A stretch of DNA of 64,000 bases from Fusobacterium necrogenes (GTDB lineage: Bacteria; Fusobacteriota; Fusobacteriia; Fusobacteriales; Fusobacteriaceae): the NCBI RefSeq assembly GCF_900450765.1, contig NZ_UGGU01000003.1, positions 620,001-684,000 of the forward strand, written 5' to 3'. The notes beneath the pieces were generated by a model, which did no database searches, was not told where the DNA came from, and saw nothing but the letters and a program-made list of their open reading frames with translations. A program made the translations under genes and the position numbers. Below are positions 1 to 64,000 of the stretch, one piece after another. The first letter of the stretch is position 1. Every line of letters begins with the position of its first letter.

Positions 1-588
1 TTTTAATTCATCAGTATTAATATCTTTGGTTTCATTAAAAGTATCTATAATTTCTTTTCTTTTTTCTTCACTTATTCCAACTGTATTTAAAATTTTATTT
101 AGCCCAATTTCTCCTATAAAATTAACTGCTTCATCCCAGCCTATTTTTTTTAATGTTTGAATTCCTCTTGAAAAAAGATTTTTAGCTTCTTCTTTTATAG
201 TATTGCTTAATCCAATTGCTTCATCAATCTCTCCAATTAAAGATTTCATAGGGTCAGAAAAATAGTCAGTTTCCCAAGCATTAATATTTATTAATTTAAT
301 TTCCTCTCCTCTAATTACGTTTTCTTTCTCTATCTTTTCCTTTAGTGCTTTAGAAAAAAAGCTTTTCCCCATTCCCCAAGGGGCATCTATAAATATTCTT
401 TGAATATGATCAGAATTATTTTCTAATTCTTCAATTATTAGTTTAATTTTATCTTTTTGTTTTTTAACTTTTTTTAGAGATTCTAATTCTACTAATTTCT
501 CTTGTTCTTCAAATTGAGTATTGATTAGATTATATAATTGTTCGATAAAAGCTTTTCTCTTTTTAGTTAATTTTTCATAATGTTTCAT
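1..588 (-). CDS. KAP-family P-loop ATPase, N-terminal part (runs off window)
   Basis: An open frame of 196 codons starts at ATG 588 and runs uninterrupted through base 1, so the C-terminal part lies outside the window. A strong ribosome site (AAAGGGGGAATC) precedes the ATG. The first 50 residues are charged and helical. A Walker A motif DAPWGMGKS lies at about residues 68-76, followed by a segment ININAWETDYFSDP near residue 95 that matches the KAP NTPase family signature (aromatic, Trp, Asp, Asp-Pro). Many KAP ATPases sit in phage-defence islands, and some are membrane-bound; no membrane helix is visible in the part present. The gene diverges from hsdR and shares a 96-bp intergenic region with it. 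The function is not determined. The family call rests on motifs only. Confidence 0.75.
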   Translation of the reverse strand, partial: MKHYEKLTKKRKAFIEQLYNLINTQFEEQEKLVELESLKKVKKQKDKIKLIIEELENNSDHIQRIFIDAPWGMGKSFFSKALKEKIEKENVIRGEEIKLININAWETDYFSDPMKSLIGEIDEAIGLSNTIKEEAKNLFSRGIQTLKKIGWDEAVNFIGEIGLNKILNTVGISEEKRKEIIDTFNETKDINTDELK

Positions 589-614
589 CAGATTCCCCCT
601 TTAATAGTAATAGT

Positions 615-650
615 ACCATATTTTGATTAAAAAAGCATAAAAAATATGGT
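615..650. promoter_or_regulatory. Perfect inverted repeat in divergent promoter region (operator candidate)
   Basis: Two perfect 10-bp arms, ACCATATTTT (615-624) and AAAATATGGT (641-650), are separated by 16 bp. Each arm carries a TATGGT hexamer that could serve as a -10 element for the gene on its side. TTGATT at 623-628 lies 16 bp before the plus-strand TATGGT. The repeat is centred between the KAP ATPase gene and hsdR, so one regulator could control both. Binding is inferred. Confidence 0.45.
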
Positions 651-696
651 AAAATAAATAAGAGAAAACATCATAGATACTTAAATGGGGTGGGTT

Positions 697-3600
697 ATGG
701 CAAAAAAGAGTGAGTTTAATGAAGCAACAAGGGTACAAATGCCTGCTTTAGTTCATTTAACTAGAATAGGTTATGAATATATAGGAAAGATTTCAGAAGT
801 TAGGACTGATATAGATTATCAGCCAGATACTAACATATTAATAGATGAATTTAAAAAACAATTTGAAAAATTAAATCCTGAGCATAAAGATAAATTTGAT
901 GATACTTTAAAAACTATAGTTCAAGAGTTAGATAATGATGACATAGGAAAGAGTTTTTATAAAAGATTAGTTTCAGTTTCTCCTATTAAATTAATAGACT
1001 TTGAGAATATCCAAAATAATAGTTTTTGTTGTACAGCAGAGTTTACTTGTAAGAATGGAGAAGAGGAGTTTAGACCAGATATAACTTTGTTTGTAAATGG
1101 ACTTCCTTTGGTATTTGTAGAGGTAAAAAAACCAAATAATGATGGTGGAATTATTGCTGAAAGTAATAGAATGAATGAGAAAAGATTTCCTAATAAAAAA
1201 TTTAGAAGATTCATAAATATAACTCAACTTATGATTTTTTCTAATAACATGGAATATGATGCTATGGGAGGAATAGTTCCAATACAGGGAGCTTTTTACT
1301 GTACAGCTTCAAAGAAAAAAGCTTTTTTTAACTGTTTTAGAGAAGATACAAAGGGAAATGAAGAGATACCAGAGTTTTTACAAAGTTTTCCATATAAGGA
1401 GATAGACAGGGATATTGAGAGAAAAATCCTAACAGATTTTAATAATCAAGTATTACACTTAGCTCCTGAATATCTAACTAATCTTGATGTAAATACACCT
1501 ACTAATAGAATATTGACTTCTATGTGTAGTCCTGAAAGATTATTATATTTATTAAAATATGGTATAGCTTATGTAAATTTTGAAAAAGAAGTTGATGGTA
1601 AGATAGAATCTATTGAAGAAAAGCATATAATGAGATATCAACAGCTATTTGCTTCTCTGGCACTAAGAAAAAAATTAGAAGCTGGGATTAAGTCAGGAAT
1701 AATATGGCATACTCAAGGAAGTGGAAAAACAGCTTTATCTTATCATTTAACAAATATACTTAAAGATTATTATTCAAGCAAAAATCAAGTAGCAAAATTT
1801 TATTTTATAGTGGATAGGTTAGATTTGTTAGAACAATCAAGTCAAGAGTTTGAAGCTAGGGGATTGAGTGTAAAAACAGCAAATACAAGAGCTGAACTTA
1901 TGCAACAGTTTAGAGAAAATAAATCTTTAGAGGGGTCATCTGGACAAAATGAGATAACAGTAGTAAATATCCAAAGATTTGAAGAGGATAGAGAAAAGGT
2001 AGAGCTACCACCATACGCTACAAATTTACAAAGAGTTTTTATCATAGATGAAGCACACAGAGGATATAATCCCAAAGGTTCATTCTTAGCTAACCTATTA
2101 GAAGCAGATAAAAATGCTGTAAAAATAGCTCTTACAGGAACACCACTTTTAAAAGAGGAAAGAGCTTCTTGGAAAGTATTTGGAGATTATATCCACACAT
2201 ATTATTATGATAAATCAATTCAAGATGGATATACTTTAAAGATAATAAGAGAGGATATAGAAACTTCGTATAGAGAGAGATTAGCTGAGATTTATGATAA
2301 ATTGGATATCTTAGTTCAAAAGAAAGATATTAAAAAGAGCCAAATTATAGAGCATGATAACTATGTAAAAGAGTTACTTAGATATATAATAAAGGATTTA
2401 AATAAGTTTAGAACACTACATGGAGATAATACTCTTGGGGGTATGATTATCTGTGAAACAAGTGAGCAAGCTAGAAAATTATATGCTTATTTTGATGAGA
2501 TACAAGCAGAGTTAAATGAAGAATCATCTAAAAAGAGTAAGTTAAAAGCTGGATTAATTTTACATGATTCAGATGATAAAGAAACAAGAAAAAATATAGT
2601 CAAAGATTTTAAAAAGAATATGACAATAGATATTTTAATTGTATTCAATATGTTACTTACTGGATTTGATGCTCCTAGACTAAAGAGATTATATTTTGGT
2701 AGAAAGCTAAAAGACCATAACTTACTTCAAGCAATAACAAGAGTAAATAGACCATACAAAGATAATAGATATGGTTATGTTATAGACTTTGCAGATATAA
2801 AGAGAAATTTTGAAGAAACAAATGAAGCTTATTTAAAAGAGCTGAATAGATTTAATGAGGTAGAGATTGAGGGGGGATTACCTAATATCTTTTCTCATGT
2901 ATTAGAGGATAAAGAAACTTTAATCAATAAGGTAAAAGAAGCAAGACAAATTCTATTTGACTATACTACTGATAATTTAGAAGAGTTTAGTAAGGAAATC
3001 TCTGAAATAGAGGATAAAGAAGTACTTTTAAATATAAAAAGAGTTTTAACAGAAGCAAGAGATTGTTTTAATATAGTTAGAACTTTTGGAGATGATGAAC
3101 TAAAAGAGGTATTTAAAAAAATAGAGATTTCAAGATTACCTCAAATGCTATCTGAACTTCAAAGACATATTACATTGATTAATCAAAAAGAGGCTTTCAA
3201 TGGAAATGAAGAAACTAAGATGTTGATTAATGAAGCTATGGAAGAGATAACTTTTTCTTTTAAAAAGATATCTGAGGAAGAGTTGAAAATAATAGCTGGT
3301 GGAGTAGATTTAAATGAGAAGTGGAAGAGAGCAATTAGTAAATTTGTAAGTAATATAGATAAAGATGATCCAGAGTATATAACATTACAAGAAGCATTTA
3401 TGGAAAAGTTCAAGGAAAAAGGTTTTGTTATAGATACTATGGAAGAGTTTGAAAGAAAGTCTAAAGAGATAGAAGAGGTAATAAAAAAACTAGATGAGTT
3501 AAATAGAAAGAATAGAGCCTTATTAAATAAATATAAAGGGGATAAAAAATTTGTAAGAGTTCATAAAAGAATTCGTGAAGAGAATAATAGGATTGAAAAG

Positions 3601-3921
3601 GAAAATAAGAAAAGACCTGTTATAATCTCTACATATGATGATGAAATCTTTAAATTCCTTAAAAGTTTAAAAGAGAAAATAGATACAAAAATATATGATA
3701 GAGCAAGTATTTTAAAAAATGATGCTTATTTTGGAAAAGCTGTAATGGCTGACCTTATGAATAATTTTAGAGAGCATGAAGGAAATATGTTTGAAATAGC
3801 AGACCCTAGTGCAACGAAAGAAAATTATAAAATGTATGGGGATGATTCTGACCGTATTTTTATAAGAGATAGAATTGTAAAAGAGTATTTAAGCCAATAT
3901 AATGAAACATATAGGTTTTAA
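697..3921 (+). CDS. hsdR: Type I restriction enzyme, motor/nuclease subunit HsdR
   Basis: HsdR translocates DNA with ATP and cuts it at a distance from the methylation site, in a complex with HsdM and HsdS. The chosen ATG at 697 gives 1074 residues and has a G-rich ribosome site (GGGGTGGG) just upstream. An in-frame ATG at 685 has none. The endonuclease core is seen as Asp128 followed by Glu142-Val-Lys144 (a PD-ExK arrangement). The motor has Walker A TQGSGKT (about 339-345), the motif IVDRLDLLEQ, a DEAH box (about 451-454), ALTGTP, and the C-lobe motifs TGFDAPRL and QAITRVNRP. The last 300 residues are helical and charged, as is usual for the HsdM-binding end. All motifs look intact. It is the first gene of an operon with hsdM 20 bp downstream. 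Confidence 0.97.
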   Translation: MAKKSEFNEATRVQMPALVHLTRIGYEYIGKISEVRTDIDYQPDTNILIDEFKKQFEKLNPEHKDKFDDTLKTIVQELDNDDIGKSFYKRLVSVSPIKLIDFENIQNNSFCCTAEFTCKNGEEEFRPDITLFVNGLPLVFVEVKKPNNDGGIIAESNRMNEKRFPNKKFRRFINITQLMIFSNNMEYDAMGGIVPIQGAFYCTASKKKAFFNCFREDTKGNEEIPEFLQSFPYKEIDRDIERKILTDFNNQVLHLAPEYLTNLDVNTPTNRILTSMCSPERLLYLLKYGIAYVNFEKEVDGKIESIEEKHIMRYQQLFASLALRKKLEAGIKSGIIWHTQGSGKTALSYHLTNILKDYYSSKNQVAKFYFIVDRLDLLEQSSQEFEARGLSVKTANTRAELMQQFRENKSLEGSSGQNEITVVNIQRFEEDREKVELPPYATNLQRVFIIDEAHRGYNPKGSFLANLLEADKNAVKIALTGTPLLKEERASWKVFGDYIHTYYYDKSIQDGYTLKIIREDIETSYRERLAEIYDKLDILVQKKDIKKSQIIEHDNYVKELLRYIIKDLNKFRTLHGDNTLGGMIICETSEQARKLYAYFDEIQAELNEESSKKSKLKAGLILHDSDDKETRKNIVKDFKKNMTIDILIVFNMLLTGFDAPRLKRLYFGRKLKDHNLLQAITRVNRPYKDNRYGYVIDFADIKRNFEETNEAYLKELNRFNEVEIEGGLPNIFSHVLEDKETLINKVKEARQILFDYTTDNLEEFSKEISEIEDKEVLLNIKRVLTEARDCFNIVRTFGDDELKEVFKKIEISRLPQMLSELQRHITLINQKEAFNGNEETKMLINEAMEEITFSFKKISEEELKIIAGGVDLNEKWKRAISKFVSNIDKDDPEYITLQEAFMEKFKEKGFVIDTMEEFERKSKEIEEVIKKLDELNRKNRALLNKYKGDKKFVRVHKRIREENNRIEKENKKRPVIISTYDDEIFKFLKSLKEKIDTKIYDRASILKNDAYFGKAVMADLMNNFREHEGNMFEIADPSATKENYKMYGDDSDRIFIRDRIVKEYLSQYNETYRF

Positions 3922-3941
3922 AATAAGAAGGAGAAAAGAGA

Positions 3942-5567
3942 ATGCCGATAAGAGAGAAAACATTAAAATTAATAGATGAGTTAAAATCAACTTGTCAAAC
4001 TTATGGAATGGGAAATAATGGAGATGAATATAAAATAATTACTCAAATATTTATGTATAAATTTTTAAATGATAAGTTTGGTTATGAGTTAAAGAAAATA
4101 TCAGATGAGATAAAAAAAGCTGAGAAATGGGAGATAGCTTATACAGAGATGAGTGAAGGGGAGAGAAGATTTTTACTTGATACTTTAGACCCAGATACTC
4201 TAATTTTAAATCCAGAACACCTTATATCTAATTTATGGAATCAACAAGCAAAAGGGGATTTTGACATAATTTTAGATAATACAATGAAAGATATAGCACT
4301 AAAAAATATAGATATATTTTCAACTCAAACAACTCAAAACACAAAGATACCTATTTTTGAGCCATTAACTGTATGTGTAACTGATGTAAATGAGAGAGCT
4401 AATTTTGCAAGAGCTTTAGTAGATAAATTAGTTGGATTCTCTTTTGAAGAGGCTTTTGAAAAGCACTATGATTTCTTTGCTACAATCTTTGAATATTTAA
4501 TAAAAGATTATAATACATCTGGTGGGGGAACATATGCTGAATACTATACTCCACATGCAATAGCCGCAATAATGGCAAAACTTTTAGTAGGAGATAGTAA
4601 AAATCTACATAATATAGAGGTATATGACCCAAGTGCGGGAACAGGAACATTATTAATGGCTCTATCACATGAGATAGGAGAGAATAAGTGTACTATCTAT
4701 GCTCAAGATATCTCTCAGAAAAGTAATAAGATGTTAAAGCTAAATCTAATTATAAATGGATTAGTTCTATCATTAGACCATGCAATTCAAGGAGATACTT
4801 TAGTAAACCCATATCACAAAAGTGATGATGGAACTAAATTAAGAGAGTTTGACTTTATAGTTTCAAACCCACCATTTAAAATGGATTTCTCAGATACAAG
4901 AGAAAGAATAGCAAGTATGCCAGTTAGATTTTGGGCAGGTGTTCCAAATGTGCCTAAAACTAAAAAGAAGTCAATGGCAATTTATACATGTTTTATTCAA
5001 CATGTTATAAACTCATTAAAAAAAGGTAGTGGAAAGGGAGCTATTGTTGTTCCTACTGGATTTTTAACTGCTAAAAGTGGAGTAGAGAATAAGATATTAA
5101 AGAAAATAGTAGATGAGAAAATTATTTATGGGGCTATCAGTATGCCGTCAAATATATTTGCTAATACTGGTACAAATGTATCTGTGTTATTCTTTGATGA
5201 TTCAAAAAAATCTGATAAAGTAATATTGATAGATGCTTCTAAATTGGGAGAAGAGTATCAAGATGGAAAGAACAAAAAGATAAGACTTAGAGAAGATGAG
5301 ATAACAAAGATTATAGATACATTTAAAAATAAGGTAGCTGAAGATGATTTTTCAGTAGCTGTAACTTATGATGAGATAAAAGAAAAGAACTATTCATTAT
5401 CAGCTGGTCAATATTTTGAAGTAAAGATAGAGTATGTAGAGCTTACTCAAGAAGAGTTTAATGAAAAAATGTCAACTTTTACTTCTAATCTTCAAAAATA
5501 TTTTGAAGAGGGGAAATCTCTTGAAGAGGAAATATTAAAGGGATTAGGAGAGTTGAAGTATGAATAA
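3942..5567 (+). CDS. hsdM: Type I restriction-modification, DNA adenine methyltransferase HsdM
   Basis: HsdM transfers a methyl group from S-adenosylmethionine to adenine and forms the core of both the methylase and the restriction complex. The 541-residue protein has the N-terminal HsdM helical domain (residues 5-150). It also has the cofactor motif DPSAGTG (229-235) and the adenine methylase motif NPPF (309-312), so it should be active. A ribosome site AGAAGGAGA precedes the ATG. The end of hsdM overlaps the start of hsdS by 8 bp, which suggests translational coupling. Length and order are normal for a complete type I system. Confidence 0.97.
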   Translation: MPIREKTLKLIDELKSTCQTYGMGNNGDEYKIITQIFMYKFLNDKFGYELKKISDEIKKAEKWEIAYTEMSEGERRFLLDTLDPDTLILNPEHLISNLWNQQAKGDFDIILDNTMKDIALKNIDIFSTQTTQNTKIPIFEPLTVCVTDVNERANFARALVDKLVGFSFEEAFEKHYDFFATIFEYLIKDYNTSGGGTYAEYYTPHAIAAIMAKLLVGDSKNLHNIEVYDPSAGTGTLLMALSHEIGENKCTIYAQDISQKSNKMLKLNLIINGLVLSLDHAIQGDTLVNPYHKSDDGTKLREFDFIVSNPPFKMDFSDTRERIASMPVRFWAGVPNVPKTKKKSMAIYTCFIQHVINSLKKGSGKGAIVVPTGFLTAKSGVENKILKKIVDEKIIYGAISMPSNIFANTGTNVSVLFFDDSKKSDKVILIDASKLGEEYQDGKNKKIRLREDEITKIIDTFKNKVAEDDFSVAVTYDEIKEKNYSLSAGQYFEVKIEYVELTQEEFNEKMSTFTSNLQKYFEEGKSLEEEILKGLGELKYE

Positions 5568-6792
5568 AATAAAATTATCAAAATTAGCTAATATCAATAT
5601 GGGACAATCTCCTAAATCAGAAAATTATTGTAATAACGAAGGAACACCTTTTTTACAAGGTAATAGAACATTTGGAGAAAAATATCCTGAAATAGATATA
5701 TATACAAAACAAATAACTAAATTGGCAAAAAAAGGAGAAATTTTAATAAGTGTAAGAGCTCCAGTAGGAGATTTGAATATAGCTCCAGTTGATTTATGTA
5801 TAGGGAGAGGATTAAGTGCTATAAATAGTTTTGATAGTAATAATGAATTTCTATATTACTGTTTAAAATATAATGTAAGAAATATTTTAAAACAAAGTTC
5901 GGGTACAACTTATGATTCAATTAATAGAGATATTTTAGAAAATTTTGAGTTAATAACTCCTAAAAAAGAGGATTATATTAAAGTAGGAGAAATTTTATCC
6001 AAGATAGATAATAAAATAGAACTTAATAATAAAATAAATTCTGAATTAGAAGCTATGGCAAAAACTATATATGATTATTGGTTTTTACAGTTTGAGTTTC
6101 CAAATGAAGAGGGAAAACCTTATAAATCATCTGGTGGAAAAATGGTTTGGAATGATGAGTTGAAGAGAGAGATACCAGAGGGCTGGGAAGTTAAGAAAAT
6201 TAAAGATTGTATTACACATATAAAAACTGGATTAAACCCTCGTGATAATTTTAAATTAGGAATGGGAGATATCAAATATATTACAGTTAAAAATATAACT
6301 ACTTCAGGAAGTATTGATTTTTCAAAATGTGATATTATAGATGATAAAGCTAAAGAGATTGTACATAATAGATCTGATATTTCAAAAGGAGATATTTTAT
6401 TTGCTAGTATTGCTCCTTTAGGTAGATGTTATCTTATACAAGAAGAACCAGAAAAATGGGATATAAATGAATCAGTTTTTTCTATTCGTCCAGATTATAA
6501 AATTGTTTCTTCTGAATTTTTATATATGTATTTTATGAGTGAATATTTTATAAAAAAGGCAGAAAGAAGTTCTACAGGAAGTATTTTTAGTGGTATAAGA
6601 ATTAATACAATAGAGAATATGGAAATGTTAGTTCCTAAGCAAGAGGTTATAGAGTTATTTTCTTCAAAAATAAAAAATATTTTATATAAGCATAATATGA
6701 ATTTTTCAGAAAATCAAGAATTAACATCTCTTAGAGATTTCTTATTACCATTACTTATGAATGGACAGGTTGGATTTAAAGAGGAAAAATAA
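5560..6792 (+). CDS. hsdS: Type I restriction-modification, specificity subunit HsdS
   Basis: HsdS recognises the bipartite DNA target for HsdR and HsdM. The 410-residue protein shows the expected two-fold layout. A first target-recognition domain spans about residues 1-140. A conserved helical spacer follows at about 145-205 (ILSKIDNKIELNNKIN, then the AMAKTIYDYWF segment). The second recognition domain is at about 206-370, and a second short helical region ends in LRDFLLPLLMNGQ. Both halves are present, so a bipartite site is expected; its sequence cannot be read from the protein. There is only one hsdS here, with no inverted partial copy or recombinase nearby, so no phase-variable shuffling is visible. 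Confidence 0.95.
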   Translation: MNKIKLSKLANINMGQSPKSENYCNNEGTPFLQGNRTFGEKYPEIDIYTKQITKLAKKGEILISVRAPVGDLNIAPVDLCIGRGLSAINSFDSNNEFLYYCLKYNVRNILKQSSGTTYDSINRDILENFELITPKKEDYIKVGEILSKIDNKIELNNKINSELEAMAKTIYDYWFLQFEFPNEEGKPYKSSGGKMVWNDELKREIPEGWEVKKIKDCITHIKTGLNPRDNFKLGMGDIKYITVKNITTSGSIDFSKCDIIDDKAKEIVHNRSDISKGDILFASIAPLGRCYLIQEEPEKWDINESVFSIRPDYKIVSSEFLYMYFMSEYFIKKAERSSTGSIFSGIRINTIENMEMLVPKQEVIELFSSKIKNILYKHNMNFSENQELTSLRDFLLPLLMNGQVGFKEEK

Positions 6793-6810
6793 TTTATTAG
6801 GAGAATTAAA

Positions 6811-7983
6811 GTGAAAATAGATGAATTAGAAATAGAAAATATAGGTGGAATAAAGAATTTAAATTTAAGTTTTAATGATAAAATGAATGTTATATGTGGA
6901 ACAAATGGAATAGGAAAAACTACTATTCTTGATATAATTGTAGATGCATTTTCATATGGTCAAAAATCAAGATTAAAAAGGAATTCATTAGCTGATTTTG
7001 GAAAATATAAATTGACAATAAATGAAAATGGAATAATAAAAAAATTTGAAGAAAAAATAGAGGAATTTACTCCAATAAGGGAAAAAAGATGTTCATATAC
7101 CTTTGGTGAATTTATAAATAAAATTTTATTTTTTGGAATTGATAGAAGTATTCCTTATATCCAATTAGATTCTATTAAAAGTGATAAAAAAATAGAACCT
7201 TATCAAATAGGAGAAGTAATAAATAGTGGGATAAAAATTACAGATGCAAAAAATTGGTTTATTAATAGATATGCATTTCATGATAAAGAAGATAGTTTAG
7301 ATAGGATTCAAATAGGAAACTTTGAATTTAGTAAAAATATATTTAGTTTATTAGATGATACAATAAAATTTAAAACAGTTAAAGGAAATTCATATGATAT
7401 AATTTTATCAACTCCAAAGGGAGATATTTACTTCGAATACTTATCATCTGGATATAAAAGTTGTATTTATATTCTTTTAGGAATTATAAAAGAAATAGAG
7501 TATAGATATTCTAGTTCTCCAATAAGAGTAATAGATTTTGATGGAGTAATTTTAATTGATGAACTAGATTTACATTTACATCCAATATGGCAAGCTGAAC
7601 TAGTAAGTGTTTTAAAGAAGTGTTTTCCAAAAGCTCAATTTATAGTGACAACTCATAGTCCCAGTTTATTACAATCATTAGAGACTCAAGAGATAATAGC
7701 ATTATATATGGATGAAAAGAATAATATTTTAAAAAAAGAGTTAAATTTAGGAAAATATGGTCTACAAGGATGGACTGTAGAGGAAATATTAAAAGATGTG
7801 ATGGGAATGACAGATACCTCGTCTAAATTTTATTCAAAAATATTAACTGAGTTTGATAGAGCCATGAATGAAGGAAAGCAAGATAAAATATTAGAAAATT
7901 ATAATATTTTAAAAGAAATGTTACATCCTGATAATTTATTAAGGAGATTATTAGACATTCAAGTAGCGGAGTGGAAAGAATAA
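6811..7983 (+). CDS. ptuA: Septu-type ATPase PtuA (SMC/ABC-like AAA ATPase)
   Basis: This 390-residue ABC/SMC-type ATPase starts with GTG at 6811 behind the ribosome site TAGGAGA, only 18 bp after hsdS. Walker A GTNGIGKT lies at about 30-37, the signature LSSGYKS at 211-217, Walker B VILIDE at 246-251 followed by LDLHLHP, and the switch VTTHSP at 279-284. The 85 or so residues after that contain WTVEEILKDVMGM, typical of PtuA and retron-associated ATPases. There is no long coiled coil, so it is shorter than Rad50-like proteins. The next gene encodes an HNH nuclease, the usual PtuA partner in Septu anti-phage systems. No reverse transcriptase lies nearby, so a retron of the Ec78 type is unlikely. 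The ATPase is thought to hold the nuclease in check until infection. Confidence 0.85.
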   Translation: MKIDELEIENIGGIKNLNLSFNDKMNVICGTNGIGKTTILDIIVDAFSYGQKSRLKRNSLADFGKYKLTINENGIIKKFEEKIEEFTPIREKRCSYTFGEFINKILFFGIDRSIPYIQLDSIKSDKKIEPYQIGEVINSGIKITDAKNWFINRYAFHDKEDSLDRIQIGNFEFSKNIFSLLDDTIKFKTVKGNSYDIILSTPKGDIYFEYLSSGYKSCIYILLGIIKEIEYRYSSSPIRVIDFDGVILIDELDLHLHPIWQAELVSVLKKCFPKAQFIVTTHSPSLLQSLETQEIIALYMDEKNNILKKELNLGKYGLQGWTVEEILKDVMGMTDTSSKFYSKILTEFDRAMNEGKQDKILENYNILKEMLHPDNLLRRLLDIQVAEWKE

Positions 7984-8759
7984 TGATAAAAGTAAAAAGA
8001 AATGAAAAACCTCAAGAATTAACTGAAGAAGTAGAGAAGAGTTTAATAGAACAATTTAAAAATAATAAAAAAGATGTTTGGAATAAATCTTTTATTAGGA
8101 GAGCTTTATTGGAACAATGTCATAATAAATGTGTTTATTGTGAAAGTAGAATAGGAGAAGAAAATTCTAAAATGGAAATAGATCATTATCATTGTAAGAG
8201 TAAATATCCAAACGAAGTTGTAAGGTGGGAAAATTTATTTCCAGCATGTAGTCATTGTAATAGTAAGAAATCTGACCACGATACTTATGAAGCCCCAATT
8301 GTTAATCCTTTTGAAGATGAACCAAAGGATTATTTCTATATTAAAGCTTTTAGATATTATTGTAAAAATAAAATTTTTGAATCAAAGGTTAATAGAACAA
8401 TAGAAATTTTAGGATTAAATGATACGAATAAACTAGTAGAATATAGATTTAAATTAGTAAATGGAATTATGGGGCAATTGGAAGATTTATATTTTGACTT
8501 GGAAGAATTAGATACAGAAATTAGAAATGATGTAAGAGTAAAAAATAGAAAATTAAATAAATTAAAGGAAATTTTAAGTACAGGACAAAATACTGAAAAA
8601 TATTCAGCATTTGTTGCAACTGAAATAAAGGAAAATGAATATTATGGTAGAATTAAAAATATTCTTGAAAGTTTTGAAATGTGGGATGAGGAATTAAAAA
8701 AATTAGATGAAGGTTTAGAGGAAGTAAGATTAGCAATTTGTAAAGATAAGAGTAACTAA
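7983..8759 (+). CDS. ptuB: Septu-type HNH endonuclease PtuB
   Basis: This is the effector nuclease of the Septu pair. The chosen ATG at 7983 overlaps the ptuA stop codon (TAATG) and has GGAG 12 bp upstream; an in-frame GTG at 7971 lacks a ribosome site. The 258-residue protein has a zinc-supported HNH fold: Cys50-x2-Cys53, the catalytic IDHYH segment (Asp67, His68, His70), Asn84, and a second zinc knuckle Cys89-x2-Cys92 followed by Asn-Ser. All catalytic and zinc positions are present. The C-terminal 150 residues are helical and charged and probably bind the ATPase. It resembles the family of HNH proteins found with retron and Septu ATPases. Confidence 0.85.
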   Translation: MIKVKRNEKPQELTEEVEKSLIEQFKNNKKDVWNKSFIRRALLEQCHNKCVYCESRIGEENSKMEIDHYHCKSKYPNEVVRWENLFPACSHCNSKKSDHDTYEAPIVNPFEDEPKDYFYIKAFRYYCKNKIFESKVNRTIEILGLNDTNKLVEYRFKLVNGIMGQLEDLYFDLEELDTEIRNDVRVKNRKLNKLKEILSTGQNTEKYSAFVATEIKENEYYGRIKNILESFEMWDEELKKLDEGLEEVRLAICKDKSN

Positions 8760-8828
8760 AAATAAAAACTTATTAAAAAATTTATAAATTAGGAAAATTG
8801 GAGTTACTTTTTAACTAGGGGGAAGGAC

Positions 8829-11800
8829 ATGTCTATATTAGCAGATGTAGAAGCAAAAATATTAAAATTAGAAGGTGGGACTTTTCAAGCATTATGTGAT
8901 ACTTATCTTTTTAGAAAAACTGGATATGGAAATTTTACTGAATATGGAAAGCAAGCTGGAACAATGAAAACAGCAAAAGGAACACCAGATACTTATTTTT
9001 TAAAACCAAATGGGAAATATGCCTTAGTTCAGTATACTACAGCACAAGATAGAATATTTGATAAAATAAAAGAAGATATAGAAAAATGTTTAGATTCTAA
9101 AAAAACAGGATTAGGTATAGAAAATATAGATGAAATTTTATATTGTTATAATTCCTCAAGGTTAAGTGTTGGTGAATATGAAAAATTAAAAGAAATATGT
9201 AGTAGAGAAAATATTAAATTAGAAATATACTCTATAAATACAATAGCCCATGATATTTATTTTGACTATCCAATAATAGCAAAAGAGTATTTAGAAATTT
9301 CTCTAGATACAGGACAAATTATGAAGAGTGAAGATTTTATTGAAGAATATGATTCAAATAAAATGTTAGCTCCTCTTTTTATGAAATTTCTTTTTAGAGA
9401 GTCTGAGAAAAATGAGATAATAGAAGCTATAAATAGTAATGATGTAGTTATTCTATCAGGGCAAGCAGGAGTAGGGAAAACTAAATTGGCTCTTGAAGTA
9501 GTAAATGAATATAAAAAAAAGTATGGTTATGAATTATTTTGTATAAGAAGTAAAAACTTAAAAATTAGTGAAGATATAATAAAATACATACAGAAAGATA
9601 TTAAATATATTCTTTTTATAGATGATGGAAATGAATTAAAGCAACTAAAATTAATATTAGAATTATTAAATAAGAGCAATATAAAAATAGTAATAACAGT
9701 AAGAAATTATGTAAGAGATGAAGTAAATAAAAATGTAAAAAAATACACTAATGAAATTTATGAAAAAGAAATTTTAGGATTTGATGATAAGGAACTTACA
9801 GAATTTTTAAAGGAAAATATGGGAATCTTAAATCCTAAATATATTGAGCAAATATTAAAACTTTCAAAAGGAAATGTTAGAATAGCCTATATGGCAGGAA
9901 AAATTGCCAAAGAGAAGAATACTTTAGAAGTAATCTATAATATTGAAGATATTTATGAGTCTTACTATGGTTTGATGTCTATTAATTTAGATGAAAAATT
10001 ATATATTACAGGAAGTTTAATTTCCATTTTTGGAGCAATAGAAGTTGATAATAAAATTTTAGATGAAATATTGAAAATTTGTAATTTAACTAAGGAAGAA
10101 TTTTTAGAAAATATAAGGAAATTGGAAGAATTTGAATATATTGAGATAAAACATGAGAATGCAGTGAGGGTATTAGACCAATGTTTTGCTAATTATCTTT
10201 TATATAAAGTTTTTATAAAAGAAAAGTTTATAAAGTTAAATTTAATAATAAAGTATGGATTTGAAAATTTTAGAAGATATTTAATAAGAATGTTAAATAT
10301 GTTTACTAATTTATATTCAAGCAAAGAAACTTTAGAATATATAAAGCAAAATGTTAATATTGTTTGGAATGAATATGAAGAAGATAGTAATTATTTATTA
10401 GATGATTTTGTAAAAGTTTTTTATTCTTTAAATGAAACCAAAGCTTTAACTTATATTTATGAAAAAGTAGAAAAAAGTGAAAATAGAGAGTTAGGCACTC
10501 TAGATTTAAAATTTAATAGAGAGGTTAATGATAATATTTTACAATTATTTCCTGATAATAAACAAACTCAGAATTTAGAAGAAGTTTTAGAAGTTTTATT
10601 TGAATATCTTATAAAAAGAAAAGATTTAATAGAAGAAGGATATAAACTTATAGAAAAAAATTATGGAATAACTAGATATTCATTTGATGAGAAATATAAT
10701 ACTCAAATAGCTTTATTTAATATAATTTCCACATATATGGATAAAAAAGAAATCAGAATATTATTTTATAAATTAGCAGAGTATTTTTTAAAGATAAATT
10801 TTTCAGAAGCAGAAGATAATAATGGATATGCAACTTTATATAACATATCTTTATTAAATATACCTAATATGGGAATATACAGAGGAAGGATATGGGAATT
10901 ATTATTAAAAAATATTAATTTTGAAGAAAAAGAGTATGGCTTTTCTGTATTAGAAAGTCTTGGTTATTATTTTAAAGGAAAAGAGCATACAGAAGTTATA
11001 GAAATAGATAAAATCTATATAGTACAACTTTTAGAAATATTAGAAGAGTTTGATAAAATTAGGACAGTTAAAATTTATTTAAATTTAAATGAAAGATATG
11101 GAATTTATAGTAAGAAAATAGATGAAAGCTTAAAAGAAGTTAAAATAAAAATTTTTAGAATATTTTCAAAAGAAAATATTAAATTTGGTGTAGATAATGA
11201 AAAAGAAAAAAAGTTAATAGAAGAGTTTTCCAAAGAAGTATCTTTAGAAGAAGTATTTGATAATATAATTACTTTTTCTATTAGTGAAAAAGGAGAGATT
11301 ATAGCAGGTTTAGGGTATTTTATTGAAAATTTTTATACAGATATAGAAGAGTTAAAGAAGATATTCTTTTATTGTAACGAGTTGAATAGAAGTATAAATT
11401 TTTATCCAAGAAGTCTATTGTTAGAGATTATTAAAAAAGTTGGAATAGATGAGACATATAGAATCATAGAAAATACTAAAACTATAGATAATATTAAGAA
11501 TAACTGGAGATTTATATTTTTTGAACTATTACCTAAAGAAAATATAAATGCTTTTTATCAAGAACAACTATTAAAATTGGTTTTTGATGATAATGAATTT
11601 ATATATTATAGAGATATAAATATCTTAAAAAATTTTTATTTAGTTGATAATAATATATATGTCCATGTTACAAGAGAGTTGTATAATAAAACTGATAAAA
11701 AAATAATTAAAAATTGGCTAAGAATTTTATTTAACCATCATTGTAATTCTCCACAAGAATTACTAAACTTCTATAAAGAAGATTTAGAATTATTAAAGAA

Positions 11801-12434
11801 TATATATTTTCTTTTAGAAGAAGATGATTATGATGGAAGATTTTTTAAAGAATTTTTAGATAAAGATTTTAGTTATTTAATAAGATATTTAGAAATTTTA
11901 AAAGAGAATAGAGATTATCATATTGAAAATAGGAAATTAAAAATATGTTGGAGTAAAGAGAATTATTTAGAAATTTTTGATTTTATATTTGAATATAGTC
12001 TAAAAAATAGAAACTTCTTATATAAATTTCCTTCAATATTTATGAGTAATAATGAAAGGGTAAAAATTTGGATTAAACATACTATAGATAAAAACTGTAT
12101 GGATGAAGATAAAATGGTATTTTTATTTGAAGGTATTTGTCAATTAGATATAGAAACTAAAATAGAATCTCTATTATATTTTATTGATAAAAATAATAAT
12201 GTAGAAAATTTCAAAGCATTAGATATAGAACCTAGAATGAGAGAATGGAGTGGAAGTGAAATTCCACTATTAAAAGAAGATATAGGTGTTTATGAAAAAT
12301 TATTGGAAAATATAAAAAATATAAGAGGAATAAAATTTATTAAACATAGAAACTATCTTGAAGAGAGAATAGAATGGTTGAAAGAAAGAATAAAAGAAAT
12401 AGAAAAAAAAGAGTATATAGATAAATATAATTAA
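8829..12434 (+). CDS. Large endonuclease-like/STAND-like NTPase, probable defence sensor
   Basis: This 1201-residue protein starts at an ATG behind AGGGGGAAGG, 69 bp after ptuB with no clear terminator between. Residues 1-160 look like a divergent restriction-endonuclease fold: Glu15, then GTPDTYF with Asp54, then LVQYTT with Gln68, i.e. a D...QxT pattern in place of the usual D...ExK. Residues 180-390 form a STAND-like P-loop domain with Walker A GQAGVGKT (211-218), Walker B ILFIDD (261-266) and the sensor ITVRNY (289-294). The remaining 800 residues are rich in Leu, Ile, Glu and Lys, predict as helical, and contain no motif I recognise. The layout (nuclease, NTPase switch, long helical sensor) resembles Avs-type and other endonuclease-STAND defence proteins. 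Ligand and target are unknown. The NTPase call is firm and the nuclease call moderate. Confidence 0.75.
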   Translation: MSILADVEAKILKLEGGTFQALCDTYLFRKTGYGNFTEYGKQAGTMKTAKGTPDTYFLKPNGKYALVQYTTAQDRIFDKIKEDIEKCLDSKKTGLGIENIDEILYCYNSSRLSVGEYEKLKEICSRENIKLEIYSINTIAHDIYFDYPIIAKEYLEISLDTGQIMKSEDFIEEYDSNKMLAPLFMKFLFRESEKNEIIEAINSNDVVILSGQAGVGKTKLALEVVNEYKKKYGYELFCIRSKNLKISEDIIKYIQKDIKYILFIDDGNELKQLKLILELLNKSNIKIVITVRNYVRDEVNKNVKKYTNEIYEKEILGFDDKELTEFLKENMGILNPKYIEQILKLSKGNVRIAYMAGKIAKEKNTLEVIYNIEDIYESYYGLMSINLDEKLYITGSLISIFGAIEVDNKILDEILKICNLTKEEFLENIRKLEEFEYIEIKHENAVRVLDQCFANYLLYKVFIKEKFIKLNLIIKYGFENFRRYLIRMLNMFTNLYSSKETLEYIKQNVNIVWNEYEEDSNYLLDDFVKVFYSLNETKALTYIYEKVEKSENRELGTLDLKFNREVNDNILQLFPDNKQTQNLEEVLEVLFEYLIKRKDLIEEGYKLIEKNYGITRYSFDEKYNTQIALFNIISTYMDKKEIRILFYKLAEYFLKINFSEAEDNNGYATLYNISLLNIPNMGIYRGRIWELLLKNINFEEKEYGFSVLESLGYYFKGKEHTEVIEIDKIYIVQLLEILEEFDKIRTVKIYLNLNERYGIYSKKIDESLKEVKIKIFRIFSKENIKFGVDNEKEKKLIEEFSKEVSLEEVFDNIITFSISEKGEIIAGLGYFIENFYTDIEELKKIFFYCNELNRSINFYPRSLLLEIIKKVGIDETYRIIENTKTIDNIKNNWRFIFFELLPKENINAFYQEQLLKLVFDDNEFIYYRDINILKNFYLVDNNIYVHVTRELYNKTDKKIIKNWLRILFNHHCNSPQELLNFYKEDLELLKNIYFLLEEDDYDGRFFKEFLDKDFSYLIRYLEILKENRDYHIENRKLKICWSKENYLEIFDFIFEYSLKNRNFLYKFPSIFMSNNERVKIWIKHTIDKNCMDEDKMVFLFEGICQLDIETKIESLLYFIDKNNNVENFKALDIEPRMREWSGSEIPLLKEDIGVYEKLLENIKNIRGIKFIKHRNYLEERIEWLKERIKEIEKKEYIDKYN

Positions 12435-12512
12435 ATTGTATTAAAATCTTTTATTTATAATATTTCTTTTAAATGATATAATATAATCAAAGACAGATTG
12501 AGAGGTGAGAGT

Positions 12513-14153
12513 ATGTTTGACAAAAAGAAGATAGGTATAGGAATAGATGATTTTAAAAGTGTAATTGAAAAAAATTACTATTTTGTAGATAAATCTAAAC
12601 TAATAGAGGATATTATAGCTGATGGAGCTATTGTAAAGCTTTTTTGTCGTCCTAGAAGATTTGGAAAAACTCTCAATATGTCTATGATGAAATATTTTTT
12701 TGATATAAGAGAGAAAGAGGAGAATAGAAAACTTTTTGATGGGCTATATATAGAAAATTCTCCAATGATAGAGGAACAAGGAAAATATCCAGTTATATTT
12801 CTCACTCTCAAGGAGATTAAAGGAAATAATATTGAGAGCATGTATACTCAAATAAAAACTTTAATTTCAGACTTATTTAATCAGTATGAGTATTTAAGAG
12901 AGAACTTAAATGAGAGAGATATTGAGATTTTTGACAATCTATGGAAGAGAAAAGATGAAGATTATAGCAACTCTCTAAAATTTTTAATAGAGTGCTTAAA
13001 TAACTATTACAAACAAAAAGTAATTCTTTTGATAGATGAGTATGATACACCATTGCTTACTGCCCATGAGTTTGGGTACTACAATGAGGCTCTACAATTT
13101 TTTAAAACTTTCTATGGTGGAGCCTTAAAATCTAATGTTAATTTACAGATGGGAGTACTTACTGGAATAATTAGAGTGGCTCAAGCTGGGATATTTTCAG
13201 ACTTGAATAATTTTTATTCCAATACAATTTTAGAAAATGAATATAGTCAATATTTTGGACTTTTAGAAGCTGAAGTTGAAAATATGCTAAAGTACTACGA
13301 AATAGAGTATAAGATTGATAATGTTAAAGAGTGGTATAATGGATATACTTTTGGGAAAGTACAGGTATATAATCCTTGGAGTATTTTACATTTTGTAAGA
13401 ACAAAGGAATTAAAACCATTTTGGGTAAACACCTCATCTAACTATCTGATTAGAGAGATATTGAGAAAGAGTGGTAGAGATATCTTTGATAGCTTAGAAA
13501 AATTATTTAATCAAGAGGAGATAAGAGTAAGAATAAATCCAAATGTAGAGGTACATAGTAATTTAAATGCTAATGAGATTTTTTCGTTAATGTTGTATTC
13601 TGGTTATTTGACAATAAAAAAAGAGATAGCTGATAATGTTTTTACAATTAGAATACCTAATAAAGAGATTATCTCTTTCTTTCATAATACCTTTATTGAG
13701 ATAATTTTTAAGGATAGTATAGATATTGATGATGTTAAATTTTCTTTAATAGATAGGGATTTAAAAGGATTTGAAAAAGCTTTTAGTAAACTTATAGCTC
13801 AATATCTTAGCTCCTATGATATCAGTTCTCCATACGAGAATCCTTATCATATGTTCTTACTAGGATTTTTCACAAGTATGAGAAGTGATTACATAGTAAA
13901 TTCTAACCAAGAGAGTGGATATGGTAGACCTGATATTGTATTAAGACCTTTGAATAAGACTAAGACAGGATACATTATGGAGTTAAAAGCTGTAAAAAAG
14001 GGAGAAAGCATAGAGAAAAAGTTAGAGGAAGCTAAAAAGCAACTGATAGAAACTTATTATGAAGCAGATTTAGAAAAAAATGGAATAAAGGATATAGTAA
14101 AAATTGCAATAGTTTTTGAAGGAAAAAGAGTAGAGTTTAAATATGTAGACTAA
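12513..14153 (+). CDS. AAA-ATPase-like protein with C-terminal PDDEXK nuclease-like domain
   Basis: This 546-residue protein begins at ATG 12513, which has AGAGGTGAG just upstream; a TTG at 12498 would lie before that site. The N-terminal AAA-ATPase-like domain has the family signature RPRRFGKT (about 46-53) and Walker B VILLIDEYDTPL (about 172-183). The C-terminal 130 residues carry a nuclease-like pattern: YGRPDIVL, then IMELKAVK (Asp, then Glu-x-Lys). The family is often multicopy in anaerobic gut and oral bacteria, and its cellular role is not established. The location at the end of a defence island suggests a defence or mobile role, but that is inference. A deleted second copy lies downstream at 14516-14681. 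Confidence 0.85.
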   Translation: MFDKKKIGIGIDDFKSVIEKNYYFVDKSKLIEDIIADGAIVKLFCRPRRFGKTLNMSMMKYFFDIREKEENRKLFDGLYIENSPMIEEQGKYPVIFLTLKEIKGNNIESMYTQIKTLISDLFNQYEYLRENLNERDIEIFDNLWKRKDEDYSNSLKFLIECLNNYYKQKVILLIDEYDTPLLTAHEFGYYNEALQFFKTFYGGALKSNVNLQMGVLTGIIRVAQAGIFSDLNNFYSNTILENEYSQYFGLLEAEVENMLKYYEIEYKIDNVKEWYNGYTFGKVQVYNPWSILHFVRTKELKPFWVNTSSNYLIREILRKSGRDIFDSLEKLFNQEEIRVRINPNVEVHSNLNANEIFSLMLYSGYLTIKKEIADNVFTIRIPNKEIISFFHNTFIEIIFKDSIDIDDVKFSLIDRDLKGFEKAFSKLIAQYLSSYDISSPYENPYHMFLLGFFTSMRSDYIVNSNQESGYGRPDIVLRPLNKTKTGYIMELKAVKKGESIEKKLEEAKKQLIETYYEADLEKNGIKDIVKIAIVFEGKRVEFKYVD

Positions 14154-14156
14154 AAA

Positions 14157-14228
14157 AATAGATACTAGAATTAAAATTTAATCTCTCAGAGTTAAGTATT
14201 TTTCTAGCTTGAAAAAAATATAGTTGGC
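14157..14228. repeat. 72-bp imperfect direct repeat, copy A
   Basis: The segment immediately after the stop of the AAA/PDDEXK gene recurs at 14674-14745 with about eight substitutions over 72 bp and no gaps. Shared blocks include TCTCAGA, AGTATTTTTCTA and AAAAATATAGTTGGC. It is the 3' flank of the intact gene, and copy B is the 3' flank of the decayed copy, so the two mark a tandem duplication. Confidence 0.85.
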
Positions 14229-14308
14229 CGCAAATTGGCCATAAAAAATTAAAAACCCTATAAAATATATAAAAAAGACCCTCGTAGGATATAAGGTGTT
14301 GATACCCT

Positions 14309-14387
14309 TTCTTAGTGGGCTAGAGATATTATAACAAAAAATTCTTGAAATTTCTAGTTAGTTTTGTTATAATCTAATTACTAAGAA
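14309..14387. repeat. Extended interrupted inverted repeat around the small-RNA promoter
   Basis: A perfect 12-bp inverted repeat, ATTATAACAAAA (14328-14339) and TTTTGTTATAAT (14362-14373), is flanked by further matching arms, TTCTTAGT (14309-14316) and ACTAAGAA (14380-14387). The right arm contains the -10 box of the small-RNA promoter. The left arm gives a mirror-image TATAAT on the minus strand, 17 bp from TAGAAA, so a weaker divergent promoter is possible. Confidence 0.7.
14345..14373 (+). promoter_or_regulatory. Near-consensus sigma-70 promoter
   Basis: TTGAAA at 14345-14350, a 17-bp spacer, then a perfect TATAAT at 14368-14373. No coding frame with a ribosome site follows. The expected start at about A14380 coincides with the first base of the first RNA hairpin. 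Confidence 0.75.
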
Positions 14388-14450
14388 GAATGGAAGACTT
14401 AGTATGTTCATCGCTGGTATAGCTGCAACTATACCAGCCTTTTTCTTTTT
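14380..14450 (+). ncRNA. Candidate small RNA of about 70 nt
   Basis: A short transcription unit is delimited by the promoter at 14345-14373 and a perfect terminator ending at about 14450. The predicted RNA has two hairpins. The first pairs ACTAAG (14380-14385) with CTTAGT (14398-14403) around the 12-nt purine-rich loop AAGAATGGAAGA. A 9-nt linker (ATGTTCATC) follows, then the terminator stem. I do not recognise it as tmRNA, 6S, SRP or a tracrRNA, and no CRISPR repeats are near. It sits between the AAA/PDDEXK gene and its decayed copy, at the edge of a defence island. It may regulate a neighbour, act in trans, or be part of a small mobile element. Existence of the transcript is inferred from promoter and terminator only. 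Confidence 0.6.
14413..14450 (+). terminator. Intrinsic terminator of the small RNA
   Basis: Perfect 10-bp stem GCTGGTATAG (14413-14422) and CTATACCAGC (14429-14438), 6-nt loop, followed by a T-rich tract interrupted by one C. Confidence 0.85.
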
Positions 14451-14515
14451 AGCAAAAGTTTTAGATTAGAGATTATCTACTCTATACAGTAGCAGAGTTA
14501 GAGGAGTAAAAAAAT

Positions 14516-14681
14516 CTTTAATTTCAGACTTATTTAATCAGCATGAGTATTTGAGAGAGAACTTAAATGAGAGAAATATTGAGAAAGAGTGGTAGAGATA
14601 TCTTTGATAGCTTAGAAAGACTTTTATTGAGATAATTTTTAAGGATAGTATAGATTGATGTTAAATTTTCTTTAATAGATA
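14516..14681 (+). pseudogene. Deletion-scarred second copy of the AAA/PDDEXK gene
   Basis: Four collinear pieces match the intact gene at 12513-14153: 14516-14583 to 12859-12926, 14581-14618 to 13463-13500, 14621-14655 to 13690-13724, and about 14654-14681 to 13728-13755. The first junction falls where the intact gene has a 15-bp direct repeat (AGAGAGATATTGAGA) at both ends of the missing part. The last junction, into the 3' flank, falls at the shared AATAGATA. No open frame survives and the 5' third is absent. The remnant ends in copy B of the 72-bp direct repeat, so it is what is left of a tandem duplicate. Confidence 0.85.
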
Positions 14682-14745
14682 GTAGAATTCAAATTTAACC
14701 TCTCAGAATTTAGTATTTTTCTAACTCGTAAAAAATATAGTTGGC
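14674..14745. repeat. 72-bp imperfect direct repeat, copy B
   Basis: Matches copy A at 14157-14228 with about eight substitutions. It directly follows the decayed gene copy, just as copy A follows the intact gene. Confidence 0.85.
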
Positions 14746-14759
14746 TGTAAAAAGTTGGA

Positions 14760-14804
14760 GCTGTTGCAAATTAATGGTTTTCAATCTCATTAATTTGCAA
14801 CAGC
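14760..14804 (-). terminator. Large terminator hairpin of the TRAP operon
   Basis: A perfect 17-bp stem, GCTGTTGCAAATTAATG (14760-14776) and CATTAATTTGCAACAGC (14788-14804), with an 11-nt loop lies 11 bp beyond the stop of the TRAP receptor gene. On the minus strand it is followed by a short T-rich run (CTTTTT); on the plus strand by CCCCTTTTATTATT. It may work in both directions. Confidence 0.75.
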
Positions 14805-14815
14805 CCCTTTTATTA

Positions 14816-15751
14816 TTATTTTATACCTTTTTCAGAGAAATATTTTTCAGCTCCTGGATGCAATTTTATACTCATTCCTTCTAACCCTGTATCTTCTTTA
14901 ATAAATTCTCCAACTTTATGAGCAGTTTTTATTCTATCAGTATTAGCATACATTGATTTTAGCATATTGTATACCATATCTTCAGATAATTTTGAACTTA
15001 CTACTAACATAGATTGAACTGTTAATGTTTGAGCGTCCTCTTTTTGAGTGCTATAAGTACCACCTTTAATTGTATAATCAGTATAGTAAGAGTATTTATT
15101 TTTTAGTTTAGTAGCTAATTCTTTATCAATATTAACAACTTTTACATTTCTTTGAGTAGCTAGATCAACAATTGCTGATGTAGGGACTCCAGCAACTAGA
15201 AAAGCTGCATCTATTTGTCTATCTCTTAGACCAGTTGCTGCTTCAGCAAAAGATAGGTACTGAGGTTTATAGTCTTTTTCTCCTATTCCAGCAGCCTCTA
15301 AAATTTGTACAGCATTACAGTAGACTCCACTTCCAATAGCTCCAATAGCAACTTTTTTACCTTTTAGATCTTCTATTGAATTAATACTACTGTCAGTAGT
15401 GATACATTGGATAGGTTCACTATAAAGAGTAGCCATTCCTCTTATTGTCTCTATCTTTCTATCAAATAGTTCTACACCATTTTCAGCATAAGAAGCAACA
15501 TCATTTTGAATAATAGCAACGTCTATATCACCTTTTTCTAACATATTTACATTAGCAACAGAAGCTCCAGTAGATTCAGCAGTAGCATTTACACCTTTAA
15601 TATTAGAGTTCCATATTTCAGCAAAAGCCCCTCCTAGTGGATAATAAGTTCCAGCAGTTCCTCCAGTACCAATATTTATATAAGTAGTTTGCTCTCCACT
15701 ACAAGCTCCTAATCCAATGGCTAATGTTAATAAAGCTAATACTTTTTTCAT
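14816..15751 (-). CDS. TAXI-family TRAP transporter solute-binding lipoprotein
   Basis: The 311-residue protein captures an organic-acid-type ligand outside the membrane and delivers it to the TRAP permease encoded just upstream. The N-terminus is a lipoprotein signal with lipobox LGAC (Cys17), so it should be lipid-anchored. The mature start INIGTGGTAGTYYPLGG is the hallmark of the TAXI (TRAP-associated extracytoplasmic immunogenic) family, and YSEPIQ and VAIGAIGSG fit the rest of the fold. Length is typical. It is the last gene of a three-gene operon, 15 bp after the permease gene, with the terminator at 14760-14804. The substrate cannot be read from sequence. Confidence 0.92.
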   Translation of the reverse strand: MKKVLALLTLAIGLGACSGEQTTYINIGTGGTAGTYYPLGGAFAEIWNSNIKGVNATAESTGASVANVNMLEKGDIDVAIIQNDVASYAENGVELFDRKIETIRGMATLYSEPIQCITTDSSINSIEDLKGKKVAIGAIGSGVYCNAVQILEAAGIGEKDYKPQYLSFAEAATGLRDRQIDAAFLVAGVPTSAIVDLATQRNVKVVNIDKELATKLKNKYSYYTDYTIKGGTYSTQKEDAQTLTVQSMLVVSSKLSEDMVYNMLKSMYANTDRIKTAHKVGEFIKEDTGLEGMSIKLHPGAEKYFSEKGIK

Positions 15752-15766
15752 AATAAATCCCTCCTA

Positions 15767-17731
15767 CTATAAATTACACACACTATATACTTTTGATTTT
15801 TTAGTTTGATAAACAAAGACTACTACAATAATTACAATTCCTAATATGTCAGTTACAAAACCAGGGTCTAGAGTTAGAATACCAGCGATTACTAAAAAAA
15901 TTCTCTCTAACATATTCATCTCAGTTTTGAAATATCCAGTCAATCCAACAGAAACACAAGTTATACCAATAATAGCTGTGATAATCTTAGGAACAACTGT
16001 TATTCCTGGATTAATCATAATCAATTCTGGACTTAGGACAAACATATATGGTATTAAAAAAGCTCCGATAGCTAATCTAGTTGCTTGTAATCCAGTTTTC
16101 ATAGGTTCTGATTTGGCAACTCCAGCGGCAGCAACAGCAGCAAGACAAACAGGTGGAGTAACGTCAGCTATTATACCGAAGTAGAAAACGAATAGATGAG
16201 CAGCTAATACAGGTACTACTGAAGCCCCAGTTGCGTCATGAATAAGTAGTATAGCTGGAGCAGCAATGGTAGAAGTTATAACATAATTAGCTGTAGTAGG
16301 AACTCCAATACCTAGAACTAATGATGTAATCATAGTAAATAATAAAGTTAACATTAGGTTTCCATTAGCAACTCCAACCAAAATAGATCCTACTTTTAAG
16401 CCTAATCCAGTTTTAGTAACTACACCTGTTATAATTCCAGCACAAGCACATGCTGCAATAACAGTAAGTGCACTTTTAGCACCTTGGACCATTCCTTCTA
16501 ATAAATCCTTTATAGAGAGTCTAGTTTCTTTTTTTATGGCTGCGCATATTATAGTTGAAGCAACAGCTCCGAGTGCAGCATAGATAGGAGACCAACCACT
16601 ACTTAATAATCCAATTACAGCGAAAATAGGAATTATTAACTGCCCTCTAGCTTTCATAACATCACTAAATTTTGGGATATCTTTTTTAGGTAAACCTCTA
16701 AGTCCTAATTTTTTAGCTTCAAAATGTACCCCTATAAATACACCTAGATAATATAAAATAGCTGGAATAGCAGCAGCTAATATTACTTTTGAATAAGGTG
16801 TTCCTGTAATTTCAGCAAGTAAAAAAGCAGCGGCTCCCATTATAGGGGGCATAAGTTGTCCACCTGTAGAAGCAGTAGCTTCAACGGCTCCAGCAAATTC
16901 GCCTTTATATCCTAACCTTTTCATCATAGGAATAGTGAAACTTCCAGTTCCAACCACATTTGCTACTGAACTTCCAGAAAGTGTTCCCATACAAGCACTA
17001 GAAATGACAGCTACTTTAGCTGGACCACCTGGAGAACTTCCAGATATAGAATTAGCTAAATCTATAAAAAATTCTCCCATTCCTGTTTTTTCTAAATATG
17101 CTCCAAAAAGTAAGAACATGAAGATAAAAGTGGAAGAGACTTGAATAGGTAGTCCCATAATTCCTTCTGTTGTATAAAAAAGATGTTGTACTAATCCAGA
17201 AAGACTTACACCTCTATGCCCTAAAGCTCCTGGAATACTTCTACCAATTAGAGCATAGATTATAAAAGCAATAGAGATTATAACCATTGGTAGACCTATA
17301 ACTCTTCTAGCGGCTTCTAAGACTAAAAGAATTGCAATTCCACCAACTATCATATCCATTGCGTTTATGAGACCTTGTCTCATTACAATATCTTTAAAAA
17401 ATATTACTACATATAGGCAACAAACTCCAGCTAAAAGTCCAAGTATACAGTCTAAAGGATGGATAGTATATTTATCCATTTTAGAGTGTGTAGGGTAAAG
17501 AAAGAATACAGCACTCAATCCAAAAGCTAAATGAATAGAACGAGCAATTTGAGCATCAATTCCCCCTCTAATAGCATAGTATAATTGGAATAATGTGAAA
17601 CAAAATAATAGGATCCAGATTATTTTTCCTTGAAATCCTGATAAAATTCTGAATCTAGAACCTTTATCATATTTTGCTAGTAGCTCATCAACATCATTGA
17701 TATTATTTCTTACAACATCGGTATTTTTCAT
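15767..17731 (-). CDS. Fused TRAP transporter permease (DctQM type)
   Basis: This 654-residue integral membrane protein is a fusion of the small 4-helix and large 12-helix TRAP permease subunits, the form normally found with TAXI receptors. The first 160 residues contain four hydrophobic helices. The rest carries DctM-like features such as GTLSGSSVANVVGTGSFTIP, TGGQLMPPIMGAAAFL and GIGVPTTANYV. TRAP permeases use a sodium or proton gradient. The start overlaps the upstream DUF1850 gene by 4 bp (ATGA), indicating coupled translation. Nothing is missing. Confidence 0.94.
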   Translation of the reverse strand: MKNTDVVRNNINDVDELLAKYDKGSRFRILSGFQGKIIWILLFCFTLFQLYYAIRGGIDAQIARSIHLAFGLSAVFFLYPTHSKMDKYTIHPLDCILGLLAGVCCLYVVIFFKDIVMRQGLINAMDMIVGGIAILLVLEAARRVIGLPMVIISIAFIIYALIGRSIPGALGHRGVSLSGLVQHLFYTTEGIMGLPIQVSSTFIFMFLLFGAYLEKTGMGEFFIDLANSISGSSPGGPAKVAVISSACMGTLSGSSVANVVGTGSFTIPMMKRLGYKGEFAGAVEATASTGGQLMPPIMGAAAFLLAEITGTPYSKVILAAAIPAILYYLGVFIGVHFEAKKLGLRGLPKKDIPKFSDVMKARGQLIIPIFAVIGLLSSGWSPIYAALGAVASTIICAAIKKETRLSIKDLLEGMVQGAKSALTVIAACACAGIITGVVTKTGLGLKVGSILVGVANGNLMLTLLFTMITSLVLGIGVPTTANYVITSTIAAPAILLIHDATGASVVPVLAAHLFVFYFGIIADVTPPVCLAAVAAAGVAKSEPMKTGLQATRLAIGAFLIPYMFVLSPELIMINPGITVVPKIITAIIGITCVSVGLTGYFKTEMNMLERIFLVIAGILTLDPGFVTDILGIVIIVVVFVYQTKKSKVYSVCNL

Positions 17732-18228
17732 AATTCTCCCCCTTTTAATCTATATTTTTTTTTAATAGTTATTGATATTTTTGTAGGTTTATCTCCAAGT
17801 ATGTCTTCAGATAATCTATATTTTTTATTATTTAACCTAAGATAGTGTTTTGCAATAGGAAATATAGCCATATTGATATTTTTAAAATTTCTATTTATAT
17901 TTAAAATCATTTTATCATTTTTTATCTCTAACTTTCCTTCTTCAGGAAGAAATGGTAAACCAACACCAAAAGAACTATATTCTGTCTTTACAAGTTTTAT
18001 GTTTTCATTTTCTACTTTGAAAAATTCTTCGATTTCGGTTTTCATTACAGAGTGTGTATAGCCAAGTGAAAAATATTCGTTGTCCAATTTATAACTATAT
18101 ATTTTTTTATTGGTTAGGTCATTTATTTCTAGAAAATAGATAGTTTTAAGATGAAAAAATAAAAATAATATAATAACAAGTAAAGAGAAAAAAGATAAAT
18201 ATATAAAACTTTTTCTTTTTATTAACAA
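17728..18228 (-). CDS. DUF1850 protein of the TRAP operon
   Basis: The 166-residue protein has one N-terminal membrane helix (residues 9-30) and an extracytoplasmic domain with the DUF1850 signature: FSLGYTHSVMKTEIEEFF followed by SSFGVGLPF. DUF1850 genes accompany fused TAXI-type TRAP permeases in many bacteria, but their role is not established. The start is TTG at 18228, preceded by GGAGTGA; no ATG is available before residue 60. It is the first gene of the operon, behind a TTGACA/TATTAT promoter. Confidence 0.85.
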   Translation of the reverse strand: MLIKRKSFIYLSFFSLLVIILFLFFHLKTIYFLEINDLTNKKIYSYKLDNEYFSLGYTHSVMKTEIEEFFKVENENIKLVKTEYSSFGVGLPFLPEEGKLEIKNDKMILNINRNFKNINMAIFPIAKHYLRLNNKKYRLSEDILGDKPTKISITIKKKYRLKGGEL

Positions 18229-18281
18229 AATAAATCACTCCATTAAATATAATATATTTTATATATCTTTTATTTGCTTGA

Positions 18282-18310
18282 ATAATACCATTTTTTAGAA
18301 GAGATGTCAA
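18282..18310 (-). promoter_or_regulatory. Promoter of the TRAP operon
   Basis: On the minus strand a perfect TTGACA (18310-18305) is followed after exactly 17 bp by TATTAT (18287-18282). Transcription would start near 18275, giving a 5' leader of about 45 nt before the TTG start. Confidence 0.75.
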
Positions 18311-18429
18311 TATTTTTTTAAAAAATATATAAAATAAAGGAATATTTTAAATAGAGAGATTTGTAAAAGTTGAGCAAGATAAAAGCAATATTCAGGGAAG
18401 ATTTTTTACTTTAAGTTTGAAGATTATAA

Positions 18430-18472
18430 AAAAGAGTCCTACTTAAAAATAGTAAGTAGGGACTCTTTTTTT
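18430..18472 (-). terminator. Terminator after the rubredoxin gene
   Basis: A long stem pairs AAGAGTCCTACTT with AAGTAGGGACTCTT (one bulged base) and is flanked by A-runs on one side and T-runs on the other, so it can act on both strands. It lies about 20 bp beyond the rubredoxin stop. Confidence 0.85.
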
Positions 18473-18491
18473 ATATTTTATATAGAATTAA

Positions 18492-18833
18492 TTATAGTTT
18501 TATTTTTGAAAAATGGTTTTTAGAGACTTTACAAGGTGGACAAACCCAATCTTCAGGTAATTCAACAAAAGGAGTACCAGCAGGGATACCATGTTCAACA
18601 TCACCAATAGTAGGATCGTAAACATAACCACAAACTTCACAAATATATAAATCTTTACAAGTTGTATTGTGTTCTATTAACTCAGAGAAATGGTTTTTAG
18701 AAACTTTACAAGGTGGGCAAATCCAATCTTCAGGTAATTCAGCAAAAGGAGTACCAGCAGGGATACCATGTTCAACATCACCAATAGTAGGGTCATAAAC
18801 ATAACCACAAATCTCACATACATATTTTTTCAT
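18492..18833 (-). CDS. Tandem (two-domain) rubredoxin
   Basis: Rubredoxins are small cytoplasmic electron carriers with one iron bound by four cysteines; in anaerobes they feed peroxide- and oxygen-reducing enzymes. This 113-residue protein holds two domains, about residues 1-52 and 61-113. Each has CExCGYVYDP and [11 protein letters not shown] and so a complete set of four cysteines. The domains differ at only a few positions, and the two gene halves are also nearly identical in DNA (for example 18545-18640 against 18725-18820), so the duplication is recent or kept uniform by gene conversion. The usual Gly after the last Cys is Lys in both domains. A clear ribosome site (GGAGG) and a TATAAT (18884-18879) lie upstream. 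The gene has its own terminator. Confidence 0.95.
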
Positions 18834-19038
18834 TTTATTAAACCTCCGTCCTCAAAAGTATTTCGCTTAACTAATTTTATTATACACCTTTTCTTATGAA
18901 ATTTATACTGCTTTTTAAGTTTTTATGTATAACTATAATTCATATGGTTATTTTATTTTATATTATTTTTACTTGAATACTCAGAAATTTGATGTTACAA
19001 TTATACTAAAGAAGAATATAGTTATGATAGGAGAGAAA

Positions 19039-20202
19039 ATGAAGATTTTTAAATTGATAGCAATGCAAGTAGTTATAGGAAGTGTGGTTTTAGCTTTCTC
19101 AGGACAGCAAGAATGGTCGACTATGGCAATATATGATAATAAAATACCAGAAAATATAGTGATAAATAAAAAATATTTAGAAGTGCCAGATGTTGTAGAT
19201 TATGTTTTTGTTAGAGCAAGAACAGCTAATATGAGAGATTTGCCTAGCATAGAAGGAAATGTAATAAAAAAATATCCGTATGATACTAAATTAAAAGCCA
19301 TAAAAAAAGTTTCAAATTATGGAAATATTTGGTTTTATGTAGAGGATATAAATGGAAATAAAGGATATATTTCAGCTAATGTGGTTAGAAAAAGAATGTT
19401 TAGATTTCAAAAGGCTTTAGATAAAATTATGGAGTTGGAAGAATTTTTAGTTCAACAAAAGGGGCTAGGAAGAGAATTAGCAAGTACAAATTCATATATT
19501 CCAAATCCTGATAATCAAAATTTTAAAAGAGAAAAGGACAAATATGGAACTAGTTTGGATCAAAGTAGTATTGGAAAGTCTGCTATTAATGGAGAGGATA
19601 TATATATTCCAGATAGATCAATACTTTCTGTAATCGAAAAAGGAAAAACAACTTCTAAAGTCAAAGTAGCTAGTATTCCAGAAGAACTTATTCTTTCTAA
19701 TTCTTCCATCTCAAGAAATCCTAAAATACAAGATGAATTTTCAAAAGTAATAGCTATAGATATTTCAAATCAGAATATGATGGTTTTTGAAAAAAATTCA
19801 GATAAAATTTGGGAAGTAATATCATATGTATATAGTAAAACAGGTATAGAGAGTAAGTTAGGTTTTGAAACTCCAAGAGGTTTTTTTGTAGTACCTATGG
19901 TAAAATATATTATGCCGTATAATAGTGAAGTTGGAGAAAGAGAAGGATATGCAAGATATGCTATTAGGTTTTCTGGTGGTGGTTATTTACATGGGACACC
20001 AATTAATTATGATGAGGAGATAAATAAAGAATTTTTTATGAAACAAAAAGAAAAAACATTAGGAACTTTTACTGGAACAAGAAAATGTGTAAGAACGACA
20101 GAAGAACATGCGAATTTTCTATTCAATTGGATAATAGATAAGCCAAATAATAAAAGTAATGAGCAAAGACCAACTGAGAATGTAATGTTTGTAATATTTT
20201 AA
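19039..20202 (+). CDS. SH3-domain protein with atypical L,D-transpeptidase-like domain
   Basis: Probably a cell-wall enzyme that acts outside the inner membrane. The chosen ATG at 19039 has ATAGGAGAG upstream and gives a signal peptide (residues 1-21). An upstream in-frame ATG at 18925 would only add a poor N-terminal extension. Residues 55-118 form a bacterial SH3 domain. Residues 235-370 resemble the YkuD L,D-transpeptidase fold: VIAIDISNQNMMVF, ETPRGFFVVP, YLHGTP (His318) and TRKCVR (Cys350). The catalytic Cys and an upstream His are present, but the usual S-H-G before Cys is T-R-K and the His-Cys distance is longer than normal. Activity is therefore likely but not certain. The length is 387 residues. 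Confidence 0.75.
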   Translation: MKIFKLIAMQVVIGSVVLAFSGQQEWSTMAIYDNKIPENIVINKKYLEVPDVVDYVFVRARTANMRDLPSIEGNVIKKYPYDTKLKAIKKVSNYGNIWFYVEDINGNKGYISANVVRKRMFRFQKALDKIMELEEFLVQQKGLGRELASTNSYIPNPDNQNFKREKDKYGTSLDQSSIGKSAINGEDIYIPDRSILSVIEKGKTTSKVKVASIPEELILSNSSISRNPKIQDEFSKVIAIDISNQNMMVFEKNSDKIWEVISYVYSKTGIESKLGFETPRGFFVVPMVKYIMPYNSEVGEREGYARYAIRFSGGGYLHGTPINYDEEINKEFFMKQKEKTLGTFTGTRKCVRTTEEHANFLFNWIIDKPNNKSNEQRPTENVMFVIF

Positions 20203-20214
20203 AGAGGTGTAAAA

Positions 20215-20343
20215 TTGAAGAAAATATTTTTTATTTTTATACTATTTAGCATATTTGTAGCTTGTAGTTCAACTGATAAAAATTTTAAAAAAATAAAAAT
20301 AGTTGAGAGTGAACCACAGTATATATTAGAAGAGATAAAATAA
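20215..20343 (+). CDS. Small lipoprotein, 42 residues
   Basis: A short frame starts at TTG 20215 behind AAAGAGGTG, 12 bp after the transpeptidase-like gene, and ends at TAA 20343. The peptide starts MKKIFFIFILFSIFVAC with a clear lipobox (FVAC, Cys17), followed by 25 polar residues. Start, ribosome site and lipobox all agree, so it is probably real, although short. It would be exported and lipid-anchored. The role is unknown; it may partner the preceding cell-wall enzyme, with which it is probably co-transcribed. Confidence 0.7.
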   Translation: MKKIFFIFILFSIFVACSSTDKNFKKIKIVESEPQYILEEIK

Positions 20344-20364
20344 CAAAAAAAAACCATTTTATGG

Positions 20365-20394
20365 TAGAAAATTAATCGTATGTTATGATATAAT
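20365..20394 (+). promoter_or_regulatory. Extended -10 promoter before the DUF116 gene
   Basis: TATAAT at 20389-20394 is preceded by TGA (20386-20388), forming an extended -10 element; the -35 (TAGAAA, 20365-20370) is weak. Transcription would start about 30 bp before the ATG at 20430. Confidence 0.5.
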
Positions 20395-20429
20395 TATTTA
20401 AATGACAGAAAAGGCAACGGGATAAAATA

Positions 20430-20957
20430 ATGAAGGATAATTTTTTTACAAAGATAATTTATGAAACATATTATCTTATGTTTTTATTATCTGAAAGAAA
20501 GAAAAAACAAAAAGAAGAAAATAGCATAGCTACTAAATTTTTAAATTATAATAACAAAAGAGTTTTCAAAGATATAAAACAAAAGAAGATAGAGAAAGTT
20601 CTAATACTTTTACCTCACTGTTTACAAAAATATAGTTGTCCATTAAAAATTACATCAAGTATAGAGAATTGTAAAAAATGTGGGCAATGTGTAATAGGTG
20701 ATTTTTTAAAAATTCAGTTAGAATTTCCTGTGGATATAAAGGTTGCTACTGGAGGAACTCTTGCTAGAAAACATATAAAGGATATTAGACCAGATTTAGT
20801 AATGGCGATAGCTTGTAAAAGAGATTTGATAGCTGGAATACATGATTCTTATCCAGTAAATGTTTATGGAGTTTTTAATGAAATTAAAGATGAACCATGT
20901 ATAAATACAACTGTATCAATAAAAAAAGTAAGGGAGTTTTTAAAAGAAGTATTTTGA
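20430..20957 (+). CDS. DUF116 protein
   Basis: The 175-residue protein matches the DUF116 family. The core LILLPHCLQ is followed by a cysteine-rich stretch (Cys in YSCPL, NCKKCGQC), then VATGGTLARKHIKDIRPD and MAIACKRDL. The cysteine spacing suggests a bound metal or Fe-S cluster, but no biochemical role is established for the family. The N-terminal 50 residues are basic and not clearly a membrane helix. It begins the co-directional run that leads into the TPR and Ton-like genes, with 22 bp to the next gene. Confidence 0.85.
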   Translation: MKDNFFTKIIYETYYLMFLLSERKKKQKEENSIATKFLNYNNKRVFKDIKQKKIEKVLILLPHCLQKYSCPLKITSSIENCKKCGQCVIGDFLKIQLEFPVDIKVATGGTLARKHIKDIRPDLVMAIACKRDLIAGIHDSYPVNVYGVFNEIKDEPCINTTVSIKKVREFLKEVF

Positions 20958-20979
20958 TTTTATAGATAGGAGGTAGAAC

Positions 20980-23814
20980 TTGAGAAAGAAATATTTTTTA
21001 ATAGCTCTTATATTTACAGTAGGAATGAATCTTTTAGCTTCTGAAAAAGAAGATTTAGCCTTTGTGGATGAGTTATATAAACAAAAAAAATTTGATATGG
21101 CAATAGTAGAATCTAAAAGTTTTTTAGATAAATATCCCACTTCTAAATATACTAAAAATGTTCAGGATAGAATAGCTAAAGTTTATTTTTTAATGGGAGA
21201 TTATCCTAATGCAATAAAATATTTTAAAATTTTATCAATAAATAATGAGTTGAAAGATAAAGAAAAAAATGAGGTAAGACATTATTTAGCAGTGGCTTAT
21301 GCAGGCATTGAAGATAAAAAGACAAGTGAAGATTATTTAAATCTAATATCTAAAAAAGATGAGTATTATGAAAAAACTATATATGATATAGGTACTACAT
21401 ATTTAGCTAAAGAGAATTATACGTATGCAGAGGAAAAGTTTCAAACTTTAATATCTTTAAATGGAAAATATTATAATGATGCAATTTTAAATATTTCTTT
21501 GTTATCCTACAATAAGGGAGATTATAATAGAAGTATAGCTTATCTTGATCAATATTCAAAACTTAATGGAGCCAAAAAGCTCATCTTTATGAATTATTTA
21601 TTAGGCTCATCTTATTATAAATTAGATAGATCAGATTTAGCTGTATTATACTTTGAAAAAAGCGCTCAAGATATAGGAAATAGTTATGGAAGAAAAGCAA
21701 ATCTTAATTTGATAGAAATATATAGTAATAAAGGTGAGATAGATAAGGCTAAATATAGACTAGAGCAATTAAAAAATACTTTAGATTATAATGAAGGAAT
21801 TAGAATACTTGGGGACTCTTATGCAGCAAAAGGAGAGTATGAAAAAGCTATTGAGTGTTATGCTCAAGTTAGTGATTTAAATAATCCTAAATTATTATAT
21901 AGTTATGGATTTTCTTTATACAAACTTGATAGACTAAAGGAAGCTAAAACTTATTTTGAAAGTCTTAAAAGTAGTTCCTACTATAGTCAAGCTATTTATT
22001 ATTTATTTGCTATTGATTATAAATTAGGTGACTATAAAAATATTTTAGCTAATAAAGAGATTGTAAAAAAATATTCTATAAATTCTAAAGATATAGAAAG
22101 CATAAATACAATTATAGCTAATTCAGCTTATGAATTAGGAGAATATGAACTTTCTAAGCAATATTATAGGATGAATTATGAAGAAAAAATTAACCTTGAA
22201 AACTTATATAGAATAATTGTAATAGATAATAAATTAAACAATTTAGAAAGTATTAAATTAGGATTTGATGAATATAATAAAAAATTTCCTCAAGATGAAA
22301 AATATAGAAAAAATATTTATCTTTCTATGGGAGAAATATATTATAAAAATGGAATGTTAGATGAAAGTGTTAAAATATACAAAGAATATTTAAATAGTAG
22401 GAGAGATTTTGATATTTTAGATAATCTTATAACTGTATTATTAGTACAACAAAATTATCGTGAAATGATGAATTATCTAAATATAGCAGATAATTCATCT
22501 AATTCTACATATTTAAGAGGAATAGCAGCTATGGGAATGGGTAAGTATGAGGAGGCTAACTCTTATTTTTTAAGTGTGGAAAAAGATGAAACTATTGAAA
22601 ATATAATGTTAGAAAAAATAAAGTTTAATAAATTGAGAAATTTCTTTTTGTGGCAAAAGTATGATGAGGCTGTAAAGGCAGGAGAAGAGTATTTGATACA
22701 ATATCCGAGTGGAGAAAATAGAGCAGAAGTATTAGATAAAACAGCAATTAGTTATTTTAGGATAGATAATTTTGAGAAAAGTAAAATGTATTATACTGAG
22801 CTTCAAAAACTTCCCGATTATACTGAATATGCAAGTTTTCAGTTAGCAGATTTGTGTTATACAGAAGGGAAGTATGAAGAGGCATTATTAAGATATAGGG
22901 ATATATTCTCTAAATACCCAAAAAGTAAATATGGAGAGAATGCTTACTATTGGTATCTTAACTCGCTTATTAGCTTAAAAAAATATGATGAATTTGAAAT
23001 AGGAAAGGAAGAGTTTTTAAAAAGATATCCAAATTCTGAAATGAAAGAAAATGTCTATTTACTAGCTGGTCAATTATATGAAAGAAAAGGGGATAAAGAA
23101 AATTCGCTTACAACTTATGAAAAGCTTTATAAAACTTCGAAGGATGAAGCAGTTAAAGAGGAAACAATTAGAAAAATATTAGATATTCAAATAGCTACTA
23201 ATAAATTGGAAAAAGTTGTTGAATATATTTCAGAAATAAAAAATCCAGAAATAAAGAGTTATTATAACTCGCAACTTTATGAAAAGCAAGGGAAAAAACA
23301 GGAAGCTTTGAAAGAGTATGAGATTCTTTTTGCTGGTACTAAATATAAAGATTTTGCTGGAGTTAATTTAGGAAACTATTATTTTAATAGCAAAGATTAT
23401 AAAAAATCTAGAGAATATTATTTTAGTGTACAAAATTTAGAGAGTACTCCATATAAAGATTATGTTCTTTATCAAATTTCTAATATAGATGAGTTAGAAG
23501 GAAAAAATGAAGATGCATTGAGAGGTTATACTAGAGGATATGTACTTTATAAAGGTGAATATAGTAATCTTTCTAAACTAAAAGCAGCACAACTTAATGA
23601 AAAATTAGAAAAAAATAAAGATGCTTATAATCTTTATAAAGAGCTTTATTCAATACCAAAATTTGAATATAGAAACTTTGTGTTGGAAAAAATGATCTTT
23701 TATACACTAAAAAATGGTAATAAGATAGAAGCAAAAAAATATTATGAAGAGCTTAAAGCATTGGATAAAAAATCATCAGAAAAGTATAATCAATTTTTTA
23801 ATGAGGAGGAATAA
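20980..23814 (+). CDS. Large periplasmic tetratricopeptide-repeat protein
   Basis: The 944-residue protein starts with TTG behind a strong ATAGGAGGT site. Residues 1-20 are a signal peptide (LLAS before the mature start). The rest is nearly all TPR-like helical repeats of about 34-36 residues: for example FLDKYPTSKYTKNVQDRIAK, FLKRYPNSEMKENVYLLA and YFNSKDYKKSREYYF. Fifteen or more units can be seen by eye. The SKYPKSKYGENAYYWYL-type units resemble those in YbgF/CpoB-like proteins linked to Tol systems. It lies directly before a small anchored protein and exbB-exbD-tonB, so it probably forms a scaffold for that energised envelope complex. The exact role is unknown. Confidence 0.85.
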   Translation: MRKKYFLIALIFTVGMNLLASEKEDLAFVDELYKQKKFDMAIVESKSFLDKYPTSKYTKNVQDRIAKVYFLMGDYPNAIKYFKILSINNELKDKEKNEVRHYLAVAYAGIEDKKTSEDYLNLISKKDEYYEKTIYDIGTTYLAKENYTYAEEKFQTLISLNGKYYNDAILNISLLSYNKGDYNRSIAYLDQYSKLNGAKKLIFMNYLLGSSYYKLDRSDLAVLYFEKSAQDIGNSYGRKANLNLIEIYSNKGEIDKAKYRLEQLKNTLDYNEGIRILGDSYAAKGEYEKAIECYAQVSDLNNPKLLYSYGFSLYKLDRLKEAKTYFESLKSSSYYSQAIYYLFAIDYKLGDYKNILANKEIVKKYSINSKDIESINTIIANSAYELGEYELSKQYYRMNYEEKINLENLYRIIVIDNKLNNLESIKLGFDEYNKKFPQDEKYRKNIYLSMGEIYYKNGMLDESVKIYKEYLNSRRDFDILDNLITVLLVQQNYREMMNYLNIADNSSNSTYLRGIAAMGMGKYEEANSYFLSVEKDETIENIMLEKIKFNKLRNFFLWQKYDEAVKAGEEYLIQYPSGENRAEVLDKTAISYFRIDNFEKSKMYYTELQKLPDYTEYASFQLADLCYTEGKYEEALLRYRDIFSKYPKSKYGENAYYWYLNSLISLKKYDEFEIGKEEFLKRYPNSEMKENVYLLAGQLYERKGDKENSLTTYEKLYKTSKDEAVKEETIRKILDIQIATNKLEKVVEYISEIKNPEIKSYYNSQLYEKQGKKQEALKEYEILFAGTKYKDFAGVNLGNYYFNSKDYKKSREYYFSVQNLESTPYKDYVLYQISNIDELEGKNEDALRGYTRGYVLYKGEYSNLSKLKAAQLNEKLEKNKDAYNLYKELYSIPKFEYRNFVLEKMIFYTLKNGNKIEAKKYYEELKALDKKSSEKYNQFFNEEE

Positions 23815-23817
23815 AGT

Positions 23818-24159
23818 ATGAAAAAATTATTTACTATGCTATTTTTATTGTCAGCTATATGTGTATTAGGAGCTGGTGAAGATGTAACAGCTCTTGATAA
23901 AGAGATACAGGGAATAAATAAAGAACAGTTAGAAATTAGGGAGATACCAACAGAAGAAGTTATATTAAAAGAACAAAATATAAATTCAGGAGCTATTGAA
24001 GTAACTAATGATAACTATCAAAATCAAACTCAAAAAATTAAAGTTGTACAAGAAAAATCAGCTTTAGAAGATGAATTATCTCAAGGAGTAGAGGAAAAAT
24101 CTATCTGGAAATATATATTAGGTGGGATAGGAGTAATAGCATTAATAATAGCTTTATAA
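23818..24159 (+). CDS. Small periplasmic protein with C-terminal membrane anchor
   Basis: The 113-residue protein starts 3 bp after the TPR gene. It has a signal peptide (residues 1-19, cleavage probably after LGA), a polar Glu/Gln/Lys-rich stretch of about 70 residues, and a hydrophobic C-terminal segment (WKYILGGIGVIALIIAL) that can cross the membrane. I recognise no family. Tight coupling between the TPR gene and exbB suggests a structural part of the same complex. It should be predicted as co-transcribed. Confidence 0.8.
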   Translation: MKKLFTMLFLLSAICVLGAGEDVTALDKEIQGINKEQLEIREIPTEEVILKEQNINSGAIEVTNDNYQNQTQKIKVVQEKSALEDELSQGVEEKSIWKYILGGIGVIALIIAL

Positions 24160-24188
24160 AATAAAATTATGAAAAATTAGGAGGACAA

Positions 24189-24800
24189 ATGTACTATTTA
24201 ACAAATGGTGGAATACTTATGTATGTGATACTTGTCATGTCTATAATAGGTTTGGGAGCCGTAATTGAGAGATTTATTTTTTTTAAAAAAACAGAAGTTG
24301 AAGCTAGAAAATCTTTAGGAAAAGAATTAAAAAAAGTCATAGAAAGTGGAGAGGTAATAGAAGTATTAAAAAAATTAAAGGTGGAAAGATCAGCAGTATC
24401 AAGAGTATTATTTGCTATACTTGTTGACTATTACCAAAATCCTAACTCAACTGTAGAAAAATTGGAAGAGAAAGGAAAAGAAAGAGCATTATTGGAGATA
24501 ACACAACTTGAAAAGAATATGTGGTTAATTTCCTTAGTAGCTCATTTGACTCCATTTATTGGACTTTTAGGAACAGTTACAGGAATGATAAAAGCTTTTC
24601 AAGCTGTAGCTATTTATGGAACAGGAGATGCTTCTGTTTTAGCAAAAGGTATTTCAGAGGCCTTATTTACAACAGCTGGAGGACTATTTGTTGCTATTCC
24701 AGCTCTGATATTTTATAATTATTTTAATAAAAAAATTGATATGATTATATCGGATATAGAATTTTCATCAACAGAACTTATCAATATATTTAGAAAGTAG
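24189..24800 (+). CDS. exbB: ExbB/TolQ/MotA-family proton channel subunit
   Basis: The 203-residue inner-membrane protein belongs to the MotA/TolQ/ExbB family. It has an N-terminal helix (GGILMYVILVMSIIGLGAVIE), a cytoplasmic domain, and two C-terminal helices with the conserved stretches LTPFIGLLGTVTGMIKAF and EALFTTAGGLFVAIPALIFYNYF. With ExbD it converts the proton-motive force into movement of a TonB-like protein. Length and motifs are normal. The order exbB-exbD-tonB is complete here. Confidence 0.93.
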   Translation: MYYLTNGGILMYVILVMSIIGLGAVIERFIFFKKTEVEARKSLGKELKKVIESGEVIEVLKKLKVERSAVSRVLFAILVDYYQNPNSTVEKLEEKGKERALLEITQLEKNMWLISLVAHLTPFIGLLGTVTGMIKAFQAVAIYGTGDASVLAKGISEALFTTAGGLFVAIPALIFYNYFNKKIDMIISDIEFSSTELINIFRK

Positions 24801-24809
24801 GAGAAAATT

Positions 24810-25241
24810 ATGAAATTAGATAGAAGAAAAAAAAGAGGAGAGGGATTACTAGAGCTTACTCCACTAGTAGACGTAGTATTTCTTTTATTGATCTTTTTTT
24901 TAGTTGCTACTACTTTTGAAGATATAAAAGGTGGTATCAAAATAGAGTTACCTCAATCTGCTATAAGAGAGATATCTGAGGTAAAAGAGATACAAATATT
25001 AGTGGATAAAGATAAAAAAATGTTACTTAATTATAAAGTAGCAGGGAAAAATGAGCAAGTAGTTGTGGATAAGGGAAATCTTAAAGACGAATTAGAGAAG
25101 AGATTAAAAGAGAGTCCAGAGAAAAATGTAATCATAAGTGCAGATAAAAAACTGGACTATGGTTATATTGTTGAAATAATGAGTATATCTAAAGAGGCTG
25201 GAGCTACTTCGTTAGATATAGATACAGCTAGCAAGAACTAG
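24810..25241 (+). CDS. exbD: ExbD/TolR-family protein
   Basis: The 143-residue protein has a short basic cytoplasmic tail, one membrane helix (residues 16-37) containing the functional Asp21 in LTPLVDVVF, and a periplasmic domain ending in the typical KLDYGYIVEIMSISKEAGA. Asp21 is the proton-carrying residue in this family. It starts 9 bp after exbB with the ribosome site TAGGAG. No deviation from the family is visible. Confidence 0.94.
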   Translation: MKLDRRKKRGEGLLELTPLVDVVFLLLIFFLVATTFEDIKGGIKIELPQSAIREISEVKEIQILVDKDKKMLLNYKVAGKNEQVVVDKGNLKDELEKRLKESPEKNVIISADKKLDYGYIVEIMSISKEAGATSLDIDTASKN

Positions 25242-25250
25242 GAGGAGCCT

Positions 25251-26198
25251 ATGAAAAAAGATGATGGGATAAGTTTACTGCTTTCAATAGTAATAAATGT
25301 AATTATTCTTTTTTTAATACCAGCTCTTTCAACTAATGTAGTTGAAAATAAAAAAATAAAAGTAGGATTAGTAGCCTATGAAAATAAAAATAGAACTAAA
25401 TTAGATGGAGAGAAAAATAATAATACTTTTCAGAAAAAAACAACTCAAGAAATAGTGAAGAAAAAACTAATTAAACAAGAGAAACCAAAGGAAGAGAAAA
25501 AAGAAGAGAAACCTGTTGAAAATAAAAATTTAATTGAGAAAAAACTAACTGGGAAAAAAATAAAAAATGAGATAGATATGGAAGCTTTAAACAATATAAA
25601 TAGTAATCTATCTATACCACAAGCAGAAATTTTAACAACTCCATATTTTAAAAATGAATACAGACAGATACAAAATTTAGAAGTACCTAAAAAAGAGATA
25701 AAAACAGGAATGCTTTCTGATGTAGAGATTAATGAAAATATATCTTTAACTAAAGAAATTATATTAGGGGAAAATGAGGTTTTGGATCTAAAGGATGAAG
25801 AAAGAATAACTTTTAATTCTGAGATAGGAAATGATTCTTCGTTTGATAGAATTTTAAAAATTTCTGGAGATGTGGAAGGCTTACCGAGTGGTTATAAATT
25901 AGGAACAGAAGATGGAGATATAGTAGCTAAATGGGATAATACAAATAAAGAGCCAATATATCCTGAAACAGCTCAATTAAAAGGGTTACATGGAAGTGTA
26001 AAAATAAGAATGAATGTAGATGAAAATGGAAATATAAAAGAAGTTAGATTAGAGCGTGGAAGTGGTGTCCCTGAGATAAATAATGCGATAGAAGAGGTAG
26101 CTAGAACTTGGAAAATTTATTTAAGCAAGAATGGATTGAGTGTAAGGGGAAGTGTAATATTGGAATATAATTTTACATTGAAGGGAAAAGTAAATTGA
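25251..26198 (+). CDS. TonB-like energy transducer
   Basis: The 315-residue protein has an N-terminal membrane helix (about 7-27), a Lys/Glu/Pro-rich linker (about 60-105), and a C-terminal TonB domain (about 230-312). The domain shows PIYPETAQLKGLHGSVKIRM, DENGNIKEVRLERGSG and a final W-x-I. It would carry energy from ExbBD to an outer-membrane partner. No TonB-dependent receptor lies in the window. The large TPR protein in the same operon suggests a dedicated envelope complex rather than general nutrient uptake, though that is inference. Confidence 0.9.
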   Translation: MKKDDGISLLLSIVINVIILFLIPALSTNVVENKKIKVGLVAYENKNRTKLDGEKNNNTFQKKTTQEIVKKKLIKQEKPKEEKKEEKPVENKNLIEKKLTGKKIKNEIDMEALNNINSNLSIPQAEILTTPYFKNEYRQIQNLEVPKKEIKTGMLSDVEINENISLTKEIILGENEVLDLKDEERITFNSEIGNDSSFDRILKISGDVEGLPSGYKLGTEDGDIVAKWDNTNKEPIYPETAQLKGLHGSVKIRMNVDENGNIKEVRLERGSGVPEINNAIEEVARTWKIYLSKNGLSVRGSVILEYNFTLKGKVN

Positions 26199-27607
26199 TT
26201 AAAGAGGTGAAAAAATTGGTTCTTTTGGGATTTAGACTAGAAAAAAGTTTGAAAGAGGAGTTAGAAAATAACTATGAAAATGAGTTGACTTTTGCTGATA
26301 ATATAACTGATTTTATTGATTGCTTAAAAAATAAAAAATATGAGGCTATAATAATCGAAGAGAAAAATCTTCAAGAGGAAGCTCTAATTAATCTTATAAA
26401 AAAGGTAGGAGAATACCAAAAAAAAGGAGTTATAATTGTTTTAGGAGAAACTTCTAATTTGAAAGTTGTGGCAGGAAGTGTAAAAGCTGGAGCTTATGAC
26501 TATATTTTAAAACCAGTAGAAATGTCTAATATAATTAAAATTATTGAAAAATCTGTAAAAGATTATAAGCTTTTAGCTGAAAGAATAGATAAACATAAAA
26601 GTTCAGGAGATAAATTAATTGGTCAAACTAAAGAGATAGTTGAGTTATATAAAATGATAGGGAAGGTTGCAACGAGTAGAGTTCCTGTTTTAGTCGTTGG
26701 AGAGAAAGGAACAGGAAAAACAAGTGTTGCTAAAGCTATACATCAATTTAGTGATTGGTCAAATAAGCCTCTTTTGAGCATTAATTGTACTTCTTTTCAA
26801 AATGAATTATTAGAAAGAAAAATGTTTGGTTATGAAAAAGGAGCTTTTAAAGGAGCTGTTTTTCCACAGATAGGAGAACTAGAAAAAGCTAATGGGGGAA
26901 CATTGCATTTAGGAAATATTGAATCTTTAAGTTTAGATTTACAATCAAAAGTATTGTATTTCTTAGAAGAGGGAGAGTTTTTCAGAATGGGAGGAGCAGA
27001 ACCTATAAAGATAGATGTAAGAGTTGTTGCTACTACTTGTGAAAATTTAGAGGAGCTTATTAACCAAGGAAAATTTATAGATGAATTATATAGGAAATTA
27101 AGGGTTTTAGAGGTTAATATTCCACCTCTTAGAGATAGAAAGGATGATATCCCACTCATAGTAGATCACTATCTTTTAGAGTGCAATACCGAACTTCATA
27201 AAAATGTTAAAGGTATAAGTAAACCAGCATTAAAAAAAATGCTAAGATATGACTGGCCAGGAAATGTAAATGAACTAAAAAATGCTATAAAATCAGCTGT
27301 AGCTTTGTGTAGAGGAACCTCTATTCTAATAGAAGATCTACCTAATAATGTCTTAGGAACAAAAATAACTAAGAAAAAAGGTGAAGGACAAAGCTATGAT
27401 TTAAAGGAATGGATAAAAGCTGAAATAGCTGAGTATAAAAATAATAATCAAGGAGATTATTATGGAAATATAATTTCTAAAGTGGAAAAAGAGTTAATTC
27501 GTCAAGTTCTTGAAGTGACTAATGGTAAAAAAGTAGAAACTGCAGAAATATTAGGAATAACTAGAAATACTTTAAGAACTAAAATGAGTAATTATAATTT
27601 GGAGTAA
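26195..27607 (+). CDS. NtrC-like regulator with degenerate receiver and AAA+ motifs
   Basis: The 470-residue protein has the NtrC layout: receiver-like domain (1-125), AAA+ domain (140-365) and a Fis-type helix-turn-helix (about 430-468, AEILGITRNTLRTKM). Several functional positions are changed. The phosphorylated Asp of the receiver is replaced in AIIIEEKN. Walker A GEKGTGKT (169-176) is present, but Walker B reads LHLGNI (237-242) instead of LFLDEI. The sigma-54 contact loop is GAFKGA (216-221) instead of GAFTGA. The arginine-finger region YRKLRV is kept. It is thus unlikely to be a normal sigma-54 activator and may bind DNA in an ATP- and phosphorylation-independent way. The TTG at 26195 overlaps the tonB stop; TTG 26216, right after AGAGGTGA, is an alternative start. 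Confidence 0.88.
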   Translation: MIKEVKKLVLLGFRLEKSLKEELENNYENELTFADNITDFIDCLKNKKYEAIIIEEKNLQEEALINLIKKVGEYQKKGVIIVLGETSNLKVVAGSVKAGAYDYILKPVEMSNIIKIIEKSVKDYKLLAERIDKHKSSGDKLIGQTKEIVELYKMIGKVATSRVPVLVVGEKGTGKTSVAKAIHQFSDWSNKPLLSINCTSFQNELLERKMFGYEKGAFKGAVFPQIGELEKANGGTLHLGNIESLSLDLQSKVLYFLEEGEFFRMGGAEPIKIDVRVVATTCENLEELINQGKFIDELYRKLRVLEVNIPPLRDRKDDIPLIVDHYLLECNTELHKNVKGISKPALKKMLRYDWPGNVNELKNAIKSAVALCRGTSILIEDLPNNVLGTKITKKKGEGQSYDLKEWIKAEIAEYKNNNQGDYYGNIISKVEKELIRQVLEVTNGKKVETAEILGITRNTLRTKMSNYNLE

Positions 27608-27610
27608 AAT

Positions 27611-29062
27611 ATGTATATAACATTGTATAGGAAATATAGACCTAAAGATTTTAAAGATGTGGTTGGACAAGAAGAGATAGTAAAAACTTTAAAAAATTCT
27701 TTGAGAAATGGAAGGACTTCTCATGCTTATCTTTTTACAGGACCTAGAGGAGTTGGAAAGACTACTTTGGCTAGATTAATGGTCAAAGGAGTGAATTGCT
27801 TAGAAAATGGGATTACTGATGAACCTTGTAATAAATGCGAAAATTGTATGGCTATAAATAATGGAACATTTTTAGACATGATGGAAATAGATGCTGCATC
27901 AAATAGAGGAATAGATGAAATTAGGCAATTAAAAGAAAAAATAAATTACCAACCTACAAAAGGAAGAAAAAAAATATATATAATAGATGAAGTTCATATG
28001 CTTACAAAAGAAGCTTTTAATGCTCTTTTAAAAACATTAGAAGAACCACCTGAACATGTTATTTTTATATTAGCAACCACAGAAGCAGATAAAATATTGC
28101 CTACTATCATTTCAAGATGTCAAAGATATGATTTTAAAGCTTTATCTCTAAATGAAATGAAAAAACAATTGAACTATATAAGTAGAGAAGAGGAGATAGA
28201 AATATCTGATGATGCATTGGAAGTAATTTATGAGAATTCTGGTGGAAGTTTAAGAGATGCTATTTCTATTTTAGAAAGAGTAGCAATAACTTATTTAAAT
28301 GAAAAAATTACTCTTGAGAAAATAGAAATAATATTGGGGATGACTCCAGCTACAAAAATGGAATTATTTCTTGACGAAATAAAAAAAAGAAATTACAGTA
28401 AACTTATAGAAATTTTAGATGATTTTTGGAATAACTCTACTGAAATAGAATTATTTTTTAAAGATTTTGCTAAATATTGTAAAACTCTTATAAGTAAAGG
28501 GGATTTGGAAATAGATTTAGGCCTCACAATTATAGGTTGTATATTTGATTCATTAGGAAAATTTAAATATGAAGAAGATAAAAGGTTAGTAGGGTATGTA
28601 ATAGTAGATACTCTATTAAAAAGAACTATGAAAGAAAAATTCATAATGACAGAAAAAAATCCAAAAGATGAAACTATTCTCGATTTATCTGAAAGTTTTA
28701 AAAATAAGAAAGAAAAAATAAAGACACTTACTTTAGAATATATATCTGGAAAATGGAGTGATATATTAAAAGAGGCAAAAAGAGAAAAAATAACATTAGG
28801 AGCTTTCTTAATTACAGCTAAGCCTTATAAGTTGGATGAAGATACATTATATATAGGCTTTGATCCAGATAGTGTTTTTTGTAAGGAACAGATGGAGAAT
28901 AAACTTTATAATGATGTCTTTACAGATGTTGTGAAAAAAATTTTGGATTCTGAATTGAAATTAAAATATGTCATTATTGGAAAGAAAAAAGAAACAGAAA
29001 AAGATAGTAGAGATTTTACAAAAAAAATAGTTGATTTCTTTGGTGGAGAAATTATGGTATAA
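27611..29062 (+). CDS. dnaX: DNA polymerase III subunit gamma/tau
   Basis: Clamp-loader ATPase that places the sliding clamp on primed DNA during replication. The 483-residue protein begins ITLYRKYRPKDFKDVVGQE, with Walker A GPRGVGKTT, a four-cysteine zinc module (NCLE...CNKCENC), the Walker B/DEVHM box, LLKTLEEPP, and sensor residues in ATTEADKILPTIISRCQ. The C-terminal part is shorter than in E. coli tau. It starts only 3 bp after the NtrC-like gene, so the replication block appears to be co-transcribed with the Ton-like block. Confidence 0.96.
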   Translation: MYITLYRKYRPKDFKDVVGQEEIVKTLKNSLRNGRTSHAYLFTGPRGVGKTTLARLMVKGVNCLENGITDEPCNKCENCMAINNGTFLDMMEIDAASNRGIDEIRQLKEKINYQPTKGRKKIYIIDEVHMLTKEAFNALLKTLEEPPEHVIFILATTEADKILPTIISRCQRYDFKALSLNEMKKQLNYISREEEIEISDDALEVIYENSGGSLRDAISILERVAITYLNEKITLEKIEIILGMTPATKMELFLDEIKKRNYSKLIEILDDFWNNSTEIELFFKDFAKYCKTLISKGDLEIDLGLTIIGCIFDSLGKFKYEEDKRLVGYVIVDTLLKRTMKEKFIMTEKNPKDETILDLSESFKNKKEKIKTLTLEYISGKWSDILKEAKREKITLGAFLITAKPYKLDEDTLYIGFDPDSVFCKEQMENKLYNDVFTDVVKKILDSELKLKYVIIGKKKETEKDSRDFTKKIVDFFGGEIMV

Positions 29063-29074
29063 TATGGAGGGTAG

Positions 29075-29866
29075 ATGTTTTTAATAAGTAGTGTTTTATC
29101 AATCATTCTTCTTTTCTTCCTTTCGCTTCTTATACCAGTGTTGAGTTTCACTCTTCCTATTTATAAGATAAAGAAAATGAAAAGATTTACTACAAAAGAA
29201 AAAGTAATTATTAATATAATAATTATTTTTTTAATAGCTATTATAAACCCATGGTTACTTTTTTTCTATGTAGGTTTTTTTATGGTGATTGAATTTTTAT
29301 ATAATTATTTTAATAATATAAGAAATAATATAAAAAAGTTTGACAGAATAGTAATTATATCAATTATTACTACTGTTATTATGGCTTTTGTACTATTTTT
29401 ATTAAGAGAAGAAATAAATAATAATATTGAACTTTTGATGAAGGTGTATGAACAACAGTTTCAAATTACAAGATTAGAAAGTATGGAGATATTTTCTATG
29501 ATAAAGGAAAATTTTCTTTATTATATTTTTGTCTATTCAATACTTTCTGTATTTTTAGTATATGTTTCATTAGATATTAAAGACTATAATGAATGGACAA
29601 TATCATTTGAATGGTTACTTATATATGTGATTAGTTTCTTTTTCATTTATTTATTGAAGATAGATAATTTTTATATAAGTAATTTCTTACAGATAGGAGA
29701 AACTATTTTTCTATTTTTTGGAATAAAGACTTTATATTCATATTTTATGAGTTTAATAAAGCAAATTAATATTTCGAATATATTAGCTATAATAGTAGCA
29801 TTTATGTTTCCGTTTGGAACTTTTTTAGTTGGAGTTCTGGGTGGATTTAAAATAGATAAAAAATAA
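29075..29866 (+). CDS. Multi-pass membrane protein, YybS-like (DUF2232)
   Basis: This 263-residue protein has about seven hydrophobic segments (near 5-25, 45-75, 90-110, 155-175, 180-200, 215-235 and 240-258). In Bacillus the DUF2232 protein YybS stands upstream of rplI and dnaC (replicative helicase), and the same order (this gene, rplI, dnaB) is present here. The assignment rests on this context and on the overall membrane profile, since no sharp motif exists. The function is unknown. Confidence 0.65.
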   Translation: MFLISSVLSIILLFFLSLLIPVLSFTLPIYKIKKMKRFTTKEKVIINIIIIFLIAIINPWLLFFYVGFFMVIEFLYNYFNNIRNNIKKFDRIVIISIITTVIMAFVLFLLREEINNNIELLMKVYEQQFQITRLESMEIFSMIKENFLYYIFVYSILSVFLVYVSLDIKDYNEWTISFEWLLIYVISFFFIYLLKIDNFYISNFLQIGETIFLFFGIKTLYSYFMSLIKQINISNILAIIVAFMFPFGTFLVGVLGGFKIDKK

Positions 29867-29881
29867 TTGGAGGATAAAGAA

Positions 29882-30331
29882 ATGGCTAAAATACAAGTAA
29901 TACTTACGCAAGATGTGGCTGGACAAGGAAGAAAAGGAGATATAGTATCGGTATCTGATGGATATGCTCATAATTTTTTAATAAAAAATAATAAAGGGAT
30001 TCTTGCAACTCCGGAAGAATTAAAAAAAATAGAAAATAAAAAGAAAAAAGAAGAGAAAAGGCATGAAGAAGAAAAAGTTAAAGCTCAGGAGTTAAAAAAA
30101 ATATTGGAGCTTAAGAAAGTTGAAATTTCAGTAAAAACAGGAGAAAATGGGAAATTATTTGGAACTATTACAAATAAAGAGGTAGCGGTAGCTTTAGAAC
30201 AAACATTTGGAATAAAGATTGATAGAAAGAAAATAGAATGTAATATAAAGAGTTTAGGAGAGCATATAGCAATTATAAAACTTCATACCGAAGTTAAAGC
30301 TGAGGTAAAAATAATAGCTAAAGCTCAATAG
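29882..30331 (+). CDS. rplI: Large-subunit ribosomal protein L9
   Basis: L9 binds 23S rRNA and helps keep the reading frame. The start ATG 29882 follows TTGGAGGATAAAGAA, and an in-frame TTG at 29867 lies before the ribosome site. The 149-residue protein has the N-terminal RNA-binding signature VAGQGRKGDIVSVSDGYAHNFL, a long Lys/Glu-rich helix (about 42-75) and the C-terminal domain with GKLFGTITNKEV. It is complete. Confidence 0.97.
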   Translation: MAKIQVILTQDVAGQGRKGDIVSVSDGYAHNFLIKNNKGILATPEELKKIENKKKKEEKRHEEEKVKAQELKKILELKKVEISVKTGENGKLFGTITNKEVAVALEQTFGIKIDRKKIECNIKSLGEHIAIIKLHTEVKAEVKIIAKAQ

Positions 30332-30348
30332 TTATTTAGGGAGAAAAA

Positions 30349-31689
30349 ATGTTAGATGTAGAAAATTTAAGAAAGGTTCCTAGCAGTATAGAAGCAGAGA
30401 AATCAGTACTAGGAGGGATATTTTTAAAACCTGATATTTTTGGAGATGTAATTGAAATATTAAGTTCTAGCGACTTTTATAAAACTGGGCATAAGCTTAT
30501 ATATGAGACTATGAGAGATGTATATAATAGTGGGATGGCAATAGATCCTATTGTTGTAATAAACAAGTTAAAAAAAAGTGAAAAATTTGATGAATTAGTA
30601 GGTGAAGAATTATTTTTTGAAATAATATCTGATGTACCAACTGCAGCTAATATAATAGAATATGCCAAAATTGTGAAAGAAAAAGCTACACTTAGAAGAT
30701 TAGGTGAAGTAGGAACAAAGATAGTTGAACTTGCCTATGAAGGATACGAAGAGGTAGATAATATTCTAGATAAAGCTGAAGGAATGATATTTAAAATATC
30801 AGAAAATGTAGACTCCAAAGATTTAGTTAGTTTAAAGGATGTAATTGCACAAGAATTTGTGAGGTTAGAAAAGGTTTATCAAAATAAGGGTGTAGCTACA
30901 GGAATATCTTCTGGCTTTTCAGATTTTGATCAAATGACAAGTGGCTTTCATCCATCTGACTTAGTTATTTTGGCAGCTAGACCTGCTATGGGGAAGACGG
31001 CTTTTGCCCTAAATTTGGCTTTAAATGCAGCTATGAAAAGTAAAAAAGGTGTGTTATTATTTAGTTTAGAGATGTCTAGTTCACAGTTATTACAAAGGCT
31101 TCTTTCAATAGAAGCAGGAATAGGGCTTCAAAAAATAAGAAATGGTTTTTTAGATCCAGACGATTGGGGAAAATTAGGACTTGCTAGTATGAAACTTTCA
31201 AATTCTGAGATAAATATAGCAGATTTACCTAATGTAAATGTATTAGAGATAAGAGCTATAGCTAGAAGGTTAAAAGCTGCAGGTAAATTGGATATGATCA
31301 TTATAGATTATCTTCAATTAATAAAGGGGAACAATGGAAAAAGTGATAATAGACAACAGGAAATATCAGAGATATCAAGAGCTTTAAAAGGGATAGCAAG
31401 AGAGTTAGATATTCCAATAATAGCTTTATCCCAATTATCAAGAGCAACTGAACAAAGAGCAGATAGAAGGCCTATGTTATCAGATTTAAGAGAGTCTGGA
31501 GCAATAGAACAAGATGCTGATATGGTAATGTTTTTATATAGAGATGACTATTATAATGAAGATTCTGAGGATAAAGGTCTTACCGAGGTAATTATAGGAA
31601 AGCAAAGAAATGGACCAGTGGGAACTATAAAACTCAGATTTTTTCATGAATATACAAAATTTGAAAATTTTACGTCGAGAGTTGAATAG
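30349..31689 (+). CDS. dnaB: Replicative DNA helicase DnaB
   Basis: Hexameric helicase that unwinds DNA at the replication fork. The 446-residue protein has the N-terminal domain (PSSIEAEKSVLGGIFL), Walker A ARPAMGKTAFALN (about 212-224), LFSLEMSSSQLLQRL, Walker B MIIIDYLQLI and the arginine-finger region with QQEISEISRALKGIARELD. No intein or insertion interrupts it. It lies 17 bp after rplI, the standard order in this phylum and in Firmicutes. Confidence 0.97.
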   Translation: MLDVENLRKVPSSIEAEKSVLGGIFLKPDIFGDVIEILSSSDFYKTGHKLIYETMRDVYNSGMAIDPIVVINKLKKSEKFDELVGEELFFEIISDVPTAANIIEYAKIVKEKATLRRLGEVGTKIVELAYEGYEEVDNILDKAEGMIFKISENVDSKDLVSLKDVIAQEFVRLEKVYQNKGVATGISSGFSDFDQMTSGFHPSDLVILAARPAMGKTAFALNLALNAAMKSKKGVLLFSLEMSSSQLLQRLLSIEAGIGLQKIRNGFLDPDDWGKLGLASMKLSNSEINIADLPNVNVLEIRAIARRLKAAGKLDMIIIDYLQLIKGNNGKSDNRQQEISEISRALKGIARELDIPIIALSQLSRATEQRADRRPMLSDLRESGAIEQDADMVMFLYRDDYYNEDSEDKGLTEVIIGKQRNGPVGTIKLRFFHEYTKFENFTSRVE

Positions 31690-31709
31690 AGTAGAAAGGA
31701 TTGGTATAA

Positions 31710-32930
31710 GTGAAAAAAGTTGAATTATTAGCTCCAGTAGGTAATATGGAGAAATTTAAAATGGCTCTTCACTATGGGGCTGATGCAGTATTTTTAGGTG
31801 GAAAAATGTTTAATTTAAGAGCTGGAAGTAATAATCTTTCTGATGAAGAGCTAGAGTATGCTGTAAATTATGCACATGAAAGAGGAAAAAAAGTTTACCT
31901 CACACTAAATGTGATTCCTCATAATCAAGAATTAGATTTATTGCCTGATTACATAAAATTTTTGGATAAAATAGGCATAGATGGAGTAATAGTAGCTGAT
32001 CTTGGAGTTTTTCAAATTATTAAAGAAAACTCAAATATTCCTATTAGTGTAAGTACACAGGCAAGCAATACTAACTGGCGTTCTGTAAAAATGTGGAAAG
32101 ATTTAGGAGCTAAAAGAGTTGTATTAGCTAGGGAGATTTCATTAGATAATATAGCAGAGATTAGAGCTAAGGTTCCTGACATAGAATTGGAAGTATTTGT
32201 ACATGGGGCTATGTGTATGGCTATATCTGGAAGATGTTTATTAAGTAATTATATGACTAGTAGAGATGCCAACAGAGGTGATTGTTCTCAAGCTTGTAGA
32301 TGGAAATACAATCTTGTAGAAGAAACAAGACCTGGAGAGTACATGCCTGTATATGAAGATGAACATGGAACATATATTTTTAATTCAAAAGATTTATGTA
32401 CAATAGAAATTATAGATAAAATATTAGATTTAGGTGTAGATTCTCTTAAAATAGAAGGAAGAATGAAGGGAATTTATTATGTAGCTAATGCTGTAAAAGT
32501 ATATAGAGATGCTATTGATAGTTATTACTCAGGAAATTATAAATATAATCCTAAATGGTTAGAGGAATTAGAATCAACTTCTAATAGAGGTTATACAAAA
32601 GGTTTTTATTTAGAAAAAGCAGGAGTTGAATCACAAAATTATAATGATAGAAATTCTTATAGCCAAACACATCAATTAGTAGCTAAGGTAGAGAAAAGAT
32701 TATCAGATAATGAGTACATATTAGCTATTAGAAATAAATTATTAGTAGGAGAGAAATTAGAAGTAGTTAGTCCAGGTATAAGTGTAAGAGAGATAGTTTT
32801 ACCTAAAATGATACTTATTAATAAAGATAGAGAAGTAGGAGAGGTAGAAGCTGCTAATCCTAACTCTTTTGTTAAAATAAAATTAAATGAAAGATTAGAT
32901 GAGTTAGACATGCTTAGAAAGAAAATCTAA
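31710..32930 (+). CDS. U32-family protein, probable tRNA hydroxylation enzyme (TrhP-like)
   Basis: The 406-residue protein starts at GTG. It shows the U32 core (LLAPVGNMEKFKMALHYGAD) and the family signature EVFVHGAMCMAISGRCLLS with conserved cysteines, including Cys in DCSQACRWKYNL. U32 proteins were first listed as peptidases, but several members (TrhP, RlhA, UbiU/V) are now known hydroxylation enzymes that carry an Fe-S cluster. Length and motif resemble the TrhP group, which makes 5-hydroxyuridine at tRNA position 34. A TrmR-like methyltransferase that would act on this product is encoded at 37184-37819. The family is secure, the TrhP role inferred. Confidence 0.85.
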   Translation: MKKVELLAPVGNMEKFKMALHYGADAVFLGGKMFNLRAGSNNLSDEELEYAVNYAHERGKKVYLTLNVIPHNQELDLLPDYIKFLDKIGIDGVIVADLGVFQIIKENSNIPISVSTQASNTNWRSVKMWKDLGAKRVVLAREISLDNIAEIRAKVPDIELEVFVHGAMCMAISGRCLLSNYMTSRDANRGDCSQACRWKYNLVEETRPGEYMPVYEDEHGTYIFNSKDLCTIEIIDKILDLGVDSLKIEGRMKGIYYVANAVKVYRDAIDSYYSGNYKYNPKWLEELESTSNRGYTKGFYLEKAGVESQNYNDRNSYSQTHQLVAKVEKRLSDNEYILAIRNKLLVGEKLEVVSPGISVREIVLPKMILINKDREVGEVEAANPNSFVKIKLNERLDELDMLRKKI

Positions 32931-32977
32931 AATTAAGGAAATATAAAGAATTAATAACTTATAAAGAGAAATTAATT

Positions 32978-33056
32978 AAAGTCAGCGGAATAGAATTTTA
33001 AAAAATACAGTTTTTTAATAAAAAATGTATTTCCAATATTTATTTTTGCTGACTTT
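32978..33056. terminator. Bidirectional terminator between convergent genes
   Basis: The outer arms AAAGTCAGC (32978-32986) and GCTGACTTT (33048-33056) enclose inner pairs such as AAATACA and TGTATTT and several A- and T-runs. It sits between the U32 gene and the convergent LacI-family gene, whose stop codon overlaps the right arm. Confidence 0.7.
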
Positions 33057-34077
33057 ATTTTTCTATTCTTAAATCTTTTACACTCTCTCTTTCAATTAAA
33101 TCACAGGGCATAATAATTTTTTTTACTCCATGTTCTCCCTCCCAAAGTTCTTCCATTACATTTAAAGCAGCATTAGCATATTCTCGCATAAAAATTCTAA
33201 TAGATGAAAGAGCAGGAGTAGTATATTCAGAAAGAGGAGTATCGTTAAAAGTTATAATACTGATATCTTCTGGAATTTTGATCTCTTTTTCTCCTAAAGC
33301 TTTTAATATACCTGGAGCAATTGCATCTGAAGATATAAAAAAAGCTGTTGGAAGTTTAGAGTTTTTTAAAAAATACATAATATTATGGTATCCAGATTTA
33401 GAAGTCATCTCGCACTCTACAACATATTTTTCATTAAATAGATTGATTTCTTCTAAAAAGCTTTTGAAATATACATATCTAGAATCAATTTTCCATTCTT
33501 TTGTATTTCCAAAGGTGTATTTACTTCCAATAAATCCAATATCTTTATGACCTTTATCTAAAAAATGTTTTAAAGCAATTCTTACCCCTAATTGATAGTT
33601 AGGAATAATACTATGATAAGTCAACTCATCAGGAGATGAGTCTATAAAAACAATATTTCTAGTATAGGATTCAAAATCAGCTATCTCCTCTAACGTAAAT
33701 CTTCCTATTGGAAATATTCCATCTAGTTTCTTTTTGTTGATTTTTATAAAGTTTTTATCTTTATTTCTAAAAAGAGAGATAACTTCTATTCCTTTTTCTA
33801 AACAAACTTCTTCTAGAACATTTTTCATCATAATATAGTAAATATCTTTTTTCTGTTCTTCTAATTCAAACATTTGAGCTATACCAATTTTATATTTTTT
33901 AGCTTTTCTATCCTTGTATCTCTGCCCTATTGTTTTATAGTTTAATTTATTAGCTACCTCTATAACTTTTTCTTTAGTTTGATTAGAAACATTTAAGGTA
34001 GTATCATTGTTTAAAATTCTTGATACAGTTGTTATTGAAACATCGCTTAACTCAGCTATCTCTTTAAGTGTTGCCAT
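33055..34077 (-). CDS. LacI/GalR-family transcription regulator
   Basis: The 340-residue protein begins MATLKEIAELSDVSITTVSRILNN, a textbook LacI-type helix-turn-helix and hinge, followed by a periplasmic-binding-protein-like ligand domain (GIAQMFE..., IIPNYQLGVRIALKHFLDKGHKDIGFIG, ISIITFNDTPLSEYTTPALSSI). Such proteins usually respond to a sugar and repress nearby transport or catabolic genes. No sugar genes lie next to it here, so its targets are elsewhere or it is a local orphan. The ligand is unknown. Confidence 0.93.
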   Translation of the reverse strand: MATLKEIAELSDVSITTVSRILNNDTTLNVSNQTKEKVIEVANKLNYKTIGQRYKDRKAKKYKIGIAQMFELEEQKKDIYYIMMKNVLEEVCLEKGIEVISLFRNKDKNFIKINKKKLDGIFPIGRFTLEEIADFESYTRNIVFIDSSPDELTYHSIIPNYQLGVRIALKHFLDKGHKDIGFIGSKYTFGNTKEWKIDSRYVYFKSFLEEINLFNEKYVVECEMTSKSGYHNIMYFLKNSKLPTAFFISSDAIAPGILKALGEKEIKIPEDISIITFNDTPLSEYTTPALSSIRIFMREYANAALNVMEELWEGEHGVKKIIMPCDLIERESVKDLRIEK

Positions 34078-34142
34078 AAATATCTCCTATTTCTATTTAT
34101 TATAATTTTAATTTAAGAAATTTATAGATATACAATAAAAAT

Positions 34143-34293
34143 CAAGAACGGCAAAGATTGATAAGAATAAATAAAGCAAGTTAGCGAAAGTAAACATTAA
34201 AAAACACAACTGTCTAAGACGAAGTCGAGTTTTGTGTTTTTAGTGAACCAATCTATACTTGCTCTTTATTCTTTGAACGAAAGTCATTCTTGA
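34143..34293. repeat. About 150-bp structured intergenic element
   Basis: The 301-bp gap between the LacI-family gene and mgtE holds nested inverted repeats. The outer arms are CAAGAACGGC (34143-34152) and GTCATTCTTG (about 34283-34292). The middle arms are AGAATAAATAAAGCAAG and CTTGCTCTTTATTCT, and the inner arms are AAAACACAA and TTTTGTGTTTT. AGATTG and CAATCT form a pairing that competes with the middle arms. No open frame is present. Its right end is related to the hairpin at 44221-44257. It may be a small non-autonomous mobile element or a terminator. Confidence 0.6.
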
Positions 34294-34378
34294 ATTATTT
34301 TAATTAATTATAACAGCCTCTAATATTCTTTTCAATTTTTATATTTTATTTGTAAATATCTCATTTGAAATTATAATT

Positions 34379-35725
34379 TTATGCTAGATGTAAATAGTGA
34401 GTACATACTAAGAAAAATACTATTAGAGCACAAGCATCAATTATAGTAGTAATAAATGGACTTGCTATGATAGCAGGGTCTAGTTTAAGTCCTTTAGCAA
34501 TAATAGGAAGAGTACTACCTACAACTTTAGCAATAATTATTGTAATAAATAAACTGAGTGATATAGCAAATGAAACAGAAAAATTAATATCACTTAGATA
34601 GTAAATAATTAAAAAATTAACTATTGAAAGAACTGTCCCTATTATTATACTAACTCTTAATTCTTTTGAAAAAATTTCCCAAATATCTGATAACTCTATT
34701 TCTTTTAAAGCTATTCCACGAGTTATTAACATAGACGCTTGTGAGCCAGCATTTCCACCAGTTGACATAAGCATAGGAATAAAAGAGATTAAAACAATAG
34801 TTGATCTTAAAACTTCTTCGTAAGTCCTAACTATTATACCAGTAAAGGTAGCAAGTATCATAAGAATTAGAAGCCACGTAATTCTTTGTTTGACTAAAGA
34901 AAAAACAGACTCTTTTAGATATTCTTCATCGGATGGAACCATAGCAGCCATCTTTTGCATATCTTCAGTATTTTCTTGGTCGATTACATCCACTACATCG
35001 TCTATTGTAATAATACCAACAAGTCTGTCTTCATTATCTACAACAGGCATGGATGTTAAATCATATTTTCTAAAATTTGAAGCAATATTTTCTTGGTCAT
35101 CAGTAGTATGAGAACTTACAAAATTCGTCTCCATAGCTTCTATGAGAGGCACATCATCATCTAAAAAAATTAATTTTTTAAGAGAGATATATCCTACAAG
35201 TTTTCTTTGATTATCTATTATATAGCAAATATCTATAGTTTCATTATCAATTCCGAATCTTTTGATAGAATGAAGTGCCTGTCCTATGTTCATATCATTT
35301 TTTAAAGAAAGATATTCAACAGTCATAACACTACCAGCGCTATTTTCTGGATATCTAAGAAATTGATTGATTAAGTTTCTTATATCAGAAGGAGTATTTT
35401 GTAAGATTTTATCTACGATATTTGCTGGCATCTCCTCAATAAAATCGACAGTATCATCAATAAACATATCATTAACAATATTACGAATTTCTTCATCTGT
35501 TATATTTTCAATGATCTCTTGCTGTTTATCAGAGGAAAGATAGGAAAAGACATCTGCTGATAAATTTTTAGGCAAAATTCTGAAAAGCTTTAGACTTTGC
35601 TCTTTACTCATCTCTTCAAATAATTCTGCTATATCAACAGGTTGTAAATCAACAAGTATCTCTCTTAACTTATTAAGTTGATTGCTCTCTAATAAATGAT
35701 AAATATCTTCCAATGGAACCTCCAT
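34379..35725 (-). CDS. mgtE: Magnesium transporter MgtE
   Basis: MgtE is a magnesium-gated Mg2+ channel in the inner membrane. The 448-residue protein has the N-terminal helical MgtE_N domain (about 10-125), two CBS domains (about 130-255), a plug helix, and five membrane helices with the conserved MSTGGNAGSQAS and LDPAIIASPFITTIIDACALI (the Asp of the selectivity site is kept). The GGAGGTTTTTTTTATATGGAGG leader before the ATG gives a strong ribosome site. The 145-bp upstream gap is too short for an M-box riboswitch and none is recognised. Confidence 0.96.
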   Translation of the reverse strand: MEVPLEDIYHLLESNQLNKLREILVDLQPVDIAELFEEMSKEQSLKLFRILPKNLSADVFSYLSSDKQQEIIENITDEEIRNIVNDMFIDDTVDFIEEMPANIVDKILQNTPSDIRNLINQFLRYPENSAGSVMTVEYLSLKNDMNIGQALHSIKRFGIDNETIDICYIIDNQRKLVGYISLKKLIFLDDDVPLIEAMETNFVSSHTTDDQENIASNFRKYDLTSMPVVDNEDRLVGIITIDDVVDVIDQENTEDMQKMAAMVPSDEEYLKESVFSLVKQRITWLLILMILATFTGIIVRTYEEVLRSTIVLISFIPMLMSTGGNAGSQASMLITRGIALKEIELSDIWEIFSKELRVSIIIGTVLSIVNFLIIYYLSDINFSVSFAISLSLFITIIIAKVVGSTLPIIAKGLKLDPAIIASPFITTIIDACALIVFFLVCTHYLHLA

Positions 35726-35870
35726 ATAAAAAAAACCTCCATATAATAAAATTTCTCTCTATATAGATTACCATTTTAATTGGAAAAAGGCAAATAAAAA
35801 TTCTATATTACTACAAAAGATTTGATAAATATTGTATAATATTTTTGTATGAAAGATTAGGAGGCTAAAG

Positions 35871-37181
35871 ATGAATATAAAAGCTAGAGTTATTAACTTA
35901 ATTAAAGAGGTAGAAAATGGAAAATATTCTAATATAGTCTTAAATGAATATTTTAGAGATAATAATCTCTCTAAAAAAGAAAGGGGTTTTATAACTGAGC
36001 TTTTTTATGGAGTGATTAGAAATAAAATATTTCTTGACTATGAGATAGACAAAAGAACTACTACTATAAAAAAAGATTGGATAAGAAATATTTTGAGAAT
36101 ATCTATGTATCAAATAAGCTTTATGAATAGTGATGATAAAGGAGTTATCTGGGAAGCCACAGAGCTTGCTAAGAAAAAATTTAGTGTTCCAGTTGGGAAA
36201 TTTATCAATGGAGTATTAAGAAGCTATCAGAGAGAATGGCAAGAAGATGTCAAAGAGCTAAAAGAAAGTGGGAAAAATTATATATATCTTTCATATCCAG
36301 AATGGTTTTATAATAAACTTGTTTCTGAGTATGGGGAAGAGGAGGGAGAGTTATTTTTACAATCTCTAAAAAAAACTCCCTATATCAGTTTTAGAGTTAA
36401 TAAATTAAAATATAGCTGTGAAGAGTTTGAGAAACTATTACAGGAGAAAAAAATTGACATAATAAAAAAAGTGGATAGTGTATACTATGTAGATTCTGGA
36501 ATATTATTGTATAGTGATGAATTTAGAGATGGAAAAATAATAGTACAAGATGCCTCATCATATCTATCAGCTAGAAATTTAAATCCAAAACCTGATGAGT
36601 CAGTATTAGATACTTGTAGTGCTCCAGGTGGAAAGACTGCTGTACTTGGAGAGCTTATGGAGAATAGAGGAGAACTATTAGCTCTAGACATATATCCACA
36701 TAAATTAAAATTAATAGAAGAAAACTGTCATAAATGTGGTGTAGATATTGTTAGAACTGTAAAGATGGACGCTAGAAAATTAAAGGAGCAAGGAAAAAAA
36801 TTTGATAAGATATTAGTAGATGCTCCATGTAGTGGTTATGGTGTACTTAGAAAAAAACCAGAGGCTATCTACAATAAAAATTCTGAAAATGTAGAGGAGT
36901 TAGCTAAACTTCAGTTTGAAATTTTAGAATCAGCTTCTCAAGTTTTAAAAGATAATGGAGAATTGGTGTATAGTACTTGTACTATTTTAAAAGAGGAGAA
37001 TGGAGAAAATATTAAAAAGTTTTTAGAAAAATATCCAAACTTTAAAACAGTAGAGCTGTATATTCCTGAAAATGTAAATGGAAGCTATGATAATGTAGGT
37101 GGGTTTACTGTGGATTATAAAGAGGATATTTTAGATGGATTTTATATAGTAAAACTTAAAAAAAATAAAGAGAAAGGATAG
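35871..37181 (+). CDS. rsmB: 16S rRNA (cytosine-967-C5)-methyltransferase RsmB
   Basis: The 436-residue protein has an N-terminal NusB-like RNA-binding domain (about 1-135) and a C-terminal SAM-dependent methyltransferase domain. The latter shows VLDTCSAPGGKTAVLGELM (cofactor site), the catalytic motif VDAPCSGYGVLRKKPE (Cys of DAPC) and the nucleophile Cys in YSTCTILKEENG. Length is standard. TATAAT at 35835-35840 lies upstream, and AGGAGG precedes the ATG. The next gene starts 2 bp later, so the two are coupled. Confidence 0.95.
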   Translation: MNIKARVINLIKEVENGKYSNIVLNEYFRDNNLSKKERGFITELFYGVIRNKIFLDYEIDKRTTTIKKDWIRNILRISMYQISFMNSDDKGVIWEATELAKKKFSVPVGKFINGVLRSYQREWQEDVKELKESGKNYIYLSYPEWFYNKLVSEYGEEEGELFLQSLKKTPYISFRVNKLKYSCEEFEKLLQEKKIDIIKKVDSVYYVDSGILLYSDEFRDGKIIVQDASSYLSARNLNPKPDESVLDTCSAPGGKTAVLGELMENRGELLALDIYPHKLKLIEENCHKCGVDIVRTVKMDARKLKEQGKKFDKILVDAPCSGYGVLRKKPEAIYNKNSENVEELAKLQFEILESASQVLKDNGELVYSTCTILKEENGENIKKFLEKYPNFKTVELYIPENVNGSYDNVGGFTVDYKEDILDGFYIVKLKKNKEKG

Positions 37182-37183
37182 TT

Positions 37184-37819
37184 ATGTTAGAAGAATTAAA
37201 AGAAGCAAATGAATATATAATAAGCAAGATAAAAGAGAATGATGAATTAATACTTGAGATGGAAAAATATGCTAATGAGTATAATGTTCCAATAGTTACT
37301 AAAGAGGTAGCTGAATATCTTAAATTTATAGTAAAAAGTAATGGGATAAAAAATATATTAGAAGTAGGAACAGCTATTGGTTATTCAGGAATATTAATGG
37401 CTAAAGAGATAGAAAAAAATGATGGAAAGCTTTATACAATAGAGATAGATGAAGCAAGATATAATTTAGCTCAAGAGAATTTTAAAAAGTCTGGATTAAA
37501 TAATATTGTATCTATAAAAGGAGATGCAGTAGAAGAGATTAAAAAAATAGATGAAAAATTTGATTTTGTCTTTATTGATGCTTCTAAGGGACACTATATG
37601 GAATTTTTTGAAGATTCATATAAATTGTTAAATAAAGATGGAATAATATTTATTGATAATATTATGTTTAGAGGATATCTATATAAAGAGTATCCGAAGA
37701 GATTTAAAACAATAGTAAGAAGGCTAAATGAGTTTATTGAGTATCTATATTCAAGAGATGGAGGAGAGTTTGTACTTCTTCCTTTTGGAGATGGAATAGG
37801 GTTATTTAGAAAAAAATAA
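37184..37819 (+). CDS. trmR: O-methyltransferase, TrmR-like (tRNA 5-hydroxyuridine methyltransferase)
   Basis: The 211-residue class I methyltransferase has the SAM site LEVGTAIGYSGILMA, the metal-binding Asp in DFVFIDASKGHYMEFF, and IIFIDNIMFRGYL. It resembles Bacillus YrrM/TrmR, which methylates 5-hydroxyuridine at the tRNA wobble position to 5-methoxyuridine. In Bacillus this gene is next to U32-family trhP genes; here a U32 gene lies about 4 kb upstream in a separate unit. Specificity is inferred from family resemblance; a catechol-type methyltransferase is the alternative. Confidence 0.8.
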   Translation: MLEELKEANEYIISKIKENDELILEMEKYANEYNVPIVTKEVAEYLKFIVKSNGIKNILEVGTAIGYSGILMAKEIEKNDGKLYTIEIDEARYNLAQENFKKSGLNNIVSIKGDAVEEIKKIDEKFDFVFIDASKGHYMEFFEDSYKLLNKDGIIFIDNIMFRGYLYKEYPKRFKTIVRRLNEFIEYLYSRDGGEFVLLPFGDGIGLFRKK

Positions 37820-37833
37820 ATGTTTTAAGAAAA

Positions 37834-37862
37834 TTGCTAAAATCTTTTTTATGAGGTATACT
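37834..37862 (+). promoter_or_regulatory. Promoter of the gene at 37904
   Basis: TTGCTA (37834-37839), a 17-bp spacer and TATACT (37857-37862), 41 bp before the ATG at 37904. Confidence 0.6.
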
Positions 37863-37903
37863 CATACTAACAAACTAGGATTATACAAAGTAAGGTGATA
37901 GTT

Positions 37904-38329
37904 ATGGGTAAACCAAAAATGTTAGTAAGAAAAAAATTGAGAAAGGAAGTACTTGAGCAAATAGAAAATTTTCCAGTAAATTTACCAAGAGATTATAATA
38001 TGGCGGATTGGAAATTTGAAAAGTTAATAGAACAGGTCAAAGATTTTGAAGAAGACTTAGATGATGATCATGAAGTAGCTATAAAATTAGCTTCATTTGG
38101 ATCAGCTGTTATTATGTATGTAGTTACTATGGGATATCAAAATCCTGATATGCTTTATTTTTATGGTTTTGTAGATGGACAACCAGCTCAGCTTATCCAA
38201 CATATGAGCCAACTTAATTTTTTAATTACTTCAGTAGAAAAGATAGATAAGGATAAACCAGCTAGACGTATTGGTTTTGCTCTTCCGACCTTAGATAAGA
38301 TAGAGGAGAAAATTGAAGAGAGTAAATAA
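37904..38329 (+). CDS. Conserved hypothetical protein (DUF6173-like)
   Basis: The 141-residue soluble protein starts at ATG 37904 behind TAAGGTGA; an in-frame GTG at 37895 overlaps that ribosome site. It has a basic N-terminus, an acidic middle, and a conserved-looking core MGYQNPDMLYFYGFVDGQPAQLIQHMSQLNFLI. This core brings to mind the DUF6173 family, but I am not certain of the name. No catalytic motif is visible. It is a single gene with its own promoter and terminator. The function is unknown. Confidence 0.75.
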   Translation: MGKPKMLVRKKLRKEVLEQIENFPVNLPRDYNMADWKFEKLIEQVKDFEEDLDDDHEVAIKLASFGSAVIMYVVTMGYQNPDMLYFYGFVDGQPAQLIQHMSQLNFLITSVEKIDKDKPARRIGFALPTLDKIEEKIEESK

Positions 38330-38332
38330 TTA

Positions 38333-38359
38333 AAGGGGGAGTTATAGAAGCTCCCCCTT
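38333..38359. terminator. Bidirectional terminator
   Basis: Perfect 9-bp stem AAGGGGGAG (38333-38341) and CTCCCCCTT (38351-38359) with a 9-nt loop, between the convergent genes at 37904 and 38370. Confidence 0.8.
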
Positions 38360-38369
38360 AAGTATAGTC

Positions 38370-38699
38370 TTAGAAAAACTTTCCATTGTCGCAGTAGTTT
38401 TCTCCTTGAAGTGGAAAGAAAATTACACAACAATCTTTGTTTCCATTGATTTTTTTAATAAATTTTGTAATGAAGTCAGCAACTTGTTTTTTAACTTCTG
38501 GAGTTCTTTCAAACCAGAATAGTTCAACAAAAGTATACCCCTCTACAATCCTTCCATCAAAAATATATTCAGTATCAATATGCTCAATAGTAAACCAAGT
38601 TCTGTCACATTTTACGATTTCAGTAAGTCCATCTATAAGTTCCTTACTATTTTCAATAATTGGCTGTTTAGGTATTCCTCTAATTTTTAAATGTGGCAT
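38370..38699 (-). CDS. DUF1904 protein
   Basis: The 109-residue protein begins MPHLKIRGI with Pro at position 2 and contains FVELFWFERTPEVKKQVADFITKF, matching DUF1904. The N-terminal Pro and the size resemble the tautomerase (4-oxalocrotonate tautomerase/MIF) fold, but enzymatic activity has not been shown for the family as far as I know. It is preceded by a GGAGGAAT ribosome site and is monocistronic. Confidence 0.85.
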   Translation of the reverse strand: MPHLKIRGIPKQPIIENSKELIDGLTEIVKCDRTWFTIEHIDTEYIFDGRIVEGYTFVELFWFERTPEVKKQVADFITKFIKKINGNKDCCVIFFPLQGENYCDNGKFF

Positions 38700-38735
38700 A
38701 TTATTCCTCCTTATGTTTTTTTATAAATGAATTAA

Positions 38736-41486
38736 TTATAACTCTGTTTTTTCAGGTATTAGTGTAACATCTATATAATTTTTAAGATTAATAGCATCTC
38801 TTGCTACTTTTTGTAGATTTTTTTCAGTCATAAGTTCTTTATATTCACTAGGAGTAGCTAATTTATAGTTAGGAATAGTTATATCTTGATATAAATAGTT
38901 AAACCAAAAGCTATTTTTCTTTAACTCTGTCTCATATGATAGTTCATAATTTTTTATAACACTATTAATTTTTTCTATATCAATATTTTTATAAAGTAAT
39001 CTTTCTAATGTTTGAAAGATAGCCTCTTTAATCTCATCAATTCTAGGGATATCACAGCTATAGTAAATTACCATTTTATCCTCTCCATAATTATTAGGAG
39101 AAAGTGAAATTCTAGAAGAGATAGAGTAAACACCTCCAATCTTTTCTCTAATATCTTCTATAAGCGCAATATCTAAAATTTCAGAAAAACCATTATAAAG
39201 AGTTTTTTCTTCATATCCATATTGAGAGTTATAAGGGAAAATAAGAGTAACTGTAGCTTTTTTATCTATACCTTTTACTACATCTTTTTTTACAATTCCT
39301 TTTGGAATATTTAAATTTAATGACTTTACTTTTGTTGTATCCTCAGCCCCAGGTAAAGATGCAAAGTATTTTTTTAGGCTTTTTTCTAAGTTATTTTGAT
39401 CAAAAGATCCAACTATTATTAAATTATATTTAGAAAAATTATTAAATTTATTTTTATATTCAGTTAAGATTTTTTCAGAAGTAATCAATTCGATATCTCT
39501 TAATGAAAGAGGAACTCTTCTGGGATTATTTCCACTATAAATTTTATTAATTTCATCATTGTATAAAGTTTTTGGAGAGTTATTTCTATTAGTTATACTT
39601 TCTTTTAACTCTGCAATAGTATTATTAAGAATTGTAGGGTCAACTTTTGGTTCATAAATTAGATAATTCATATATTCTAGAGCTATTTCATAATTTTTTC
39701 TATCTGTTGTAATTAAAAATCCTTGTTCATAGTCATTGATATATGAAGAAAGAGAAAAGTTCTTTCCTTTCATAAAAGTTTCTACATCTTTTGGTTCTAA
39801 GATACTAGCACCAGATTCTTCAATTATTGAAGTTGCTACAGATGAGTTTATGAATGAAGAAAAATCATCATTAGAATTTCCTTCTTTTTTAAAAAATTTA
39901 ATGTATATTTTATCATTATCAAAGTCAGTTTTTTTTGTATAAACTTTTATTCCATTAGAAAGAGTATAATTATCATTTTTTTCTTTTATAAATTCTCCTT
40001 CATTTACTTTAAGTGGTGGAAGCACTACAGGTTTAAGAGAAAAATCAAAGTTTTCTTCCATTTTTTTACTATTTTTTATAAGTTTTTCTAATTCTTCATC
40101 ATTAATTTTATTCTGTTTTGTATTAGTTGTTAAAAAATAGAGTGAATTTTTTTTAAAGATTTTTTTTAATCTTTTTTCTAAATCTTTTGTAGTGATTTTG
40201 TTTATAAGTTTTGAATAGATAGAGAATTCTTGTTCAATATCCATAAAACTTTCTTTAGACATTACATATTCTACTAAAGAATCAGCATAAGTATCATGAG
40301 TGATACTATCTTTATTTGCTAACATGTTCTTATAGCTATTGATTAAATTTTCTTTTTCAAGTTCTAATTCAAAATTATTGATACCATTTTTTAATGATGA
40401 ATTAAAAAATTGGTTAAAAAGAGTTATTCCTTCTTCTAATCGATCTTGTTTTATAATAGTTGCAGAAGTAAGAATATCTCTAGAATTACTAATATCATAC
40501 TTATATACAAGTGACTGTAGAAAAGGAGTATCTCCATTTTTTTGTAGATTAGCAAGTCTTGTATTAAGTATATTAAAAAGAAGTTGATCTATTATATATT
40601 TTTTCATAGAACTTTCATCTTTTACAATATTTCTATCTAAAATTTTAGTAATTGAAAACATATTATATGTTATTTCATCGTCTGAAAAAGTTATATACTT
40701 ATTTTTTAAATCTTTAAGCTCATATTCCTTTGGTACTTCAGCTTTTTTAGTCGTAGAATAGTTAAAATACTTATGGATATAAGCTTCTACTTGATTAGTA
40801 TCAAAGTCACCAACAGCTATAATAGATATATTTTCTGGTTGATACCATTTTTCATAAAAACGTTTTACTAAGTCTTGGTCGGCTCCATTTATTATTTTTG
40901 GAAGTCCTATAGGAAATCTATCATAGTATCTTGAACCTTCAAATAAAGCTTTTTTTTGAACATCTCCAAGCCTTTGAGTTAAACCTTGTCTAAGTCTCCA
41001 TTCTTCAATCACAATTTTTTTCTCACTTTCTATTTCTTCAGAATCTAGTGTGATTTCAGTAGACCATTCTCTTAAAACTTCTATTCCATCTTCTAACTCT
41101 TTTGGACTAGTAGGTACAAGTAGTTTATATACAGTTCTATCAAAAGATGTATAGGCATTTAAATCTGCGCCAAAATTTAGACCAATAGATTGAAGATATT
41201 TAATCATTTCATTTTTTTCAAACTTAGTGGTTCCATTGAAAGCCATGTGTTCTAAAAAATGAGCTATTCCTTGCTCTTTATCATCTTCCATAAGAGAGCC
41301 AGTTTTAACTACGAGATTGAGTATAGCCTTGTTTTCAGGTTTTTTATTTTTATAGATATAGTAGTGTATTCCATTTTGTAATTTTCCACTTATTAGATTT
41401 TCACTATTTTGTAATTTTTGAGCAAATAGGGTAACAGAGAAAATTAAAAGTAAAAACAAAAATTTCATTTTTTTTAGGAATTTCAT
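38736..41486 (-). CDS. M16-family zinc peptidase (PqqL-like), exported
   Basis: The 916-residue protein has a signal peptide (about 1-22, ending TLFAQ) and the inverted zinc motif HFLEH (His76, Glu79, His80) in the first M16 domain, with the third ligand in the EKKIVIEEWR segment. The further M16-like domains (one near 200-380, two in the C-terminal half) lack the zinc motif, as is usual for the pitrilysin layout. It should degrade peptides or small proteins in the periplasm. The start ATG 41486 follows AAAGGAGGTTAGA. The gene is single and faces away from udk. The substrate is unknown. Confidence 0.92.
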   Translation of the reverse strand: MKFLKKMKFLFLLLIFSVTLFAQKLQNSENLISGKLQNGIHYYIYKNKKPENKAILNLVVKTGSLMEDDKEQGIAHFLEHMAFNGTTKFEKNEMIKYLQSIGLNFGADLNAYTSFDRTVYKLLVPTSPKELEDGIEVLREWSTEITLDSEEIESEKKIVIEEWRLRQGLTQRLGDVQKKALFEGSRYYDRFPIGLPKIINGADQDLVKRFYEKWYQPENISIIAVGDFDTNQVEAYIHKYFNYSTTKKAEVPKEYELKDLKNKYITFSDDEITYNMFSITKILDRNIVKDESSMKKYIIDQLLFNILNTRLANLQKNGDTPFLQSLVYKYDISNSRDILTSATIIKQDRLEEGITLFNQFFNSSLKNGINNFELELEKENLINSYKNMLANKDSITHDTYADSLVEYVMSKESFMDIEQEFSIYSKLINKITTKDLEKRLKKIFKKNSLYFLTTNTKQNKINDEELEKLIKNSKKMEENFDFSLKPVVLPPLKVNEGEFIKEKNDNYTLSNGIKVYTKKTDFDNDKIYIKFFKKEGNSNDDFSSFINSSVATSIIEESGASILEPKDVETFMKGKNFSLSSYINDYEQGFLITTDRKNYEIALEYMNYLIYEPKVDPTILNNTIAELKESITNRNNSPKTLYNDEINKIYSGNNPRRVPLSLRDIELITSEKILTEYKNKFNNFSKYNLIIVGSFDQNNLEKSLKKYFASLPGAEDTTKVKSLNLNIPKGIVKKDVVKGIDKKATVTLIFPYNSQYGYEEKTLYNGFSEILDIALIEDIREKIGGVYSISSRISLSPNNYGEDKMVIYYSCDIPRIDEIKEAIFQTLERLLYKNIDIEKINSVIKNYELSYETELKKNSFWFNYLYQDITIPNYKLATPSEYKELMTEKNLQKVARDAINLKNYIDVTLIPEKTEL

Positions 41487-41632
41487 TCTAACCTCCTTTA
41501 GTATAGTTTAAAATATCTAGTTTATTTTACTATATTTTTTTCTAAAATACCATGTTTATTTTATTTTTTTAGATAATATGTTATAATAATTTTAATAGAG
41601 AAAGTAGATAGGTATTGGGAGGAAATAAAAGT

Positions 41633-42259
41633 ATGAAAGATTGTATTTTAGTTGGTGTAGCAGGTGGAAGTGGAAGTGGAAAGACAACTGTTGCAAACAA
41701 CTTAGTAAAAACATTTAGAGCTGAAGATGCTGTTTTAGTTGAACAAGATGCTTATTATAGAGAACTTGTAAATATGAGCTTTGAGGAGAGAGCTACGGTC
41801 AATTTCGATCATCCTGATTCAATAGAGTTTGAACTTTTAAAAGAGCATTTAATTTCTTTGAAAAATAAAAGAGCTATTGATAGACCTATATACGATTTTA
41901 CAACTCATTCAAGAAAAGAAGGAGTAATAAAGATAAATCCATCTAAAATAGTTATTGTAGAAGGAATATTGATTTTTGCTGTACCAGAAATAAGAGAATT
42001 ATTTGATATGAAAATATTTGTTGATACAGATGCTGATGAAATGATACTTAGAAGAATAGAAAGAGACATGAATGAAAGAGGGAGAAGTTTTGCATCGATA
42101 AAAAATCAGTATCTTACTACTGTAAAACCTATGTTTTTAGAGTTTTGTGAATCTAGTAAACGTTATGCTGACATAATTATTCCTAGAGGTGGAGAAAATA
42201 AGATAGCTATTGACATGGTAGTTAGTACATTAAAAAGATATTTAAATCAAGAAAAATAG
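41633..42259 (+). CDS. udk: Uridine kinase
   Basis: Phosphorylates uridine and cytidine in pyrimidine salvage. The ATG at 41633 lies 10 bp after GGGAGG; a TTG at 41615 is upstream of that site. The 208-residue protein has Walker A GGSGSGKTT (about 10-18), the substrate segment NFDHPDSIEFELL, RPIYDF, and VEGILIF. An extended -10 TGTTATAAT is present at 41579-41587. It is normal for the family. Confidence 0.96.
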   Translation: MKDCILVGVAGGSGSGKTTVANNLVKTFRAEDAVLVEQDAYYRELVNMSFEERATVNFDHPDSIEFELLKEHLISLKNKRAIDRPIYDFTTHSRKEGVIKINPSKIVIVEGILIFAVPEIRELFDMKIFVDTDADEMILRRIERDMNERGRSFASIKNQYLTTVKPMFLEFCESSKRYADIIIPRGGENKIAIDMVVSTLKRYLNQEK

Positions 42260-42286
42260 ATAAATTAAAAAGGAAGGGGGTATTAA

Positions 42287-42928
42287 ATGAGTTTTAGAAT
42301 AGTTTTAATACATGGTTTTAATAAAAGCTATAGAGATATGAAACCTCTTCAGGAAAATCTTGAATTACTTGGGTATAGAGTTGAAAATTTAAATTTTCCT
42401 TTGACTTTTCCAGATATAAAGTTTTCTGAAAATATGCTAAAAGAGTTTCTTTTAGATTTAAAATATGGTGGACTCAATGAAAAGGAAGAGATAATTTTAA
42501 TTGGATATGGATTAGGAGGAAAACTTATAGAGAGAACTTTAAGAGATGTTGAGGTAAAAGGAATAGTAGATAAAATTATTCTTATTTCTGCTCCACTCAA
42601 AGATTCAGTGATTCATAGAAGATTAAAAAGAATTTTTCCTATTTTAGATAATATTTTTAAACCTTTACGTATATTGAGTAAAAAGAGCTCTTTTAAATTA
42701 GATGAATCCATTGAAGTGGGAGTAATAATAGGAACAGAGCCATGTGGAGTTTTTTCTAGATGGTTAGGAGAAGAGAGTGATGGCGTTGTAAATTTTAGGG
42801 AATGTATATATGAAGGAGCTAAAGAAATACTTAAAATCCCACTTGTTCATAATGAGATTCATAAAAAAATGGGAACAGCAAAATATATAAATAATTTTAT
42901 TGCTAAAGGTGTATTTAGAATAGAGTAA
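42287..42928 (+). CDS. Alpha/beta-hydrolase-fold protein lacking the serine nucleophile
   Basis: The 213-residue protein begins RIVLIHGFNKSYRDMKPLQ, the usual first strand and oxyanion region of the alpha/beta-hydrolase fold. The nucleophile elbow reads GYGLGG (73-78), so the expected Ser is Gly75. Later elements (IILISAPLKDSVIH, IIGTEPCGVF, and His near 188 in LVHNEIH) fit the fold, and EESDGVVN resembles lipase-like segments. With Ser missing, the protein may be a non-catalytic binding protein or use another residue. The downstream gene starts 11 bp later. It resembles YdeN/RBBP9-like proteins in outline only. Confidence 0.75.
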   Translation: MSFRIVLIHGFNKSYRDMKPLQENLELLGYRVENLNFPLTFPDIKFSENMLKEFLLDLKYGGLNEKEEIILIGYGLGGKLIERTLRDVEVKGIVDKIILISAPLKDSVIHRRLKRIFPILDNIFKPLRILSKKSSFKLDESIEVGVIIGTEPCGVFSRWLGEESDGVVNFRECIYEGAKEILKIPLVHNEIHKKMGTAKYINNFIAKGVFRIE

Positions 42929-42939
42929 GGAGGACAACT

Positions 42940-44181
42940 ATGGATAAACAGATTGAAAATTATGTAGAACTTGCTATTAGAAAAGGAATTAATATTCAAA
43001 AAGGACAGATTTTAATAATTAATTCTCCAGTAGAAACTTATGATTTTAGTAGAAAATTAGCTGAAAAAGCATACGAGTTAGGAGCTAGTGAAGTGGTAAT
43101 TCACTGGAGTGATGAAGTATGTACAAAATATAGATATCTTTATGGAAAAGAAGAGATATTTGATATTTTTCCAGATTGGCAAAGAGAATCTATTGAATAT
43201 TATAGAAAGAAAGGAGCAGCTTTTATAAGTGTGTATTCATCAGATCCAGATATATTAAAAGATGTAGATAAAGAAAGAGTTGCTAGATATCAAAAAGTTA
43301 GAAGTTTAGCACTAAAAGAGCATTATAATGAAATGATGGGGAATAGTAATCAGTGGTGTGTGATATCTGTACCAACAAAGGCTTGGGCAAAAAAAATTTT
43401 TCCAGAGTTAGAAGAAGAAGCTGCTATTTTAGAAATGTGGAAACTTATTTTAAAAATAGTAAGAGCTGATAAAGAGAACCCTATATTAGAATGGGAAAAA
43501 CATTTAAATAGGTTAAAAAGAAGAATAGATTATTTAAATAATAAAAAATTTAAAAAACTTATTTATAAAAACTCTTTTGGAACCAATCTTGAGATAGGTT
43601 TACCTGAGGGACATAGATGGATAAGTGGAGGAGAAAAATCTAAGGCTGGAATAGATTTTGTAGCTAATATTCCAACAGAAGAGATTTTTACTATGCCACA
43701 TAGAGAAAAAGTAAATGGAACTGTAGTTAGTAGTAAACCATTTATATATGCTGGAAATATAATTGATGATTTTTCTTTCATATTTAAAGATGGGAAGATA
43801 GTGGAATATTCTGCTAAGATAGGAAAAGAGATCTTAGGTAATCTCTTAGATATGGATGAAGGAGCTCGATATTTAGGGGAAGTAGCTTTAGTAGAATATG
43901 ATTCTCCTATATCTAAATCAGAGAAGATTTTTTATAATACTCTTTTTGATGAAAATGCTTCTTGCCATTTAGCACTAGGATCTGCCTATCCAATTTGTAT
44001 AGAAAACTCAAATGAGCAATCTGAACAAGAGTTAAAAGCTAGAGGAGTTAATAATTCTCTTATTCATGAGGATTTTATGATAGGAACAAGTGATATGGAA
44101 ATTATTGGGGTAGATGTTGATGGAAAGGAAATTATCCTCATGAAGAATGGAAATTTTTTATTTGATCCAACTTTATCTTAA
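42940..44181 (+). CDS. M29-family metallo-aminopeptidase
   Basis: The 413-residue cytoplasmic protein resembles aminopeptidase T/AmpS. The metal-site elements are IPTEE, LGEVALVEY, FDENASCHLALG and HEDFMIGTSDMEIIG, which supply the Glu, His and Asp ligands of the two-metal centre. It releases N-terminal amino acids from peptides. Length is normal and the ribosome site is TAAGGAGG. It is coupled to the preceding hydrolase-fold gene. Confidence 0.93.
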   Translation: MDKQIENYVELAIRKGINIQKGQILIINSPVETYDFSRKLAEKAYELGASEVVIHWSDEVCTKYRYLYGKEEIFDIFPDWQRESIEYYRKKGAAFISVYSSDPDILKDVDKERVARYQKVRSLALKEHYNEMMGNSNQWCVISVPTKAWAKKIFPELEEEAAILEMWKLILKIVRADKENPILEWEKHLNRLKRRIDYLNNKKFKKLIYKNSFGTNLEIGLPEGHRWISGGEKSKAGIDFVANIPTEEIFTMPHREKVNGTVVSSKPFIYAGNIIDDFSFIFKDGKIVEYSAKIGKEILGNLLDMDEGARYLGEVALVEYDSPISKSEKIFYNTLFDENASCHLALGSAYPICIENSNEQSEQELKARGVNNSLIHEDFMIGTSDMEIIGVDVDGKEIILMKNGNFLFDPTLS

Positions 44182-44220
44182 CTTTAAATCAATAAATTTA
44201 TTTTTGATATAGTAAAAAAT

Positions 44221-44257
44221 AAGAGTAGCTTTTGTTCTTTGAATAAAAGTTACTCTT
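44221..44257. terminator. Hairpin after the M29 gene, related to the element at 34143-34293
   Basis: AAGAGTAGCTTTT (44221-44233) pairs with AAAAGTTACTCTT (44245-44257) with one G-T pair and an 11-nt loop. The sequence from the loop through the right arm matches about 34 of 41 positions in the right end of the 34-kb element, and several of the differences are transitions. The rest of the 261-bp gap up to katG shows no gene. Confidence 0.6.
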
Positions 44258-44442
44258 AAATTATTTAAATTTTCTAAATTTTAACTTAAACAGATTTTAT
44301 TATAATATTTAAGAAAAATAAACTATCTATAGTTATAATATTGATTTGCTATCAAATTTCTTAAAAAAGAGGAGATATGGTTTTGATAGCTTAGTAGTTC
44401 TATAGAAAGTTATACTCTATATTTATTGCCAAAAGTTTTTAG

Positions 44443-46655
<2,213 letters not shown>

Positions 46656-46739
46656 CTATCATTTTAAAATAAATAAAAATATATATTATCAATATAAAAT
46701 ACTTTTATTATCATTTATTTTGATTTTGAAAATATATAT

Positions 46740-46811
46740 GAATTAACTTTTGAAGATAAAGTTAATTCAACTAGCACAAAAATAGTTTGATATAAAACTA
46801 TTTTTGTGCTA
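46740..46811. promoter_or_regulatory. Two adjacent perfect palindromes upstream of the MarR gene
   Basis: First: GAATTAACTTT (46740-46750) and AAAGTTAATTC (46758-46768), 7-bp spacer. Second: TAGCACAAAAATAGTTT (46772-46788) and AAACTATTTTTGTGCTA (46795-46811), 17-bp arms with a 6-bp spacer. The second ends 21 bp before the marR start. Neither is followed by a proper T-tract, so operator sites for the MarR-type regulator are more likely than terminators. Confidence 0.55.
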
Positions 46812-46832
46812 AACTATAAATAGGGTGATGTA

Positions 46833-47267
46833 ATGGAGGATATAAAAATAAGAAATACACTTTTAAGTTATATTAGTAGAGCTCATCACATGGGAGGAGC
46901 TTATGTAGAGATACTTTTAAAGAAAAAAGGAATAAAAAACTTAGGACATTCACATATAAGGATTATTATTATATTGAGTGTATATAAAAGGGTTTCAATG
47001 AAAGAAATAAGTGAAATGATAAGTAAAGATAAGTCTACAGTAACTACATTAGTTAAAAAGTTAGAAAAGTTAAAATATGTAAAAAAGAGTGTTTGTAGAA
47101 AAGATAGAAGAATAACTTTTCTTGAATTAGAAGAAAGAGCGGAAGAGATAATAGAAACAGTTTTTCAAGTAGCTGGACTTTTTCAAAGAAAGGTAGAAAG
47201 TATATTAACGAAAGAAGAAATAGATAATTTATTTTTTATAATGGAAAAATTAGTAAAGAATTTTTAG
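46833..47267 (+). CDS. MarR-family transcription regulator
   Basis: The 144-residue protein has a winged helix-turn-helix with the MarR recognition region VSMKEISEMISKDKSTVTTLVKKLEKLKYVKK and a basic wing (RKDRR), flanked by dimerisation helices. It starts 31 bp before a MATE efflux pump gene, a layout like mepR-mepA in Staphylococcus, where the MarR protein represses itself and the pump. The palindromes at 46740-46811 are likely binding sites. It might also affect divergent katG. The inducer is unknown. Confidence 0.92.
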   Translation: MEDIKIRNTLLSYISRAHHMGGAYVEILLKKKGIKNLGHSHIRIIIILSVYKRVSMKEISEMISKDKSTVTTLVKKLEKLKYVKKSVCRKDRRITFLELEERAEEIIETVFQVAGLFQRKVESILTKEEIDNLFFIMEKLVKNF

Positions 47268-47298
47268 AATATTTTAGTATTTTCAAGGAGAGGATCAA

Positions 47299-48663
47299 AT
47301 GGAGCAAAAACATCAACTTATGGGAACTGAAAAAATTACTAAACTATTGATACAGTTTTCACTACCAGCAATAATAGGAATGTTAGTAAACGCTTTATAC
47401 AACATCGTAGATAGAATTTATATAGGAAATATTGAAAAAGTAGGTCATATAGCAATAGCTGGAGTAGGGATAACTTTTCCAATCGTAATTTTTGTATTTG
47501 GATTTTCTATATTAATAGGGCTTGGTTCTGCAACAAATGTTTCTCTAAATTTAGGAAGGAAAAAAAAGGATGAAGCAGAGAAATTTTTGAGTGTAGCTAT
47601 TTTTTTTGGGCTAATAATATCTTTAATATTGATGTTAATAGTTTTATGGAAGGTTGAATGGTTGGTTAATATTCTAGGTGGAAGTGAAAGAACAGGTATA
47701 TATGCTATTCAGTATCTGAGAATCCTAGCTTTTGGATTTCCTGCTGCTGTAGTAGGGTATGTAGCTAATGCTTGTATTCGTTCAGATGGAAATCCTAAGA
47801 TGGCCATGGTTACTTTACTTATAGGAGCAATAACAAATATAGTACTAGATCCAATATTTATATTTTATTTTAAAATGGGAGTAAGAGGAGCAGCATGGGC
47901 AACTATTATTTCTCAATATATTTCTGGAATTTGGGCCATTTATTATTTTTATTCAAAATTTAGTGGAATGAAATTATATAGAAAAAATTTCAAATTAAAT
48001 CTAAATAAAATTAAGAGTATAATCTCATTAGGGAGTGCTCCTTTTGCAATTCAAATAGGAGCTAGTGTAGTAAATTATACATATAATAGTACATTAAAAA
48101 TTTATGGTGGAGATTCTGGGATAGGAGCTATGGCGATAGTTCAAGCAGTAATAACATTTATAGCTATGCCGATTTTTGGTATAAATCAAGGATTGCAACC
48201 AATATTAGGATATAATTATGGAGCTAAGCTTTACTTAAGAGTAAGAGAAGCTTTGTTTAAAGCTATTTTTGCAGCTACAGCCTTATGTATTGTAGATTTC
48301 TTAGCTATTCAATTTTTATCGAAGTATTTTATTAATATATTTACTCAAGAAAAAGAACTAGTAAAAATAGCTACAATAGGACTGAAAATACAAACTTTTA
48401 TGCTGCCAATAGTTGGATTTCAAATAATTTCTTCTATTTATTTTCAAGCTATAGGAAAGCCAAAAATGAGTTTTTTTGTTAGTCTTACAAGGCAAATAAT
48501 AGTTCTTATTCCTTGTATTTTAATAATGTCTAAATTATTCGGAGTAAAAGGAGTATGGTATGCTGGTCCTACGTCAGATTTTATAGCTACGGTATTAACG
48601 TTCATATTTATTAAGATAGAATTAAAACATTTAAAAAAGTTGCAAGAAAAAGTAGAGAGTTAG
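47299..48663 (+). CDS. MATE-family efflux pump (MepA-like)
   Basis: The 454-residue protein has twelve membrane helices and starts MEQKHQLMGTEKITKLLIQFSLPAIIGMLVNALYNIVDRIYIG, as in MepA-type MATE pumps. Later parts such as GINQGLQPILGYNYGA and ASIYFQAIGKPK-like segments fit. It exports cationic drugs or metabolites using a sodium or proton gradient. It probably forms an operon with the MarR gene and ends in its own terminator. Substrates cannot be predicted. Confidence 0.93.
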   Translation: MEQKHQLMGTEKITKLLIQFSLPAIIGMLVNALYNIVDRIYIGNIEKVGHIAIAGVGITFPIVIFVFGFSILIGLGSATNVSLNLGRKKKDEAEKFLSVAIFFGLIISLILMLIVLWKVEWLVNILGGSERTGIYAIQYLRILAFGFPAAVVGYVANACIRSDGNPKMAMVTLLIGAITNIVLDPIFIFYFKMGVRGAAWATIISQYISGIWAIYYFYSKFSGMKLYRKNFKLNLNKIKSIISLGSAPFAIQIGASVVNYTYNSTLKIYGGDSGIGAMAIVQAVITFIAMPIFGINQGLQPILGYNYGAKLYLRVREALFKAIFAATALCIVDFLAIQFLSKYFINIFTQEKELVKIATIGLKIQTFMLPIVGFQIISSIYFQAIGKPKMSFFVSLTRQIIVLIPCILIMSKLFGVKGVWYAGPTSDFIATVLTFIFIKIELKHLKKLQEKVES

Positions 48664-48714
48664 CTATTATGTATCTAAATAAATTTTTATTTTAATGTGG
48701 AGTGATTATAGAAA

Positions 48715-48762
48715 AAGAGATTATTGCAAGAATTTGAATTGCAATGATCTCTTTTCTTTTTT
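48715..48762 (+). terminator. Terminator after the MATE gene
   Basis: A 15-bp stem AAGAGATTATTGCAA (48715-48729) and TTGCAATGATCTCTT (48739-48753), with one wobble pair and a 9-nt loop, is followed by TTCTTTTTT. Confidence 0.88.
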
Positions 48763-48797
48763 ACAAAAGTATTAAAAAATTATGATTAAACTAAAAG

Positions 48798-48826
48798 TTG
48801 TAAAATTTAAGATAATAATGTATAAT
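48798..48826 (+). promoter_or_regulatory. Promoter of the ktrB-ktrA operon
   Basis: TTGTAA (48798-48803), 17-bp spacer, perfect TATAAT (48821-48826), about 44 bp before the ktrB start. Confidence 0.7.
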
Positions 48827-48869
48827 GTTTAGGATAAGTGAGTATTAAGAAAAAGGGAGATCAAATATA

Positions 48870-50204
48870 ATGAAAGAATATATAAAGAAACTTTCCCCAT
48901 CAAGAAAATTGATTTTAGGATTTTTAGTTGCGATATTGATAGGAACGTTTCTACTTATGATGCCATTTTCTCTCAATGAAGGAGAAAAATTGAGCTTTTT
49001 ATCTTCATTATTTACAATTGTTTCAGCCATATGTGTAACAGGACTTACAGTTGTAGATACAGCTACTGTATTTTCATCTATTGGAACTACTATAATAATA
49101 TTTTTCATACAGTTAGGTGGATTAGGAGTAATGACATTTTCATCAATAATATTTTTAGCTACTGGAAAAAAAATGACTTTTTATGAAAGAGAATTACTTA
49201 AAGAAGAAAGAAATGCTGACAATAGTGGAGAAATTGCAGAATTTATAAAAAAATTATTGCTTATAGTACTTTCAATAGAAACAATAGGAGCTATTATATT
49301 GACTACACAATTTATGCAGAAAATGCCTTTAGGAAAATCTATATACTTTGGAATTTTTCATTCAATATCAGCTTTTTGTAATGCCGGATTTGCACTTTTT
49401 TCTAATAATTTAGAAAATTTTGCTTCAAATATTGTGGTGAATTTGACTATAGGTTATTTGATAACTTTAGGTGGAATAGGCTTTGCTGTAATTACCTCTT
49501 TTATTGTAGTAGTAAGAAATGGAATAGATAGATTTAATTTAACTTCTAAAATGGCAATTTTAGTATCTATAATTTTGACATTTATTGGAATGTTACTATT
49601 TTTTATATTAGAATTTTCTAATCCTACTACAATAGGAAACATGAATTTTTTTCAAAAGATTTTAGCTTCATACTTTCAAAGTGTAACTTTACGTACAGCA
49701 GGATTTAATACGGTTCCTCTAGGAAATCTAAGAGAAGCTACTATATTTATTAGTTGTATTTTGATGTTTATTGGAGCTTCACCAGGTTCTACAGGTGGTG
49801 GAATTAAGACAACCACATTTGGTGTAATTATGTTCTATGTTATAGGAATTGCTAAGAAAAAAGAAAATATTGAGGTATTTAAAAGAAGAATAGATTGGGA
49901 GATATTAAATAGAGCATTAGCTATTCTAGTAATAGCAATTACATATGTAGCTTTTATAATTATGTGTATATTAGTATTGGATGATTTTTCTATGGAGCAG
50001 GTAGTTTTCGAAGTCATATCTGCATTTGGTACAGTGGGACTTACCCTAGGTATTACTCCACAATTGAGTGTAATATCGAAACTTCTCATAATTATAACTA
50101 TGTTTATAGGAAGATTAGGACCATTGACATTTGCACTAGCGATTGGTGAAACTAAGAAAAAAGTTATTTCAAAGTATCCAAAGGAGAATATATTAGTAGG
50201 ATAA
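48870..50204 (+). CDS. ktrB: Potassium uptake channel subunit (KtrB/TrkH family)
   Basis: The 444-residue membrane protein has four pore repeats, each with a Gly in the filter: VSAICVTGLTVVD, SAFCNAGFALF, TLRTAGFNTVP and SAFGTVGLTLG. It conducts K+ (often with Na+) and is gated by the KtrA ring encoded next. The length and the SPGSTGGGIKT gating loop place it with KtrB rather than E. coli TrkH. Confidence 0.94.
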   Translation: MKEYIKKLSPSRKLILGFLVAILIGTFLLMMPFSLNEGEKLSFLSSLFTIVSAICVTGLTVVDTATVFSSIGTTIIIFFIQLGGLGVMTFSSIIFLATGKKMTFYERELLKEERNADNSGEIAEFIKKLLLIVLSIETIGAIILTTQFMQKMPLGKSIYFGIFHSISAFCNAGFALFSNNLENFASNIVVNLTIGYLITLGGIGFAVITSFIVVVRNGIDRFNLTSKMAILVSIILTFIGMLLFFILEFSNPTTIGNMNFFQKILASYFQSVTLRTAGFNTVPLGNLREATIFISCILMFIGASPGSTGGGIKTTTFGVIMFYVIGIAKKKENIEVFKRRIDWEILNRALAILVIAITYVAFIIMCILVLDDFSMEQVVFEVISAFGTVGLTLGITPQLSVISKLLIIITMFIGRLGPLTFALAIGETKKKVISKYPKENILVG

Positions 50205-50227
50205 AGTGTAAAATGAGGAGAGAAAAA

Positions 50228-50884
50228 ATGAAACAATATTTGGTTGTAGGTTTAGGAAGATTTGGAACTAGTGTAGCTCAAACCCTTTATGAATCAAATG
50301 AAGAAATACTAGCTATTGATATAGATGAGGAAAAGGTACAAGATTGTATCAATGAAAATATAGTAGATAATGCTATAAGATTAGACTCAACTGATTTAAA
50401 AAGCTTAAAAGAATTGGGTATAGGAAATTATGATATAGCCTTTGTGTGCGTTGGGGATATAGAGCCTAGTATACTAATAACTCTTAATTTAAAGGAATTA
50501 GGAGTGAAAAAAATAATAGCTAAGGCAGTAAGTAAAAGTCACGGAAAAGTTTTAGCAAAAATAGGTGCAAATAAAGTGATTTATCCTGAGGAATATATGG
50601 GACGAAGAGTAGCACAATTAGCTATGGAGCCAAATCTAGTAGAACACTTAAGATTTTCTGCAGATTTTTTATTACTAGAGGTAAAAGCACCATCTGTTTT
50701 TTGGAATAAAAGTATAATTGAATTAGATATTAGAAAAAACTATAATTCAAATGTAGTAGGGATAAAAAAAGAAGATCAGAGTTTTAATCCTAATCCATTA
50801 CCAACTACTGTGATAGAAAAAGGAGATGTACTTTTAGTAATTACAGATAGTAAAACGGCTGATTTTTTTGAAAATTTAAAATAA
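50228..50884 (+). CDS. ktrA: Potassium uptake regulatory subunit KtrA/TrkA
   Basis: Cytoplasmic gating ring for KtrB. ATG 50228 follows GAGGAGAG; an in-frame ATG at 50213 overlaps that ribosome site. The 218-residue protein has an N-terminal nucleotide-binding RCK domain (VVGLGRFGTSVAQTL, then Asp-Ile-Asp at the end of the second strand) and a C-terminal RCK_C domain (about 135-216). One RCK_N plus one RCK_C unit is typical of KtrA, not the duplicated TrkA. It binds ATP/ADP and probably c-di-AMP by family analogy. Confidence 0.94.
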   Translation: MKQYLVVGLGRFGTSVAQTLYESNEEILAIDIDEEKVQDCINENIVDNAIRLDSTDLKSLKELGIGNYDIAFVCVGDIEPSILITLNLKELGVKKIIAKAVSKSHGKVLAKIGANKVIYPEEYMGRRVAQLAMEPNLVEHLRFSADFLLLEVKAPSVFWNKSIIELDIRKNYNSNVVGIKKEDQSFNPNPLPTTVIEKGDVLLVITDSKTADFFENLK

Positions 50885-50899
50885 CTTTAGGAGGATAAA

Positions 50900-52783
50900 A
50901 TGCATAATTTTGATGTCATTGTAGTTGGAGCTGGCCATGCTGGCTGTGAAGCAGCACTCAGTTCAGCTAGAATGGGAGCTAAAACAGCTATTTTTACTAT
51001 TACTTTAGATAATATAGGAGTAATGTCTTGTAATCCATCTATAGGCGGTCCTGCAAAGTCCCATCTAGTAAAAGAAATAGATGCACTTGGCGGAGAGATG
51101 GGAAGAAATATAGATAAAACTTTTGTACAAATTAGAGTTTTAAATACTAAAAAAGGACCAGCTGTAAGAGCTTTAAGAGCACAAGCAGATAAAGTAAAAT
51201 ATGCTAAAGAAATGAAAAAAACTTTAGAAAATTGTCCTAATTTAAATGTCATCCAAGGAATGGTAACAGATCTTGTAATAGAAAATGGTAAAGTGAATGG
51301 AATCAAAATTAGAGAGGGAGTAGAGTATAGATCAAAGATAGTTATACTAGCTACAGGTACTTTTATGAGAGGACTTATTCATATAGGAGAAAATCATTTT
51401 AGTGGAGGAAGAATGGGGGAGCTCTCTTCTGATGATTTACCACTATCTTTAGAAAGAGCAGGAATTAAATTGGGAAGATTTAAAACAGGTACTCCAGCTA
51501 GAGTTGATGGTAGAAGTATAGACTTTACAAAAGTAGAAGAACAGCCTGGAGATAAAGAATTACTAAAATTCTCTAATAGGACAAAGGATGAAGAAATAAA
51601 GAATAGAGAACAGATTTCTTGCTATATAGCATATACTAATGAAGCTGTTCATAATATTATAAAAAATAATAAGCATAGATCCCCTATGTTTAATGGAATA
51701 ATACAAGGAACAGGCCCTAGATATTGCCCATCAATAGAAGATAAAGTTTTTAGATATGAGGATAAAAATCAGCATCATCTATTTTTAGAAAGAGAAGGAA
51801 AAGAAACTAATGAGATATATTTAGGAGGCTTATCTTCGTCTTTACCTACTGATGTACAAGAAGGTCTCTTAAAAAATATTTCTGGACTAGAAGATGCTCA
51901 TATAATGAGATATGCTTATGCAATTGAATATGATTATATTCCACCTCAAGAAATAAAATATTCTTTAGAGAGTAGAACAGTAGAAAATCTTTTTTTAGCT
52001 GGACAAATAAATGGAACTTCTGGATATGAAGAAGCGGCAGCTCAGGGGCTTATAGCAGGAATTAATGCTGTAAGGAAATTACAAGGAAAGGATCCTTTAA
52101 TATTAGATAGAGCAGACTCATATATAGGAACTTTAATAGATGATTTAGTAACAAAGGGAACGAATGAACCTTATAGAATGTTTACAGCTAGAAGTGAGTA
52201 TAGGCTATTATTAAGAGAAGATAATGCAGATTTAAGACTTTCTAAGATAGGCTATGAGATAGGCTTATTATCAGAAGATGAGTATAAAAGGGTACAACAA
52301 AAAGAAAAAGATGTAGAAGAGATAAAAGTTAAATTAGCAACTTATTATGTGGGACCAAGTAATTCTAGAGTGAATGAAGTGTTAGTAAAAAGAGGAGAAG
52401 CTTTACTAAAAGATGGAGTAACATATTTTGAGTTACTTAGAAGACCTACAGTTACTTTTCAAGATATAAAATATATTTCTGAGCTTGGGGAGATGAAGTT
52501 GAGAGATTATCCTAGGGATACTGAATATCAGGTAGAGGTACAGGTAAAATATTCTGGATATATTGAAAGATCTATGAAAATGATAGAAAAGCATAAAAAT
52601 TTAGAAAGTAAAAAGATTCCAGTTGATTTAGATTATGATAGTCTGGAAAATATACCTAAAGAAGCCAAAGACAAGTTAAAGGCTGCAAAGCCACTTAATA
52701 TAGGACAAGCTTCAAGAATATCTGGGGTTTCACCTGCTGATATACAAGTATTATTAATATATTTAAGAGCAAGGGGGAAGTAA
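50900..52783 (+). CDS. mnmG: tRNA uridine-34 modification enzyme MnmG
   Basis: FAD-dependent enzyme that, with MnmE, installs a carboxymethylaminomethyl-type group on the wobble uridine of certain tRNAs. The 627-residue protein has the dinucleotide site [12 protein letters not shown], the signatures [17 protein letters not shown]-like (here [14 protein letters not shown]) and [11 protein letters not shown], and the C-terminal GXXEEAAAQG-type region ([12 protein letters not shown]). All key stretches are present. It forms a pair with rsmG (1 bp apart), the usual gidAB order. Confidence 0.97.
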
Positions 52784-52784
52784 A

Positions 52785-53486
52785 GTGAGAGAGCTTTTAA
52801 CATCAGGTTTAAATGTTATAGGTGTAGAATATACAGATAAGAAATTAGATGATCTTTTAAAATATCTTTCAATGTTATTAGAGTATAATACACATACGAA
52901 TTTGACTGCTATGAGGGATAAAGAATCAATAATAGAGAAACACTTTATAGACTCATTACTTCTTCAAAATCTCTTAAAGCAAGATATAAAAACCGCTATT
53001 GATATAGGAACTGGAGCTGGATTTCCTGGTATAGTTTTGGCTATTTTTAATAAAGATATAAATTTTACATTAATGGATTCAATAGGAAAAAAAACAAAAT
53101 TTTTACAGATGGTGAAAGAAGAACTAAATCTTGAGAATGTTGAAATAGTTACTTCAAGAGCTGAAGATTATATATCTGACAAAAAAAGGGAAAGTTATGA
53201 CATAGGGTTTTGTAGAGGCGTTTCAAAACTTAATACAATTTTAGAATATATAGTGCCATTTTTAAAAGTAGGAGGCGTTTTTCTTTCGCAAAAAATGGAA
53301 GGAACTGGAGAGGAAGTTGAGGCTGAAAATGCTTTGAAAATTTTAAAATCGGAGATTGTTAGTATATTTAATTTTGAGTTACCTTTTTCAAAAGACCCTA
53401 GAGTTATAATAAAGATAGAGAAAAAATTAGTAACAGATAGGAAGTATCCAAGAAGAGCAGGGATACCTTTAAAAAGACCTCTATAG
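52785..53486 (+). CDS. rsmG: 16S rRNA (guanine-527-N7)-methyltransferase RsmG
   Basis: The 233-residue SAM-dependent methyltransferase starts at GTG with AAGGGGGAAG upstream, overlapping the end of mnmG. It shows NLTAMRDKESIIEKHFIDSL and the SAM site IDIGTGAGFPGIVLAI, with SRAED later. Loss of RsmG in other bacteria gives low-level streptomycin resistance. It is complete here. Confidence 0.96.
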   Translation: MRELLTSGLNVIGVEYTDKKLDDLLKYLSMLLEYNTHTNLTAMRDKESIIEKHFIDSLLLQNLLKQDIKTAIDIGTGAGFPGIVLAIFNKDINFTLMDSIGKKTKFLQMVKEELNLENVEIVTSRAEDYISDKKRESYDIGFCRGVSKLNTILEYIVPFLKVGGVFLSQKMEGTGEEVEAENALKILKSEIVSIFNFELPFSKDPRVIIKIEKKLVTDRKYPRRAGIPLKRPL

Positions 53487-53504
53487 GAGAAAAGGAGAGA
53501 GGAA

Positions 53505-56500
53505 ATGACAGATTTTTATAAGAAAAATAGGAAAAAAATCATATTAGTTACTTTCCTCTTTTTCTTGTTTTTTGGTGGTTGGTGGAATATAAGATACAAT
53601 TTGCCAAAAACAGTGGAAGTAGCAGTAAGATTATTTTTAGGTCCTACTTTTAAAAGTAGTAGTATAGATTTTCAAAAAAATAAAATTATAATAAAGGATT
53701 TTATTTTGGCTGATGATAATGAAGTTATAATAGATGTACCAAAGGTAGAGATACTTTATTCAAAGGAATCACTTAAGAACTTTAGAATAGAAGAGATTAT
53801 AGTTGCAGATGGAATAGCTAATATTACTAGAAGGAAAAATGGTGATATCAACATAGTAGCAGCATTTACTGGAAATAGTGAAAAAAATGAAGAAGTTGAG
53901 GAAAAAGTTGAACAAAAACAACCTTATGATCCTGGAGTATCTATTCCTATAGATAAAATTACAATTGAAAATATGACTACTACTTATAGAGACTTAGGAT
54001 ATAGATTACCGATAGAACAGACAGTTTATAATACAAAAGGTTACCTAACTTTTAGTAAAATAAAGGGAATAAATCTACATTTTATAGCTAATAATAAGTA
54101 TGAAATTTACGATTTCAGTTTCTCTACTGAAAAAGAACCTTATTCTATGAGAATAAAACTTTCTGATATAGATGTAAAAAATGAATTAGTTCAATATGGG
54201 TATGATGGGGAAGAACTTTCATATTCGAATGGGAAATTAAATATGGATTTAATAATAGCGTCTAGTGGACTTTTAGGATGGATAGATTTTAAAAATATAA
54301 ATGTAAGATATATTGATTTAAATGATGATATTAAGAATGTAGAAGGTAGAGTTGATTTTAAAAAAGAAGGAATATTTTTAAATGCTACTGGAATACTTTT
54401 TGATAAAGTAGAAAAATTTTCTCTTAGTTATAAAGATGAAGAATTAAATGTTGACTTTGACTTGGTTGATGTACAAAAAAGTAATTTAGAGAAATTATCT
54501 TATTTAAAAGATATAGACTTACCATTTGAAAAATTGAAAGTGGATAATGTAAAGTTTAATTTAAACCTTAAAGAAGAATTAAGTATAAATATAAATACAT
54601 TTATAAAAGAAGTTAAAATGGCAGGTTCAGAATTAAGAAATACTGAAATTAAATTTCGTTATGATAGTAAGGGAATACATCTTCCCAAAATTTTAACAAC
54701 TTTTAATCTTTTGAATGAAGAAGGTACTAGTATAATATCAGAAGAGGTAAATGGAGTTTTTGATTATTTTAATGAAAAAGGAAAGTTTAAGTTCAGTTTA
54801 AAAAATCTTGATAAAAAAGAATATATTCCAAATTTTAATGGAGAGTTTAATTTTGAAATTTTTGAAAAAAGTGTGAACTTTAATTTAAACTCTAATATTG
54901 TTGACATTCAAGGAAAATATCTTAATGATGAGAAAAAGATTTTATTAGAAAAAAGCGAGGAGTATTTTTTAAATTATGACTTAAGTCAGAAAAAAATTAT
55001 AGATGGAAAAGGGAAAATAAAATTTTCTTTATTTGATAATAACTTTTTGATAGATTATTCAGTCTATAATAATAAGTTAAATTTAAAAAGTTTTGCACTT
55101 ATGGTAAATGGAACTAAAGAGTTGGAAATTTTTGGAGATATAGATATAGATTCATTTTCTTATAATTTAAGACTAGAAGCTGAGAGTTTATATTTTAAGA
55201 ATTTATTAGGTCTTAAAGATGGGGAGTTAAATGCTAAAATGAGTGGATATATTCAAGGTGTAAGGGATAAATTTGATGGTGAAATAAAAATTGATTCTTT
55301 ATCAGTGAAATATCGTGCTAAATTAGAAGATTTAAAAGGTAAACTATTTTTTTCTAAAAATGAGGTATTATCTTTGGAGTTTGATGGAGAAATAGGTTCA
55401 ATAGGTTATAATGATTATAATTTAAATGGATTGTATTTAGTTGCTAGACTTAAAAATAATATATTTGAAATAAAAAGTCTAAACAACCAATTTTTGGATA
55501 TTTTTGGAAATTTAAACTTGGATACTAAAAATATAGATATTTCAGGGAATATAAGGAAACTTTCATTAAAAAAATTTGGGATAGAAAATCCAGAGATTAG
55601 ATTAGATGAAGTGAATGCAAAAATAAATGGAAAGCTGGATAATTTAGTTGGTAATTTGAGTTTAGATGATGTAAAGATAATACTTGAAAACAAAGAAAGC
55701 ATAGTTATAAAAGGAGGATTAGATTATAAAAACAATAAAATTCGAGCTAAAGATTTGAAAATAAATAATAATTTGTTTGAAGGAGAATACTCGTTAAGAA
55801 ATAGAGAGTATAATTCTACAATATTTTTACTAGAAGAAAATATAGGAAGGTACTATGGAAATGAATCTTTTAAATATAGAATTATAGGTAAGGCTTTAAT
55901 AAAAGGTAAAGATAAAACTGTAGCAGTAGATTTAAAATCTACAATTGATAAAATATATATATCAGGAAATAGACTACCAAATGCATATATAGAAGCTGAA
56001 TATAGAGCTCAAAATTTAACAGATGGAATACTAAAATTGAATGAGTTAACTTTGAGTAATCAAAATTTAGAAACACTTTTGAAAATTAATGGGGCTTATG
56101 ACGTATCTAAAAAATATCTAGATACTAAAATAAGCAAGCAATCTCTTCCTCTGACTAAGCTAAAGGAATATACTAGACTTGAAGATTTAACTGGAGAATT
56201 AATAGTAGAAGGAAGAATTAAGGGAGAATTAGATAAGTTGGCTTATAATTTAGGTATAAAAAGTAATGAATTAGGAATGAAAAATGTATATTTGAATTCT
56301 TTTAAATTAATTTTAAGTGGTGATCTTAAAAATGTTAATTTAGATGAACTGTCATTTAAATATTTAAATAATCTTTTTTACTCACAAGGAAACTATGATA
56401 TTTTATCAAAGAAATATATGTATAAGGGAGATGCTAAAGATATTAATTTAGATTTCTTAAATATTTTTTTAGAACCTTATGGGATAACTGGTATTAAGGG

Positions 56501-57941
56501 ATCTTCTACATTTAGTTTTAAGTTGAGAGAGAATGAAAATACTGGTTTTTTGAAGATAAAGAACTTTAATCTAGAGAATAAAGATTTATTCTTGAAATTA
56601 GAGCAATTTAACAGTACAATAAAATTAAAAGGTAAAGATTTATCTGTAGAAGAATTTCAAGGAAAACTAAATGATGGAAACATTAATTTAGTAGGAAATT
56701 TTGTTGTTCCTGTGATTGAAGAAATTGAAAAAAATCCATATTTTAAAGAGGATTTAAAATACAATTTCAATTTAAAATTAAATGGGATAAAGTACAGATA
56801 TGGAGAGATGTTTGGGGTTAATTTTAATAGTGATATTGTTGTAGACAATAATAAGGTATTAGGGAATATTGAAATAATAGATGGAACAGTAGAAGAGATA
56901 CCAAATACTTCTAAGAGTATATTTGATAAGATAAAGGAATTTATTTTTAGATCTTCTTCACAAACAGTTAATGAAAGTGAAGATTTAGGGTCTGATTTTA
57001 AAATTGAGACAGTATTTGAAAATTCTCCAGAAATCAATGTTGGAATAAAGATTGTTAAAGGAATAAAATTAGATATAAAAGATCTTAACTCTTTTGTAGG
57101 TGATGTAGTTGGAAATGTGGTTGGAAATGGAACTTTGAGTGGAAAAGATGGCAAATATACTTTTCTAGGAAATGTAGAAGTAATGAAAGGAAGCTTGAAT
57201 GTTAACGATAATATTTTCACTTTAGATAGAGCAGTAGTTATATTTAATGATGAAAAAACTTATTTGCCGAAACTTAATCCAAATTTATTAATAGATGCGA
57301 GAGTAAATGTACAAGATGATGAAATAGGTTTAAGTTTGAATGGAAATTTAAATAATTTAAAATTTAATATAAGCTCTAAAAGTGGAAGTAGTAGTGGTAA
57401 TTTAAATTCACTATTAGTAGATGGAGATATGAATGAAGGAAATAATGAAGCTACTACAACACTTATAACTAATGTTATAGGAGGGCAGTTGACACAAGTA
57501 TTAAAACCAGTTTCAAATTTAATAAAAAACACTTTGAATATTTCAAAGTTTAGGATTAGTTCAAATCTTCTGAATGATCAAAGCAAAAATGCTAATACCA
57601 ATGAAGAAGCTCAAAGTAGATTGAGATTTGGAGCTGTTTTGGAAGCAGAAGATAATATATACAAAGATAAAATATGGTGGGTGGCAAAAGGGACACTGTT
57701 GGAGGATGATAGTACAGAATACGAAAAGAAGAATAATGAAAGTGGAGCATTAAGAGAGTATGATTTCTCTCTTGAGTATAGATTTGATGCAACAAAATCT
57801 ATTGGAATAGGTGTAGGTAAGCTCCCAGAGGACAGAAAAAAATCATCAGATAAAGAATCTAAAGAAAATTTAAATTATCATATTGATTTTAAATTTGAGA
57901 AAAGATATGATAGTTTAATAGATATCTTTATAAATAAATAG
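53505..57941 (+). CDS. tamB: TamB-like translocation/assembly module protein
   Basis: The 1478-residue protein has a single N-terminal membrane helix (about 10-27) and a very long beta-rich body of repeating strands, forming a hydrophobic groove across the periplasm. The C-terminal TamB/DUF490 domain covers about the last 350 residues (SGKDGKYTFLGNVEVMKGSLNVND, VIFNDEKTYLPKLNPNLLIDARVNV). TamB/AsmA-like proteins are linked to phospholipid transport to the outer membrane and to beta-barrel assembly. It stands directly before bamA, with stop and start regions touching. The antisense open frames within it are shadows. Confidence 0.9.
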   Translation: MTDFYKKNRKKIILVTFLFFLFFGGWWNIRYNLPKTVEVAVRLFLGPTFKSSSIDFQKNKIIIKDFILADDNEVIIDVPKVEILYSKESLKNFRIEEIIVADGIANITRRKNGDINIVAAFTGNSEKNEEVEEKVEQKQPYDPGVSIPIDKITIENMTTTYRDLGYRLPIEQTVYNTKGYLTFSKIKGINLHFIANNKYEIYDFSFSTEKEPYSMRIKLSDIDVKNELVQYGYDGEELSYSNGKLNMDLIIASSGLLGWIDFKNINVRYIDLNDDIKNVEGRVDFKKEGIFLNATGILFDKVEKFSLSYKDEELNVDFDLVDVQKSNLEKLSYLKDIDLPFEKLKVDNVKFNLNLKEELSININTFIKEVKMAGSELRNTEIKFRYDSKGIHLPKILTTFNLLNEEGTSIISEEVNGVFDYFNEKGKFKFSLKNLDKKEYIPNFNGEFNFEIFEKSVNFNLNSNIVDIQGKYLNDEKKILLEKSEEYFLNYDLSQKKIIDGKGKIKFSLFDNNFLIDYSVYNNKLNLKSFALMVNGTKELEIFGDIDIDSFSYNLRLEAESLYFKNLLGLKDGELNAKMSGYIQGVRDKFDGEIKIDSLSVKYRAKLEDLKGKLFFSKNEVLSLEFDGEIGSIGYNDYNLNGLYLVARLKNNIFEIKSLNNQFLDIFGNLNLDTKNIDISGNIRKLSLKKFGIENPEIRLDEVNAKINGKLDNLVGNLSLDDVKIILENKESIVIKGGLDYKNNKIRAKDLKINNNLFEGEYSLRNREYNSTIFLLEENIGRYYGNESFKYRIIGKALIKGKDKTVAVDLKSTIDKIYISGNRLPNAYIEAEYRAQNLTDGILKLNELTLSNQNLETLLKINGAYDVSKKYLDTKISKQSLPLTKLKEYTRLEDLTGELIVEGRIKGELDKLAYNLGIKSNELGMKNVYLNSFKLILSGDLKNVNLDELSFKYLNNLFYSQGNYDILSKKYMYKGDAKDINLDFLNIFLEPYGITGIKGSSTFSFKLRENENTGFLKIKNFNLENKDLFLKLEQFNSTIKLKGKDLSVEEFQGKLNDGNINLVGNFVVPVIEEIEKNPYFKEDLKYNFNLKLNGIKYRYGEMFGVNFNSDIVVDNNKVLGNIEIIDGTVEEIPNTSKSIFDKIKEFIFRSSSQTVNESEDLGSDFKIETVFENSPEINVGIKIVKGIKLDIKDLNSFVGDVVGNVVGNGTLSGKDGKYTFLGNVEVMKGSLNVNDNIFTLDRAVVIFNDEKTYLPKLNPNLLIDARVNVQDDEIGLSLNGNLNNLKFNISSKSGSSSGNLNSLLVDGDMNEGNNEATTTLITNVIGGQLTQVLKPVSNLIKNTLNISKFRISSNLLNDQSKNANTNEEAQSRLRFGAVLEAEDNIYKDKIWWVAKGTLLEDDSTEYEKKNNESGALREYDFSLEYRFDATKSIGIGVGKLPEDRKKSSDKESKENLNYHIDFKFEKRYDSLIDIFINK

Positions 57942-57952
57942 TGGAGGTAGAG

Positions 57953-60028
57953 ATGAGAAAACAGATAACCGTTTTACTTGTTTTTCTATTAAGTGTTATC
58001 TCATTAGCTAATATTTCTAGTTATGATATTAGAAAAATAGAGATAATAAATAATAGAGAAGTTCCTTATGAAGTCATACTTAACAGTATGAAATCAAAAG
58101 AGGGACAAAAATATGCAACTGAAAATATGATAGCTGATTATAAGGCTATAAAGGATTTAGATTATGTTTCAGATGTATCTATATATCCTACTGTCTATGA
58201 TAATGGAATAAAATTGACTGTGGATATTACTGAGAAAAAAGATGCAAAAGCTTTGCTTGAAGAAAAGGGAATAATTCCACTTACAGAGAGAGAAAAAGTA
58301 GATACAACTATTGTGGTATCAAGTATTGAAATTATAGGGAATACTCATGTAACTACCAAAGAAATAAGAGATATGATACCTATTCAAACTGGTGGATATT
58401 TTTCTAGAAATAGAGTCATAGAAGGACATAAAAATCTTATAGAAAGTGGATATTTTAGAGATGTAATTCCTGATGTTATTAAGACAGGTAAAGGGGTAAA
58501 AATTGTATATAGTGTTTTAGAAAATCCTATTATTAATGGAATAAATATTATAGGGAATACTGTTTATACAACTGATGAATTAATGCAAGTTATACAGACA
58601 GAACCGGGAAAAATATTTAATATTAATACCATTAGAGGAGATAGAGATAGGATAATTCAAAAATATCAAGATGGAGGATATGTCCTAGCTGAAGTTGTAG
58701 ATATAGGACTTAATGCAAATCTTGAATTAGAAATTTATCTAAGTGAAGGTGTAGTAAGAAATGTAGAGTTTAAAAAGATGGTAACTAAACAAAAAGGAGC
58801 TAGAAGAAGAGCGACTGATGATGTATTAAAGACAGCGGATTATGTTATCGCTAGAGAGGTAGAACTCAAAGAAAATGAGATTTTTAATTCAAAATCTTAT
58901 GATGAAACAGTACAAAATCTTATGAGATTAGGACATTTTAGAAATGTAAAGTATGAAGTGAGAGATATACCTGGAGATCCAGATGGAAAGAATATTATCT
59001 TATTACTTGATGAAGAAAGAACAGCGATATTACAAGGAGCAATTTCTTATGGTTCTGAGATTGGTCTTTTAGGAACTATTTCTATAAAAGATACTAACTG
59101 GAAAGGAAAAGGACAAGAATTAGGATTTACTTTTGAAAAATCAGATAGAGATTACTCGAGTTTTTCGATCAACTTTTATGATCCATGGATAAAAGATACT
59201 GATAGAATATCTTGGGGTTGGAGTATCTATAAAAATAGTTATGAAGATGATGAAAGTGCAATTTTTAATCAAATAGATACTATTGGAGCTAAATTTAATG
59301 TAGGTAAGGGAATAACTAAAAATATAAGACTTAGTCTTGGAACAAAATTAGAATATGTAGAAGAGAGTGCGGATCACTCTAAATTTAGAAATGGTAAATG
59401 GATAAATTATAGACCTGGAGAAGAGGCTAAAGGGTTAGATGATAAATATTACATTTGGAGTTTATTCCCATCTATTACTTATGATACAAGAAATCATTTT
59501 TGGAATCCAACAGCCGGGGAATATGCAAAACTTCAGTTAGAAGGTGGTTATGCTGGCGGATATGCTGGAGATGCATTTGGAAATGTAACTCTCGAATTAA
59601 GAAAATACCATGCTGGATTATTTAAAAAGAATATATTTGCTTACAGAATTGTAGGTGGAGTAATGAGTGAATCTACAAAAGAAGGGCAAAGATTCTGGGT
59701 AGGTGGTGGAAATACACTTAGAGGATATGATGGTGGATTCTATAAAGGAACTAAAAAATTAGTAGGAACTATAGAAAATAGAACTCAATTAAATGATGTG
59801 TTGGGATTTGTAGTATTTTTTGATGCTGGTAGAGCTTGGGATTATAGAGGAAGAGATTTATCATATCAACGTGATGAAAAGTTTTCTAATGATATAGCTA
59901 TGGCAGCAGGAGTTGGATTAAGAGTTAATACCCCTATTGGACCATTGAGATTTGATTTTGGTTGGCCAATTAAAAATGATGATGCAAGTGGAATGGAATT
60001 TTATTTCAACATAGGGCAATCATTTTAA
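57953..60028 (+). CDS. bamA: Outer-membrane assembly factor BamA (Omp85)
   Basis: Inserts beta-barrel proteins into the outer membrane. ATG 57953 follows GTGGAGGTAG; the in-frame GTG at 57941 lies before that site. The 691-residue protein has a signal peptide (1-20), several POTRA domains (about 22-340; segments such as IEIIGNTHVTTKEIRDMIP and INIIGNTVYTTDELMQVI) and a C-terminal barrel with the Omp85 motifs RFWVGGGNTLRGYDGG and VVFFDAGRAWD. It ends FYFNIGQSF with the usual C-terminal Phe. It is complete. Confidence 0.96.
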   Translation: MRKQITVLLVFLLSVISLANISSYDIRKIEIINNREVPYEVILNSMKSKEGQKYATENMIADYKAIKDLDYVSDVSIYPTVYDNGIKLTVDITEKKDAKALLEEKGIIPLTEREKVDTTIVVSSIEIIGNTHVTTKEIRDMIPIQTGGYFSRNRVIEGHKNLIESGYFRDVIPDVIKTGKGVKIVYSVLENPIINGINIIGNTVYTTDELMQVIQTEPGKIFNINTIRGDRDRIIQKYQDGGYVLAEVVDIGLNANLELEIYLSEGVVRNVEFKKMVTKQKGARRRATDDVLKTADYVIAREVELKENEIFNSKSYDETVQNLMRLGHFRNVKYEVRDIPGDPDGKNIILLLDEERTAILQGAISYGSEIGLLGTISIKDTNWKGKGQELGFTFEKSDRDYSSFSINFYDPWIKDTDRISWGWSIYKNSYEDDESAIFNQIDTIGAKFNVGKGITKNIRLSLGTKLEYVEESADHSKFRNGKWINYRPGEEAKGLDDKYYIWSLFPSITYDTRNHFWNPTAGEYAKLQLEGGYAGGYAGDAFGNVTLELRKYHAGLFKKNIFAYRIVGGVMSESTKEGQRFWVGGGNTLRGYDGGFYKGTKKLVGTIENRTQLNDVLGFVVFFDAGRAWDYRGRDLSYQRDEKFSNDIAMAAGVGLRVNTPIGPLRFDFGWPIKNDDASGMEFYFNIGQSF

Positions 60029-60061
60029 TAAAATATAAAAGTGTTTATGGAGGTTGATGAA

Positions 60062-60541
60062 ATGAGAAAAGTAGCAATAACATTAATGGCAGTGACAATG
60101 TCAATATCAGCATTAGCTGAAAAAATAGGGTTTGTAAATTCGCAAGAGGCTTTTACAAAGTATTCACAAACAAAAATTATTCAGGAAAATTTAAATAAAG
60201 AAAAGAGTAGATTAGAAAATGAAATAAAGCAAAAAGAGGTTGTTCTTCAAAAAGCTCAATTAGAATTACAGTCAAAAGGAGATAAGATAAGTGAAAAAGA
60301 AAAGCAAGATTTCCAAAAGCAAGTTGAAGCTTTTCAAAAATTTGTAAGAGATTCACAAACTAAATTAAGTAAAGAAGAATATACAAGAATGCAAGAAATA
60401 GATAAGGCAATGACAACAGCTATCCAAGCAGTAGCTAAGGCAGGAAAATATGATTATATATTAGAAGCTGGAGCAATAAAATTTGGAGGAATTGATGTTA
60501 CAGAAGATGTGCTAAAAGCTATGGAGAAAGCTAAAAAATAA
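60062..60541 (+). CDS. OmpH/Skp-family periplasmic chaperone
   Basis: The 159-residue protein has a signal peptide ending SALA (about residue 18) and a long charged coiled-coil (about 35-120) typical of the tentacles of Skp, which shield outer-membrane proteins on the way to BamA. The mature start EKIGFVNSQEAFTKY is the family signature. ATG 60062 follows GGAGGTTGATGA; the GTG at 60041 lies before this site. It lies between bamA and lpxD, as in E. coli. Confidence 0.92.
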   Translation: MRKVAITLMAVTMSISALAEKIGFVNSQEAFTKYSQTKIIQENLNKEKSRLENEIKQKEVVLQKAQLELQSKGDKISEKEKQDFQKQVEAFQKFVRDSQTKLSKEEYTRMQEIDKAMTTAIQAVAKAGKYDYILEAGAIKFGGIDVTEDVLKAMEKAKK

Positions 60542-60559
60542 TCAATTAAGGAGGAAATG

Positions 60560-61567
60560 ATGAGATATCATATAAATGATTTAATAAACCTCCTTGGATG
60601 TGAAATAAAGGGAGATTTAAGTCTAGAATATATTTCTGGACTTGCTCCCTTTTTTCAAGCCCAAGAGGATAGTATAACATTCGCTTCAGATGAAAAATTT
60701 TTAAAAAAATTGAATGAAACTAAAGCAAAAGTGATTTTAGTACCAGATATTCCATTACCAAACATTGGTAAAATGTATTTGGTTGTAAAAGAAAATCCAA
60801 GAACACTTATGCCAAAACTTTTAAACTTTTTTAAAAGAGAAATAAAACCTTTTGAAAAGATGATAGAAGAATCTAGCAAAATAGGGAGAAATGTAAAGTT
60901 AGGTCCTAATGTCTATGTTGGTCATGATGTAGTTATAGGAGATAATGTAATTATACATCCAAATGTAACAATAGAAGAGGGAGTAGAGATAGGATCTGGA
61001 ACTATAATTTATTCTAATGTCACAATAAGAGAGTTTTGTAAAATAGGAAGGAATTGTGTCATACAACCTGGAGCAGTAATTGGTTCAGATGGCTTTGGGT
61101 TTATAAAAATAAATGGAAATAATACTAAAATAGAGCAAATAGGAAGTGTTATTGTAGAGGATAATATTGAAATTGGTGCTAATACAACAATTGATAGAGG
61201 AGCAATAGGAGATACAATTATTAAAAAATATACGAAAATTGATAATTTAGTACAGATAGCCCATAATGATATTATAGGTGAAAATTGCTTGATAATTTCT
61301 CAAGTAGGTATAGCTGGAAGTGTAGAGGTAGGAAATAATACTACTTTAGCTGGTCAAGTTGGGGTAGCTGGACATCTAAAGATAGGAAATAATGTTGTAA
61401 TAGGTGCTAAATCTGGAGTAGCAGGTAATGTAGCAGATAATCAAATTCTTTCTGGATATCCACTTATTGATCATAAAGAAGACTTAAAAATAAAAATATC
61501 TATGAAAAAACTTCCAGAGTTAATCAGAAAAGTGAGAGAATTAGAGAAAAAAATTCAAGAAAAATAA
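60560..61567 (+). CDS. lpxD: UDP-3-O-(3-hydroxyacyl)glucosamine N-acyltransferase LpxD
   Basis: Adds the N-linked acyl chain in lipid A synthesis. The second of two adjacent ATGs (60560) lies 5 bp from AAGGAGG and is preferred over 60557. The 335-residue protein has the N-terminal uridine-binding domain, a left-handed beta-helix of hexapeptide repeats (from about residue 105, e.g. IGRNVKLGPNVYVGHDVVIG) and the catalytic His in VQIAHNDIIGENC. It shows that the organism makes lipid A. The gene is complete. Confidence 0.96.
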   Translation: MRYHINDLINLLGCEIKGDLSLEYISGLAPFFQAQEDSITFASDEKFLKKLNETKAKVILVPDIPLPNIGKMYLVVKENPRTLMPKLLNFFKREIKPFEKMIEESSKIGRNVKLGPNVYVGHDVVIGDNVIIHPNVTIEEGVEIGSGTIIYSNVTIREFCKIGRNCVIQPGAVIGSDGFGFIKINGNNTKIEQIGSVIVEDNIEIGANTTIDRGAIGDTIIKKYTKIDNLVQIAHNDIIGENCLIISQVGIAGSVEVGNNTTLAGQVGVAGHLKIGNNVVIGAKSGVAGNVADNQILSGYPLIDHKEDLKIKISMKKLPELIRKVRELEKKIQEK

Positions 61568-61638
61568 AAAGATGTTTGAAATTTTATTAGAAAGTGTTAA
61601 AATATAAAAATCAAGTAAGAAAATAAGATGAGGTAGAA

Positions 61639-62232
61639 ATGAAGAAGAGAGTTTATTTTGATAAGTATGGAGAGATGAAGTTTATATCCCATCTTGACTT
61701 ATTAAGATTTTTTGAAAGAATTTTCAATAAGGCAGAAATTCCTGTAAAGTATAGTCAGGGATTCCATCCTAGACCTAAGATGTCCTTTGGAAGTCCTATA
61801 TCTTTAGGCACAGAGGCTTACAATGAAATTATGGATTTTGAAACTGATGCAGAGATTTCTAATGAAGAGGTAAAAAAGAGACTTAATGATAGCGCTGTAT
61901 TAGGCTTTAAAGTCAATAAGGTTGAAGAGGTAGCTAAAAAGTCTTCAATAATGGAAGAGTTTACAAATATGCTTTATACAGTTGAAGGAAGTCAAGAAGA
62001 TATGGATAAACTTGAAAAATTATTAAATTCTGAAAATATTTTAGAAATAAAGGAAAAAAAAGGAAAAATTGTCACTAGAAATTTAAAGGAAAGATTAAAG
62101 TTTTTTTCAAGAGAAGGAAATAAAATTTTGATGGAGATCATTAATACTTCTCCAAATTCATATTTAGAGATGATAGGAATTGAGCAGCAAGATGTTCAAA
62201 TAAATAGATTAGGCTACAAAGTTAACAATTAA
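61639..62232 (+). CDS. DUF2344 (radical-SAM-associated) protein
   Basis: The 197-residue protein starts [34 protein letters not shown] and contains [20 protein letters not shown], the DUF2344 signature. In many bacteria it follows, or is fused to, a B12-binding radical SAM protein of unknown substrate. In this window there is no such protein next to it; it stands between lpxD and serS. The function is unknown. Confidence 0.88.
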
Positions 62233-62258
62233 AATATATTGCGAGAGGAGAAATTAGT

Positions 62259-63530
62259 ATGTTAGAATTAAAATTCATACGTGAAAACAAAGAGAAAGTT
62301 GAGGAGATGCTAAAAAATAGAAATAGCAATTTAACTCTTGATGAGTTTTTTCAACTAGATGATCAAAGAAGAGAGATCTTAGGAGAAGTAGAGACTTTAA
62401 AACAAAAAAGAAATCAAGAATCAGCAGAAATAGCAAAATTAAAAAAAGAAAATCAAGATGCTAGCCTTCTTATTGAAGAAATGGGAAAGGTTTCAACTCA
62501 AATAAAGGAACTAGATAATAAATTAGCTGAGATAGAAGAAAAATTAACTTATATACAAATGATTATTCCAAATATGTATCAAGAAGGAACTCCAGTAGGA
62601 GAAGATGAAAATTCAAATGTAGAAATTAGAAGATGGGGAACTCCTAGAGAATTTTCCTTTGCACCAAAAGCTCATTGGGATATAGGAGAAGATTTAGGAA
62701 TATTAGATTTTGAAAGAGGAGCAAAACTTGGGGGATCAAGATTTGTATTATATAGAGGATTAGGTGCTAGAGTAGAGAGAGCACTTATTAATTTTATGTT
62801 AGACTTACATACTTTAGAGCATGGCTATACTGAACATATTACTCCATTTATGGTAAAAAGAGAGGTATGTGAGGGAACAGGACAACTTCCAAAGTTTGAA
62901 GATGATATGTATAGAACAACAGATGATATGTTTTTAATTTCAACTTCTGAAATAACTATGACAAATATTCATAGAAAAGAAATTTTAGATGAAAAGGAAT
63001 TACCTAAGTACTATACTGCTTACTCTCCATGCTTTAGAAGAGAAGCTGGATCATATGGTAAGGATGTAAAAGGGATTATAAGACTTCATCAATTTAATAA
63101 AGTGGAAATGGTAAAAATAACTAATCAGGAGTCATCTTATGATGAACTAGAAAAAATGGTAAACAATGCTGAAGAAGTATTAAAAAGATTAGAATTACCA
63201 TATAGAGTAATACAGTTATGTACTGGAGATTTAGGATTTGGAGCTGCTAAAACTTACGATATTGAAGTATGGTTACCATCTCAAGGGAAATATAGAGAGA
63301 TATCTTCATGCTCTAACTGTGAAGGATTCCAAGCTAGAAGAATGGGACTTAAATATAGACCGAATGGAAGTTCTAAAAGTGAATATTGTCATACATTAAA
63401 TGGTTCTGGATTAGCAGTAGGAAGAACATTAGTTGCTATTATGGAGAATTATCAACAAGAAGATGGTTCATTTTTAATACCCAAAGCTTTAATACCATAT
63501 ATGGGAGGAATAGAAGTTGTTAAGAAGTAG
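62259..63530 (+). CDS. serS: Seryl-tRNA synthetase
   Basis: Charges tRNA-Ser. The 423-residue class II synthetase has the N-terminal coiled-coil arm (about 25-105) that grips the long variable arm of tRNA-Ser, motif 2 ([22 protein letters not shown]) and motif 3 ([18 protein letters not shown]). It is full length. The ribosome site is GAGAGGAG. The downstream gene overlaps its end by 14 bp. Confidence 0.97.
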
Positions 63531-63987
63531 TTTGCTTATACTACTATTACTTAATATTTTCATAAATAATTTACTCTATATAGGAACAACTACTTTGATA
63601 TTATTTATATTAAATCTAATATATAATAGAAATTTAAAGGAAAATATTCAAAGAGTAAGATTTTTGTTTTTTTTCTACTTTCTAACTTGTCTCTTACAAA
63701 TATTCTATACTCAAGAAGGAGAGGTACTTTTTAAATTTTTAAAATTTTATATAACTAAAGAAGGAATATATAATTTCTTATTAAATTTTTTAAGAATTTT
63801 TAATCTTTTATTATTGTCTTGGATAGTTGTTGAACAAAAATTTATAGGAAATAAGTTTAGTAAATATCAAAAAATAATAGAATTAGTGATAGAATTAGTA
63901 CCTCAAGCTATTTTACTTATAAGAAAAAGAATGAGGATAAAATGGTTCTTTAGATATATTTTGAAACAAATAAAAGTAAAAAACTAA
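63517..63987 (+). CDS. Small membrane protein, EcfT-like
   Basis: The 156-residue protein starts with TTG 63517 inside the end of serS, 7 bp after GGGAGGA, so translation is probably coupled. It has about four hydrophobic segments. The stretch [28 protein letters not shown] resembles the conserved part of energy-coupling-factor transporter T subunits (CbiQ/EcfT). It is shorter than typical EcfT (about 260 residues). The basic C-terminus ([18 protein letters not shown]) could correspond to a coupling helix. It may be a reduced T component or an unrelated membrane protein. Confidence 0.5.
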
Positions 63988-64000
63988 CCTAAACATGAAT

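Follow-up and report, generated by a model that had tools for sequence, protein, structure and literature searches.

The Gene and Its Immediate Surroundings

The window analyzed here, i.e., the whole stretch of DNA examined, comprises 64,000 nucleotides of the Fusobacterium necrogenes genome, and the genes of the window described below lie on its forward strand. The gene under study occupies positions 8829–12434. Its open reading frame is intact (ATG at 8829, stop at 12434, 1201 codons) and is preceded by a strong ribosome-binding site; no comparable frame was found on the opposite strand. The open frame, Pfam matches, AlphaFold modeling with Foldseek searches and full-length homologues describe its 1201-amino acid product as a PD-(D/E)XK-fold, nSTAND3 NTPase and helical repeat protein. 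The G+C content of the gene is 21.3%, compared with 27.5% for the window.

The STAND gene is part of a same-strand run in the order HsdR-HsdM-HsdS-PtuA-PtuB-STAND gene-PDDEXK_9 gene. The genes for HsdR, HsdM and HsdS (type I restriction-modification; 685–6792, identified by Pfam and PADLOC) are neighbors and contribute no part of the protein. They are followed by the neighboring Septu genes for PtuA and PtuB (6811–8759; PADLOC, 1.6e-151 and 5.4e-84, respectively). The STAND gene starts 69 bases after PtuB and ends 63 bases before a neighboring AAA-ATPase_like/PDDEXK_9 gene (12498–14153; Pfam, 9.3e-52 and 1.2e-19), for which the open reading frame list gives a TTG start, an ATG being present at 12513. 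Positions 685–14153 are thus covered by one closely spaced run, in which PtuA and PtuB overlap, and a terminator-like hairpin is located 3′ of the run at 14413–14438.

A Family of Full-Length Homologues

With a four-sequence alignment as the query, 52 loci were retrieved from 84,980 species of bacteria and archaea. The family alignment built from these data contains 46 full-length proteins, including the window protein and members from a Leptospira plasmid and a viral contig; apart from itself, aligned members are 21–32% identical to the window protein. The latter is therefore not an orphan, since dozens of full-length homologues are spread over at least six phyla. Two clades can be seen. The first consists of Bacillota and Fusobacteriota and includes the window protein, whose branch is long; the second contains proteins from Bacteroidota, Planctomycetota, Ignavibacteriota, Neisseriaceae, Bacillaceae and Leptospira. 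A tblastn search of phage records gave no match, and both family members that were fetched with their RefSeq annotation are listed as "hypothetical protein".

Four of the loci (L060, L061, L063 and L064) carry truncated N-terminal remnants of the family gene. In L063, the SpoVA-region context seen in L029 is retained, while other genes stand where the rest would be.

Domain Organization of the Protein

A first-pass annotation, made from the sequence alone, had proposed an endonuclease-like N-terminus, a STAND-like P-loop domain and a layout resembling that of the Avs phage-protein sensors. Structure prediction and profile searches bear out all three proposals, both the nuclease-like fold and the P-loop domain being recovered.

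Residues 1–188 were modeled by AlphaFold with 34 homologues (pLDDT 83). The elements of the model follow the order helix-strand-strand-strand-helix-strand-helix-strand-helix, and a Foldseek search with it retrieved PD-(D/E)XK nucleases and an Avs4 chain from the PDB. The best matches were EcoT38I (8e-4) and Avs4 (2.9e-3, TMq 0.55), with BspD6I (Nt.BspD6I), a nicking enzyme, and FokI as the main hits after them; apart from Avs4, the fold neighbors are therefore mainly restriction or nicking DNA nucleases. As judged from the secondary structure of the model and from Foldseek, residues 1–160 (8829–9308) contain the core alpha-beta-beta-beta-alpha-beta fold of the PD-(D/E)XK superfamily. A search of PDB sequences with a profile of the domain returned nothing credible. 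The N-terminus is thus modeled as a PD-(D/E)XK-fold domain, a predicted effector with an atypical active site that is described in the next section.

The STAND P-loop NTPase occupies residues 185–329 (9381–9815). Pfam nSTAND3 (PF20720) matches residues 195–329 with an E value of 9.5e-10 and 38.8 bits, against a curated cut-off of 27.2, and was found in 31 of 31 family members. The Walker A motif GQAGVGKT was confirmed at residues 211–218, where the first-pass annotation had read it; G211, G214, G216 and K217 are invariant in the family, and T218 is conserved at 0.94. A Walker B-like acidic motif, DDxN, is present at residues 265–268, with D265, D266 and N268 invariant, and is followed by TVRxY at 290–294. 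Residues 330–464 (9816–10220), which contain the motif GNxRxA at 348–353, probably form the part of the STAND module that is helical and resembles a winged helix; the hhalign alignment with PD-Lambda-4_A relatives reaches across this region, and conservation stays high to about residue 480.

The rest of the protein, residues 465–1201 (10221–12431), is a predicted sensor built as a helical-repeat solenoid, according to model secondary structure, Foldseek and a conservation lower than that of the N-terminal half. In the full-length AlphaFold model (31 sequences; pLDDT 80.7, pTM 0.54) almost the whole C-terminal part, starting at about residue 450, is helix, the repeats spanning about 750 residues. 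Among PDB structures, the full model matched Avs4 best (6e-13), then SAMD9, EfAvs5, Avs3, NLRP2 and AVAST5 filaments, and the solenoid also resembles solenoids of the exportin type. The description of this part as a very long helical region without a recognizable sensor thus stands as far as the helices are concerned and needs amendment otherwise, since Foldseek places the modeled solenoid with those of Avs4, Avs5 and SAMD9. The TM-scores of the full model against Avs structures are low (0.11–0.15 for Avs4), as is expected of flexible solenoids; they provide no proof of homology along the sensor, and our claim is therefore one of shared architecture and not of close structural identity. With this qualification, the long C-terminal part is modeled as an Avs/NLR-type helical solenoid. 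Sequence identity dips at about residues 600–900 in most close pairs compared, which, together with the lower conservation of the solenoid, fits a sensor that faces changing pressure.

A Rearranged but Conserved Active Site

Column counts over an alignment of 33 divergent representatives define the active-site signature KTxxGTPD...[E/Q/M]x[T/S/G]T...KxxxDxxxC, which in the window protein includes D54, Q68, T71, K79, D83 and C87 (codons 47–87, 8967–9089). Nine residues, K47, T48, G51, P53, D54, T71, K79, D83 and C87, are invariant. Of the 33 representatives, 30 have E at position 68 and two (L021 and L065) have M, Q occurring in the window protein alone; at position 70, T, S or G is found. A lysine two residues after position 68, where the ExK lysine is expected, is present in none of the 33. 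D54 is thus the expected aspartate of the PD-(D/E)XK site, and the family has no counterpart of the ExK lysine. Invariant D54 notwithstanding, the family thus departs from the canonical D...(D/E/Q)xK residues of the superfamily. The first-pass annotation had read D54 and Q68-x-T70 at the correct places and had taken the latter to stand in place of ExK. The lysine is indeed missing, but Q68 turns out to be particular to this protein, within a motif shared by the whole family in which E predominates and T71 does not vary.

The missing lysine may be substituted by K47, which lies in a poorly modeled loop, or by K79 in the next helix. A single-sequence PD-Lambda-4_A profile alignment pairs Y69 with the catalytic lysine, whereas the spacing points to T70. 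Comparison of the N-domain profile with P0004 alone gave a spurious short match only, which leaves the pairing of ExTT with QxK provisional. A literature search on lysine-substituted PD-(D/E)XK enzymes yielded no usable source.

Since the ExK lysine is absent from all members and the window protein also lacks the glutamate, catalysis is not assured. One can imagine a pseudo-nuclease, i.e., a domain that has kept its fold but is catalytically dead and that, upon oligomerization of the STAND module, binds DNA or RNA or recruits a distinct effector; the replacement of E68 by Q in the window protein and by M in two other members fits such a protein. We nevertheless consider this unlikely. D54, T71, K79, D83, C87 and the KTxxGTPD motif are invariant over the 33 representatives, which is unusual for a dead enzyme, and purifying selection on K47, T48, D54, T71, K79, D83 and C87, seen across such divergent members, points to an active domain. 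In addition, BamHI and BglII are active restriction enzymes with substitutes for the ExK lysine, and no second gene accompanies the family across all phyla.

Alternatively, the rearranged KT...D...T...KxxxDxxxC site could set a different chemistry, such as cleavage of RNA, nucleotides or NAD. The invariant residues do differ from the D...(E/Q)xK set of PD-Lambda-4_A, in which D53, Q76, K78 and E90 are invariant. However, the fold neighbors of the domain are mainly DNA nucleases and nothing positive points to another substrate, which makes this reading quite improbable.

Genomic Neighborhoods of the Family

We sampled the first four neighbors longer than 150 amino acids within 6 kb of the family gene at 33 homologue loci, which gave 124 proteins, and drew 123 control proteins from stretches sampled in two genomes of Fusobacteriota. 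At E ≤ 1e-20, the neighbors matched 251 PADLOC models and the controls seven, counts that are to be read knowing that many models are redundant, that the control comes from two genomes and that the open reading frame calls are mechanical. Family members sit in defense neighborhoods and hotspots. In the window, type I restriction-modification, Septu and PDDEXK_9 genes flank the STAND gene in an island that the sister species lacks; synteny with that species begins at 14808. The island continues leftwards past the window, after guaA, with a DUF4143 ATPase (PDC-S01), a type IV restriction-like helicase with a PLD domain, a methyltransferase and a KAP NTPase. These leftward genes lie at 9540–15589 of locus L080 (G000:C3:605000-622000).

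In eleven loci (L014, L015, L018, L019, L023–L026, L028, L056 and L066), an rRNA/tRNA U5-methyltransferase gene lies immediately upstream of the family gene, a recurring arrangement that likely reflects an insertion hotspot. A RhuM-family gene (cluster C4, Pfam) adjoins the family gene in ten loci (L015–L020, L025, L028, L056 and L060), in most cases on its downstream side.

The organization of the F. necrogenes locus, with same-strand genes separated by short gaps up to the hairpin and only 69 bp before the STAND gene, would also suit a composite system in which the gene and the adjacent type I restriction-modification and Septu genes act as one defense unit, and type I restriction-modification-like genes do occur less than 10 kb from several homologues (L030, L047, L051, L053 and L055). 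Against this, the flanks of the homologue loci contain no PtuA or PtuB match outside the window and few Hsd-like matches, so that neither PtuAB nor HsdRMS is conserved with the gene across loci, and in the eleven methyltransferase-associated loci the gene stands alone. A composite unit therefore appears improbable, and a link to Septu was rejected since PtuAB does not recur near homologues.

Horizontal Transfer

Within Fusobacteriota, the gene is present in two of 98 genomes. Across phyla, copies in Vagococcus lutrae, Streptobacillus notomytis and Streptococcus cristatus (L014, L023 and L024) are 91–92% identical at the protein level. In V. lutrae and S. cristatus the copy has a G+C content of about 29%, compared with 36–43% in the flanks, while the Streptobacillus flanks, at about 25%, are as befits such a genome. 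This pattern makes recent transfer likelier than contamination as the source of the nearly identical copies.

STAND NTPases have non-immune roles as well, and the protein could in principle regulate a cellular process such as stress or transcription, yet horizontal transfer into flanks of different G+C content, patchy distribution, defense-rich neighborhoods and a nuclease-fold effector all argue against a non-immune regulator, which we regard as very improbable.

Proposed Mechanism

Computation assigns the protein a fold of the PD-(D/E)XK type at its N-terminus, an nSTAND3 NTPase whose Walker A motif is intact and a C-terminus of helical repeats; for the family, it shows a wide distribution across phyla, horizontal transfer and placement in defense islands. 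We predict that the gene probably encodes a single-protein NLR/Avs-like abortive-infection sensor-nuclease of a family for which the searched libraries contain no description. A role of the family in phage defense is suggested by analogy and backed by genomic context, and it is likewise by analogy that we infer DNA cleavage by the N-domain and its trigger.

In Avs1–4, nuclease activity kills the infected cell upon sensing of terminase or portal (PMC12931631). The behavior of these proteins suggests corresponding steps in the window protein: binding of a phage protein, ATP-dependent oligomerization and nuclease activation. The C-terminal solenoid would bind a conserved protein of a phage or mobile element. 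Upon binding, and with ATP, the NTPase would oligomerize and gather the N-terminal nuclease-fold domains, which would thereby be switched on. Phage and host DNA would then be degraded, and the infected cell would die before phage release. The nuclease site would be a rearranged one, formed by D54, E68 (Q in the window protein) and either the invariant T71, K79 and D83 or K47, in place of the ExK lysine. That a PD-(D/E)XK-fold effector with a site so remodeled (KTxxGTPD, ExTT and KxxxDxxxC) in an Avs-like immune family uses a chemistry or substrate other than the known Avs DNA cleavage is a tentative suggestion that we doubt.

With these results, the bacterial NLR-like sensors gain a family that is unnamed and widely transferred. 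Its lysine-free yet strictly conserved site offers a clear test of how far a PD-(D/E)XK active site can be rearranged, and its trigger would reveal phage features sensed in anaerobic gut and mouth bacteria.

Comparison with Known Systems

The window protein has the Avs layout, with effector, STAND NTPase and helical sensor in one polypeptide, and matches no named Avs family model. PADLOC models gave no match to it at E ≤ 0.05. NCBIfam, which includes Avs2 (NF041813) and Avs5 (NF041814), gave P-loop noise and no Avs match, and a search of PDB sequences with the single protein returned chance P-loop matches only. The family profile found no Avs3, Avs4 or Avs5 chain in the PDB at E ≤ 1, retrieving P-loop proteins and plant NRC NLRs instead. 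The Avs2 and Avs5 models did not match in 98 Fusobacteriota genomes, the Avs5 model being silent in control genomes too. The early possibility that the protein might be an orthologue of a tested Avs family was thus not borne out, since the libraries used contain no Avs model that fits the protein. As for the family, it is unnamed so far, widely transferred and outside the defense models searched (PADLOC 2.0.0). PADLOC mad8 matches in 26 of 31 members suggested a link to MADS, which was rejected because, where inspected, they cover the P-loop region alone.

The resemblance to Avs4 (AVAST type 4; PDB 8DGF) extends over a nuclease-fold N-domain, a STAND NTPase and a long helical sensor, Avs4 being the best PDB match of the full model and the second best of the N-domain. 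However, there is no sequence match, Avs4 has at least 1534 modeled residues compared with 1201 in the window protein, and the active site of the latter is atypical. Avs5 (SIR2-STAND; PDB 9JAP and 9NC9) shares the helical repeats (Foldseek E down to 4.4e-9) and an nSTAND3 NTPase, a domain that has been assigned to Avs5 as well (PMC12931631), but its effector is a Sir2 NADase and not a nuclease fold. SAMD9 and the animal NLRs (NLRP2, NOD2 and Apaf-1) likewise have a central STAND NTPase followed by helical repeats; they are eukaryotic and carry other effector domains, and the likeness is one of fold only.

PD-Lambda-4_A (PADLOC PDLC03991), which is listed in PADLOC as a phage-defense nuclease-STAND protein, is of similar length, and its NTPase and adjoining parts show profile homology to the window protein. 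With hhalign, one PD-Lambda-4_A sequence aligned to residues 22–471 (probability 96.6, E 6.9e-10) and a profile of nine to residues 126–464 (probability 98.6, E 1.2e-15), the nuclease cores remaining unaligned in the latter comparison. Unlike the window protein, PD-Lambda-4_A has a classical D...QxK site. The PADLOC PD-Lambda-4_A model does not match the window protein either, and it reaches one family member only at E 0.0072; the window protein thus has neither the model match nor the site that characterize PD-Lambda-4. On a Leptospira interrogans plasmid (L004, 6001–13675), a gene of the family has a PD-Lambda-4_A homologue (PADLOC, 2.2e-273) immediately downstream, so that two nuclease-STAND genes lie in tandem. 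The window protein is thus Avs-like by architecture and a member of no Avs type tested, and its closest relatives found, as far as sequence profiles indicate, are those of PD-Lambda-4_A.
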